Shown here piece by piece: positions 1 through 64,000 of a stretch of DNA of 64,000 nt. The stretch spans positions 210,745 through 274,744 of the forward strand of contig NC_089320.1 in the NCBI RefSeq assembly GCF_036669915.1. The letters run 5' to 3'. The first letter of the stretch is position 1. Every line of letters begins with the position of its first letter. The notes under the pieces are model-generated. The model was not told the DNA's origin and searched no databases. It worked only from the letters and a program-made list of their open reading frames with translations. Both the position numbers and the translations under genes were made by a program. This DNA is from Pocillopora verrucosa. Lineage: Eukaryota; Cnidaria; Anthozoa; Scleractinia; Pocilloporidae.

Positions 1-1589
1 TTGCAATTTGATGTGCACGTTAATAAAGACATCGCAACCGACAAGACAGGAAGATATCATGTGAAGCTTTACCTTTCTCGAGTGTATTGAAAAATTTTAA
101 ATTAGGTAATCCTTCAATTAAAATGGTAACCCTCTTTATTATTCACGGTATTGCAGATTTTCCTGAGGTTTAAACCTACAAAGCATATGATTAATTTTGA
201 TATGAATCGAAAACTGTTCCCTCTTTAACCGTCTACGTTGTGTACTGTGAAGTCTTGATCATTTACACGTACAAAATGCACAAAATATGGAAACCCCTTG
301 AGAATTGATATCTAACAGACCCCAGTTCTATCGGTTTACCAGTGCAGTAACCCTCACCGCGTCTACTTAAATACTGGGAATGAACCTACATTACTTAAAT
401 TACAAACCCTTAAGCGATCTTCCAAACTCTCAGTAAAAACGGCGGCAAACCGATAGAATGGGCGGCTTAATACTCTTGCAAAACAGCTTGGAGTTTACCA
501 ATACAATAAGCGTTAGTTTTTTGTTAGATCAGAGCGTGAAAGATATGTTGGCTTTTTTTTTCTTATCCAAAAGCATATTAGAAACAAAGGAGCCACGTAA
601 CGTTTTTGAAAAATTTATCCTAAAGTTTTGCGTTAATATTCTCCATTCTTTGCCATTCTTCTCTTTTTAATCCTTTTTCTTTTTTTGGCCTATTTCACTT
701 TACCTAACTGATATGTCAAGAACGTCTTGAAGAGATAGTTCATGGCAATAGAAGCACGGAGCCCAACTGATAACATAAGGTAGAGGTGGTGTCATGACGG
801 AAAAACATCTTGTGGTTCCTTAATAGTACTGAACTTGATAGCAAAAAACACTAGAGATGTCATTCAGTAGCTCCCTTAAATGCGGTCTTAGAACTTTATG
901 TAAGCAGTGAAATCTGTAAACATATGAATCAACCGCTGAACTACATTGGAAAAAGCAATAAATAAGGTTTGCAGTGGCATGAATTTTAAACGGATACCAA
1001 TACAGCAGTACTTATAGAACACTTTCTTTACTTTTCTACGGAGAAGAGAGTCGCACATAACGATATTTTGACCTTCACCCCCTTCGTTATCTTAACTTAA
1101 TGCTCCATTTACTAAATAAATTAATTTGTCCCAGATCATAACTAAGCGAACCGAATCGACCAATAAAATAAGGCAAAGTATTCTCTTCTTCAAATTTCTG
1201 GGCTGCTGTACACACTTTAAGCAACTTTCAGCAAAATATTCGCAAAAGCTCGGTGAGCTTCTGAATTAACGTCACTACACGAGCGTGACTTGACGAACGG
1301 TCATATACAACACCAAACTTAAACGACATGCGATATGTTCCTCCATGAGGAACAGCGCGTGTTCACTTTGATGTTCGAATTCCAAATTCAAGAATACATT
1401 TGATAGAGAAACTGTAGAGAAGGGTTGGGAGAATCAATCAGTGAACACCGAGGACATATAAGATGGTAGCAAAAAAGAAGGGAACGAGAGAACAGGATAC
1501 CGCATCCCCTTTTCCTTCTCTCATTACTAAAGTATTTGCCACATTCCTATTAAGAGGTGTGGTCACAGGTAGGAAAAATTAATATCTAA
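1..1589. other. Non-coding flank, downstream of GOLIM4
   Basis: No recognisable coding exon or RNA gene is seen. The open frames here are short, AT-driven and resemble no family I know. Part of the stretch next to 1590 is probably 3' untranslated sequence of the minus-strand gene ending there, but no clear polyadenylation signal could be assigned. Confidence 0.5.
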
Positions 1590-4500
1590 CTACGCCTGTT
1601 GGCTTTGTTCATTATTATTGTTATCGTCAGCATGTTTTAACGCTCTGTTAAAGGTCCTCTCCTTGTGGTGTAACCCTTGCTGACCCTGGATTGGTTTAAT
1701 CCGCTGTGTGTCCTGTTTCAGTGGTTGTTGGTGTTGTTGTTGTTGTTGTTGTTGTTGCTTGAATGATTCTATGTTGTCGTTCTCTTGAACTTCTTCAACA
1801 TCATCAGGATCTTCCTCTGTGTCTTGTTCAGTATTGGCATCTTCGTCATCATTTTCAGCTATAGAAACAAGATACTTTTCAGACTGACTAACAACTGTAA
1901 CATTCCTTTACTGTGCTTACAAATAACCCGCAATTTAAGCTACTTCAGAATTCCTCGTCTAATATACATCTCCACAAACAACAATTGAAGCGCTCGATGA
2001 ACAGTGCAACAGGTCCAAGCACGAGTCCTGCCTGTGCCATTGTGATGTGTTTTAGACAAAAGGTACAATTTTCACATTGCCTCTCTCCATCTATGCCAGG
2101 AGTATAAATAGGTACTACCTCTCTCCACCCATGCCAGGAGTATCTATATATATATATAGGAACCAGGAAACTGTTGAGGAAAACTGACCAAATTATAGGG
2201 GTATGTCAGCAAAGGACTGGTAATTAGTCCAGCCACTCCTGGAATGAGCGTCGATATTTCGACATAATCATATTTGATGAAAAGAAGAGACAGCAGTAAC
2301 ACTCTTCTAAAATCAAACATTTTTCCTCGGAAAATGAGGAACCTGTTTATTGAACTAAATAGCTTAACAACTCCATATAAAATATCAATCATGCACAATG
2401 TAGGAATATTTTGGGCTAATTTGAAAAAAAGTCAGTCTTACATTCGGGTCTTCCTGTATTCCAAAGTAACATCAACTCAAATTCAAAGACACATTTTGTA
2501 TCTAATGAAACACTAAAAATGCGGGGACTCCTTATCATGTAGTGCTTCAAGCACCACTAAAAAAGAAAGCAAAAATAACAGTGTACATACCATCAGACCG
2601 ATCTCTATGGTCCTGAGCTGTGTCGTGTGAGGTGGCTGGGATGGCGGTCAACTCAATATGTGTTGGCAACTCCCTTGCTTCATAATGCTTGTTTCGTTCA
2701 AGAGAGAGTCCTTCAAACTGTGGTTGAATTTGTTGTTTTAGTTGTCGTTGATCTTCCCAGTCCTCATTTTGTTGCTGAATTTGTTCCTCGTGAAAGTCTT
2801 CCTGCATTCCAGCCACTTGTTCATTTATTTTCTTTCGCGATAATTCATTGTCCTGACCATCTCCTTCCCGTGCCTCTTCTTCACCCCGTTTGTTGCTCTG
2901 TTTCTCGCCATACTGGGCACGCCGTCTCCTTGTATCGTCATCTTGGTATCCCTGTTCGTTTTGCTCACCATCTTTGTCTCCCAGCTGAGCCACGCCTCTG
3001 CGTTCATTTGCCACCTCTCCCTCGCCAGGTTGTTTCTGAACATAATTCTGCTCATTCTTGTTCTGTAGTCGGGAGGTGTCTGCATCATCAACTGATCTTC
3101 TATTTCTCTCTCTTACATTTTCCTCCTCGCCTTCTTCCTCTATGCCTTCTTCGTTGCCTTCTCTTCCTTCCTGATTGGCTCTTCGACTATCTCGCTCGGC
3201 CTGTCAAAAGATTCAAAAGTTACACGGAAATTCAATGTAACAAAAATACAGGACGTTATCATAACAGAGTTGCCACTCATAATGCATTATTAGTATATTT
3301 GTAGAAAACTGGTTTACCTTGATGATACTTTCCCATCCATTCACAGATTTATCTGTAGCAGAGACAACATGGACTCCATATTTTCTATTTGTGTTTCCGG
3401 TGTCTTCCTCACTGTCCCTCAAAGGAACATCATGGCGGACCTGCTCACTCTCACTGAATGAGTCTTCAGTTCTTCTGCTGTCTTCCCTTCTTCCTAACTG
3501 AATATTGTCCTGTTCCTGATTCTTACTTGAGAGTCCTTTCTCCTCATCAGCATCTTTACGAACAAGAAAAAGATGAAGAAAAAACTTTACACCCAAACAT
3601 CAGTATCAATATTTTCCATACTCTTCTCTATACTCTTCTCTGTACAATTCGTAAGGTGCTGACAAGAGGTTCTTCAATTGGTGGTCAAATCCTTAATTTT
3701 TGCGTGCTTAATGTGGGATCCAGGGTTGATATTGTAAGAATTTAATTGACACCAATTGCTCTTAGGGGTTTAAGGTTAATATTTTTTAACAATAATATAT
3801 TTTAGGCAGTTAACCGACACCATCTTCCTAATTGCAAAGTTACATATTTGACATTCCTCTGTTCAACAGAAGCTGTAAGAGTACAAGGGGCTGTTTTCCT
3901 CTGTCACTTCAGGCAAACAAATTATGAGATTTTGATAATTAGAAGGAGAAACTTTCAAGCAGAGTTTTAAGATCCCAGAAAACATCTTCAGATTTAAAGA
4001 AGTTCTAGTCTCTTTGTTAAAAGACAAATACAATTCAGCATACAGATGTAACCTCAAATGGAAGCAGTAAACAGGGCAAGCTCAAAAAGAAGAAAAGATG
4101 ATTATTATGAATCCACACACTCTAACTGAGTTAGAGAACAAAACTTTTTCTAAATAATACAATCCATCTTTCAGAAGAGTCATTCATTTTGTTATTACTG
4201 TCATTACTGGAATGTGTGGCTGGTAGGGAAGTCTCTCGACGATGGCGGTCCAGGACTTTGTGTTCATCAGCATGTATGCTCTCCATTCCAAGTGAACCTG
4301 TTCGACTTAAAAAATGGAAACTGGTGTAAGAAGATGAAAAATGTCTTTATATACTGCTACATTATTGTTGTTGGAAATACAACAATTAATTTTCCACTGG
4401 AACATTTAAAGATTCATCATCAGCAATTGTTATTCATGGGATTCTACAACAATAAATTACACTACATACTTTGCTTTTTCCACCTCTGGTTTTTCTTTGT

Positions 4501-7500
4501 CTCCCTGTGTTAATACTTCAGATTTAAAAGAGTTATGTAGATCACTACCTATAAAATATCAAAAAATAACCTTCAGCATCACCATCCTTTCTTTACTAAT
4601 CCCATTAATAGTAATTCTATGGTTCTCAAGATTGTTGAGCTTTTCTTACAGACAGCTTTCTTTTATCATGTTACTTATTCCTGTCAGTGTAACAGTAAAA
4701 ACTCCAATGATCTGTCTCTGAAGCCTTCAAAGTAAATTTTTCTGCCAGCCTTTCTTTTTTGGGGGGGAAAGGAATGGTGCCAATATTGGAGAGGAGAGGG
4801 AGGCACATTAATCAGTATGAAAGGGGGGCTTTGAAAATTTTCAAAACAGGAGAGGGCTTATTACTGACTGATTATGATTGTGATAGAGATATCTATCACA
4901 TTACCTTGCTGTCTAGCATCTGATGTTTTATCTTTTTCAAGTTTGTTCTGACCAACAGTTTTTTGACTTCTCTGCTGAGCTTTTTCGAGTCTTTCCAGTG
5001 ATTTCTGACAACCAAAAAAATGTAATACCTCAACATCCATTCTATAGCTACCAGCAGTCCACTTATATGAATAAATAAAAGCTAACCAACTTGAGCTACA
5101 GCAGGTGTGGTTACATACACTAGCCTTTTGATTTTTGAGTGAAGTGGCATTCAACCACAGGTAAGAAAGGTTCTGACTGCATTTGGTTGGTGAGCTTTTG
5201 TTCCATGATGGAACTGTTCCACGGACATTCCTGGAGAAGGCTTGTGTAAAGCTAAAAAAATTGGCAGCGAAGAGTTCAGGTCCATCACCATAGTTTGTGG
5301 AGAGATAAGCTGGGTGAACCAGTTTCAGTGGTGTTGAGATGAATAATGATCATACTTGTTTAAGTTCAGCTGTCTTGTAGGAAACTTACCTTGTAAGATG
5401 CAATTTCTTCTTCTAGAATGCTAATTGTTTCCTGGTATTGCTCACTTTGTCTCAATTCCTGAGCGCTGGACAACTACAAGAAATAGCCAACAAGAAATTA
5501 ACCAGCTGGTAAATGTAAAGAAATACATTGTACCCTTGCTTAGTCTGATGCATCAGATTCAGATACACAGTTTTTTCTTTGATCTCCAATTACCAAATGG
5601 GATATATCCTTTTCAAACAATTTCAGAGCTTGAAGACCAAACAGTGGTAAGCCATATAATTTATTAAGAAATAATGATCATTTAATATGCATCATTTTAT
5701 AATCAGTTCATTTGTGGAGTCTACAAGATTGTAGGACTGTCACAAAGTTGACATTACCCGTATTCATTACCCAACTTAGTCTATACTGTTTTATCAATTC
5801 TTTCTGACAAAGATAAATGTGCAAACCTTATAGCGCTCAAGTTCCTCTTCTCTTGTCTTAAGATGTGTTCTTAATGCCACAACCTGTTTCTTCAGTGTTT
5901 TGATTTCCTCTACATATTACAAAACATTATTATTACAATATTGACCCATTAGTCCTACATGAACATCTATTAAATTTGTAATTATCTTTTTCCACTTACT
6001 TTGCTGAGCTAACCTGTAAATTTACGCATATCTAATTTTAATACAAAGGGCATGTTGATGCAGGCTTAGTCATAAATGATATAAGAACTGACAATAACAT
6101 AAATGAACATAGAGCGATGTTTTCAATTAAAATATGTGTAAAATGAATCTTTTTGTGTCATTCAAGCACACTCAATTACACTAACTGGGCCAGCAGTCAG
6201 ATGGGACATCTACAATCAAAGCTGGGTGACGGGTGTGTTATTAGAAATATTGCTGGCCATGATCAATCTTCAGCCAAACAAATAATCAAACTAACGCACT
6301 TAAAAAAAATTGCACTACTAGCTGAATGGGCACAGTAAGAGAACAAGTGACATTACCATCAAGTGATGTTATCTCATTTGCCTTCTGTTCTTTAAACAGC
6401 TGATAGTTCCTTTTTTGTTGGTTGTTAAGAGTGCTATGCTCTGAACTGAGACGAGAGTATTGTTGCTGAAGACGGCTATATTCTGTATCAAGCTCTTTAT
6501 TCTGGGCCTGGAAAATAATCATGATAATTTTTACAAAGAGATTTTTAGTAAGTTTTTAAGTGTAGGAAATCAGAGAGAGAGCTATGATACATTGATCACA
6601 ATTAAAATACAGAGAAACATCTAACTTCTGGGGCAAAAAGAATGCTTTAAAAATTTTTTTTATGTTGTTAGCTATGTGGATTGTAATGTTTCAACTCCTA
6701 GCTGCAGCAGAGTCTTTTATAGGAGAGATGAGGTTGACTAATCATTCATCTCCTTATAGAGCATAAGACTCTGCTGTCACTGGTTGGTTCTCAACAGTTC
6801 TGATTGGTACAATTGGTTGATGTGTTCCCATGAGATGTTGCCCAGAAGTTAATAGCAATAGTAATGTACAGTCAAAATAAGCAGTGACTACAACTTGAGA
6901 CAATCAATAACACTTCATTATTACATTGTAGTTGAAGTTCACAAAAAAATAAGCGAGCTCAACTTATTTACTGTGCAGTTATCATTTACCAACCTTTAGC
7001 ATATTGTGTGAAGTCTCTAAAGAATTGAACCTGTTCATGTTTTCATGCTGAAATCAAACAATAGTATCAACAAAGTGATTTATTTCACAAAGTTATTGGC
7101 TAAAATCATAATTTGCACATTCAATAAACTTAGAATTCATTTAAATCACCTTGGATCTGGTTATATTCAAAATAAACTCCTTTTGCTTTTTAGAATACTC
7201 TGCAAAAAGGAAAAATACAAAGGCACTATTCAACTTTCCATGCAAATGTTTGCAACAAAATTTTTAAATATGCCAAAAAATAATCAAACTAAGTAGAAAA
7301 AGAAAATATTGTCTCTCATATAGAGAACACTACTATGACAACTTATTTATGATCCAACCTAGTTTGGTATTCTTGTGATCTGCCTTCTCCTTTTGAAGGG
7401 ATCTTTCCAGCCGAGCTCGATGTTCATAAACAACTGCAACAAATTAAAAGACACACAGATGAGATTGCTTAATTAATCGCAATAATTAAATACATTTTCT

Positions 7501-8151
7501 GATGCACAGGGTAGCTTCCCATACAGTGCAGATAAACTAAGCTGGATGTTTTATTTAAAATAAATTTACTTCCTTTTGACTCATACTGTTTCTACTCTCT
7601 ATCATACAAATATTACGATAAATATTCGCTCAGATTGCATTAACACTCATCATATTTAATACTGGTGTTCTACTATATCACCAACAGGTACAACATAATA
7701 AATTAGCATAAATTCAAAAAACTTAACAAAAAGTATGGAAATCTAAATGAACACACACAGATGAGATTGTTTTCCCCTTCTGCTGTACACAAAAAAAACC
7801 CCAATTCTGCATTAATCAAAACAATAACGAAGATATCCACTTTAAACCAATAAGTCCAAGATCGGCCTTTGTATTGTTTGGTACTGAGTATGTCCTTAAC
7901 GAGGATGATAACAATATCACTAACACTTTAAAAACAATACTACAAAAATACAGATCCCCATTTTGCTGTCAAATACCTTGAAGCTGAGATGAGAAAGACT
8001 CCTGTTTCCGGAGATACCTATTCGCTTCCGATTTCGAGATCTCTAAGTCCATTGAAACAATGTTGTACAAGTAGAATGTGTAGCCAAGGCCACCCAGTAG
8101 AGCGAAAAATACAGCTCCCTGAAAAATCGATTTGTTTCTTCTGTAACACAT
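1590..8151 (-). CDS. GOLIM4: Golgi integral membrane protein 4 (GPP130-like), 12-13 exons
   Basis: Type II Golgi membrane protein; the vertebrate homologue cycles between cis-Golgi and endosomes and is manganese-sensitive. Exons in gene order: 7977-8151, 7359-7433, 7150-7199, 6994-7047, 6357-6507, (6000-6008), 5827-5909, 5390-5473, 4905-5004, 4208-4297, 3318-3553, 2591-3200, 1590-1858. All junctions keep frame and total about 661 residues, close to the vertebrate length. The protein starts MCYRRNKSIF, with a membrane segment at about residues 11-30. QVVYEHRARLERSLQKEK then matches the GOLIM4 stalk almost exactly. A coiled coil follows (exons 3-8), then a long acidic, Gln/Glu-rich luminal tail with a run of eight Gln. 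The start is the ATG at 8151; the frame upstream of it offers only TTG. The GOLIM4 family call is secure; exon 9 (4208-4297) and the 9-nt exon are the least certain parts. Confidence 0.9.
1729..1759 (-). repeat. CAA/GTT trinucleotide run coding polyglutamine
   Basis: A short triplet run in the last coding exon of GOLIM4 gives eight Gln, then His-Gln-Gln. It lies in the acidic disordered tail, where length variation would be tolerated. Confidence 0.8.
2081..2158. repeat. Short tandem duplication plus (TA)n in GOLIM4 last intron
   Basis: Two copies of a unit of about 39 bp, beginning with CTCTCTCCA and containing ATGCCAGGAGTAT, lie side by side and run into a short (TA)n tract. All of this sits in the last GOLIM4 intron. 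Confidence 0.6.
6705..6776. repeat. Imperfect inverted repeat (hairpin) in GOLIM4 intron
   Basis: The outer 12 bases, CAGCAGAGTCTT, recur as their reverse complement AAGACTCTGCTG. The inner arms (AGGAGAGATGA against TCATCTCCTTAT) also pair with small gaps. This may be a degraded MITE; no target duplication was recognised. Confidence 0.5.
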
Positions 8152-10206
8152 CTTGTGCCAGTCGACGATTAGCAAATAGCCTGAATTAGATCGGACTTCA
8201 AATAGTCTCTCGCATCCATTGATCCGTGCAGAAAATGTTCAAAACATTTCCAACTTGAATGCCACTGACTGGGTTTACGTCGAGATCGGACCAATGTGAC
8301 GTGGAGACAACAAATATGGCCACTAGCCTCTCTTTCAGTGATCCGAGCCCGCCGTGCATAAATAGCGGTTTCCCGAAATGACCCGTGGCAACCGCGGGAT
8401 GATATTCGCGCGATTATCTACTAACTTGTTACCCAAGGCAAACCGTGGGTGGACAGTGATGGAAAATGGTTTATACGAGATGTAAAATTATTAAGGCCAA
8501 AATCAATATGTGAGTATGATGTTTTACAGAAAGGCGATTGTGATTCGTGAATTTATGAACCAGCATACTGGCGTTAGACGTGATTTGCCTCCTGAAATAC
8601 TCTTAACCCGTGGATAATTTCTTACATTTCCTAAGAAACCGCAGGATTTCCATGAAACTCCTCTCACAAAAAGGGTGAATTTACATTATGCCATTTAAAT
8701 TCGTGACGCGTGAAATGGTGTAATACACATAGGACCCGCCCCCCGCCCCCCCTCTTTTCTACCCTGTAAAGCAGCTGTCCGCTCTCCTAAATCATTCACG
8801 CATTTTAATTGGTTCTCACTTATGATCTATTGGAGGAAAGTCGTATAGATGACGTCACCTTTAGCAACGTTTTGCTTTGTTGTTGTATAAACTAATATAT
8901 TTGATGTTGCAGTAATAGAACACAGAACACGTCAAGATGCAGTAAGAATATCAGTGACACATATATAGTACACTCCGCTAAGCCTGATGTCTCCCTATTT
9001 TGTTCTTACAACACTTTGACGTCATCTGTAATCTCTTACTGAACAGATGCACGACAATATGGAATTAATTTTGTAAATGGAGCTGTAAACCTATATTGAC
9101 TGCATGTGTATGTCGGTTGTCTCTCGCAAAGATATTTACCTAAGTTTGTTATATTAATTAAAACTATGGGTAATAGCGAATATATTACTTGCCCTTGTTT
9201 TCACAATAGATTCATTTACTTTTAGCTGTGAAAAAAAAGAAAACTGTGGCCCCTAATTTTACAATAAGTTTTACTAATCATCGGCATTGAGTATGAAGCT
9301 TAAAGAATAATTTCCCTTTATGAAACCCTTCATTAGTTGACGAGACCACAAACTGTTTTATTGCGTGTACAAACAAAAAGGATGTCATTTGTTCTTGAGA
9401 GAAAGGACCTTCAGACAGGTTGTCTTTGGGTTTCTCTGGCCTCTACTCATATCCTCAGCCTACATCAGGAATTTTAAACTTTAACTTAACAGGAAAAATG
9501 ATCAAAATGGAGAAAAGAGAGGATCACAATTATTAGCAACTTGTAACGTTTGCCAAAGAAAACCTATTTTGATTTGCATTTTCAATAATTAGTTTTAAAG
9601 ATTATTGTTTGCCAGTGTTTGCGATGTCTCTAGAGAAATGAGCAGAAAACAATGAAGGACCTGTAAGACGTTCTGCTTTTGTTCTGTCTCTTTTAGATAT
9701 TAGAGTCATTACATTAACTCCTCCCAACTACTGAAACAGAATGAAGAAGGAGGCGTAGGTGCTAATTACGAATAATCACCTCATGGCAGAAACGAAAATT
9801 TAAAGAATTATTTTCCAAGGACAGATCCATCAGAGTAGGTGAATTGTATTTACGTTTCCAACTTTCTTGGAATCCTGGAGAAAAATTAAATACAGCAAAA
9901 TTTGACTCTCTTAACAAAGCGACTCAGTTTACACCCCTTGCGAAATTCGGTGTTGAGCACTTTGTTTAACAAGACTCTTTTCATTGTTCTCCAGATATAA
10001 CAGTGTAGTTAATGGATTACGTAAAACTGGCGTGTTTCAAGCCAATATCACGATTTGTTCACGCGTGCAATATTCATTTGCTTCTTAGAGTGTGGTGCTT
10101 AAGAAGTCGCACAACATCAGTCTACGCGGCCTTTTACCAACCCTGGACAATCTGGTACCTTCACGGAGGTTTGCGTCACATTTAAAGTACATTCTCGACC
10201 GTAAAC
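8152..10206. other. Intergenic region between GOLIM4 and the first FoxQ2 gene
   Basis: This 2-kb spacer holds the 5' regions of two divergent genes: GOLIM4 to the left (-) and the forkhead gene to the right (+). A C-rich patch lies near 8730-8755. I see no coding exon and no clear TATA box for either gene. Confidence 0.5.
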
Positions 10207-10887
10207 ATGGCATCTCAGAGTTTTAATCTTCCAAGTGTCTCAGCTATTCCAGCGTTCACTCACTCGTTTTATCATTGCGGATACTTCAACCCAGAGATGT
10301 CAACCTGTCTTAACAGAAATGGCTCTAGTATATGGTCTAGTTATGTGAATCCATGTTACCACCAAAGCTTTCAAGGCATCCCGTATCAACCCGCAGATGA
10401 AGAAAAACCAACTCAATCATACATTGGTCTTATTGGAAAAGCAATTCTAAGCTCTCCACAGCAGAAACTTGTTCTTGGTGATATCTACAACTACATTCTA
10501 ACAAATTATCCTTACTTCGGGAATAAAGGACCTGGATGGCGTAACTCCATACGCCACAACTTATCACTCAATGATTGCTTTGTTAAACTGGGTCGCTCTC
10601 CAAACGGCAAAGGACACTTCTGGGCAATCAATCCACTTAACTATGAGGACTTCAGTCGGGGAGAGTACAAACGCAAAAGGGCCACGAGAAGAAACCGGGA
10701 GAGAAACGGAACTGAGATAAGAACAAATGAAATCTCGAACAACTATCCAGCTGCTCAAACGAAGTGTAAAAGTTTTTTACAAAATAGAGGTTTTCACATC
10801 GAAACTCTTTTATCCAATAAATGGGAAGAGAAAGGCAGCGCTGGAGCACTGAATACAACGTCAGCATTTGCTGTTGTCGCCAGCTAA
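10207..10887 (+). CDS. FoxQ2-like forkhead transcription factor, paralog 1 (intronless)
   Basis: A 226-residue nuclear DNA-binding protein in one exon, with an ATG start. The forkhead domain spans about residues 67-158 and includes SYIGLIGKAILSS, the recognition helix WRNSIRHNLSLNDCF and the wing sequence GKGHFWAINPLNYEDFSRGE. NYEDFSRG followed by a basic stretch is typical of the FoxQ2 class. Near the C-terminus, FHIETLL (196-202) fits the eh1-like FxIxxIL motif that recruits Groucho/TLE co-repressors. Upstream, CYHQSFQGIPYQPADEEKPT is shared with paralog 3. It is convergent with paralog 2. In known animals FoxQ2 genes pattern the aboral or anterior pole; that role is inferred here. Other Fox classes are unlikely but were not tested by phylogeny. 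Confidence 0.88.
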   Translation: MASQSFNLPSVSAIPAFTHSFYHCGYFNPEMSTCLNRNGSSIWSSYVNPCYHQSFQGIPYQPADEEKPTQSYIGLIGKAILSSPQQKLVLGDIYNYILTNYPYFGNKGPGWRNSIRHNLSLNDCFVKLGRSPNGKGHFWAINPLNYEDFSRGEYKRKRATRRNRERNGTEIRTNEISNNYPAAQTKCKSFLQNRGFHIETLLSNKWEEKGSAGALNTTSAFAVVAS

Positions 10888-12847
10888 TTCATAAGTGGAC
10901 TGGTTTTTTTAGGAATTTTGATTTCATATAAAAACTGAAAACTGCGTAAACATCGAAGAAAAGAACGGAAAAGGAAGCTGAATGTTTATCTCAAACCACC
11001 TGCATAGTACATATGAAATAAGAATGGACAAAAACTTGATCAACAAGCCATACACATTGCGTTATAAGCATTTCTCCGTCCGTGCAGTATTTGTTACAGC
11101 TATATATAAAAATCTCTCTCATGACATTAGAAAGTGCAGAATGGTAATGTTTGTTTCACAATTCCAAGTGCTGACAAAAATATTGAGAAAATTAAACTGG
11201 AAGCGTGGGAAAAATAATCAGTTTTTTTTTTATATTGGTGCCGGCGTTGTATTCTAAGCCAGCCAGCGATTAAACATATTGAGAAAAAGCAATAAAAATT
11301 CGGTGCTAATGACTTTTACCACTATTCCATGTATTTAAATGCAAATCCACATTTCACCTAATAAGAATGCAAACAGATAAGCAAACTTGGCATTGTATAT
11401 TATTCATAGACCTAATCAACATTACTTAAACCAAGAAACGACGGAATTTGTGGCTTAAGTAAGTTTGAAAGCATACGTTAGTGTCGAGAAATCTTGGGAA
11501 TGCAATTCTTTGTTGCGAATGAAAAGAAATGGCTTTCTTTTGCTTCCAGAATATCAAACTACAGCAGTGTACGCTCAGTTTTTTAGTCAAGCGAAAAGAA
11601 AATCAGAGTGGTTTAAGAACGTTTTAATCTACCTGACCGAAGCCTGAGCCGTGAATACGATTTTACGTTTTTCTTCAATTGAGATTATCCTTGGAAAGGA
11701 ATAACTTCCAAGTAGATCCTGTTAGCTGCCAAGTTTTAAAAAAAACTATCTAAGATAACTGACCTTTGACTAACGTTTACAACCAGGAATAGTGAACTTA
11801 GAGCGACCGTTGTGAATAAATAAAATTGCAGGGTCACAGTTTACCGACCTGGTTGCAATTGCGGCCGGCATCGAATGAGATTATTTCATAAGATACAGGA
11901 AGGAAAAATGAGGAGAATCAAATTTTTCCGTGGGATGGAAAAAAGGAAAAGAAAGATAAAAACTGCGTGTTTAGGTTGACTTTGTAAGTATTCCACTTTC
12001 AGAAATGAGAGAAATAAAAGTCATATAAATAATTTGTTGCTCTTAGCTCGGTTTGTTTGAAAAACAACATTTACAGTTTGGCGCTGAAGTAGGATGTTTA
12101 CAAAGAAGACTAATTAGGTAGATTGCAAATTAAGTTTTTTTTATTGCTATTCAAAAGTCGTTTACACATAAATTTCCGCTAATTCTAGTTGCTATGTTCT
12201 CAACTATATTGCCAAGTTTTGACTGTTTTCTCCCTTCGTTTTGCTCTAACCTTTGACTATTGTTGAATTTTGTTTCTATGAATTTCAGTTGCTATATCTG
12301 TGTTCATATTCACCGAAAAATGTATTCATATACAGAAAATACTTTGAAACTATGGGTAACAATCGATCTAGGATTCTGGTGGCCTGGGTGAGAAAAAAAC
12401 ACTGAATAAGCAAGCTTTTCCCTTCATTGTCTGTCACTCTAACAACCTGATTGAAAGACTCATGACCGAACTAAATGACGAGTTGTTTTCAGTCGACTGA
12501 CATAAGTTTCATAACACTTGCCTTTTTCGGGACTACTCTGATCTCTGAGACTGTTATATACTCGTCAATCATCAGGAAAACATTTATACCTTTTTCACGC
12601 TCTGAAACAACTACTTACAATCGATTACGAGAAAGGAAACCTGGAAAATCTTTATAGTAAATTGTTTTATGAATTGTTTTAATAAATTATTTTCATGGAG
12701 CTGAAGACTCCTTTGAAAAGTGTAAACCTATAAGTGTTACCCAGAACCGTCACAAACACCTTAGAATCGGGTGCATTATACATTTATATGAACTCCACAT
12801 AAAATCCATGAAACAGTTGTATGTTTTTCAATGCCGTAAAGTTTCAT
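10888..12847. other. Spacer between convergent FoxQ2 genes
   Basis: This is AT-rich and non-coding as far as I can see. It should hold both 3' untranslated regions. An AATAAA lies at 11291-11296 on the + strand, about 400 bp after paralog 1. Open frames at 11465-11647 and 12475-12657 show no family resemblance. Confidence 0.5.
11291..11296 (+). terminator. Candidate polyadenylation signal of FoxQ2 paralog 1
   Basis: This is an AATAAA hexamer on the coding strand downstream of the 10887 stop. It is chance-prone in AT-rich DNA. Confidence 0.3.
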
Positions 12848-13552
12848 TCAATCGGATAAAATGTTTTCGATGTGAAAACTTCTTTGGCGCAATCCACTTT
12901 GACTGTGTGTGAAACTGTTATCACTCTGACGAACTTCCTCTTTGGCACACAGAGGAACAACATCTTTACATGATTTCCAGCCTTGACCTTTTTCTAATGT
13001 CTGTAAACTTTTTTCCGATGCAATGCTTCTCTGACTTTTTTTGGAAGATCTTTTCCGCTTGTACCCTAAATCTCCACGACTGAAATCCTCATAGTGAAGT
13101 GGATTGATTGCCCAGAAGTGTCCTTTGCCGTTTGGAGAGCGACCCAGTTTAACAAAGCAATCATTTAGTGATAAGTTGTGGCGTATGGAGTTACGCCATC
13201 CAGGTCCTTTATTTCCGAAGTAAGGGTAATTTGTTAGAATGTAGTTGTAGATATCACCAAGAACAAGTTTCTGCTGTGGAGAGCTTAGAATTGCTTTTCC
13301 AATGAGACCAATGTATGACTGAGTTGGTTTTTGTTCATTCTTGCGTTGGGTCGGAATTCCATGAAAGCCTTGATGGGAACATGGACTTACATATCCTGGA
13401 ACATAAAACGAAATCTCTGAGCTGGCGTATCCGAAGTACAAAGACGAGTAGGGAAAAGTTGGAGCAGCGGGTACAGCTGGGTGGCTTGGGGCAGCTGGAA
13501 GGTAGAACCTTAGAGGCGTCGCATTTACAGGCCGCCAGAAACTACTTTCCAT
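12848..13552 (-). CDS. FoxQ2-like forkhead transcription factor, paralog 2 (intronless)
   Basis: The frame is open further upstream (to 13633) but begins there with TTG. The first ATG is at 13552, which gives a 234-residue protein beginning MESSFWRPVN. The same start context (MENSFSPVN) occurs in paralog 3, which supports this choice. The forkhead box is nearly the same as in the other two paralogs. The sequence after the wing (RGDLGYKRKRSSKK) differs. The protein ends in an eh1-like FHIENIL followed directly by Ser-Asp-stop, so the repressor motif is the extreme C-terminus. A CCAATATAAAA element lies about 113-124 bp upstream of the ATG. Likely a sequence-specific repressor; the FoxQ2 class is assigned by eye. 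Confidence 0.86.
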   Translation of the reverse strand: MESSFWRPVNATPLRFYLPAAPSHPAVPAAPTFPYSSLYFGYASSEISFYVPGYVSPCSHQGFHGIPTQRKNEQKPTQSYIGLIGKAILSSPQQKLVLGDIYNYILTNYPYFGNKGPGWRNSIRHNLSLNDCFVKLGRSPNGKGHFWAINPLHYEDFSRGDLGYKRKRSSKKSQRSIASEKSLQTLEKGQGWKSCKDVVPLCAKEEVRQSDNSFTHSQSGLRQRSFHIENILSD

Positions 13553-13664
13553 TGGAACAAACGTTTTGGCCCCAGCTTTAACTTTCAGTTTGAGAACGTC
13601 AATCACTTCACTTTTAGTTTGGCTGTTGCCCAAATGAAATTCAAGTTTGCTCAGATGAGTAAGC

Positions 13665-13675
13665 TTTTATATTGG
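13665..13675 (-). promoter_or_regulatory. TATA box with adjoining CCAAT, FoxQ2 paralog 2
   Basis: On the minus strand the sequence reads CCAATATAAAAG. TATAAAA (13671-13665) would place initiation near 13640, leaving a 5' leader of about 90 bases before the ATG at 13552. Paralog 3 has CCAATATGACA at a similar distance, as if its TATA had decayed. Confidence 0.55.
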
Positions 13676-16491
13676 CTCAAGAAACGCTTGTCGTAATTAA
13701 TCAACAATGTCATTGTTTTGTATAATGGAACTGCTTCTAATCCTCATTGCTCAATGTCAAATAAAGTCAACTCAGGGAAGGGAATATCATAAGTAATATG
13801 ATCATGAAATTCAATTTTGTGCATTTCTTAGGAGATCTTTCAGCATATTAATCTTGACGACGTACTTCTACTTCGTCCTCGAATTTTTTTACTTTTTTTT
13901 CTTCATTCTTTAAGCTTATTATTTGTAATTAACGCCCCACGCCTTGTGTTTGGCTTTCCTTTCAGACTTGTTTGAAAAACAAATTCAAAGTAGCCTTTTC
14001 TTTGAAGGAGCGTTCCATTCATTCTCAAGTTAATAGTCCCCGAGAGACTATTCGATCTCTAAATGACTGCTAAAAGCAAAGTTTAGCCGATAAAAAAGCA
14101 CACTACGAGAAACTGCTGTGAGATAGTCAGTAAAAACATCAACAAGCTTGCTTTTTCATGAATAAGAACAGAAATAAACTGTTAACAAGTCTGCTGCTTA
14201 TTTTTCTTTATGTCGCAGTATTTATTTACCGTATTGTTTGTCTAACGTACTAATTTTAGTGTCATTGTTCTCTAATGGAAGGTTCTGCTGAAGGGGCGTG
14301 ACAATTCGTCCTCCTAACAAAACAAAAAACGATTGTTTTGTCAGTTTTTAAGGTGATTGCAGACTGGGAATTCAGTGTCAACAAATATGAAAATTGCTCG
14401 TATCTCTAGCCTACAATAGATGATAAAGAAAAATCACTTGAACAACCAAAACTGCTATGAGAGGAACACTTTTATCAAAGCTTCATAACTAGATTTAATA
14501 ATCTATTTTCAAGCAGTCATAAGAACACGAAAACAAAACAATCACATTTTTTGCCTATAACGTTGTTTCTTCAGACAAACACTTCACGTAGTCTACTTGT
14601 CTAAGAGTAAATTTAGTGAGTACAATTGAGTAAAAAGATATTTATTGTCATCTCTTGTTTTCATTTAAAGAGATGAGTAAGTACATGGCTTTCAAACTCG
14701 TTTTTAAGAGCTTTAAATCAATCGATTGCTCAGAAATTTTCTTCTCAACAGTAAACTGTCAATGGTGACACCTTTTGAGTAGGCCTCGTTTGACACTGAC
14801 ATGATTAATGCATTTGATGGTCATTCTTGCAGCCATCTGCGATATGAGAATCAGAAATAACCTTTCCCTGCATCAAAACGATGTTAAGACTTTTCACGTA
14901 TCTGCAGGTTGAACTGCTGCGGTTACCTTAAAAGTTATATAGTTTCATATAACTTTTTTGAGGGCTCAGTTCATATAAAAAGACACAATTTGGAACCTCG
15001 GCAGCCGACGAATTATTGGTATTACTTGTCTGATTACACTGTAGAGAAAGTTGTGACACAAGCGGGTTTTTCCAGTAAAGTATATATCGCACTTAAAGTG
15101 TCAGAGTCAGAATTCTTCAAAAAGCTTCACGGTTGCCATGTAACAAAAAACTACCTTGATGCGTTCAATGATTGCCTTAATTACGCCTTTGGTTCTTAAA
15201 TTCGACCTATTTTGCGCCATCTTAGTTACCAAAAGCTTTCTCCATTGTCACCAAAATTCACTTCCTCAATGTACATATATCGTTCATATGAGTTATCAAG
15301 CCTAAAGCGCATGCACGTCTGCCCGATTGATCCCAATTTTTTCTCCTTTCTTTTTATAAAGAAACCCTTAGGCGTTTAATTGGACACAAGGAACGATTCT
15401 ATGGCTGTCCGCTTAAAATAGGTTCATTGTATGTGACAGGCGACTTGCAGCAATCTCAAATACAGTCTTAAGTGCAATCTTAAATTTTATTTACAAAATC
15501 TTCTTTTTTCCTCAAACCTGTAAACTTTCTTCTGTAATGTAACCTGGTTTCATCAAGCTATTCAAAAATGAATGTCGGAAGTCTAGACTAGAAGGGACAG
15601 AAGTCCAATTTCGTGATAGCATCCCATGGCACTTCTGTAGAAGTCTTAACGTTATTTTCTTCTTGAATTCGGACAGTTGACGGTGCTCTTGGAAACTGTT
15701 GGCATCACTAGAAAAACTCAACGAGAGAGATATTTGTTCTTCTTGATTAGTCACATTGCAAACGATTCTAAAACAGACTCGCTAACGGGCCAAAAAAAAC
15801 TGTTATGATTTGACTTTAATAGACTAGAAAATGGCTGTCATCCAAATCATTTCAAATATTTTCATAATTAAAAATATTCCTAAACTCGACACGAAAGTCA
15901 GTCAAACCAATTTAATAACACTAATTTCAAATATTGTTTCCTTTTGTTAAAAGTTCAGCATTCAGAACCATGCGTCTTTCACGTCGTTTGTTACTAATGT
16001 CCGGTTTCCTACAAAAGACGGTGTTGTCTTTTATCAGTTAAGAGGCCACACAAAACACAGGTTGCTTATTTGTTTTATTGTTTCATGAACCGTAAATTTA
16101 CATGTTAAAGGAATGGGGAGGAGACAAAATCCGTGAAAACTGCATTGTTTAAAGGTTTTCTTAGAGTTTTTTTTATCATAGCGCAATGAATAGATATATG
16201 TTTGCTTATGTTTCATCACGCCTACCAACTTTTTTATTTTTACATTACTTTATCAGTGCGCTTTCTTGCTATGAAAAAGGTTCGAAAAGAAAATCACATT
16301 TGTACCCTTTTGCCGTGTTCTTCTATAAATCTCTTGACTGAAAGTCGTTCATCTGGGAAAACATTGTCCCAATATCTTTTTTAATGGCATCAAATTGACA
16401 TAGACTTGTAATCTTTCGCTAATACTCTCAAACACAAACTACATGGCTACAAATTTCCAAAGAATTAGAGGCTGAAAATATCTTCCAGTAG
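13676..16491. other. Spacer between FoxQ2 paralogs 2 and 3
   Basis: About 2.8 kb with no confident gene. Open frames at 14909-15199 (+) and 15512-15754 (-) are 80-96 residues long, begin with TTG or GTG and resemble nothing I know. The region upstream of paralog 2 may hold its regulatory DNA. Confidence 0.45.
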
Positions 16492-16497
16492 TTTATT
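16492..16497 (-). terminator. Candidate polyadenylation signal of FoxQ2 paralog 3
   Basis: AATAAA on the minus strand lies about 47-52 bases after the stop codon of the forkhead gene. This is a plausible short 3' untranslated region. Confidence 0.4.
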
Positions 16498-16543
16498 GTC
16501 GTAGTACATTGAGGTATTTAAATTCAAATTTTAACATAGAAAC

Positions 16544-17389
16544 TCATTCATAAGAAGTCTGTTTTGCTGGGTCATTCTCTCGGTGATGAAATCTGCGTAC
16601 TTCAAGTTCTTTTTTGACAGGTATCTGTCTCTGCGACACAAAGGAAAATGCTGACACCGCTTCGTGCGTTTCACTGCTTTTGACATCCTCCCATTTGTCT
16701 GATAGTAGCGTCTCGATGTGGAAACCTCTATTTTCTGCTTCATCTGGAAAAATGTTATTGGTGCAACGGATTTCTTGTGATGAGCACCTCGGAACATGTC
16801 CAGTTGTGTTCAATTTCGTTCCACCACTCTCTTTTCTCTCCCGGTTTCTTCTCGTGGCCCTTTTGCGTTTGTACTCTCCCCGACTGAAGTCCTCATAGTT
16901 AAGTGGATTGATTGCCCAGAAGTGTCCTTTGCCGTTTGGAGAGCGACCCAGTTTAACAAAGCAATCATTGAGTGATAAGTTGTGGCGTATGGAGTTACGC
17001 CATCCAGGTCCTTTATTCCTGAAGTAAGGGTAATTTGTTAGAATGTAGTTGTAGATATCACCAAGAACAAGTTTCTGCTGTGGAGAGCTTAGAATTGCTT
17101 TTCCAATAAGACCAATGTATGATTGAGTTGGTTTTTCTTCATCTGCGGGTTGATACGGGATGCCTTGAAAGCTTTGGTGGTAACATGGAATACACGGACC
17201 AACATAACCTGGCAGAACTCTTACGTCTTTACCGAGGAAAGAGGAAGACATTTCTTGGCTGACGTACCCACTGAAAAAGGACGAATACGGGAACATTGGA
17301 GCTGCAGAGATGCTTGGATGATAAAAAGTCGCAGGGCTAACATTCACCGGCGAGAAACTGTTCTCCATTGGCTCAAACTTGGCGAACAT
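16544..17389 (-). CDS. FoxQ2-like forkhead transcription factor, paralog 3 (intronless)
   Basis: The open frame codes for 281 residues from the ATG at 17389, or 274 from the Met at 17368, which aligns with the start of paralog 2 (MENSF versus MESSF). I prefer the latter but give the longer frame. The forkhead domain matches paralog 1, including the basic tail EYKRKRATRRNRERK, except that YFRNKGPG replaces YFGNKGPG. The eh1-like FHIETLLSDKW is followed by a C-terminal extension of about 50 residues absent from paralog 2. A short insertion (VLPGYVGPCIP) precedes the shared CYHQSFQGIPYQPADEEKPT block. It has the same orientation as paralog 2 and is probably a tandem copy of one FoxQ2 ancestor. 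Confidence 0.86.
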   Translation of the reverse strand: MFAKFEPMENSFSPVNVSPATFYHPSISAAPMFPYSSFFSGYVSQEMSSSFLGKDVRVLPGYVGPCIPCYHQSFQGIPYQPADEEKPTQSYIGLIGKAILSSPQQKLVLGDIYNYILTNYPYFRNKGPGWRNSIRHNLSLNDCFVKLGRSPNGKGHFWAINPLNYEDFSRGEYKRKRATRRNRERKESGGTKLNTTGHVPRCSSQEIRCTNNIFPDEAENRGFHIETLLSDKWEDVKSSETHEAVSAFSFVSQRQIPVKKELEVRRFHHRENDPAKQTSYE

Positions 17390-19124
17390 CAGAATTTATA
17401 TCACGGATCAAAGTTTCGAGACTTTCACAGGATCCACACTCGATTGAAAATGAGCATGGCACGAGTGAACAAACTGTCATATTGGACTGTAAAACACTAT
17501 GCTTTACGTAATTGATTAATGACGCTTTTACTGACATAAACAATCAAACTCTTTGATATTGGTTTTCCAGCAAAAAAAGGCTTTCATTCAACTACATTTG
17601 GTGCCAATTTGTATACATGGACAAACAATGTTCAAAACTAATTTCAAGCTGAGTGAAAGAAAATCTCTTTAATTAAATGTGTGGGTTTTCAATTCAAATG
17701 AAATTCACAAGCATTGCAGACTTCTAGAGCTTATTCCGGTTGACATGTTTGTCCACTTATTCATATAATTAGCGCCCTTATAATTTATTTAGCATTTTTG
17801 AATAATTGTCACAACAACTTGCTAAACCTTAAAAAAGAAAGGTTTATTCTTCTTAAATCCCCTAGGATCCATTCCCACTCTTTTTTGACCGAGTACCTGT
17901 AATCTCACCGTTAAAAGACAAGACTGACCACAACGTGAAACCAAAAACAAGCAATTCCAAGTAGCTCAGAGCTGTAAAAAAGCGAGGTTCATGTTACATT
18001 TCGTGATAAACGTGACAAGAAATACTGAACTAACTATTCGAAGTAATACAAGTCTGTTCCAGTGTTCTGTTTGTATAAGAATGGAGTTAATATCACATCC
18101 GCCCGTACATTTGTTTGGCATTGTTTGTGTAACGTGCTAATGCTAGCGTTATTGTTTACGGATACAAAGGCGCGTGATTGCTTAGACTCACAAAGAAACA
18201 ATTCCCTGCAGTTTTTTTTCGGGGCTTCTGGTGAAACACACAAGTATTTTCGTGATCCAGCCTAACGAAGTCTTCATTTAATGCTAATTAACGCCAAAAC
18301 AACCATAAAGCTTCTCTCTCTCTCGTGTAATTCATTTATTTTTTCGTTGTAACGTTCAGTACTAATTAAAGAGTGGGTCGACTCCACTACAGTTGAAGAT
18401 TTTATAAAAAAAAAAAAAACCAAATTGGTTTTCGTGGTTAAAAATCTACTAATAAGGAAAGGTACTTTGGTTTCCAAATTCATTCTCTGAGTCTATTTAA
18501 CCCTTATAGCCACGACTTGAGGACTCAAAGTGTTTTTTTGCACAAAACTCGAATATTGGCAGCGTAACCGTCACTGCATTACTATGCAAAACGAATGTGG
18601 TGAATTTTTCTCTTTCGCAGATAAAGAAGAAACAAAGAATGTAGAGCCCTTTTTGCAAGGGTGACAAGGATAATATCACAATTTAACTCTTTCATTCCAA
18701 TGAGCGCGTTATTAAGACCAGTCAGGGTAATTTTACTGCTCTCTCTGCACTAAATTAAATTGAAAACGTCACAAGAATTTTCCATCCAAGGGAAACAGAT
18801 AAAAGATTCCCCCACCACTCAACAACGATCATAGGCGGACGAAAGGCTCGACTGCAGCCTCACCCATTAGCGCATGGAGCGTAGGACAACTGTTACTTCT
18901 CATCCAATGATAACTGAACTTTTCTCGGTATCGAAACAATAATTGTACATCATTATCAGACTGAATTCACTAGAAATAAAGATTTGTTTCTGTAAGATAC
19001 AAGAAAATTGAAGTTCTCATTTGGTTACTTCTGTTATTTTGTTTTCAGTTCTGTTTTGAACAGACTATAATGAAGTGTCTTCTTGAAAACAATTTATCAT
19101 TAGTGGTGAGATGTTGTCACATTT
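17390..19124. other. Intergenic region upstream of FoxQ2 paralog 3 and downstream of EXOC8
   Basis: No coding exon is recognised. A short poly-A tract occurs near 18407-18419. On the minus strand near 17475-17485 the sequence reads CCAATATGACAG, a degenerate counterpart of the paralog 2 TATA region. Confidence 0.45.
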
Positions 19125-22100
19125 TCATTTGCCAGTTTTTCCTTCCGTCGCATCACTTGAAGGAGTAATGGACTGAAGTCTCTTTAACTCGCTCTGTATT
19201 TCCATGAAACGACCAGGATTAGTCCCAACCTAAAGAAAAATGGCAAAAATAAGAAAAGAAACAAAAAAGAGCTCATTCCAGGAGGTGGATCGGTTTTCCC
19301 TTAACTACCGTCCACACAAAACCAAAGTAATCACAACAGCCTTTCAGAATAACGGTAAAGGAACCCACGAAAACTCAAGCGCGGAAAAAAGCGAACAAGG
19401 AAATTCTACGCAAGCAAATAAAACACAGACAAACAATCGAAAAGAAAACGAAACTCGCAAACCATACTTAAACCGCATACCTACCTTCAATCGCTTTTTA
19501 ATCAGAGGAAGGGTAATTTCAAAGACAAATGAAGCATTCATAAGGATGAACTCACGCTGGAAAAAAAAGTACACACAACAGGTTATAAAAGACAACATAA
19601 CAAGACGGTTGTAACTCAGAAGCCTTTAGTGGGTGTTGAGCTTATCAGAGCTACAAGCCACTTGCCAGGGATCCTGCTTCTCGGCTTTTTACAATACTAA
19701 TAATTTAGATAAAACCTAACCGAAAGGAGCAAATCCGAACTAAACAAAACAAACGTTAAAGGCGGAATAACAAAGACATCGGTAAAGAACTTATTTTTGA
19801 TCAGCGTGCAGCGAGGCCTAGGACATCGACTGCCGCCAGCACTAACGCCAAACCCCGCTGGTAAGCGGACGTCCTCGCTGAAGGAAATGAACGCTGAATA
19901 CAGGCAGATGCTTACCTGGCTTGCATACCGACCAGATTTAAGAATGGCCTCGAACAGAACCACTTGGTTTTCAAACAAATCCCCAATGCATTCTACGAAC
20001 CATGGCTGAAGCTGAAAGTTGAAAGGGATACTTTTATTTTACTACGCAAAATAAAAGACAAAGATTAAGGAAAAAAATAACCGTTTGTATCACGCATATT
20101 ATTAGTAGACTTCTTGCCTGTGGTGTATTGACTGTTAATCCGTCTCCTACGAAGCCCAACACTCCTTTAATAAAAGCCACAGTGGCACTGCTCAGGTTCA
20201 CTTTATTGCCATCTGTGTTCAACAAAACAACAAAGCGAAGGAGGGTCATGGCTATAATCTCAGTAAATTTCAAGTAAAGCTTCTCTCTACCGACTGTTGT
20301 TCCAAGACCCTATGGGTGATTAGTTGCTAGATAGACTGTCGGCAGATAGCCGACAGGCTGGAACAGGCTGCCAACAGGCTACCGATAGATTACCGACAAG
20401 TCGGGACCAGCTTTAGACCAAATACCGTAGGCTGGCTAAAGGGCAAGAGGACGCGATCAGTCGGTCGGTCCGAGTGATCAGCATGTTCAACTCCAGACCG
20501 AGATTTCTGATTGCAGAAGCCGACATGGAATAAAGAGAACCTTGGTTCTGAAGGCAAATTATCACTGAAGCGCAAACGGGAAGAACTAACTATTAATTGC
20601 CATAATTGCAACATCGAATTCTAGATAACTTAAACAAAAAATGCCGGGTAAAGGAAACTGCAAAGGAAACAAAAAATCGATAAATGGACACAGCTTCTTA
20701 CCAACAAGTTGTTGAAAACTCTCAATACCCAGGCTTTCCATTTCTTCACATAATTTTCCAAGCTGATCTGCATGTCCTTCAAACTCCATTGGTTTCCAAT
20801 TTGTTTCCTTCATGAGGAAAAAAACATATCGTGAATTCATAATAGAGAGAAACTCTCTGTAGATTTGAAATTATTCGATTATTCAGTGTAGAGATGACCA
20901 CCTGTGAGAAGTTTAAAGTAAAACACAAGAAGCCGCTGAGGTGTCTGTCCTCATTCGCTCCATGGCACGAGTGGGATTCAGAGTTTGTATTATTGCCTGC
21001 TACGCGTTTACTAGAAGTAAACTATGAGTTCGCCGAGCTACGTCATTGTATAAGCAACTTAGTCATGTACAATCCATGTTAATTTTCTCCATTCTTATTC
21101 ATTCTTGTTCCTTCATGGTTGTCATCGCAACTTTTGTGTTTTTCCTATCTTTTATTTGGAGTCTCCTTTCGAGTTGAAGGTTGTTATGCACGCCACAAAA
21201 AATGGCTCCGGAAAAAACGGTGACGATGTTATTTCCACGTTTACATTTCATGTCACTTACCATGGCCCTGTGCCTTGAAAACTTCACCATCTGATCTCTT
21301 GTGTCAAGGAGTGCTTCAACAATGTCTCTAAGAAGCATCTCTTGCATGGAGAATGTCAAGTCTAGGCCGATCTCCTGCAGCTGTACAATCAACATGTCAC
21401 AAGCTAAGTTTTACACAGTCAAAATGTATAAACTTTTTGTTTTTGGTTGGAACCAGGATAGAAAGTAAGGACAACCGTATAACAGCCCCACGATGGGTGC
21501 CATTTAGGGGTCCGAAGAGATAAATATCAACAAGGATTCTGGGAAAGAGGCGCTACATCGCAGAGAAAACAGTAGCAAAATATACCACGAGAACGAAAGA
21601 CAGACATCGTTGACGATGGCTATATATCTTGCGGCTTTCAGCAACAAGGTCAAACGTGAGAACACAGTAAGGTTTACCTTTTCACACTGATGCCTTGCCA
21701 TGCTAACACAAACACCAGTAGCTGCTAAACCCATCTCCCTTCTGAATACTTGATTAGAAAAGCGTGACACAAAGTGCTTCAGTTCACTTTTGGCCCACAC
21801 GACAAAGGCTGGTCGGAGAGAGAAAAACAAGAATTAGTAAAAGACTACTGAAGCTATTACTAGAGCTGTAAATATTCATTTCAAGTAAACGAAGTTCAAT
21901 ACTAGAAAGCATTTACAGCTACAGCATGGAGGAAGAAAGTTAGGAAAGAAGATTTTTCTACTGACCTGAACTAAACCCTCTGTTAGCAGAGAAAACTTGT
22001 TCAAACTCTTTACCAGTCTCTATGATGCTACTAAAGAACGCGGTGGACAACTTAGAGATGTATAGAGATGTAGCCCCTTCAATCTTGAGTTGCCTTAAAA

Positions 22101-25100
22101 AATAAAGCAGTCATCCATATCACATAACGGTTCTTGTAGTGAGCTTCTACTCTGCACTTCATTAGATCTGTACTAAGTCTAGCTTTGTATCAAATTAGGT
22201 CTGCATGCAGCTGGTATGCTGGGTTCAATCATTTTAGTTGTGCAAAGTAATTAGAACAAATTGTGATAGGTTACCTTATAGCATGTTTGATGGCTTCACT
22301 TCTGTTCCTCAAGAAAAGCTGACATGCCTGCCTCGTCAAAAGTAAAGATAAGAGAGGTCAATTAGGGTTGTTCAAGTATCCTTCCCCATTCCCACCCACC
22401 CTGACACATGCACACCTTGAAAAAGTCGCCAGTAATACAAATGCGCACTATAAAAGTGAAGAAACAAATTCAAACGGGATTCGGGGTAAGCTTATCTTTT
22501 ATTGATAACACGTCAATCGTGTAGCATGACCGTGTACGTGACAGTCACTGACGTTTTGACAAACCGAGCAAAGCCATCATAACAGTCGAGATCAGGCTCA
22601 CAAGTTATCAATTGCTGTCAACCGTCTACTCAGGTTGTAGCAAGGTCACTGTCACCTACAGTCTTGTTCTGCACCACCCTCAACCGAACAATGTAGCGCA
22701 CGATCGACTGATAACCTTATCACTGCATCATTTTTTAAGTAAAAAAATCCGATCAAAAATCTCCTCTTTTGACAAGTATGCAAGATTATAGAACATTAAT
22801 ATGCCACACCTCAGAAGCTCTCCCCAGTCTAACCAACAGTGACACAGTTCTTCTGGTTGCTCGTGGTCCTACATGAAGTAGAAAGCTCCGACTAGAGTCC
22901 AACTCATCAATAAGAGCATCTACCAACTGCTTTACTCGACGATCAAGGCGAACTCTAACCAAATAAAAATGAAATAATGTCGCCCACAAAAACACAATGA
23001 AAGTATTGAAAGAGTTAGTAGAAATCTATTTCTTCCTAGCTAGCGCTGTACACCCTTATGGTACAGGTATTTCAGTGGCTAATTTTGAACACCTTTTACA
23101 TGTCCAGGGGTTCTTTAAACTGAACAACTGATAGGACACTACATTTTATCAACTTGACAATAAATTTGGTAAGACTTACTTGATTTCTTTTGCTGCTTGA
23201 GAGCTGCTGTTTTCTTTCAAATATTTATTCGCTGAAAGAATAATTATAAGATATGCTGAGCTTAAATCATTCTACCAGGGCCAGCACAGAGAGCTTTTAG
23301 GTGGGAAGGAAGGAGGGAGGATGACCGTGTTAGCTTAATCTAGGTTCACTATTTGCCGAGGAAACACTACTCACTTCTATCTATTAACTCCATGGCCCTC
23401 TCAAAATCCCTTTGAGCTATGAACATGTCTAAATCTTCTGGCATATCTCTAAGCCAACCTTTTCCAGCCTGAAAGAAATATACAAAAAAGCTAAATATAA
23501 TTTTATGTAAAGAATTAATTAAGCCACAATGCTGACTGGATCAAGAACAGGGAAACAACGAGGAGGTGTAGAGAGGAATAAAGACCAAACTCAAGACAAC
23601 AGAGGAAATCAGGCCTAAATTTTGGTTCACATACATCATTTAAACTCTTACATGTACTAGTGGTTGCTCTCTGATTCAATTTTTTGTTACCTTGACAACA
23701 ATGGAGTTTCCAGAATTAGGTGAGGAAGAAGAAACAGGCCCTGTAACAAAAACACAGACATGTATATAAAAGACATGCCCCCTAAGTTTTAATCTGTTCT
23801 ATATTTTAAGACACCGTCACTTTCAATTGATAAGTATCTTCCCTTGAGAAAGTTAAAGCACTCCAGGTATTTGAAGGGAAAGTTAAGCAGGGACTTCTGT
23901 TGCATTAATCTACTCCCTCCTTCCCACCCCAAGCACTCTCCAGTGCTTGCACATTGAGGCAGATAACTACATAATACTAGATGGGTCCTCATGACCATTG
24001 TGGGGAGATCTTGGTGCATCTGCTGGAAATGGTTTATTATAAAGTGGTTAGCCAGTGGTGATGCCTCCCTACCATGTTGACCTTGCCCCAGACAAGGGGC
24101 TGGTAACAAGACTTTTCCATTTTCTAGTTTATCAGATAAATATTTTTAATTTCAATTTTTTCAGAGTCTCATTTTTAAGGTGTTGATTTCAATTAATGAT
24201 TTTTGCCATTATTTTGTCTGATGCCTTAGTCATTCATTGCACCTTAGTTTCAACTGTTAGACAAATGAGTAATTGTTTTGAGTTTTTCAGTTTCTGATGG
24301 GTCCCTATGGTAACCTCTCTGCTAAACTGTGGATTCAAGCAGTATCTTCCATAAAGGTCAAGCAGATTATTTTCTGCATGTGTACTGTTTTGATAAAGAT
24401 CATTATAGCAACCTTCATCCTCCTCTTCATCAAAAGGATTAGTGGATTTGCTTTCATTAAATGGATTCTTGTCATCATCATAATTATTTGAGAAAGGATT
24501 GCTGTTGTCATCCTCTACGAATGGATTTTTTCCACTATCTTCAACAAAAGGATTGGAATTCTCTGAACTGCTGGTAATCTCTGTATTGGATGCAACTTCA
24601 CTGCCACCTTCATTAACCTCTTGTTCCAGCTTCAGTTTAAAGTTCTTTTTACATTCTTCAATCCTATCCAACCACTCTTTCTAGAAAATAAGTACAAAAA
24701 GGTAACAATTAGATGCTATGTCAGACAGGTGCATTAAAAGGAAATACCTCAATTGTAAGCCAAAAACTTGTGCAAGAAACATGCATTACATCAAAAGTAT
24801 AACTGAATTGTTTTCTTTACATTGTACTCCATTATTAATTTCTTTAAAAGAGACATACAAGTGCAGGGCTGAATGATTTTTTTCTGGACTGGCTCAGGTC
24901 GACTCATCCCACTCTGCTCACATCAATTTTCATTCCCATGTTTTGTTAATGGGATTATGTAAGCAGGGCCTTGTGGGTCAGGAGATAATAATAATATTAT
25001 TACTGTATACATGTATATTACTGGTAGTTCATTTTTCTTCTCCTCACCTTGATTGTTTTATTTTCGGCTTGATACACATGAGTTTCTGGGAACAGAAAAA

Positions 25101-27628
25101 CCTTGAAAGCATCCTTCAAACCTGAGATGTGCATCAAAACCAATGACTCATTATAAATTTGTAACATAACCACCAACATGCATTAGATGTAAACCTAAAA
25201 ATCTGTTTATTGTCCAGCTTATTGTCAGATGCTCTTATTATTAGAGATGAATAGTCTGAGACTTTGCACTGATTATACAATCAAATACTAAACATAATGC
25301 TGTTAGTTGTAATTAGTCCCTGTATTATGGCTAACAATCTCAATAGGATATATAAATTGATCCAGAACACAGGCACAGTTCTCACCACAGTACAGTGCTA
25401 TTCAAGACCTTACCACCAACTTCAGTTAGATTAGAGCTCACTAAAAAAATTATATACAAGTAACCTCATAATGTACTAGCTATTTACCTTCTTTTCTAGC
25501 CTGTTATTGGTTAAAAACGAGTCACAAAATAAAGAAACTGAAGAGGGTGAGGTCAAGGTGATTGCCCAACAATATACATACCATCAGCACTTGTCATATT
25601 CACCACTGCAACATTTTCTAGTTCAAACAGGCTTTGGAACTTAAAACGAACTGGACCACGCCTTAGAAAAGCGAAAATATTGAAGACAATCAATAGTTAC
25701 TAATAACCCTGGGCAAGTCTGTATCAATACCATGGTATTAAGATTAATTCCAAATATAGACTCAGACTAACTAACAAACAAGTCGAGACAGGTTAAGTTT
25801 CATATGAGATCAGTTTAAGGATAAAAACTGTATATGAATTCTAAGATTTCACAGAAAACTGACCTAGGAAAAGATCAGATCACTTTCATAACTTTTCTTT
25901 ATGTCTCTTTAGTTCAATTGTAAACTTAACATCATCACCAGTGAACCATGGATCAATACAACTGCTGTTGACAGTACCTGTTTTGAATGATGTTTGCGAC
26001 CACCATACTGTCATGTAACAGGAAGGCATGAATTTTAGATTTTGGAAGAAATGTTTCTGGATCCACCTCAACCAGGTCTCCCTCAAAAACACAGTTCACA
26101 TCAGTGATATCTAGGACACTCTGTAAATTTAAATCGTAAAATTAATTGACCATCTATTTCATTCCTAGTTAATTTCATTTTTAACAATATTCATTTCAAA
26201 CATATAAATATAACTTACAGCCAGACCCTCTACTGATTCTATTGAGCTGCTACCTTTTTCATCTTTCTTTGAGGGTTTCATTGAAGAATTAGGATCTAAA
26301 TTAAAGAACAGCAATAGTTTTGTGCAATTATTAAAATTGTTAATAGGGTAATATAATTATTATAATAACTTAGAATGGTACTTATAAATAATTATTTACA
26401 CTGTAAAACAAAATTTCACACACCACTAAGAGTGTTTTTTTGGCCAGAAATATGTACTCTTTCTGAAGAGTATTGACTAAAACAAGACTTTACAAAATGC
26501 TAAGGGGAGTGAAGGATGGGATAAGGTAACAGGGGGCAAATACACCCATCAGTTAGTTCCATCTTCTTTCAGATGAGGAAGTAGATACTTAAACAATTAA
26601 AACATGCCTGTGGATCAACATGTGGATCAAACATAAAACTTTTTATGTTTGGTTGTTCTCAAACATGCCTTGTACATGAATTAGTGAATATCACCACTTT
26701 CTTATTTTAAAAGATATTTTAACCTGTTGTGATTCGTAATATTAACTGAATTATTAGATCCAAGCTTAAGAGCTTTAATGACAAAATAGACAGAGAGCTA
26801 TACAGAGATTTGGCTACTCAACGTAGTTCTTATGTTGTGAGTATTTCCAATTTCTTTGGTATATACATATTACCTTGTGTTCCAAATAAAGACATGTCTT
26901 CCTGACTGCTGAGTATCGCTTTTTGCTCCGCCAAAAAATGTCCCAACTGATACATTTCTGCTTCTAGATCTAATAGATTATGTTATGGAATCTGCATCAC
27001 TGACATTTATTACGATTCGTAACTAATCCAAATCCACATGTACAACATCCTGCAGGACGTTCTGTTCGCATTGGTCTTGAAAAATCCTTCGAAAGAGTGG
27101 TATATTAAGGATACCGATAAACAAGCACACGAAGTTAGTTTTCTGTTTGCATCTTTAATCTTACAATCTCGATTGTACTCTTTCGGCATCCCCCATCACT
27201 GAGCACACACACCCTCGCCTGATTAAAAGCTAAAGGATACATGATATTTCCTTTGATGTTTCGATGAACTGCATGTAGTTCTTATAAACATTTTTCTTCA
27301 AGCTAACCGCAGTTTCTTCGCTTAAAGTCTGAATACGCTTTCGATGATCCTGAAGTTCAGCATCAGTGTCACACTTCGCAGACAGATCCCTGACATCTGA
27401 AGCAAAAAAAATAAGGATGGAAGGTGCAGTCCACCTAGAGCTCTGTATCATGATAAGATAGTCAATTACAGGTACATTAAAACGAAAAATGATAATTTTG
27501 AAGAAACAAAGGGTGGTTATCGCCTAATTAGTTTTCATGCAATACTTACATTTATCAGGATCGAAGGAAGAACTTGAAAATTTAAGCGCGAGTTGAGGAG
27601 AAGAAACATCATCCAATTTGACCGCCAT
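19125..27628 (-). CDS. EXOC8: Exocyst complex component 8 (Exo84), 21 exons
   Basis: Subunit of the exocyst, which tethers secretory vesicles to the plasma membrane. Exons: 27550-27628, 27241-27396, 26874-26969, 26219-26295, 25978-26120, 25582-25661, 25048-25121, 24413-24680, 23691-23740, 23375-23468, 23180-23231, 22810-22954, 22275-22327, 21966-22093, 21678-21808, 21261-21380, 20702-20807, 20118-20212, 19916-20011, 19485-19556, 19125-19229. All join in frame to about 739 residues (human about 725). Family landmarks are the N-terminal YVRDLSAKCD...LQDHRKRIQ and NVYKNYMQFIETSKEIS, a PH-like region (residues about 136-240), the exocyst motif MPEDLDMFIAQRDFERAMELI and the C-terminal helical bundle (ATRRTVSLLVRLGRASEACQ, AFVVWAKSELKHFVSRF). 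The linker at about 276-318 carries five NPF motifs. One intron is GC-AG. Confidence 0.95.
20116..20117 (-). other. GC splice donor in EXOC8
   Basis: The exon 20118-20212 ends CAG and is followed by GCAAGA instead of GT. The reading frame continues correctly into the exon at 20011, and the flanking bases fit the strong consensus expected of GC-AG introns. Confidence 0.8.
20334..20402. repeat. Degenerate 10-11-bp tandem array in EXOC8 intron
   Basis: Successive variants of a unit like CGACAGGCT / CAACAGGCTA / CGATAGATTA are strung together. It looks like a small decayed minisatellite. Confidence 0.5.
24413..24550 (-). other. Five-NPF linker of EXOC8
   Basis: Within one exon the protein reads five Asn-Pro-Phe triplets in about 40 residues (at about 278, 287, 296, 307 and 316), separated by acidic or polar residues such as VED and DDD. 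NPF is the ligand of EH domains (Eps15, intersectin, EHD). The human protein has one such motif (ATNPFEDD) at the matching place. Confidence 0.8.
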
Positions 27629-27803
27629 GTTTGTTTTCGTACCCACCCGGAAGTACTGGCACTAGGAATCGATCACTAAGAGTCATGGGATTTCAACATG
27701 ATCTCGAGACCGAAATAACGATTATCGTTATTTCGGTCTCGAGATCATGTTGTGGGATTTCCACTTCCGTCACCCAGACCTTCTCAGTTTTTGGGATTAC
27801 AAG
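27629..27803. promoter_or_regulatory. Bidirectional promoter of EXOC8 and EXOSC10
   Basis: Only 175 bp separate the two start codons. An ETS-type CCGGAAGT lies at 27647-27654 and an opposing ACTTCCG at 27763-27769. Both start codons sit in YY1-like contexts: AAACATGGCGGTC for EXOC8 and AAGATGGCTGAC for EXOSC10. No TATA box is seen. This is a typical housekeeping arrangement, which would couple expression of an exocyst subunit and an exosome nuclease. The middle is occupied by a palindromic insertion. Confidence 0.7.
27686..27760. mobile_element. 59-bp perfect palindrome with 8-bp direct repeats (minimal MITE)
   Basis: Positions 27694-27752 form two 29-bp arms that are exact reverse complements around a single T. 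The element begins CAACATGATC and ends GATCATGTTG. It is bounded on both sides by TGGGATTT (27686-27693 and 27753-27760), as expected of an 8-bp target-site duplication. Such duplications are made by hAT, P, Merlin and some other DNA transposases; which one is unknown. It lies between the two promoter halves of EXOC8 and EXOSC10. Confidence 0.75.
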
Positions 27804-30800
27804 ATGGCTGACCACATGGAAGAAGACGATGCAGAGAGTGTTTTGCCCGGAATAGGAGATCTGAAATCGTTTTCTCAGGTATTTATAGATGTTACTGCTT
27901 AATTTTTATATAATTTAATTCTTCTTAGACGAAAGGGAGCCAGCTTTGCATGAATGCGACAAGGAAATTCTGATTTGTGCAGCCTTCAATTTCGAGAGTT
28001 TATCATCACATGCTTGTCGATAATAATTCTATCACATATCTATTTTGATCCTCAAAAAACGCTGAGGTTATGTTACATTCCTCAGTGCATCTATAAAAGC
28101 TTGGAATACGACAAGGAATTCTGGCTAGGTCTAAATAATTGTCTTGATAAACAGTTCTTTGGTCAAGATCGACCGTGATATCTCCCTAACAGGCCCTTCC
28201 GCAAGCTTAAGTAAGCAACTTCGGATTAGATGGCTATCTCACAGCCAACCTATTTTTAAGAGATAGAATTTCAAACTCACTTTGCTGGCTTGATGATTAC
28301 ATGGTGTACACTTGGATCAGAGTAGACCCCTAGGACAATGTTGATGTTTGTTTATCGAATTCAAGCGCTGGAGTTTGACTTTGTTCAAGGGGGGAGGGCA
28401 ATTTGCAACCTAGATCAGTTATTAAGCAAATCAGGGTCCGAGTACTTTTGCCACTAGTAAGGAGCAAGTCATGAAATGTTACTTGCTTGCCTTGCTTGTA
28501 GATTGTTACATTTTTTGAGGGATTGACCGATTGTAAAAGGATAAAGGATAGACCAATAATAATCTGCTTGCTGTCCTCCTTAGGAATCCTTAGCTGCTAT
28601 TGTCCAAGCTGTAAGGGAATCTGGCAACTTGCCTGGGGCAGGAGAAGATCATGACTTTTACTACAGTTTTCCAGATTTCAGGGAATTTAGATCAGCTCAA
28701 GGAGCAAGGCTGCTTAGCAAGTAAGTGACTTCTACTGTTTAATGCAACTGGTGAATTATAGAATTTGTGTAACATTTACCACCATTAAGTTGCAGTAGCA
28801 GAGGTACTTGTAGTTACCTTCTGTTCGAATGGATGCTTTTCATTTGTTCTGTTTAGGTCATTTATATGATTAGTGAGTTTTCTTCTGTTAAAAGTAATTA
28901 TTTTCTTATTCCCTGTATCTCAATAATGATTAATGATTTTTATTGTGTTAAGCTTATGACATTTGATAGAACCAAAGAGGCATCAATGTCTGACTGTTTT
29001 CACAGCATTGAAAATCTGTTGCATCATTGGAAGGTTCATTGTCAGTGGCCCTCAGATACTCATGCTATTGATCCAGATAGCGATGAGCTGATTGACAGTC
29101 TTGTAGAAGCCAATGACATTCTTCTGGAAAGAGTGGTGAGTTTCTGAAGATTATTATTACTGCTTCTTTGTTGGAGGCTCATCTTTATTAATAAAAATAT
29201 TTGTCTCATAAGGACACAAACCTCGATGAGGCTGCAGGCCTGAAATCAGACAAAACAAACCAGACAGTTGCTGGAGCTCCTGGGCAACAAGGAACGCCAA
29301 TTGTGTCAAGTTGGAACAGAGCTAGGGTACAGTGTAAACACACAATAACTTTCAAATGAATAGGAAAAGTATAGATTCACTAAACGTCTATGACATATGT
29401 ATAATTTAATAACGGTAAACTATAAGTGGCACCATTTTTCCAGAATGTGTTGTAACAAATAGGGGTGTGACATATATGCAAGAACATGTGGAAAACTTAT
29501 GGCAAATTTTTATCAATTTACTCTATTCATCGAAAATTTATTTTTAAGTCTGTATCAATTGGCTGGTCACTAAGCTAGAATTACCAATGAATGAACAGAA
29601 TATTTCCTGTTGTTTATGTAAAACTTTTTTGAAAATCTGACAGGATTGAAAAAAATACTGAGTGAACAAATAAACCAGAGTAAGATCAAACATATGTCTA
29701 AGTCAGAGTCAATATATGATTTCCATACTACAGCTTCTAAAATAATAGATTAGAACCAATAAAGCAACCAAAATATGGCAACTTTCTCAAGACTCCAATT
29801 GTGATTTCTTTTGATTTCTTTTCAAAAACTTTTTTCCAAAATATTACAGTAGGTGCCAAACTTGAGGTGCGGCTTATTTGTATGTGCAGCTTATATGCTG
29901 GTGTATATGATACTTAAAATCAATACAACCTTATACATGTTTTAAAAATAAGTACATCTCATGTAAAATTAACTGACTGCATTATTATAATTATCAAAGA
30001 TGTTTTTTGTGTGTGTTATCAACTTACAGAAAGACATCCCTGGAAAGAAAGATACCAACTTCCGTTTTCTCATGGCTAAACACATTCAGAGACCACAACT
30101 GAAATTTAAAGACAAGATTGACAACAGCAATACTCCTTTCATTCCAATCATCAAGAGAAAACCTAATTCTTTAAGGCCCCTTGAAGTTGGTATGTTGGAA
30201 AATATCAGTGCCTTTTATATAGAGTCAGTGTAAAAAATACAAACCGCATATTACAGATTTGGCCCCATTCTTGTCAGAAATAGAAGGAAAACTAGTCTTG
30301 TATTCAATACAGAATAAATTTAATTGTATATGGTAAACTAGTAAACCAAGAACTAGGAGAGATGAATTTGATTTAAATATGTCAACTCTGGGGAGTGAGA
30401 CTGATTTGTGTATGGTGTTTTTCAGATGAGACAAGCAGCAGTAGGCATCTACCTGGAGATGCACAAGTACCATCAGCTATTGCTGATTTTGTGCATCAGG
30501 AGAGAGTAAAAGGAATAAGCAGCTCTTCTGCAAACAGGTGATCATTATAGAATGTCAGTGCCAAGTTTTCCACCTTTTTTTTCTTTGTTGCACTCTGTTT
30601 TGGTTCTCTGTGACTTCTTCTTGGACCCATCTGCTATAAGCCCTAAATTTGTTTACAAAACTACATTAGCATGCAAATGTTTAATCATTATTGTTGTCTT
30701 TTGTGTGGATTTCAGTACAGCCCATCCATACCAATATGAACTGGAAGTGTTTCAACCTCCAGAAAATCAGCTGATGCTGCATAAAGAGGAGGTTAGCTCA

Positions 30801-33800
30801 AATGTACAGAATGATACATAGTGTTTACAAAATGGACATTAAAGAATTGGAGATTAGACAAGTGATTTTAAGGTTAAGGTTACTTATTTCACTTCCAATT
30901 ACCTTTTTTTAGATCTGTGTAACTAGATAGTTTACATTTTTCTAGAATGCTTCTGTTGAAATCACAGTGCACTTACATATAGTGAATTTAACTGTTGTGA
31001 AAGACTTGAATTATGAAAACCGAAGACTTGTTCAATATTTCTTTATCCACTGTTGGTGACCAATAGTAAGCTGAAGATTGGTTATTTCTGAGCTTGCAAA
31101 AGTCATCAACAGCTAGCTAGTGCTTAGCTATATCCCTCCAGATGTACTTTTTGTGGTTTTCAATTTAGGTTTTATTAAAATGAATCACAGTAGATTAAAA
31201 CACTTGTAGATTATTCTGACCTGTGAAAGCAAAGAGATTGACCTTATTTATGTTTTGTTTTGTTTTTGTTCTGTTGCCAGCTGTATGATGAACTTGAGAA
31301 AACTCCATTCACATTGATAGAAACAACAGAACAGCTTCATGAGCTTTGCCAGCATCTTGCAACTGTGACAGAGTTTGCAGTGGATCTAGAGGTACAGTTG
31401 CTAATTATGTTTCCTAGAAGTGAATAATAATACATGTATTTAGTCAGTATGTGATAGAATAATGGTAACTGGCTTCTGATAAAACAGGTATACTCTTGCT
31501 ACTGAACATTTATCTTTTTTTGCCAATGAATGTGATCTTTGAAGAATAAAGCCTGAATTCTTGGCAAAGTAACAAAAAAAATTTTACCATTGCTTACGTG
31601 TCACCCTGTATAATTTACATTATTTTGGGTGAATTTTTCAAAACAAAATGCATTCAAAAAAATATCAGTTCTTTTCATCAAAATCGCACATTTCTGACTT
31701 TAAATAGGCAAGTAGCTTGCTGTTTCTTTTTATCTTGATTTGTGGTGGTTCAAATATGTTGGCATGATGTTCATATCACCTTGTATGTTTTTGCTCTGTA
31801 GGCTCATTCCTACAGATCTTTCCAGGGATTTTGTTGCTTGATGCAGATATCCACACGACACCAAGACTTTCTTATTGACACACTGGAGCTGCGCAGTGAG
31901 CTTCAAATCCTCAATGACTATTTTACCAATCCCAGCATACTTAAGGTAAAAATTTAAATGTACCTTCTATAATTATAGCAAGCCAGTAAGGCAGAAAACC
32001 ACTTCATCTACATCTTCTGTGTGAATCTAGTGTGCAGGTTTTGTGTTATGCCATAGAATTTGCTATTTGTTAGTTACTTGAGGTTTGACTATTTCTATTT
32101 CCTGCAGGTTTTTCATGGAGCTGATATGGATATTGGATGGCTACAGCGAGATTTTGGTATTTATGTTGTCAATATGTTTGACACAGGCCAGGCTGCTAGG
32201 GTGCTAAACTATGGGAAGTACTCCTTGGCTTTCCTGCTGAAAAAGTTCTGTGATGTCACAGCAAATAAACAATATCAACTGGCAGATTGGAGAATAAGGT
32301 TATTAGTGGTTTTGTGGTGTAACCTTTGTTTTTTTACTGCTCAAAATTTAGACAAGTACAAGACAAGTGAAAAGTGAAAAAAAGAGCTGAGTCCAGATCG
32401 TTCATTGGTTTTGTTATTTATATTGAATTAGTTTTTCATGATGTTAAAATTTGATGGACAAAATCGCAATATAGTAACAATGATCATTCCATGTAGGCAT
32501 TTAGATTATTTTGATTATCAAGTTTGTTTATTTCACAGACCTCTGCCTTCAGAGATGGTGCATTATGCCAGAGAAGACACACATTATTTGCTTTACATTT
32601 GTGATCGTCTGCATAATGAACTCATTAAACATGGAAATGTAAATAACAACTTATTACAATCAGTGTACTCCAGGAGCAGGGACATTTGCTTAAAGGTTTG
32701 TTGCAGTGCTGCTCCATATAGCTGACATTTCTTGCTTGTGAACTTTGAATTAGCCCAAGTAGTTGAACATGTAGTTTACCATGCCCTTTCACTCCCAAGA
32801 TCTCACAAGTAATTCCCCTTACAGTCTGCTATACAATTGTCATAATGTTTGTTTGATGAATATGGTATTGGATCAACTGATAATCCCTTAATTGATGTTT
32901 TTGTTCATTCTCACCACTTGCCTGCTTGATATGGTATTGATATTGTAAGGATAATTTCTGTCTTGATCACACATGGGTGTTAAAGAGTTAAGGTCCATGG
33001 GATGCTAGTCCAGAGTAGGTAACTCTCCCCCCACCCCCCCCTACCCTGCAGAATTTATTGGATTTCTCTGAGAATTCACCAATATCCATTTTGGTGACCT
33101 AATTAATTGTTTTTTTGTTGTTTTTTATTTGTATAGCGTTATGAGAAGCCCTTATTTACCAGTGAATCTTACAGAAAAGTTCTGGAGAAACATAAGCGGA
33201 CATTTAACCCCGTGCAGGTCTTTGATTCTTCTTAGAAGCATTAATTTAGAAAATTAAACAGTCAATACAAATCTGCTATGCCTGAATTTATTTGTGACTT
33301 CAACTTTATTTTTCTTGCTCGTCTAATGATTTCAAAGGAATCTGTGACATAGATTGTTTGTTGATTTACTTTTCAATGATAAGAATGAATTATTATTTTA
33401 CAGATGCATGCCTTCCGCCTTCTGTTCACTTGGAGAGATAATATGGCACGAGAAGAGGATGAAAGCTATGGGTAAGGCTAAATTTGTGGAAAGGGTACTC
33501 GTCTGTCCGCTTGAATACTTTATTTAGTCAACAAACTTTGAAAATGAATTATCTTTGGTACAAAGGGCTTGTTTGTAGATTTAACCTTTTTAAATTACAC
33601 CTTTAACGTTTATGACCAAAATGTGAAGCTCATCAATTTTTTATTGCAATAAGATCTCACTTTAAGGGATCAATTATTAGCAAGGAAATCCAATCTTGGT
33701 TATGTTTAGGCACTACATCTCTTGTTTTATCGTTTCTTTTCTTTCAGTTTTGTCATCCCAAATCACATGATGTTCCAGATTGCAGAAACCTTACCGAGGT

Positions 33801-36800
33801 AGTTCTTTACTTTGAAACAAGAATTAACCAGATTTAGATAATCCACTGTCCATCGTGATTCTTAGAAATCATTGTTTTCAGTACCATATTACTTAGGGTT
33901 AAGGTCAGTTTTGAAACTGTTTTAACCGGCTTTTTTTGTTTCTTTTTAGGGAGGCCCAAGGCGTCCTTGCCTGTTGTAATCCAGTCCCCACACTTGTTAA
34001 GCAATACGTGAATGAGATACATATGTTGATTGTTGAAGCAAAGCAGCTTGCTCTGACCGCCAACAAGGTTTATACATCTCATTTACATGCGTATACAATT
34101 ACTTGTAGATATACCTTAATCATTATGAAACATATTATGTATTGCACTGAACTAAAGACATATTTACAACTGTTACAGTAGTGCTCGTTGTGCCGGTAAC
34201 GAAATGTTATCTATGTTTCTTTGAACCGTTTTTCAGAACATCTCTTCTTCTGGCACTTCATCTCAAGTTGACTCAGGAAACACAACAGGGCAAAATGTTC
34301 TGGTAATCGCCTTTTACTTATGACTCTGTTCTTGAATCCCTAAAATTGCAACGGGTTGAACCTGTCCACAGCTGTCAGGTATAAACATTTCTTCTCTTAC
34401 AGATGAGTCCCAGTGTATCTCAACCACCGCTGATCGATTCAGATAATAAACCAAACCTACCAACTGATAATGGTGAGACAAATCTTTTTGTTATTACAGA
34501 ATTTTATCTCATTAGTGTTATCATTTTATTCAAACCTATTTAATTTTACCCTGTGCTTTTCCACAGGAGAGTCTGCAGCTGTTAGTCACTCAGTGAGTTC
34601 ATATGGTCGAGTTTTGGTGTCTGGACCCGCCATTATCAAAGCAAATCCTACTGTATCGCTATTTAAGGTATAACTGCTACTTAGTCATCGCCATCGAGTG
34701 TCAAGAGTATAGTTGTGTTACGTTGGGTAAAAAATACATTTCTGTACACTGTGATGGTCTAGAGGACTTGCATCATTGCAGCCCTTGTGACGTGGTTACC
34801 AGGGGTGGATAAAGTGGGTGTTAACGTTAGTGTAACTACTGCTTTCTTGTCCGAAACTTAAATGAAAGAAGGGTGTCATTTTGTTTATGTCTTTCTTTTT
34901 CAGATTGTGGAAGTTGGTCAGCCTACCGATGGGCAGAAAAAAGCAGAAAAAATCAAAGCTTCGTTTCAAAATCCTTTTCAAAAAGTTCGTTGTCGCTACT
35001 ATTATCAAGTTCCTGTGTCGTTCTATAATTTTTGAAATATTTATCAATCTAAGTGATGTTTATTACAGCTGATGAATTTTTTTGCAGTTCCTTCCGGTGA
35101 AAAGCCGCTCGGAGACAACAGAAGGCCATGCTGTTGTTGGTGACCTACAGAGTGACGAACAAACGCGCAGGGTGGGTACCCTGTGTTAGAAGTAACCACG
35201 TCCAAACAAACTTTGAGCCTTTTAAATGACCTTTTTAATTTACTTGAGTATGGACCACAGCAAATAATTTGCCCTTAGCTCTGTTTAGCACTTAACACCA
35301 TAAAGTGAAGGCAGTTATTGCAACGATAGAAAAAGGTATATTGCAAAATAATCACGAAATCTTCCTTTGAAATACATTTTTCTCAAGAGGAGTTATTTCT
35401 GCTGCCACTTTTATCCGCACTTTTCTCAGTCATTACAGAGCAAGCTTTGTTTACTTCAATTCCCATCCTACACTTTCTATCTTTCTTCGGTGATTTGGCC
35501 TGGTATCCTCGCATGCCAAACTTTTCTTAATCCTACCTTCCATCAGATAAACCAGCAGTGGAGACAAGCAACACAACTTCAATCTTCATCCACAATATCA
35601 GGTAATCGGTTTTTTTAACAGGGATGATGTTATAGACAGGAAAAAAAAAGAACATAAAGAACATACCTTGTTTTATTAGCGTTATTAACAGTTCATTTTG
35701 GTCCAGATTAGCGAAGCATGTGCATTTGTTTATAATGCTTTGTTTTGTTTTGTTTTTTTTTCTGTTCAGAACCGACTGTTAGCCAGAAGCATTCTCACAC
35801 AGAGAACGGAGACACGCCCGAGGACTTGACACCTCTGAGAGACAAAGTAAGTGCATTTATTGATTGACAGATTAAATTTTTCGTTACTAATCACAATACA
35901 TCTAAATTACTCGATAACGCTTTTAGTTGAGAAGTTATTTCACGGTTTTTCGGTTTTTTCACGTATATGTCTGATTTTTTTGTGTACCACTAGACAACTG
36001 AAAAGTCTGCTAAAAAGAAAAGAAAGAGGGAATCTGGAGACTCCTGCTCATCCATGTCTCATTACAATAAAGACGAAGAAATTTCTCCTTCACATGATTC
36101 AGTTTCTCAGCCTGGCAGAGAGTTTGTGCCTTTCAACTACTCAGATGTGGACTATTCAACATTTTTAGGTAAGAACAAATACGGCTAGAATGACTTTTTA
36201 AACGAAGTTATGTTAGTTTATTCCTCAGTTTAAATACATAAGCATCATATTAATCCCTGCTTCTTGCAAGTAATTTATGCTAGTTTATTCCACAGTTCAA
36301 ACACATAATTATTACATTTATCCCCGCCTTTTGCGAGTAATTTATGTTAGTTTATTCTACAGTACAAATACATGATTATCATATCAATCCCAGCGTTCTG
36401 CCAGTCACCAATACAAGTTCATTCAGTGGCAGCCCTCAGTTGGTCTAATAGCTCATTTGGTCAATAAAAAGCGTTGCAATGGTACACAGGACATTCTTGT
36501 TAAAGGAGTGGGTTTATGGTGATCAAAGATTTAATGATTGTTTTGTTATCAGGAGATACTCAAAAGGATTCGAGGGAAAAGGCAGTCGTTTTCAATCCCT
36601 ATAACTCTTCGAAAGACTCCAAAGTAAGTAGCGATGATACAAATTATAATGAGAATGTATTATTTTATATATTTTTTTTTCATTCGCTGAAAGTACTTCT
36701 TTACTTCTAGTGAATTATTTGGTAGCGTTTGGTTGTAAATCGATTATTCATTTGTTCCATATTTCTTCAACAGTCAAATGGTCCTCGATCCAAAGTGCAC

Positions 36801-37512
36801 ATGAAATCGGGACACAGAAGTTTAACGTTTTCTTCCAAAAAGTAAGTAATCTATGATTGTTCTTTTGAGTAGAGAAACAGCTTATGCCATAACTTGAAGT
36901 AAAATTGAACTCCCCCAATTGAACAGACTTTGTCGCTATCACGTATGTTTTTTAAGGTCCTCCACGTGAATGGAACTTTGTATAGTAATATTCTTGTATT
37001 TTTTTCTTCAGTTTTCTTTTAAAATCTCCTCCAATGTAGCCTTTTGAGAGCTTAATACAGTGTACTTCCCATTAGTTACGAGAGGTGTTTTTGATAGAGG
37101 GCTGTTGCTGCTTTTTTTCTCGAAATTGAGTCGGAAGTTCACGAAATGGTTGCAAGTTATTAAGACTGTGCCCTGCGATCCTCTATGGAAACAGGTATGA
37201 CACAGTGGTAATAGCCTTTGGCAGTAACTCGAGGTTGATTCCCGGAATTAGCGTCACATTTAGTTTAATTTGCTGCCAGCCTCACCCCATATCCTCCTTT
37301 TATTTTTCATACCCAAAAATTCTAAAATTCAATTGGACCTAGAAACAGAGTGCGAGGAGCCACCTTATGGCATTGCCACCAATGGCCCTCCGCTTTGATT
37401 TCTTCCTGATGCAGATTTAAATTGCCCATGGTGGAAGAATTCTGATTTGCAATGTTGTGCTTTGCACTATTACAGGCCTTCAAGTCAGAAGCAGAAGTGG
37501 CCTCGAAGATGA
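27804..37512 (+). CDS. EXOSC10: Exosome component 10 (Rrp6), DEDDy 3'-5' exoribonuclease, 26 exons
   Basis: Nuclear exosome catalytic subunit for rRNA, snoRNA and RNA turnover. Exons: 27804-27878, 28584-28720, 28970-29135, 29213-29326, 30030-30189, 30426-30537, 30716-30791, 31281-31391, 31802-31945, 32108-32298, 32539-32695, 33137-33217, 33404-33471, 33748-33798, 33950-34067, 34237-34302, 34403-34472, 34567-34667, 34904-34984, 35088-35171, 35547-35601, 35770-35846, 35994-36168, 36553-36623, 36774-36841, 37476-37512. All phases agree; about 881 residues (human 885). Domains: PMC2NT (about 25-125); DEDDy nuclease with Asp315 and Glu317 in FAVDLE, Asp373 in [10 protein letters not shown], and Tyr438 and Asp442 in [14 protein letters not shown] (about 505-590); then a long basic tail with KKKRKR. 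It ends KWPRR-stop, like the vertebrate NWPQR terminus. Nuclease residues are all present. The last exon is partly duplicated at 48122. Confidence 0.96.
36208..36408. repeat. 67-bp minisatellite, three copies, EXOSC10 intron
   Basis: Units begin TATGTTAGTTTATTC at 36208, TATGCTAGTTTATTC at 36275 and TATGTTAGTTTATTC at 36342. That is a spacing of exactly 67 bp, with point differences between units. Confidence 0.75.
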
Positions 37513-37983
37513 CAGCAGTTAAGCCCTGACTTCAAGAGGAGAACTTACAATTATGCCTGTTTTGAAATAATTTGTGATAGCTTTTGGACTGATTTCACGG
37601 AAATAGTACATTTGTAAATTTTGGCCGAAACTGATTTCGCTCAATTTCAGGCACTTTTTCAGTGAATTCTTATCGTTTTTCGGGGAGTGAGGAAATTGAT
37701 TTTATTGAAAGACACCAGATTTTAATACTGAATGGCCGTACATGGTTACATCTTGATAAACAAGAATTTTACGAGCGATTTAAGATATGTCAATTTAACC
37801 AATTCTATTCCAATGAGAAATCCATTCCAAACGATTGTAGAATCTTTTGTTTCATTAAGCAGTAGTACATTTTACCTGTCAAATCGAGTGCTTGTTAGAC
37901 TGGGGAGAGGGGCTTAATTACACCAAGTAACACGTGCTACACTAAGACACTTGCAAAGCGTTTGTTGTATAAATTATCTGTTT

Positions 37984-38226
37984 TTATCTCGACGCGATAG
38001 TTTGGATAAACTCTATGGTTTTCGAGCCCAATGATTGTAGCCGGTTAGCCAGTCGGAGGATAGAAAAACCATTTCCAGCTTCCTCAGATGAAGCACAAGA
38101 TAGGAAAGAACTCCATTTTTCTCTACGAGTCCCACTTTTTTTAGAAAACTCGCTGATAGTAATACACGTTTTACTTCCAATCTTTGCTACAATTCCCAGA
38201 GTAACGCTATTTGAAAACATCGTCAT
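37984..38226 (-). CDS. Unassigned 80-residue open frame, kept in both duplicates
   Basis: Starts MTMFSNSVTLGIVAKIG from a true ATG and ends in TIASR-stop. The duplicate at 48588-48830 has the same length and frame, with three amino-acid changes and at least two silent ones. No domain, signal peptide or membrane segment is evident. It may be a small gene, or simply an open frame that has not yet had time to decay. I do not recognise it. Confidence 0.2.
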   Translation of the reverse strand: MTMFSNSVTLGIVAKIGSKTCITISEFSKKSGTRREKWSSFLSCASSEEAGNGFSILRLANRLQSLGSKTIEFIQTIASR

Positions 38227-39769
38227 AATCGTGCTGTAACACCAATATCTATGAATTATTAACCATGAGTGCTGTCAAGATTTCTTAATATTGGGCGAGT
38301 TCTTTTTAGGCATTTTTATGGACCGATACGAAGTCGAGGTCCTTAAAAACGGAAAGATAATGACGAGGCTAATGTCCAGCCATCTTGACCGCACAACTTT
38401 GATCAATAAAGGATGTATTATAAAGCAAAGAAGATTCCGCTTTAGTAAGAATCAAGAGTGAATTTTCTTTTCGAGAGCTAAGAAAGAAATCCAATTGTGT
38501 TTGTAGCACAATAAACCCACCAAGGTTGCTTATGTTTGTTTTTTTTTTAACTGTCTTCGGCCGCTTTTTGCGACTCCATCATCGATACTTTTGTCCAAGA
38601 ATTACGAACTTTGTTAGTTCGGTCCACGTAATTTTTCTTCTTGCGCAGGATTAAAGCGAGTACGATATCGATGGGCCCATCTTGCATGCTCGGGTAGATA
38701 ATCGAGACACAGGATTCGCTTCAGTGCAAGAGCTCCGCCAGCACGGGCACTGCTAGCGATATAATAAACTCTTAATCGTAAGATTGTTTTATTAAATATT
38801 TATGAGGTTGTCAAGCGTTACAGAAAAAAATAAGAAATGAAGCCTATGATTTCTTTGTTTTTGGTTGTATTTTTACATGGGGAAGAAAGTTTCTAATAGA
38901 ACTATTTTCAGTCACAAAAGATCCAAGTAAACAAAAACACTTGAGAAGTGAAGTTAAATGTTAAGTCATGAAAGTAAATTAACTAAAGCAAGATTTTGGC
39001 CTTTCCATTGTAGACTAATGTTGGTTGTCTGAAAAAATGGAGTATCTACTCAATATTGACTCTAAATTTCTATTACAAGTGAGATCAGTCTATGATTATA
39101 AGAGTAAATGCAACTGGGTTACGCAGCATTTAGACTGCATGGATATTTCGAAATCTCCTTTCTCAAAATTTTACACATGCATTACTGCTGAACTGAAAGT
39201 TATTGAACTATTCTATTACATCGAACATGCTAGAAAATTGCCAGGGTAATCTACTAAAAACTGACTAATCCAATTACGAGAAATCCCACGTAAATTATCC
39301 GTCATATCTGTTTGTATTGGCCTTGGACATTTATTAGCCACGTAGAATTAATTTGAAGTCATTATTCATTTCCTATAATGTCATTGGTTAATTTTGTCTA
39401 AGTGATCCTAGCAACAAATTCTTAACGCCTTCTGACAGTATCATCGTCTCCTTATAACAGCGCCCGGCCAGGCTGCAAAAAGATAATGGGGCTGCTAATA
39501 CAAAGATTACACTAACTCTGCTTAGGATCTAACCTCCTTAATAGGTCTTCGAAATGTACGCCAACCATCATTTCTTAGTGAGGGTCTACCGCCACCTCCG
39601 CGAGCATTTGTATATGACTCGAGTACATTGTCCATACTTGCCATATCTATCGCCATGTCAAGCTTCTCTTTATAATTAAAAGTATTTCCAAAGTGGATTC
39701 GACCATCAAGGAAAGGCATAAAAGTGCGCTTTCTTTGCTACCTTACGCCGCGTGCCGACATTGACATTG

Positions 39770-39945
39770 TTTACACTTCTGTAAATATATGCATATCATA
39801 TATGTGAGCTGGCTATGAATATGGAAGCGATCTTCGCAATTATGAACACTAATTAAGCAGTAATGAAAATAAGGCCTGAAAAAAATTCAGGCTTGTGACG
39901 GTGCGATACCGGTGTAGTGCTCGACCAACTGAACTACAAAGCCAA
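39770..39945 (-). mobile_element. tRNA-derived SINE-like element, left copy
   Basis: On the minus strand the head, from about 39943, reads GGCTTTGTAGTTCAGTTGG. This contains a good Pol III A box (TAGTTCAGTTGG) with a weaker B-box-like stretch after it. A perfect hairpin (GCCTGAA, a T-rich loop, TTCAGGC) and an AT-rich tail ending near CATATGATATGCAT follow. The head no longer folds as a functional tRNA. I recall similar elements in coral genomes, but that is memory, not a search. Confidence 0.6.
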
Positions 39946-40049
39946 CTAGGAGCTGGTTACTGTATTGGTTCGCAATATATTCACATTTATATACTTAGAT
40001 ATTTACTTATGTACATAGATTCAAGTTAAGTTCGATGCTAAAGTTCAGG

Positions 40050-43000
40050 TTAAGGGTACAAAGCGTAAACATCTGCGCATGTCTCACCAGCATTATTGTG
40101 CTCGGAATAATTTGCCAAGTCTTGCCCATACCATATTAGGAACTGCTGTCCAATCGACACAACCAGAGGGGTGGGGAGCAGGTTAAACACAAGCGTCAGG
40201 GAGTTGACACGAGCACGGTCAAGTTGGTACCTATAGTCATGAACGCCTGTCGCGAACTCAGCAAGTGGAAGAACAGTCTTGTTGCGGTAAGTTATCACCG
40301 TCAGTAGTTTATGACGTCCCAAACCTATGTGTAAACATCCCCACTTTGTGGATTCGAGTTTAGTATCACATGTCACGGAGCCACTTGTATGCACAAGTTT
40401 GAATGTGTAGATTTTACCGGCCTCTTGGATTTCAAAGGATCCAAAGTCGTCATTTTTTGTCCCAAAGCAGACAGGATCGGTGTTGATTTTTTTCCAGTTA
40501 TCTGTCAAGAAAATTGGTAGGTTTTAAAAATGATGTTAGCAAGTCAGGTCAAAGAAAAGTTTTGATCAAAATAAAGAGTTTGTCGATGGAAATTAGAAAA
40601 AAATCTCACTTTGCAATTGTCCAGACAAGATTAGTCTGAATAATATTTTGATAAGTATCGCTGCGCGTGAATGGTGTCGAAAATTACAATTTTCTCGACA
40701 AGAAGGACGCCTCATTGAATATATCTGAGACAGATATGAGCGTTAGCTGCGTTTGCTTGTATTGCACAATTGCAAGCCACACTTAAATGGTTAACAACAC
40801 TTTGGCGATTGATAAATCAAATCTTTCAGCTTTCTTCTGTTGATATGGTGTAAAGGGATGGAAAAAGTGTAGCGTAGGTTACTTAAATAAGATTTCGTGT
40901 TCAGTTAGAAATCAAGATATACCTGAGCAAAAGTGCCGTCCATCTCCAAGGTGTCCAGACTGACAGCTGCAGTCGAATGATCCAGCGGTGTTTGTACAAT
41001 CGGCTGCAAAGTGACAGTCATGGCTTCCATCGTTACACTCATCGATATCTAAGTAGTAATTGAATATAAGACTAATCAAGGTGTAGGGAAATTATCAGAA
41101 GAGGTGGGGTTGTTTTTTTAGCGTTTCCCAGAATCTACTGAAAAGTGTAATGTGTTGAGGTCGCGGTTTCACGGGTTTGCCAGAAGTTCGGCATCATTCT
41201 GTATATTTTAAATATGCTTAAAGCAGCAATTTTGCTGACTATGATGTGGAGGCAGTCTTCTCAGATACATAAACATGTAAAGACTTACCATTTTTTAGCA
41301 GTAATTTTAAGGACAATTGACCCTGCGAATTGCATCAGTTATTTCTGTCTTACAAAACTGATGAAGAGAGTAATCGATAGCTTTGCACTTTTATATAAAG
41401 TAAATGTTACCTTGGCAAATTTTACCATCGCCAGTAAATCCAGGCTTGCAAGAGCACTGATATGAACCCACGACATTAACACAGTAGCCGTCAGAGGAAC
41501 AATCGTGTTTGCTTGATGTACACTCATCAGTATCTACACACGAGTTACAAGAGACGGAAAAGTTAGACGTAAGAGCCCATAACATTAACACAACTGCCAT
41601 CAGAGGAACACTTCACCTTGCCTTAGACACATTCGTCAATATCTATTCAAGATTAAAGGAAGATGAAAAAAAAACATAATATTCCTTATTTTGAAATAGA
41701 TCTTTTTCATCTAAAGTTCATCTCGATCGTATTAATCAATTATTTCTGTCAGTTATTCCAAAATTCCACTGAACTATTTGCTTTCAGCACGAAACTTATA
41801 CTTTTATTCGTTTCATTTCTGTTCTTGCCCTTGCATGAAATATCCATAGTTGACAACATGAAGGCAATTTTCCTTCGTATCACCCATTCTTATTCTGATA
41901 TTCTCTTTCTTTCTCGTTTTTCTGTAATCTCCATTATCTAGGATTTATCACATCACGACAGCAATACTTTCATATCACCTCTCGGTTAATGCTGCAGAAG
42001 AACATCTTATGACGACGTCTCCAGTTGTCTCAACCTTGGGGTTTCAATCCTTCTAACAACCTCTAGCATTTTAGGGAGCACATACAGAACAAATCTAACT
42101 TGCCCCTTACCCTGTGATGGAGATATCCTTTAATGCAGATATTAAGGCTGTATTGATTAAACAGATGAGGATTCAAAACTCTCCTTGCTGAGAGGCTACT
42201 TTATTTGCAGCTTTATTGTGTAACTTTAACTATGAACCTGGGAGATGAAGACCTGCCGTGACGAGGAGTTTCCTTTCTCACCTCTTTGGCAAAGCTCTCC
42301 TTCATATCCGTCAGAACAAATACAGCGGTAACCATGACTACCAAACCCCGCTTGACAAGTAGAGTTACTAACGCACGGATTGCTCTCACAGAAACTCTGA
42401 AATGCAAAAGATGAATGAAGTAATTAGATAGATAAAGCTTAGATAAGTAAATAAATAGACTGAGTATTTAGAGAGATAAATAATCAAGTGGTAAACAAAT
42501 AAACGAGGAGGATCAACTTGAAACAGAGGTTTCTCGTTCGCGGAACGATCACCCTGGTAAAACTGATATTGTTATTTACTTACAATGATTGCTCTGTATA
42601 AAAAGTCGTTCCTATATTCGAAGTAACTTGGAGAGACTTGCAAATGAGTTCTGTTACTAAGCTCGCATGTGAATGTTCCATCTCCCAGTGGACCATAGTT
42701 ATAGGACACACAGTTTGGTTCAAAGTAGCATTTCAACTCGCAGATATCCTTGTCCTTTGCTTGTTCACTTCTTATGACGTGTTTTGTTAAGATCTTGTTT
42801 TTCGTTCCTGCTTTGAACTGAATCACTCGGCAATCATCTGAGGGTTTGGTAAGAAATAAAGAAGCCAATGAGAAAATGAAATCAAACAGCACACAAGCTT
42901 AAAGGAAGCCGACAACCTAAGTCTTATCGCAATATTAGTTTAAAGTTATTCCATAAATGCCAGAGAAACTACATAATTAACTCTTGATTTGCCGCTCGAC

Positions 43001-43892
43001 AAAGAAAAAACCACGAATATTTGCTACGCTCTTTCATCCTCGAAAAAAAAGGCAGGTGATAAGCCTCTCTACTCTTTTCGTTAGGTGAGTGACTTAGCTA
43101 AATAGCCTGCAAACTTGAATTATACATGCATCATATTCACCTTACCAGAAAAGTTGTTTTTTCGGACCATAATTTTTTTATTTACCCATTACATTGAAGA
43201 ATAAGATTGATGTTCGCCATTATAATTCTAAATAGGATCTGGTTTTAAAATGAGGGGGTGGGTTTCTAGGGAAACTGTGACGCTGCCTCGGTGGGGGTAG
43301 AACTCAATAACCGTTAGCGCTTCGCTTTGGAACGTCAGCTTTAGAAATTCTTTACGATAGCAAGTCTATATTGTTACTCCTTTAGCTTTCAAGGTCTTCA
43401 TGAGTGTCTTTTTCCGTTCCATTTATTATGTAATAATCGGACATCAGCAACTCAAATATTGTGGACAAATCATATATATATAGACCAATGTCGCCTTCAA
43501 TCCGCAATAATTTTACTTATCTTTATTTACTTTTACGTATCTTCTCTCTACGTCCACGTCCTTTACGCCCAACTAAGATCACGGCATTGTAAACAGGGTA
43601 GTTTTGCAATAACGTGCTATCGTGCAATATCCCATTTCTGCCATTTTTACTTTGAGAATTAGAAATTTCACATCATTACCATGAATAGATTTAAAGTTAA
43701 CTTAATGAGTTTTCTCTTTTCACACACTTACTTTCTTTTGTACCATAACACAAGGATATGAATCTGATCACGAATACAACAGTGATAATAGATTAAAGTG
43801 TCAGCGATGCCAGCTTTAGGCAGGAGTCACTTACCTCCATGCACCAGTACACCAAAACGAAAAATCCATAGAAAAGTTAGGACCTTACTCAT
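40050..43892 (-). CDS. Secreted PAN-EGF-cbEGF protein, gene A
   Basis: Exons: 43835-43892 (signal peptide [16 protein letters not shown]), 42584-42837 (PAN/apple, [11 protein letters not shown] to FLYRAII), 42282-42396 (EGF), 41411-41533 (cb[15 protein letters not shown]), 40923-41048 (cb[15 protein letters not shown]), 40050-40501 (C-terminal domain). Frames join cleanly to about 375 residues. The last domain ([35 protein letters not shown]) has about four Cys and recurs in cnidarian secreted proteins as far as I recall; I cannot name it. DxDEC at the start of the two cbEGFs indicates calcium binding. Likely an extracellular matrix or adhesion protein; a link to coral skeletal matrix proteins is only a guess. 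A decayed cbEGF exon at 41540-41642 is skipped, and a second signal exon lies upstream at 44648-44705. Confidence 0.82.
41540..41642 (-). pseudogene. Decayed cbEGF exon inside gene A
   Basis: After a good acceptor (TTGAATAG) the frame reads DIDECV[27 protein letters not shown]. It has two in-frame stops and lacks the second half of the module. If spliced in, it would truncate the protein. The same lesion occurs in gene D at 60170-60272, so it predates their separation. Confidence 0.75.
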
Positions 43893-44575
43893 TGAAGGAT
43901 CACTAACGGCAGGTGAGAGCAGTACCATATTGTCCTTAGTGAGAACACCCTTCAGCTAGCTATAGCGAGCTAAATGAAACGCTGGTCTCTCTTGTAAATG
44001 CAACCAGACTTAATATTTCAACACTCAAAACAATACAGCGAATTGCAGAATCATAAAAGAGGAAAGTAATTATTAATGTAAGCGGCAGATGTGAGACCAG
44101 CACCCTTCGAAGTTATAGAATTTTATTTTTTAACATTTACGAATACGTCACTTGAACATTCACATGGCCTAACTTAATTTGAAAACAAAACATTGAGTCT
44201 TAAGAATTACAGAAAAACTGTAGGAGAAAAAAATAACTTCAATGCGTGATGTTGGCCTTTGTAAATAACTAATTAACCGTTTGCCGAAGATTGCCTAACG
44301 TAAGAGGTTTTTCAGTGTTACCAATTAAATGTTTGCATTAAATGAAATTGAAAATCTGTCGAGTGCGTTCAACGGCAAATCAATTTATTGAAGGATCATT
44401 ATAATAAAAGGTTGAACCGCTTCAAAAAGCTCCAAGACAAAGACGTGCGAGGAGGCATGCTTATTTATTTTAATTAAATAGGAATTGTTCAACGATTCGA
44501 TGAAAGCATAAGGAAATACTTGAAACACAGAACATGCTGAATAACTATAGATTAAATTTTGTGGAAATGAAAATC
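43672..44575. repeat. 5'-flank repeat unit 1 (carries signal exon of gene A)
   Basis: About 0.9 kb including the first exon and upstream region of gene A. It is followed directly by a second copy (44576-45557), and a third lies at 62290-63335 upstream of gene D. All three contain the signal-peptide exon and the landmark AGCTAGCTATAGCGAGC. Confidence 0.75.
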
Positions 44576-45557
44576 ATCACTCGGAATAGATTTTAAATTT
44601 AACTTAATGAGTGTCAGCGATGCCAGCTTTTGGCAGGAGTCACTTACCTCCATACACCAGTACACCAAAACGAAAAATCCATATTAAAGTTAGGACCTTA
44701 CTCATTGAAGGATCACCAACGGCTGGTGAGAGCAGTATCATATTGTCGTTAGTGAGAACACCTTTCAGCTAGCTATAGCGAGCTAAATGAAACGCTGCTC
44801 TCTCTTGTAAATGCAACGAGACCTAATATTTCAACACTCAAAACAATACAGCGAATTGCAGAATCATAAAAGAGGAAAATGAATATTAATGTAAGCGGCA
44901 GATGTGAGACCAGCACACTTCGCAGTTATAGGATTTTATTTTTTAACATTTGCGAATACGTCAGTTGAATAATCTCATGGCTTAACTTAATTTGAAAACA
45001 AAACATCGAGTCTTAAGAATTACAGGAAAGCTGTAGGAGAAAAAAAAATAACTTAAATGCGTGATGTTAGCCTTAATAACTAATTAACCGTTTGCCGAAG
45101 ATTGCCTAACGCAAGACGTTTTTCAGTGTCACCACTTTGATGTATGCGTTAAATGAAGTTGAAAATCTGTCGAGCGCGTTCAACTGCAGATTAATTTATA
45201 GAAGGATCAAAATAAAAAAAGGTTGGGCCGCTTCAAAAAGCTCCACGATAAAGACGTGCGAGAAAGCATGCACATTTTTTTAATTTTAAGAAAATACTTG
45301 AAACAGAGTACATGCTGAACAGTGATAGATTTATTTTTGTGGAAAAGAAAATTGAAAAGACCATCAACACTTTTTTAAGCTAAAATATTTCAAGTGATAA
45401 TTAATTAAAAAAGAATTCTTCAACGATAAGATGAAAGCTTAAGGAAATACTTGAAACAGAGAACATGCGGAACAGCGATAGATTTAATTTTGTGGAAATG
45501 AAAATTGAAAAGACCATCAACACTTTTTTAAGCTAAAATATTTCAAGTGATAAACCC
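44576..45557. repeat. 5'-flank repeat unit 2 with internal 153-bp repeat
   Basis: Second copy of the gene A upstream unit. Its distal end holds a tandem repeat of about 153 bp (45292-45444, then 45445-45557 partial) starting AAATACTTGAAACAGAG. The same internal repeat is seen at 63111-63335. Confidence 0.7.
44648..44705 (-). other. Orphan signal-peptide exon (alternative first exon of gene A?)
   Basis: Encodes [19 protein letters not shown] with a good GTAAGT donor in phase 1, like the gene A and gene D first exons. It is closer to gene D's version (LIWIF, VYG) than to gene A's (FLWIF, VHG). Nothing downstream blocks splicing to the PAN exon at 42837, so it could serve as an alternative promoter and first exon. 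Confidence 0.6.
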
Positions 45558-46864
45558 AAACTTGAACACCTATGCCTCTAAATAACCAAATTCAAATAAG
45601 AAGGTGGGTAAAATTGAATATAATTAAAGTGAATCCACTTGATATCAATCACATAGAAAATTCTCAATGTAGATTAGGTTGGTGATACGCTTACATGGCT
45701 CAAGTTTGTACCTGACGTTTTGTTTACCTTAAGAGTACTAATTTTTTTTCTCATCTTAACTCAAATATATCGCCTTGGTGTCATGAAAGAGACTGATGTC
45801 CTGCCTCGTTAAAAGCGAAAAAAAAAAAATACCACAAAAGCAAAGGAAACAATTGTATTGGCAATATATTACAAGGACACCCCGTCGACACTGCTTTAAA
45901 GCTGAAATTAAATGTGCCAGACGCCCACAAAAAAAAGCAGTGTCTTTTGTTACCGAAATTATTCAGGGCTAATTTTTGTAGGATGGTTAAACGGTTTAAT
46001 AATCGTTTCTGTCACAAACGTACCGCCATTCCGTATTGTATCTTTAAGACGCAACAAACGCATATTGCAGCTACCGTATCCGATACCGTAGAACAATTTT
46101 CTTAACTGTTTAAACCAACGGGGTACCCCAATCGGCTCTTACTGCCAATCAAAATTTCCGTAAGTTCAGTTGTTCATTTACCGAAGATAAAATTAAATAC
46201 AAGCTATTCAAAGTGCGATTTCTGGACTCAAACCACTCTAAAGATGATGAAAAACAGAAACACGGCATAAAATGAAACTCGACAGTTTTAAATTTGAGCT
46301 ATCTTAAAGAAAAGCTGATATAAGAGATTGTCATTTATTGAAGTTTTTAAGAGCTCCGGGAAGCTAAAGTCTATTTTCAATTCATTTTCATTGAAAGAAA
46401 GCAAATTCATAAGCATCAGCTGCAGGGAAAGTAATTGTTGTGAAATATTTAACAATAATGCAGTAGGCGCGCGTTGAATGTGAGCTGGTGAATAGCTTAG
46501 GAGGCACTTCATTACTACACTAGGTAATATTGTGGCAAATCTCGACTCTTAATATTGCTTTTTTTTCTGTTTTTTTTTTTTTTCGTCATTACATAGTTGC
46601 ATTATTACATGAAATTATCTACTACGTTTCGATATCGATGTCGAAGCTTGCTGAATATGTCAATATAGGGACCCTGTAACCATTCAGCTCACTTATCGTA
46701 CCAACTGAACGGTCCATTTATTAAGGACCTGGTGATTGAAGCCATATCACATCTACCATGCCTTCTTCGTGAACTAAATACCACCCGCTCTCCGATTGTT
46801 TACCGGCTGTGATTCAGCAAAGTGCCGACGTACGACCGAAGTCATCTGTAGTTGCCGCAACCTT
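45558..46864. other. Spacer between the repeat units and fragment B
   Basis: AT-rich, with poly-A and poly-T runs near 45820 and 46560-46585. Open frames at 45914-46105 and 46288-46512 are not recognisable. I see nothing functional. Confidence 0.45.
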
Positions 46865-48114
46865 TTAACCGTGTAAATGGTACAGAGCATAAACGTCTGC
46901 GCATGTCTTACCATCGTTATTATACTCAGTATAATTAACCAAGTCATGCGCATACCATAATTGGAACTGCTGACCAACCAATACAACCAGTGGGGTGGGG
47001 AGGAGCATAAACCCTAGTGTTGTGGAGTTGAAATCGGCACCGTCAAGTTGGTAAGTATAGTATGTGCTGTCGTTGCCTTTCAAGAACTCAGCAAGCGGGA
47101 GAACTGTTTTGTTGCTGTAAGTTATCACCGTCATTATGTTGTGATTTCCGTAAATTGGCAATGAGCATCCCCACTTTGTTGATATTGCTAAAATGGATAC
47201 GCATGTCACGGAGCCGCTTGTATGGACAAGTTTAAATGTGTAGATTTGACCGGCTTCTTGGATATGAAAAGTTCCGTGGTCGTCATCTTTTGTCCCAAAG
47301 CAGACAGGATCGATGTTGACCTTTTACCAGTTATCTGTTAAAATGTTTGTCAGGTTTCAAAGAAAGCCTTAGGTTTTCGTGTCTTAGAAATGATAACGCA
47401 AAATAAATTGATTTTTTTGAGGAAAGTAATTAAAGAAATAACTTTGGTTTTGTTCAAACCACTCTACTCACGCACATTTGTTTGTTTTGGGTTAAAGATC
47501 AAGATATACCTGAGCAAAAGTGTCGTCCATCTCCAAGGTGTCCAGACTGACAGCTGCAGTCGAATGATCCAGCGGTGTTTGTACAATCGGCCGCAAAGTG
47601 ACAGTCATGGCTTCCATCGTTACACTCATCGATATCTAAGTAGAAATTGAATATAAGACTAATCAAGGTGTAGGGAAATTATCAGAAGAGGTGGGGTTGT
47701 TTGTTTTGGCGTTTCCCAGAATCTACTGAAAAGTGTAACGTGCTGAGGTCGTGAATTCACAGGTTTGCCAGAAGTTCGGCATCGTTCTGTATATTTTAGA
47801 TATGCTTAAAAAAGCATTTTTGCTAACTATGATGTGGAGGCAGCTTTCTCCGTTACATTAACATGTAAAGACTGACCTGTTTTAGCAGTAATTTCAACTG
47901 ACCCTGCGAATCACATCAGTTATTTCTGTCTTGCAAGACTGGTGAAGAGGGTAATCAATAGCTTTGCACTTTTATATAAAATAAATGTTACCTTGTCAAA
48001 TTTTACCATCGCCAGTAAATCCAGGCTTGCAAGGGCACTGATAGGAACCCACGACATTAACACAGTCCCCGTCAAAGGAACAATCGTGTTTCCTCGATGT
48101 ACACTCATCAGTAT
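46865..48114 (-). pseudogene. Fragment B: PAN-EGF family pseudogene (3' half only)
   Basis: Exons 47992-48114 (cbEGF), 47510-47635 (cbEGF) and 46865-47334 (C-terminal domain) are recognisable, with splice sites kept. Signal, PAN and EGF exons are missing because the copy ends at a duplication breakpoint at about 48121. Two nonsense changes are visible. The last Cys codon of the first cbEGF is TGA (47996-47998) where the others have TGC. In the final exon the codon after DNW is TAA (47324-47326) where the others have AAA. The rest of the final frame is open to ALYHLHG-stop. It resembles gene D more than gene A in the C-terminal exon and intron. Confidence 0.85.
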
Positions 48115-48121
48115 CTACACA

Positions 48122-48154
48122 CAGAAGGAGAAGTGGCCTCGAAGATGACAGCAG
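48122..48154 (+). pseudogene. Duplicated 3' tail of the last EXOSC10 exon
   Basis: The sequence GAAGTGGCCTCGAAGATGAC and its flanks repeat the end of EXOSC10 (37486-37512 and onward), including the stop codon, but with no upstream EXOSC10 exon. It marks the junction of a tandem duplication unit of about 10.6 kb. It codes for nothing by itself. Confidence 0.85.
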
Positions 48155-50182
48155 TTAAGCCCTTACTTCAAGCTACTTGTGATAGCTTTTGGACTGATTT
48201 CACGGAAATAGTAAATTTTTAAATTTTGGCCGAAACTGATTTCGCTCAATTTCAGGCACTTTTTCAGTGAATTCTTATCGTTTTTCGGGGAGTGAGGAAA
48301 TTGATTTTATTGAAAGACACCAGATTTTAATACTGAATGACCGTACATGGTTACATCTTGATAAACAAGAATTTTACGGGCGATTTAAGATAAGTCAATT
48401 TAACCAATTCTATTCCAATGAGAAATCCATTCTAAACGATTGTAGAATCTTTTGTTTCATTAAGCAGTAGTACATTTTACCTGTCAATCGAGTGCTTGTT
48501 AGACTGGGGAGAGGGGCTTAATTACACCAAGTTACACGTGCTACACTAAGACACTTGCAAAGCGTTTGTTGTATAAATTATCTGTTTTTATCTCGACGCA
48601 ATAGTTTGGATAAACTCTATGGTTTTCGAGCCCAATGATTGTAGCCGGTTAGCCAGTCGGAGGATAGAAAAACCATTTCCAGCTTCCTTAGATGAAGCAC
48701 AAGATAGGAAGGAACTCCATTTTTCCCTATGAGTCCCACTTTTTTTAGAAAACTCGCTGATAGTAATACACGTTTTACTTCCAATCGTTGCTACAATTCC
48801 CAGAGTAACGCTATTAGAAAACATCGTCATAATCGTGCTGTAACACCAATATCTATGAATTATTAACCATGAGTGCTGTCAAGATTTCTGAATATTGGGC
48901 GAGTTCTTTTTAAGCATTTTTATGGACCGATACGAAGTCGAGGTCCTTAAAAACGGACAGATAATGACGAGGCTAATGTCTAGCCATCTTGACCGCACAA
49001 CTTTGATCAATAGAGGATGTATTATAAAGCAAAGAAGATTCCGCTTTAGTAAGAATCAAGAGTGAATTTTCTTTTCAAGAGCTGAGAAAGAAATCCAACT
49101 GTATTTGTGGCACAATAAACCCACCAAGGTTGCTTATGTTTGTATTTTTTTTTTAACTGTCTTCGGCTGCTTTTTGCGACTCCATCATCGACACTTTTGT
49201 CCAAGAATTACGAACTTTGTTTGTCCGGTCCACGTAATTTTTCTTCTTGCGCAGGATCAAAGCGAGTACGATATCGATGGGCCCATCTTGCATGCTCGGG
49301 TAGATAATCGAGACACAGGATTCGCTTCAGTGCACGAGCGCCGCCAGCTCGGGCACTGCTAGCGATATAATAAACTCTTAATCGTAAGATTGTTTTATTT
49401 AATATTTATGAGGTTGTCAAGCGTTACAGAAAAAAATAAGAAATGAAGGCTATGATTTCTTTGTTTTTGGTTGTATTTTTACATAGGGAAGAAAGTTTCT
49501 AATAGAACTATTTTCAGTCACAAAAGATCCAAGTAAACAAAAACACTTGAGAAGTGAAGTTAAATGTTAAGTCATGAAAGTAAATTAACTAGAGCAAGAT
49601 TTTGGTCTTTCCATTGTAGACTAATGTTGGTTGTCTGAAAAAATGGAGTATCTACTCAATATTGACTCTAAATTTCTATTACAAGTGAGATCAGTCTATG
49701 ATTATAAGAGTAAATGCAACTGGGTTATGCAGCATTTAGACTACATTGATATTACGAAATCTCCTTTCTCAAAATTTTACACATGCATTACTGCTGAACT
49801 GAAAGTTATTAAGCTATTCTATTACATCGAACATGCTAGAAAATTGCCAGGGTAACCTAATTAAAACTGACTAATCCAATTACGAGAAATCCCACGTAAA
49901 TTATCCGTCATATCTGTTTGTATTGGCCTTGGACATTTATTAGCCACGTAGAATTAATTTGAAGTCATTATTCATTTCCTATAATGTCATTGGTTAATTT
50001 TGTCTAAGTGATCCTAGCAACAAATTCTTAACGCCTTCTGACAGTATCATCGTCTCCTTATAACAGCGCCCGGCCAGGCTGCAAAAAGATAATGGGGCTG
50101 CTAATACAAAGATTACACTAACTCTGCTTAGGATCTAACCTCCTTAATAGGTCTTCGAAATGTACGCCAACCATCATTTCTT

Positions 50183-50291
50183 AGTTCTTATGAACACTAC
50201 TTAAGCGGTAATGAAAATAAGGCCTGAAAAAGTTTCAGGCTTGTGACGGTGCGATACCGGTGCAGTGCTCGACCAACTGAACTACAAAGCC
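50183..50291 (-). mobile_element. tRNA-derived SINE-like element, right copy (tail deleted)
   Basis: Same head and GCCTGAA hairpin as at 39770-39945, but the AT-rich tail is gone. The sequence passes directly from the flank (TTTCTTAG) into the middle of the element. The deletion happened after the segmental duplication, or the missing segment was gained on the left. Confidence 0.6.
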
Positions 50292-50397
50292 AACTAGGAG
50301 CTGGTTACTATATTGGTTCGTAATATATTCACATTTATATACTTAGATATTTACATATGTACATAGATTCAAGTTAAGTTTTATGCTAAAGTTCAGT

Positions 50398-53300
50398 TTA
50401 AGGGTACAAAGCGTAAACATCTGCGCATGTCTCCCCGGCATTATTGCCCTCGGAATAATCTGCCAAGTCTTGCCCATACCATATTAGGAACTGCTGTCCA
50501 ATCGACACAACCAGAGGGGTGGGGAGCAGGTTAAACACAAGCGTCGGGGAGTTGACATGAGCACCGTCAAGTTGGTACCTATAGCCATCAATGCCTTTCA
50601 CGAACTCAGCAAGCGGAAGAACAGTCTTGTTAGGGTAAGTTATCACCGTCAGTAGACTATGACGTCCGAAACCTGTGTGTGAACATCCCCACTTTGTGGA
50701 TTCGAGGTAAGTATTACATGTCACGGAGCCATATGTATGCACAAGTTTGAATGAGTAGATTTTACCGGCCTCTTGGATTTCAAAGGATCCAAAGGCGTCA
50801 TTTTTTGTCCCAAAGCAGACAGGATCGGTGTTGATCTTTTTCCAGTTATCTGTCAAGAAAATTGGTAGGTTTTAAAAATGATGTTAGCAAGTCAGGTCAA
50901 AGAAAAGTTTTGATCAAAATAAAGAGTTTGTCGTTAGAAATTAGAAAAAATCTCACTTTGCAATTGTCCAGACAAGATTAGTCAGAATAATATTTTGATA
51001 AGTATCACCGCGCGTGAATAGTGTCGAAAATTACAATTTTCTTGACCAGAAGAACGCCTCGTTCAATATTACGAAGCTGTGACAGATATGAGCGTTAGCT
51101 GCGTTAGCTGCGTTAGCTGCGTTAGCTGCGTTAGCTGCGTTAGCTGCGTTAGCTGCGTTAGCTGCGTTAGCTGCGTTAGCTGCGTTAGCTGCGTTAGCTG
51201 CGTTAGCTGCGTTAGCTGCGTTAGCTTGCATTGCACAAGCTACACTTAAATGATTAACAACACTTTGGTGGTTGATAAATCAAATCTTTCGGCTTTCTTC
51301 TGTTGATATGGTGTAAAAAGGAGTGCCGGGGACCTTAAGTGTAACGTAGGTTACCTAAATAAGATTTCGTATTCAGTTGGAGATCAACATATACCTGAGC
51401 AAAAGTGCCGTCCATCTCCAAGGTGTCCAAATTGGCAGCTGCAATTGAATGATCCAGCGGTGTTTGTACAATCGGCCGCATCATGACAGTAATGGCTACC
51501 ATCGTTACACTCATCGATATCTAAACATTGTAAAATCAAACAGCAAAAACTGGAGGAATTAAAAACACTTCAGGCAATTTACACCTTGCGTGAAATTCCC
51601 TATAAATTGGGGAAGGGAATCAAATAGAGTTAGAGGCCAGTAAGTGTAGCAAACTCCATCGATGACTTTTGAAGGCATAGAATGTGCATTGAAGTGATAA
51701 TAGTAGATAATAAGGGGAAAAAAAAGCCAACAAGTTGGTAGCCACGTTCGGCTTTGTTTTTGGTCTCTGCCTATGGCATAGCTGGTTAGCCTTAACGAGG
51801 CTAAACTAGCTGTAGATGGTATCTATCTTGATGGCCTACATGCCTATAGAGCAGGCGTAATCAACATCGTGTTAAGTGCGCATCTGTGGCTTGAACATGC
51901 TACTCAGTTACCTCTCGTATCCCCATGTATCAGTTACTTTCTGTCGTTACTCTCTGTCTATCTGTCTCTCACTGTCTGTCTCTCAATCTGTCTGTCTGAA
52001 TAAGATATAAATGATAGCTAACCTAGTTTTGTTAACTTTCTCTTATTCGATATGTAAGCCTTGCTGTCACCACCATCGTTGGCGGTCTATATACATGTTT
52101 TCTTCTTGTCTTCATTGTCTTCTTCATTGTATGCAAATCTTACTTTTACAGGTCTCTCCATCGTCAATATATCCAGGTCTACAATGTGAGCACTGATATG
52201 AACCCAAAGTATTGACACATTCGCGCTCAGCGGGACAATCGTGTTTTCCTGATACGCATTCATCAACATCTACACAGAATTTAAGAAAAAAATCAAAACT
52301 AAAAACTCCCCAGGATGAGACACCTCGTCCAACTTTATGAAAGTGGCCCTGCGTATCTGTGTACTTTTCTTTCTGCTCCTCTTCCTGCCTGTCCTTTTCA
52401 CATCTTTTAAGTCAGGATTCTTTTGCTTGTTCTCCTGTCTTTTCCCCGTAATGTTGCACGAATAATTTTTTGGAAATTATAGCTGGTTAACTTTATTGTA
52501 AAATCAATTAAATATTGAACTGTCTGAACTCATCATTTTATCGTTAGGTGTTTTTTCCCTCACCTGTTTTACACTGAACTCCCTGATATCCAGAAGGACA
52601 AATACAGCGGTATCCATGGTTACCAAAGTCCGCTTGACAGGTGGCGTGATGGGCGCATGGAATGCTCTCACAAGAATTCTGAAAGATAAGAAGAAAATGA
52701 ATCAATTTATACAATAAATCAATTAAAACATGATGAATAGATAAATAAATAACATGAAAGGGAACAACACTGTACCCGAGTTTTTTTACCCGTAAACTGA
52801 TCACCTTTGTAAAACTGAATGTTACCAGACCGTACTTACAAAAATTTCTGTGTACACAAATCCGCTTTTGTCTTCGAGGGAGTCGGGGACTTGTAAGTAG
52901 GTCCTGTCATTCAGCTCACATGTGAATGTTCCATCTGACAGTGGACCATAGTTGTAGGACACGCAGTTTGGTTCAAGATAGCATCTCAATTCACAAATAT
53001 CCTTGTCTGGCAGTTGATCTCTCCTAATGACGTGATTTGTTAAGATCTTATTTTTTGTTCCTTCTTTGAATTCAATCACTCGACAATCATCTGAAGGAGG
53101 AAGAAGGAATAAAGAAACCAATGAGAAATATAATCAGCTATGTCCAAAAAGCATGAACAGGTGGCAAACCTTTCCATATTATGGGTAGTAATTCAGTCAA
53201 GTTGTCTTCATCGCGAAAGCCTTATGTACGGCATTTACATTTCCAAAAAGTTAATTTCTTTCGACCTTGTTTCTTTTACGAGAGATGGTCAAAACTAATA

Positions 53301-53687
53301 CTCTTTTACTCACAATACGTGAGGGTTGATATCAAACAATTATATTGTGAAGAGAGTAAACAATATATTCCAGGGGACAATCACTCTTAGAAAGGCTACT
53401 AAGGTAAATGCTGCCGAAATACAATGATCTTGGATGGCTTGTGATACTCAAGGGAACCAACAATGGTTACTATCTTCTGTTTTTCACTATTTCGTTTTTG
53501 TGGAAGTTAACTCTGAAAGGTGATTTAGTTCGCACAGGACATAGCAAATATGGAGGGCTGACAAAATCATATCCTGAAAACGGAAATAATTAAGAGCCAT
53601 ACTTCCCATGCTACTTAATCCGCACTGGTTATTTGCAGAAAAACAGTCCAGACATGTAAAAAGAGTGAAGAGTAGGTAATATTCCAT
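50398..53687 (-). CDS. Secreted PAN-EGF-cbEGF protein, gene C
   Basis: Exons: 53603-53687 (signal peptide [18 protein letters not shown], tentative), 52840-53090 ([14 protein letters not shown]), 52564-52678 ([17 protein letters not shown]), 52144-52269 (cb[15 protein letters not shown]), 51395-51520 (cb[15 protein letters not shown]), 50398-50849 (C-terminal domain, ending [10 protein letters not shown]). All phases agree; about 384 residues. The first cbEGF has CSHC where the others have CxC. PAN, EGF and the first cbEGF are clearly diverged from genes A and D, while the 3' half is nearly that of gene A, so the gene is a mosaic. The first exon is unrelated to the MSKVLT exon of A and D; its phase fits but its donor (GGAA-GTATGG) is weak. 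Function as for gene A. Confidence 0.78.
51092..51226. repeat. Minisatellite (GCGTTAGCT) x 15 in gene C intron
   Basis: Fifteen exact tandem copies of a 9-bp unit. The homologous site in gene A (40740-40757) has one copy plus one altered copy, so the array grew after the duplication. It lies in the intron before the last exon. Confidence 0.95.
51945..51999. repeat. (TGTC)n-like simple repeat in gene C intron
   Basis: Imperfect CTGT/CTCT tetranucleotides such as TCTGTCTCTCACTGTCTGTC. This is low-complexity sequence without other content. Confidence 0.7.
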
Positions 53688-55160
53688 TTTCTCTATTATT
53701 TTTCCTGTTTGAAAAGTTAAGAAATATTTAGGCAATTTTAGTGAATCGAGGGAACGTAAGACGTATTTTGTACCACGCAGTGGTGTACTTTCGCATTAAA
53801 TTAAACTTGTGAGAAAACATATCGAGCTACTTTCAACATCATCTCTTTTTTTAATGCATTGCAACTCTGCTTAACTTTAGTTCAGTTGTTCCAATAACAT
53901 TTGTATGTCATAAGTCTAAAAGAAATATACCTCTCTACATTTTTCTCATAATATTTTGGCCATAGTTGTTACATTCCATATCATACTTTCGCCTGTTCGA
54001 TTGTTTTTTTCCTAAATACACTACGGACTAAACATCTCCATTTCAATTCACCCTCAATAAAACTTTCAAAAGGAACTATTCCTACCTTTCAAGCAGAAAT
54101 TCAATTTCAAATCTTTGGGGCGTTTTTGATGCGGAACACGTGAAGAATTGTTTTTATAATGAAATATCGGTGGACGCACATCAGCTATAGTTAGATGATA
54201 AGCGAGTTAAACGAACACTCTCGGGAGGGGAGAAATCTCCTCAGCAAAAAATTTACTTAAATTTAGGCTTTAGCCGCTGCTTGATGGCAAACTTTAAATA
54301 ATGACACTCGGCCTTTTATATCAATATCATAATTGTGCATGAATAATACCAGAAGGTGGGTATCAAATTCAGAACAAGCCTTCTGTAAACTTGAAACTTA
54401 GCCAACGCAAATTACTTCGGTCTTCCACTGGGAGTTCGATTTCTCCTTATGAATAATGAAAATAATGGAAAAAAAAATTCTTACCTTTTAAGAGGAAATA
54501 TATTTTATATATTCTTGGGAAAAAGTACACCTTCGGAGAGGGATGTACAATTTCATTCTGTACTAACCTATTACAGCTACCAGTGTGGTGCAAACAGGAA
54601 GTTGGGAAAAAAAAAACAAAATGCAAAGATGAAATGCAGTAATTTGAAATGCAGTAATTTGGTCTTATTTAAGATTGATTCAAGTCATTGAAGTTTCTGT
54701 TTGGTACTAAATATTTCGAGACGACCCTCCTTTAGAGACGAAATTGTAACTTAAAACATAAATTCAATTCATTTTGTAATTGATGTCTTCCTTATCTTTG
54801 CTTTCCTTGCTTCTTTAGGTCCCTCATAAGATTATTTTATGAGTTATGATTATTTTATGAGAATGATGAAAACACTAAGAAAACTGAGATCGATGGATAC
54901 CTGTTTAACCCTCAATCGAATTTTTTTTCCTTTCTTTTAATAAGCTTTAAAACGTTTGCAAAAAATTTACAACAAAACGGCGAACTCATGAAAACAAAAT
55001 TTTTTCAATAACAGACGTTTTCCTTGTTAATGAGTATTGACACCATGTAAACAATACAATTTACCGAAATGAATAAATTAAGAAAGATATTTTGGTAAAA
55101 AACGGACATAAGGTAGAAATTCACTTTCACTTTCCCCCGATATGAAAATTTGAACTTTTT
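53688..55160. other. Spacer upstream of gene C
   Basis: AT-rich sequence with no recognised exon. Part of it should be the gene C promoter; no TATA box or other element stands out. Confidence 0.4.
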
Positions 55161-55161
55161 G

Positions 55162-55216
55162 CCGTGGAATAGAATAAATAGAATAAATACGAACCGACGC
55201 TATTTATTCTATTCCG
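55162..55216. repeat. Inverted repeat next to retroelement remnant
   Basis: GGAATAGAATAAATAG at about 55166 is answered by CTATTTATTCTATTCC at about 55198, with a spacer of about 20 bases. This is a small hairpin at the left end of the GIY-YIG remnant. Confidence 0.6.
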
Positions 55217-55512
55217 TGCAATGACTGTGGTCACGAGTATATCGGACAGACCAAACGTCAGTTTGGTACACGTTTGAATAGCATCAAAAAGTGGTCTTCT
55301 TTTGCGAAAAAGAAAATTCAGCTTTGTCGAAGTACACATGCCTAAACAACCATACAATTGGGTGGGATAAGTCTACAATTATCATCACTAATCGACGTTA
55401 CCACCAGTGCCTTTGTTTGGAAGCCTGGCATATCAACTCCGCCCACGCTCTTTTAAATCGTGATGATGGCGGTTTACTTCCTGACGCCTATTTACACCTC
55501 GTCATAGTGTAG
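55205..55512 (+). mobile_element. Retroelement 3' remnant with GIY-YIG-type endonuclease
   Basis: One frame reads IPCNDCGHEYIGQTKRQFGT, a typical GIY-YIG start (CxxC, EYIGQT). After a frameshift near 55290 the next frame reads KENSALSKYTCLNNHTIGWD and continues to EAWHINSAHALLNRDDGG. This combination is seen at the C-terminus of Penelope-like and related retroelements. It is broken by a frameshift, and no reverse transcriptase is present upstream in the window. Confidence 0.65.
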
Positions 55513-55739
55513 AGGATTAACGACATATCGCCTGGTAAAATCATATACTACTGTTACCGACGTAACCTACTTAAAACTGACATATTGGATTACAGGAAAC
55601 GACCATTGAACATATTTAATTTTGCTTAAATTATCCGTTAATTATCCGAGTTGTCTTCCGCAGACGATTTAAAGCTACTTTTTCTATTTTTCCTTTTCAG
55701 TGTCGGTATTAAATCATCCATAAAGGCCGGAGCTGACCA

Positions 55740-55812
55740 GGACAAGTCCACAGTCACTGCATGCCCTGCCCATTCTCTCAGGGACAATTGTCTTGGTTTG
55801 TGATGCATTCGT
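55740..55812 (-). pseudogene. Relic of a cbEGF exon
   Basis: Minus-strand reading LYECITNQDNCP-stop parallels the start of the cbEGF exon at 57276-57398 (LYECIINNDDCS). The rest of the module is destroyed. Confidence 0.45.
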
Positions 55813-56080
55813 AAAGCTCTGTTCATGAATCAATTAAGTTAGAAATAAACAAATTAAATAGAAGGAACAAGACAAAGCATAAAAACGAAAACAAGAAAAG
55901 ATTAAAAATTTTACGCAAATGAGGTAGTTTCTGCTTCATCCATGTGTTCCTTACGATCATAATCCTCTCTTTCCTTCAGCCTTTTCCGGTTTCTGTCAAT
56001 CACTCAACATATCCTTCAGTCTTTCCCTGTCTGTTTCTTATCCTATCGTAACTGTTTTTCCTAGTAAATAAAAATCTCAC

Positions 56081-56203
56081 CTTGGCAAGTTATACCACCG
56101 CCGGTAAATTTAGGTTTACACATACACTGATATGAACCCACCATATTGGCGCATTCCCCGTTAGACGAACAACTGTGTTTTTCCAGAGCACATTCGTCAA
56201 TAT
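56081..56203 (-). CDS. Orphan cbEGF exon, intact
   Basis: DIDECALEKHSCSSNGEC, then YQCMCKPKFTGGG, then TCQ: all six Cys are present, with good acceptor (TTTGCAG) and donor (GTGAGA) and phase 1 at both ends. No signal, PAN or C-terminal exon can be attached on either side, so it is probably part of a dead array and not a working gene. Confidence 0.5.
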
Positions 56204-56416
56204 CTGCAAAAAGATCAATGCGAAAAAATAAAGATAACAAAATTTAATTGCTGTTGCGGTTAGTTGGTTTCTAAATCATTCATGTTTCAACCATTTTCTA
56301 CCCTTGAGCAAGGTGTGTCGCTTGAGTAGGACATTTTGTGCTGATTCCCTATTCTTTACAATCAGTCGGTACCCTTGTTATTGCATGCCTATTGGCTTTT
56401 CTAGTTAAAAACATAC

Positions 56417-56545
56417 CTTGGCATGTTTTACCAACACCTGTAAATCCAGGTTTACATGTGCATCCGTGTGAACCCATAACATTAAGAAAGTTGCCATCAC
56501 AGGAATAATCGTCTTTGGCTAAGGCGCATTCGTCAAAATTTATTC
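56417..56545 (-). pseudogene. Decayed cbEGF exon (lost acceptor and cysteines)
   Basis: Where its relatives have the acceptor GAATAG, this copy reads GAATAA. The module reads FDECALAKDDYSCDGNFLNVMG; the second Cys is replaced by Tyr and the fourth by Phe. The donor is still GTATGT. Not spliceable as it stands. Confidence 0.65.
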
Positions 56546-56654
56546 AAGATCCACAAAAACGAAAGAAGTATGAAATTCCGTATAATCTAATTAATCCTTT
56601 CTCTTCCGAAAGCCCGTCTCCCTCTGCATTCAAATCACCCGGTCAGGTCCTCCA

Positions 56655-56960
56655 GAATTATATCTAATTGATCTCAGCACGAAACTTACAACATTATTCG
56701 TTTAATTTCTGTTCTTGCCCTAATATCAGTTATCCAGAATTTATACTATCCCAAAAATATTTCATTTGTACTGTCTCAAAACATCCATTATTCATTTATT
56801 TTCTAGTGAATTATATCTAATTGATCTCAGCACGAAACTTACAACATTATTCGTTTAGTTTCTGTTCTTGCCCTAATATCAGTTATCCAGAATTTACAAT
56901 ATCACAAAAATATTTCATTTGTACTATCTCAAAGCATCCATTATTCATTTATTTTCTCAT
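56655..56960. repeat. 153-bp tandem duplication
   Basis: Two adjacent copies containing TATCTAATTGATCTCAGCAC, at 56661 and 56814, differ at a few bases. The sequence is a diverged relative of intron DNA in genes A and D (near 41740-41830). Confidence 0.8.
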
Positions 56961-57275
56961 CTTGCTCAATAATCCATTTTTTTGGATTTGCCGCGTCACG
57001 ACAATGTTCCATTGATATCATTCCTCATCAAGAGAACATCAAGAGAGTATCAATTGAATATCAACAGTTGATATTCTCTTGTTCCTCATATCATCTTGGA
57101 TGAGATCATTCATTTAATAAGATTACATTTAACTTTATTTGCTCCAACTTAGGGGATTTTAATTCCTTTGACAACTTTTAACGTTCCTCGTGAGATCAGA
57201 TGTGGAACAAATCTCACTGTACTTGCTCCTTGCCATGTTATCGGAGGGTCGAATTTCACTGATGTAAAGGCTTAC

Positions 57276-57398
57276 CTTGGCAGTTTTTCCCATCTTTAGT
57301 AAATCCATGCCTACATGTGCACTGATATGACCCCACAACGTTAGTGCAGTCGCCGTAAAAGGAACAATCGTCATTATTTATGATACATTCGTAAAGAT
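57276..57398 (-). CDS. Orphan cbEGF-like exon
   Basis: DLYECIINNDDCSFYGDC, then YQCTCRHGFTKDG, then NCQ. All six Cys are kept, but the calcium ligand DxDE is changed to DLYE. Splice sites are intact (GGATAG acceptor, GTAAGC donor). As with 56081-56203, no complete gene can be built around it. Confidence 0.45.
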
Positions 57399-57546
57399 CT
57401 ATCCATACAACGAAGCCAAGGATATATAAAAGTTAATAAAATATAAAAAGGATAAAAAATGTAATACACCGGAGGTGGCATCTGCTGTATCCGTGATAGT
57501 CCGCCACCTTTTCGTCTACTCAGTTCTTTCTCACGAAGCTCCTTTT

Positions 57547-57548
<2 letters not shown>

Positions 57549-57590
<42 letters not shown>

Positions 57591-57594
57591 TCAG
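57549..57594. repeat. (CT)n microsatellite
   Basis: A nearly pure CT dinucleotide run beside the cbEGF relic array. Confidence 0.95.
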
Positions 57595-57635
57595 GCCTGT
57601 TTCAGTGAGCGTCAATCTCGCTACATGTCCATCAG

Positions 57636-57786
57636 GACCAGTTTTTTAAAGGACAGATAAAGGGCATTGCCATACAACGGATAAATCGTTATCCAGACGA
57701 TAAGTAATAACGAAACCTACTGCGCTACACGTCGGATAGCAATTCATCCAGTAGATAGTGTTATCATCCCTTTTAAAAAAACCAGG
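57636..57786. mobile_element. MITE-like element with terminal inverted repeats
   Basis: The left end, CCAGTTTTTTAAAGGACAGA, pairs imperfectly with the right end, whose reverse complement is CCTGGTTTTTTTAAAAGGGA. The interior includes GGATAAATCGTTATCCAGAC and related GATAA/TTATC motifs. No target duplication could be fixed. Confidence 0.5.
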
Positions 57787-58909
57787 CTGAACGTCTCTGT
57801 CTGTGTCTCCCTCTATCGTTACTGTTTGTCTAATTGAATAAGAATCATAAGGGGCTAAAAGGGAAGCCATAGCCATGTGAACAGCTCGTCTCCAATACAC
57901 AACTATTTTTTTTTAATTGGCCATCTCGAATCTATGGATTAAAAAATGGTAAAGTACTTCCAAATATTCGATTTTTTTAAATTCACTTTTGGCAATTCTA
58001 CCGTTCAAATAGCGCGTATACCATTCAAAACGAAAATTACTCAGAATTACTAGAACTGAACAAAATGCGAGCTCGAAAGAGACCGACAAACATGTGGAAT
58101 TTATTCAATCCGTCTTCTGTTATCATTCCCAAATAACAGCAGTGACTGAAATTAATTGGAACTTGGTTACATATCACATTATATGGTAAATTTATCACAT
58201 GATGATAAATCTAAGAAGGTCTGTTAATTTTTAAAATGTTAAATGAATTTTTCTCGGCCCCTTCTTTTACTTGAAATCACACTGATTAAATGTATTTGAC
58301 ACTTCTCTTCCAAGCTAATGCTAAAATCTAACTACTTTGGTATGAGAACGTTATATCTGGTATTGTTCAGGTCTCAACTTTCTAAATAATAATTATAGCA
58401 ACCGCTGTAGAAAAGGTTTCTGAAATACTGCAGATGGAACTTCGCTCGGCGAAAGGCACCAAGGATCCTCGATCCGTCCTTTTCAATCTTCTTTGATATA
58501 TGTTCTCTTATGCAATTATACTTACAGAAAATTCATCCCTCTTGACTTAACTCGTTATAACTCAGACTGACTGATAAACTCTGATTCTCTCTCTGATCGA
58601 CTCTAATTTACTTTGAGTTAATCTGGTGGGCTGACTTCTAACTTAATAGTACGCGCTTTACATTCACTTTCGGTAGGCATGAGTAGGCATGCTGGTCAAA
58701 TGATCTTCGAAGATTACGCTCTAGCCTTCAAAACAGCGACACACGCCTATTTTCACCCTCTCCCCCATGACATTTTAATAATCTTTCAGGCGTACTTTTT
58801 CTTCTCTCAATTTGACTCTAACTTGATCTTGTTAAATCAAATTAAAACTTTGATCTCCATAAATAAACTTTCGACCTTCCAAATCTCAGATTTAGTTCAA
58901 TGCTGAATT
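57787..58909. other. Spacer downstream of gene D
   Basis: AT-rich, with no family resemblance in any frame. A 3' untranslated region of gene D is expected near 58900. Confidence 0.4.
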
Positions 58910-61900
58910 TCAGTTTAAAGGGTACAAAGCATAAACGTCCGCACATGTCTCACCATCGTTATTATGCTCGGTATAACCAACCAGGTCATGCGCATACCAA
59001 ATTTGGAACTGTTGGCCAACAGATACAACCAAGGGCATGGGGAGAAAATTAAACACAAGCGTGGGAGAGTTGACATCAGCACCATCAAGTTGGTAAGTAT
59101 ATAGTTTGCTTTCGTCGTTACTTTTCACGAACTCAGCAAGTGGAAGAACAGTTTTGTTGCTGTATGTTATCACTGTCATCAGATTATAATTTCCGTATTC
59201 TGTCCGTAAGCATCCCCATTTGGTCCGTGAGCGATGAGTGTCGCATGTAACGGAGCCACTTGTATGTACGAGTTTGAAAGTGTAGACTTGACCGGCTTCT
59301 CGGATATCAAAAGTTCCGTGGTCGTCATTTTTTGTCCCAAAACAGACAGTATTGAGGTTGACCTTTTTCCAGTTATCTGTTAAAAAGTTTGCCAGGTTTC
59401 AAAGAAAGCCTCAGGTTTTCGTGTCTTGGAAATGGTAACGCAAAATAAATTGATTTATTTGAGGAAAGTAATTAAAGGATAACTGTGATTATGTTCAAAC
59501 CACACTATTCACTCACATTTGTTTGTGTTTTGGGTTAAAGATCAAGATATACCTGAGCAAAAGTGCCGTCCATCTCCAAGGTGTCCAGACTGACAGCTGC
59601 AGTCGAATGATCCAGCGGTGTTTGTACAATGGGCCGCAAAGTGACAGTCATGGCTTCCATCGTTACACTCATCGATATCTAAGTAGAAATGGAATATGAG
59701 ACTAATCAAGTTGTAGGGAAATTATCAGAAGAGGCGGGGTTGTTTTTTTGGCGTTTCCCAGAATCTACTGAAAAGTGTAATGTGTTGAGGTCGCGGATTC
59801 ACAGGTTTGCCAGAAGTTCGGCATCATTCTGTATATTTTAAATATGCTTAAAGCAGCAATTTTGCTGACTATGATGTGGAGGCAGTCTTCTCAGATACAT
59901 AAACATGTAAAGACTTACCATTTTTTAGCAGTAATTTTAAGAACAATTGACCCTGCGAATTGCATCAGTTATTTCTGTCTTACAAGACTGATGAAGAGAG
60001 TAATCGATAGCTTTGCACTTTTATATAAAATAAATGTTACCTTGGCAAATTTTACCATCGCCAGTAAATCCAGATTCGCAAAAGCACTGATATGAACCCA
60101 CGACATTAACACAGTCGCCGTCAGAGGAACAATCGTGTTTGCTTGATGTACACTCATCAGTATCTACACACGAGTTACAAGAGACGGAAAAGTTAGACGT
60201 ATGAGCCCATAACATTAAGACAACTGCCATCAGAGGAACACTTCTCCTTGCCTTAGACACATTCGTCAATATCTATTCAAGATTAAAGGAAGATGAAAAA
60301 ACCATATTCCTTATTTTTAAATAGATCTTTTTCATCTAAAGTTCATCTCGATCGTATTAATCAATTATTTCTGTCAGTTATTCCAAAATTCCACTGAACT
60401 ATTTGCTTTCAGCACGAAACTTATACTTTTATTCGTTTCATTTCTGTTCTTGCCCTTGCATCAAATATCCATAGTTGACAACATGAAAGCAGTTTTCCCT
60501 TCGTATCACCCTTTCTTATTCTGATATTCTCTTTCTTTCTCGTTTTTCTGTAATCTCCATTATCTAGGATTTATCACATCACGACAGCAATACTTTAATA
60601 TCATCTCTTGGTTAATGCTGCAGAAGAACATCTTATAACGACGTCTCCAGTTGTCTCAACCTTGGGGTTTCAATCCTTCTAACAACCTCTAGCATTTTAG
60701 GGAGCACATACAGAACAAATCTAACTTGCCCCTTACCCTGTGACGGAGATATCCTTTAATGCAGATATTAAGGCTGTATTGATTAAACAGATGAGGATTC
60801 AAAACTCTCCTTGCTGAGAGGCTACTTTATTTGCAGCTTTATTGTGTAACTTTAACTATGAACCTGGGAGATGAAGACCTGCCGTGTCGGAGTTTCCTTT
60901 CTCACCTATTTGGCAAAGCTCTCCTTCATATCCGTCAGAACAAATACAGCGGTAACCATGACTACCAAACCCCGCTTGACATGTAGAGTTACTAACACAC
61001 GGATTGCTCTCACAGGAATTCTAAAATGCAAAAGATGAATCAAGTAATTAGATAGATAAAGCTTAGACAAGTAAATAAATAGACTGAGTATTTAGAGAGA
61101 TAAATAATAAAGTGGTAAATAAATAAATGAGGAGGATCAACTTGAAACAGAGGTTTCTCGTGCGCGGAACGATCATCCTGGTAAAACTGATATTGTTATT
61201 TACTTACAATGATTGCTCTGTATAAAAAGTCGTTCCTATATTCGAAGTAACTGGGAGAGACTTGCAAATGAGTTCTGTTATTTAGCTCGCATGTGAATGC
61301 TTCATCTCCCAGCGGACCATAGTTATAGGACACACAGTTTGGTTCAAAGTAGCATTTGAACTCGCAGATATCCTTTTCCTTTGCTTGTTCACTTCTTATG
61401 ACGTGTTTTGTTAAGATCTTGTTTTTCGTTCCTGCTTTGAACTGAATCACTCGGCAATCATCTAAGGGTTTGGCAAGAAATAAATAAGCCAATGAAGAAG
61501 CCAATTAGAAATGAAATCAAACAGCACACAAGCTTAAAGGAAGCCGACAACCTAAGTCTTATCGCAATATTTGTTGAAAGTTGTTCCATAAATGCCAGGG
61601 AAACTACATAATTAACTCTTGATTTGCCGCTCGACCAAAAAAAAAAAAAAAAGCCACGAATATTTGGTACGCTCTTTCATCCTCGAAAGAAAGGCAGGTG
61701 ATAAACCTTTCCTCTCTTTTCGTTAGGTGAGTGACTTAGCTAAATAGCCTGCAAACCTGAATTCAAGGCATCATATTCATCTTACCAGAAAAGTTGCTTT
61801 TTCGGACAATCATTTTTTTACTTACCAATTACATTGAAGAATAGGATTAATGTTCATCATTATGATTCTAAATAGGATCTGGTTTTCAAATGAGGGGGTA

Positions 61901-62522
61901 GATTTCTAAGGAAACTGTGGCGCTGCCTCGATGGGGGTAGAACTCAATAACCTTTAGCGCTTCGCTCTGAAACGTCAGCTTTAGAAATTCTTCACGATAG
62001 CAAATCTATACTATTACTCCTTTAGCTTTCAAGGTCCTCATCAATGTGTTTTTCCGTTTCAGTTTTCATTACATAATAATTGGACATCAGCAACCCAAAA
62101 ATTGTTAACAGATCATGTTTGGACAAATGTCGACTTAAATCCGCAATAATTTTACCAACAGATCTCTCCACGTCCACGTTTCCTTTACGCCCAACTAAGA
62201 TCACGGCATTGTAAACAAGGTAGTTTTGCAATAACGTGCTATCGTGCAATATCCCATTTCTGCCATATTTACTTTGAGAATTCGAAATTTCACATCATCA
62301 CTCGGAATAGATTTAAAGTTAACTTAATGAGTTTTCTCTTTTCACACACTTACTTTCTTCTTCCTTTTGTACCATTAACACAAGGATATGAATCTGATCA
62401 GGAATAAAACAGTTATAATAGATTAAAGTGTAAGCGATGCCAGCTTTTGGCAGGAGTCACTTACCTCCATACACCAGTACACCAAAACGAAAAATCCATA
62501 TTAAAGTTAGGACCTTACTCAT
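58910..62522 (-). CDS. Secreted PAN-EGF-cbEGF protein, gene D
   Basis: Exons: 62465-62522 (signal peptide [16 protein letters not shown]), 61208-61461 (PAN), 60906-61020 ([17 protein letters not shown]), 60041-60163 (cb[15 protein letters not shown]), 59553-59678 (cb[15 protein letters not shown]), 58910-59376 (C-terminal domain, ending [12 protein letters not shown]). About 380 residues, no break seen. From the second cbEGF to the upstream flank it is nearly identical to gene A, while the last exon is distinct ([17 protein letters not shown]) and closer to fragment B. NTVC replaces the DPVC that opens the C-terminal domain elsewhere. A decayed cbEGF exon with the same stop as in gene A is at 60170-60272. 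Role as for gene A. Confidence 0.82.
60170..60272 (-). pseudogene. Decayed cbEGF exon inside gene D
   Basis: The acceptor TTGAATAG is followed by DIDECV[15 protein letters not shown], the same stop as at 41540-41642 in gene A. The second in-frame stop of gene A is also present (ACGTCTAAC). Confidence 0.75.
62022..62300 (-). other. Open frame of unknown origin in gene D first intron
   Basis: The minus-strand frame reads about 90 residues without a stop (from [11 protein letters not shown], through [18 protein letters not shown] and [20 protein letters not shown], to HIDEDLES-stop). It looks protein-like. The homologous stretch in gene A (about 43390-43670) is broken by frame changes and an insertion. 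It may be a captured exon or gene remnant. I do not recognise it. Confidence 0.35.
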
Positions 62523-63335
62523 TGAAGGATCACCAACGGCTGGTGAGAACAGTATCATATTGTCGTTAGTGAGAACACCCTTCAGCTAGCTATAGCGAGC
62601 TAAATGAAACGCTGCTCTCTCTTGTAAATGCAACGAGACCTAATATTTCAACACTCAAAACAATACAGCGAATTGCAGAATCATAAAAGAGGAAAATGAT
62701 TATTAATGTAAGCGGCAGATGTGAGACCAGCACGCTTCGCAGTTATAGGATTTTATTTTTAACATTTGCGAATACGTCACTTGAATAATCACATGGCTTA
62801 ACTTAATTTGAAAACAAAACATCGAGTCTTAAGAATTACAGAAAAACTGTAGGAGAAAAAAAAAACTTAAATGCGTGATGTTAGCCTTTGTAAATAACTA
62901 ATCAACCGTTTGCCGAAGATTGCCTAACGCAAGACGTTTTTCAGTGTTACCACTTGGATGTATGCGTTAAATGAAGTTGAAAATCTGTCGAGCGCGTTCA
63001 ACTGCAGATTAATTCATTGAAGGATCAAAATAAAAAAAGGTTGGACCGCTTCAAAAAGCTCCACGACAAAAACGTGCGAGAAAGCATGCACATTTATTTT
63101 AATTTTAAGGAAATACTTGAAACAGAGAACATGCTGAACAGTGATAGATTTATTTTTGTGGAAATGAAAATTGAAAAGACCATCAACACTTTTTTAAGCT
63201 AAAATATTTCAAGTGATAATTAATTAAAAAAGAATTCTTCAACGATAAGATGAAAGCTTAAGGAAATACTTGAAACAGAGAACATGCGGAACAGCGATAA
63301 ATTTAATTTTGTGGAAATGAAAATTGAAAAGACCA
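62290..63335. repeat. 5'-flank repeat unit 3 (upstream of gene D)
   Basis: Third copy of the unit seen at 43672 and 44576, with the same internal repeat of about 153 bp. It ends abruptly inside a PAN exon at about 63335. Confidence 0.7.
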
Positions 63336-63398
63336 TGACGTGTTTGACGAGAGCCTTATTTGCTTCCCTCACTTTGAACTCAACCGTTCTACAGTCAT
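63336..63398 (-). pseudogene. Truncated PAN exon
   Basis: After an acceptor (TTTTTCTAG) it reads DDCRTVEFKVREANKALVKH, then VM, the first 22 residues of a PAN domain related to those of genes A, C and D. The sequence then switches to the 5'-flank repeat. A further, diverged family member was cut by the duplication breakpoint; its upstream part may continue beyond the window. Confidence 0.7.
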
Positions 63399-64000
63399 CT
63401 AGAAAAAGAAACATATCTGAATAAACTGTACAAGAAGAGCCGTATGTCATTATTTTTTTATCGTATATACAACTTAGACCAACAACCATGCCCACCCGGT
63501 GATTTTGGCCGATTAGAAAACAACTTCAAGTGCGGCTTAAACAAGCTAAAAAGCACACAGAAGACAAATAGTGAAACAATGTTTACTGAGTGGGTTTATG
63601 CAAAGTCAACTGCAGAAGAGTCGGAAAACTTTGAATCCAATGAGTTTCGCGTTGATTGACCGCAGCTGGATTTTTCCAAAATATTTCTCTTCTTCTTCTT
63701 ATTCAAAAAGGAAAAAAATAGACGGCGGTATTGTCTATCTTTCTTGATTTTTCTGGAAAAAAACCACCAAAACAAGATATCCTGTGCAAAAAGTGACTTG
63801 ATGAAAAGGCGGAATCAAAGACAAATCCTTGTAAACTATGGTGTTCCTTGATATAAATTTACATACTGTCAGAAGCTACATCTAATGTTGAGAGGATATA
63901 TTTTCCTTTTGCTTTATGGCTTTTTTTCTTCCACCTACATATTTCGTGCATTCGTTGTTTTTATAGTGTTGCGTTGACGCAATCTGAGTTCCAAACTAAC
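63399..64000. other. Right-hand end, no gene recognised
   Basis: If the truncated PAN exon had a signal exon it should lie here or beyond. I found no convincing ATG with a hydrophobic run and phase-1 donor. The + frame at 63444-63659 resembles nothing known to me. Confidence 0.4.

What the first reader, a model, noticed from the sequence alone, without database searches (positions are those of the whole stretch)
27686..27760. Perfect 59-bp palindrome with 8-bp target duplication inside a bidirectional promoter
Two 29-bp arms match perfectly around one T, and TGGGATTT flanks both sides. The element is little more than two fused terminal repeats, so it cannot code and must have been mobilised in trans. 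It sits between the ETS and YY1 sites of EXOC8 and EXOSC10, so it may change promoter spacing or form a cruciform. Perfect arms imply a recent insertion.
Basis: partly seen in the sequence, partly recalled or inferred. Interest (0 to 1): 0.75.

Follow-up and report, generated by a model that had tools for sequence, protein, structure and literature searches.

The report
Scar left by a departed transposon
The 59-base palindrome is most likely not a tiny jumping element but the scar left when a roughly 9,300-base transposon cut itself out of a gene promoter, and the same genome holds many similar scars that may record how the cutting and repair were done.

Summary
The interpretation changes once the genome is searched. 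The arm is the tip of the terminal inverted repeat (TIR) of a family of mostly ~9.3-kb foldback-like elements, no coding found, with 7-8-bp target duplications. The 59-bp palindrome itself was found once. Four other loci carry different fused TIR tips of 24, 36, 36 and 45 bp, each with its own duplication (one with a mismatch); all five joins overlap by 1-11 bp. Framed searches found no other family member from 18 to 99 bp. This is the anatomy of a P-element excision footprint (PMC2895639, Table 1). As a control, TIR variants related to two elements here that bear a P-type transposase domain give 79 fused-tip places (reversed-pattern control 13); 17 of 20 read carry the duplication. Best reading: a large P-like element inserted between EXOC8 and EXOSC10 and left, and end joining fused its tips. 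P membership is not proven: no transposase with this TIR was found, and four of ten tips are longer than in the control.

The parts
27686..27693 (.). left copy of the 8-bp target-site duplication TGGGATTT
   Evidence: exact, abuts the palindrome
27694..27722 (+). left arm: outer 29 nt of the TIR of the ~9.3-kb family (A variant, GAAATAACG)
   Evidence: same TIR tip, A or T variant, on the large copies
27694..27734 (+). left TIR tip as retained: 41 nt match the A-variant TIR
27723..27723 (.). central unpaired T, position 30 of the left TIR tip
27724..27734 (+). 11-bp overlap ATCGTTATTTC shared by the left and right tips: the join
27724..27752 (-). right arm / right TIR tip as retained: 29 nt
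27753..27760 (.). right copy of the 8-bp target-site duplication TGGGATTT
   Evidence: exact, abuts the palindrome
27542..27628 (-). stretch translated for the first coding exon of EXOC8 (exon end not determined; no Pfam match by itself)
   Evidence: translation; the next exon carries VPS51_Exo84_N
27804..27880 (+). first coding exon of EXOSC10 (approximate end)
   Evidence: sequence, start codon checked; downstream exon 32057-32377 has DNA_pol_A_exo1

Best explanation
It is an excision footprint. (1) A ~9.3-kb foldback-like element, no coding found in it, inserted between EXOC8 and EXOSC10 and duplicated TGGGATTT (inferred from the duplication and the TIR tips). (2) A transposase acting in trans, most likely of the P superfamily, cut it out with strongly staggered cuts, leaving TIR tips on both chromosome ends (inferred; shown by others for Drosophila P). 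(3) The tips were joined by end joining. The TIR holds an inner palindrome (GAAATAACGAT-T-ATCGTTATTTC), so the two tips share ATCGTTATTTC and fusing them gives a perfect palindrome (the join is shown by sequence; the enzymes are inferred). What remains is duplication + tip + tip + duplication. I put 0.72 on excision plus end joining, and within that about 0.65 on a P-superfamily transposase.
For: The 21-bp arm core has 63 places with up to 2 mismatches (31 + 32; reversed-pattern control 0 + 0), many as inverted pairs about 9.3 kb apart. Of 16 pairs with the outer 14 nt (CARCATGATCTCGA) exact at both ends, 10 are 8,876-9,463 bp, three are 24, 36 and 59 bp, the others 13,637 (nested Gypsy), 7,331 and 2,247 bp. 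Framed searches over 18-99 bp (controls 1, 0, 1) gave 11 places, 5 of them footprints. All 5 have a duplication (4 exact 8-bp, one 7 of 8) and read fully as left tip + right tip with overlaps of 11, 2, 8, 1 and 3 bp and no filler. Control: CATAGTTA tips, the ends of two elements with a P-type transposase domain (L049, L053) and of related variants, give 79 fused-tip places of 16-46 bp against 13 for the reversed pattern, and 6 against 1 at 47-77 bp; 17 of 20 read have the duplication. The 6 of 50 listed that match the L053 tip have tips of at most 20 nt. Drosophila P excision gives the same product (PMC2895639, section 7).
Against: No transposase was found with this TIR: the seven large copies read have no open frame over 136 aa (introns not excluded), six frames tested gave no Pfam hit, and the P-like loci examined have other ends or none resolved. 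Four of ten tips here are 29, 29, 38 and 41 nt, beyond the control's maximum of 23, so a longer stagger or partial gap synthesis must be added. Five footprints is a small number, and one (36 bp on C7) fits only a TIR variant that I partly assumed. In the control, identical fused tips recur: 33 distinct among 50, one 27-bp sequence 8 times, with different targets in three copies read; recurrent joining at the same microhomology explains this, but so would mobility. 27 of the 50 carry a tip variant (GAGGAG) whose parent I did not read. 19 of 73 exact tips were unpaired and could hide intermediate deletions. The 11-bp join of the 59-mer would also suit slippage without transposase.
Confidence: 0.72

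Rival explanations
1. Transposase-independent collapse in place: the foldback element extrudes as a hairpin or cruciform, and replication slippage or hairpin cleavage deletes nearly all of it between short repeats near the stem base, like the 'nearly precise excision' of Tn10 (recalled, not looked up).
For: The parent has 1.3-kb arms at 94% identity and the 59-mer joins at an 11-bp repeat that each TIR carries.
Against: Three of 5 joins share only 1-3 bp, short for slippage. CATAGTTA tips, ends of elements with a P-type transposase domain, give the same products with few over 46 bp.
Confidence: 0.18
2. A 59-bp miniature element (two fused TIRs) that moves as a unit in trans.
For: TIR tips and an intact 8-bp duplication. 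In the control, identical fused tips do recur at different targets.
Against: Only one copy of the 59-mer found; the sister loci all differ in sequence, join and target; a 24-bp sister would have to be mobile too.
Confidence: 0.08
3. Excision footprint, but of a hAT-type rather than a P-type element (a variant of the best explanation; its probability lies inside that one).
For: 8-bp duplications suit hAT (PMC3942097, passages); hAT ends beginning with CA are recalled.
Against: Two of 10 large copies have 7-bp duplications; 11 of 12 fit neither recalled hAT consensus. hAT footprints do not keep TIR bases (recalled).
Confidence: 0.08

Closest known systems
Drosophila P-element excision footprints (17-nt overhangs, Pol theta end joining; PMC2895639)
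   Same: Target duplication + TIR tip + TIR tip + target duplication; joins at short or longer microhomology; CATGATGAAATAAC(AT)GTTATTTCATCATG, 14 isolates, is likewise a palindrome (Table 1, Rad51-mutant flies).
   Different: Natural loci, not a laboratory assay; a different TIR; tips up to 38-41 nt instead of at most 17; the parent is ~9.3 kb with no coding found. Many fly products also lose one tip (Table 1); such products would escape my framed searches.
Galileo (P superfamily, Drosophila; PMC4168063)
   Same: 7- or 8-bp duplications; one structural group consists of two TIRs (passages).
   Different: TIRs were not compared and no Galileo transposase was searched for. Galileo's long TIRs are from memory.
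P-like elements of this same genome (L049, L053)
   Same: Ends begin CA and end TG, 7-bp duplications; fused-tip palindromes of their tips and of related variants through the genome.
   Different: TIR CATAGTTA...; 3.4-3.8 kb with a P-type RNase H domain, frames broken by stops; tips of at most 23 nt in the 50 listed.
MITEs
   Same: Short, non-coding, two TIRs, target duplication.
   Different: No amplification seen: each of the five sequences was found once.

Membership tests
P superfamily (for the parent element) | 7-8-bp target-site duplication | tested here: met
   10 of the 13 large pairs had both flanks read: 8 have 8 bp, 2 have 7 bp
P superfamily (for the parent element) | P-type transposase encoded by the element or by a partner with the same TIR | tested here: inconclusive
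   No coding found in the seven copies read. P-like transposases exist in the genome (L048 matches 6p5a, E 2.4e-5), none found with this TIR; other copies were not read
P superfamily (for the parent element) | fused TIR tips with the target duplication at former insertion sites | tested here: met
   5 loci; the cleavage itself was not observed
P superfamily (for the parent element) | stagger of about 17 nt | tested here: inconclusive
   Retained tips are 16/16, 14/23, 10/29, 9/38 and 41/29 nt: four of ten exceed 23 nt
MITE mobilised in trans | many near-identical copies at different targets | tested here: not met
   One copy of the 59-mer found
hAT superfamily (for the parent element) | 8-bp duplication with the family's target consensus | tested here: inconclusive
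   7-bp cases present; 1 of 12 exact 8-bp duplications fits a recalled consensus; the consensus was not in the passages read

The most novel reading that the evidence does not exclude
The TIR of this foldback family carries its own repair guide: palindromes inside the tip (TCTCGAGA and GAAATAACGAT-T-ATCGTTATTTC) let the two otherwise non-complementary overhangs anneal after excision, so that the scar becomes a perfect palindrome. The longer tips point to a transposase with a stagger of about 30 nt, different from Drosophila P. Genome-wide scars of the resident P families would then let both the cut position and the repair pathway be read from one assembly.
Probability: 0.2. Interest if true: 0.65.

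Novelty: new variant of a known kind. Interest (0 to 1): 0.5.

Why it matters
Excision footprints of P elements are known from fly assays. Here what look like the same products lie in dozens in the genome of another animal, and few exceed 46 bp, so the cut position may be readable from genome sequence alone. The window case shows how a large transposon can leave a perfect palindrome in a bidirectional promoter, which is easily mistaken for a new class of miniature element. Palindromes of this kind in other assemblies should be checked against TIR tips before being called MITEs.

Tried and rejected
Chance palindrome: rejected. Copies elsewhere: 0 exact matches to the 21-bp core in viral contigs and in bacterial and archaeal genomes, 0 to a 17-bp core in viral contigs. 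One 18-bp match in a viral contig (L001) has no palindrome and was taken as chance. Sequence words in papers: 0 hits.

Rows dropped: the 20-bp CAACATGATTAATCATGTTG at three loci (L062, L064, L066) lies inside another repeat and has no duplication; a 25-bp place on C11 has none; the two hits have unrelated middles (flanks not read). So 5 of the 11 places found count as footprints; flanks were read for 9 of the 11. These searches need 9 exact bases at both tips, so mutated or one-tipped footprints are missed.

Autonomous partner: six regions with P-like transposase matches were fetched. Two have resolved ends (CATAGTTA..., 7-bp duplications), none with this TIR. L049 and L050 hold runs of N. The 13.6-kb copy on C8 holds a Gypsy element and no transposase frame in the 8 kb read.

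Second palindrome in the window (57021-57089): its 18-base arm word occurs exactly at one other place in the genome; most near-matches share another word; parent not found.

One search scored tips against ten TIR variants, two read from L049 and L053 and eight inferred by me from the footprints, so tip lengths may be overstated. Against the two read TIRs alone the longest tip is 21 nt, but mismatching variants are then cut short.

Full report
Observation. The palindrome and its flanks are exactly as described. The arms are 29 nt with one unpaired T, and TGGGATTT touches both ends. The strand folds far better than shuffles, and no other perfect hairpin with arms over 16 nt exists in the 64-kb window. 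A scan for maximal 8-bp repeats 30-800 bp apart that abut inverted ends (at most 4 mismatches in 16) found only this place and 57021-57089 (five simulated controls gave 0, 0, 1, 0, 0). Domain hits support EXOC8 on the left and EXOSC10 on the right.

What the arm is. The window lies in a 353-Mb genome. The 21-bp core of the arm has 63 places there with up to two mismatches and none for the reversed pattern. Many are inverted pairs about 9.3 kb apart. Seven large copies were read. The TIR reads CAACATGATCTCGAGACCGAAATWACGATTATCGTTATTTCTAAATTGG and on, with variants. In L032 the outer 373 bp are identical on both sides, and the arms continue to about 1.3 kb at 94%. Copies L033, L034, L036 and L038 align to L032 at 97.8-99.9% apart from short repeat pieces; L035 and L037 at 85-97%. 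No open frame exceeds 136 aa in the seven copies, and six of the frames have no Pfam match. So the parents read are probably themselves non-autonomous, foldback-like elements; a gene split by introns is not excluded. Ten copies with both flanks read, of 13 large pairs, carry duplications: eight of 8 bp and two of 7 bp.

The small loci. Patterns framing both tips found the 59-mer and a 45-mer (reversed control 1), then a 24-mer and two different 36-mers (control 0). Each has a target duplication: TGGGATTT, AGAACATT, TATGAGTG and CATCCACC exact, and GARATAAC with one mismatch. Four other framed places had none and were dropped. Each of the five is a left TIR tip joined to a right TIR tip; retained lengths for the 59-, 45-, 24- and two 36-mers are 41/29, 9/38, 16/16, 14/23 and 10/29 nt, and overlaps are 11, 2, 8, 1 and 3 bp, with no filler. 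The last one fits only a TIR variant (CAC ... CAAAATAACG) that I partly assumed. For the 59-mer the overlap is ATCGTTATTTC, half of a palindrome inside each TIR. It can equally be written as 30 + 29 nt joined bluntly.

Why a footprint. Sizes are bimodal: among 16 pairs of exact 14-nt ends, ten lie at 8.9-9.5 kb and three at 24, 36 and 59 bp; the other three are 13.6, 7.3 and 2.2 kb. The 69-99 bp range holds no family member (2 hits, both unrelated inside; control 1). Nineteen of 73 exact tips were unpaired, two of them the tips of the 45-mer and of the second 36-mer; the rest may hide copies with a changed or lost end. Deletions at random points of a 9.3-kb element would rarely end within 41 bp of both tips; cutting at the ends does so every time. 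In Drosophila, P transposase leaves 17-nt TIR overhangs at the donor site, and end joining yields duplication + tip + tip + duplication, often at microhomology (PMC2895639, section 7 read in full; other sections seen as passages). In that table 20 isolates with long microhomology lose most of the tips; such scars would escape my searches. The zebrafish paper gives the 17-nt stagger for fly P and 8-bp duplications for a fish P-like element (PMC10983969, passages).

In-genome control. A P-type RNase H domain (PF21787) has 7 matches in this genome. One such protein, L048, matches the solved Drosophila P transposase (6p5a, E 2.4e-5), and a neighbouring frame has a P-type GTP-binding insertion domain. 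Matches at two other places lie inside elements with 7-bp duplications and TIRs beginning CATAGTTA, perfect over 25 and 31 nt (L049, L053); their frames hold stops. The framed pattern CATAGTTAN{0,30}TAACTATG has 79 places against 13 for the reversed pattern. I read flanks for the first 20 of the 50 listed: 14 have an exact 7-bp duplication, one an exact 8-bp, two 6 of 7, and three none. Over the 50 listed, 45 of 100 tips are scored 17-20 nt long and only 4 longer, up to 23; overlaps of 1-4 bp occur in 32, none in 8, filler in 10. Eight of the ten TIR variants used for that score were inferred from the footprints. The cleanest subset is the six that match the L053 tip: none of their twelve tips exceeds 20 nt. 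At 47-77 bp there are 6 places (control 1), 3 of them fused tips with filler. Two results temper the control. Twenty-seven of the 50 carry a GAGGAG tip variant whose parent I did not read. And identical palindromes recur (33 distinct among 50; one 27-mer 8 times; three of its copies have different targets). Recurrent joining at one microhomology explains this, as with the 14 identical fly isolates, but it does not exclude mobility of such small units.

What remains open. The family of the window lacks an identified transposase, and four of its ten tips exceed the control's maximum. A longer stagger, or partial gap synthesis before joining as described for flies (passage), would explain this. 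Slippage at the base of a long hairpin remains the main rival, above all for the 59-mer with its 11-bp join.

Effect on the genes. The insertion adds 67 bp between the two start codons, 175 bp now and so 108 bp before. Whether this matters for either gene was not tested.

Noticed in passing
57021-57089: A 53-bp imperfect palindrome, CAAGAGAA...TTCTCTTG, flanked by exact 8-bp repeats TTCCTCAT; its left half holds 11-bp units (CAAGAGAACAT, CAAGAGAGTAT, CAATTGAATAT). It may be another transposon scar; its 18-base arm word occurs exactly at only one other place, C9:307088.
   Followed up: partly
10186-10887, 12848-13666, 16544-17395: Cluster of long open frames with forkhead-like sequence; the 323-nt inverted repeat 10342-10664 / 13071-13393 (92%) lies in two of them in opposite orientation. 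The Pfam forkhead hit was tested only for the third.
   Followed up: no
40050-63525: Repeated minus-strand exons of what looks like a tandemly duplicated gene family ([37 protein letters not shown]); one copy has no Pfam match.
   Followed up: no
51092-51226: Perfect 15-copy tandem array of a 9-bp unit GCGTTAGCT, 100% identical.
   Followed up: no
L008, L009 (C14:22265152-22265239): TIR end duplicated head to tail (61-bp spacing) in one copy of the 9.3-kb family.
   Followed up: no
C6:1544843, C3:7685259, C4:9366788: Fused P-element tips with repetitive, possibly templated filler, reminiscent of polymerase-theta insertions at fly P-element breaks.
   Followed up: no
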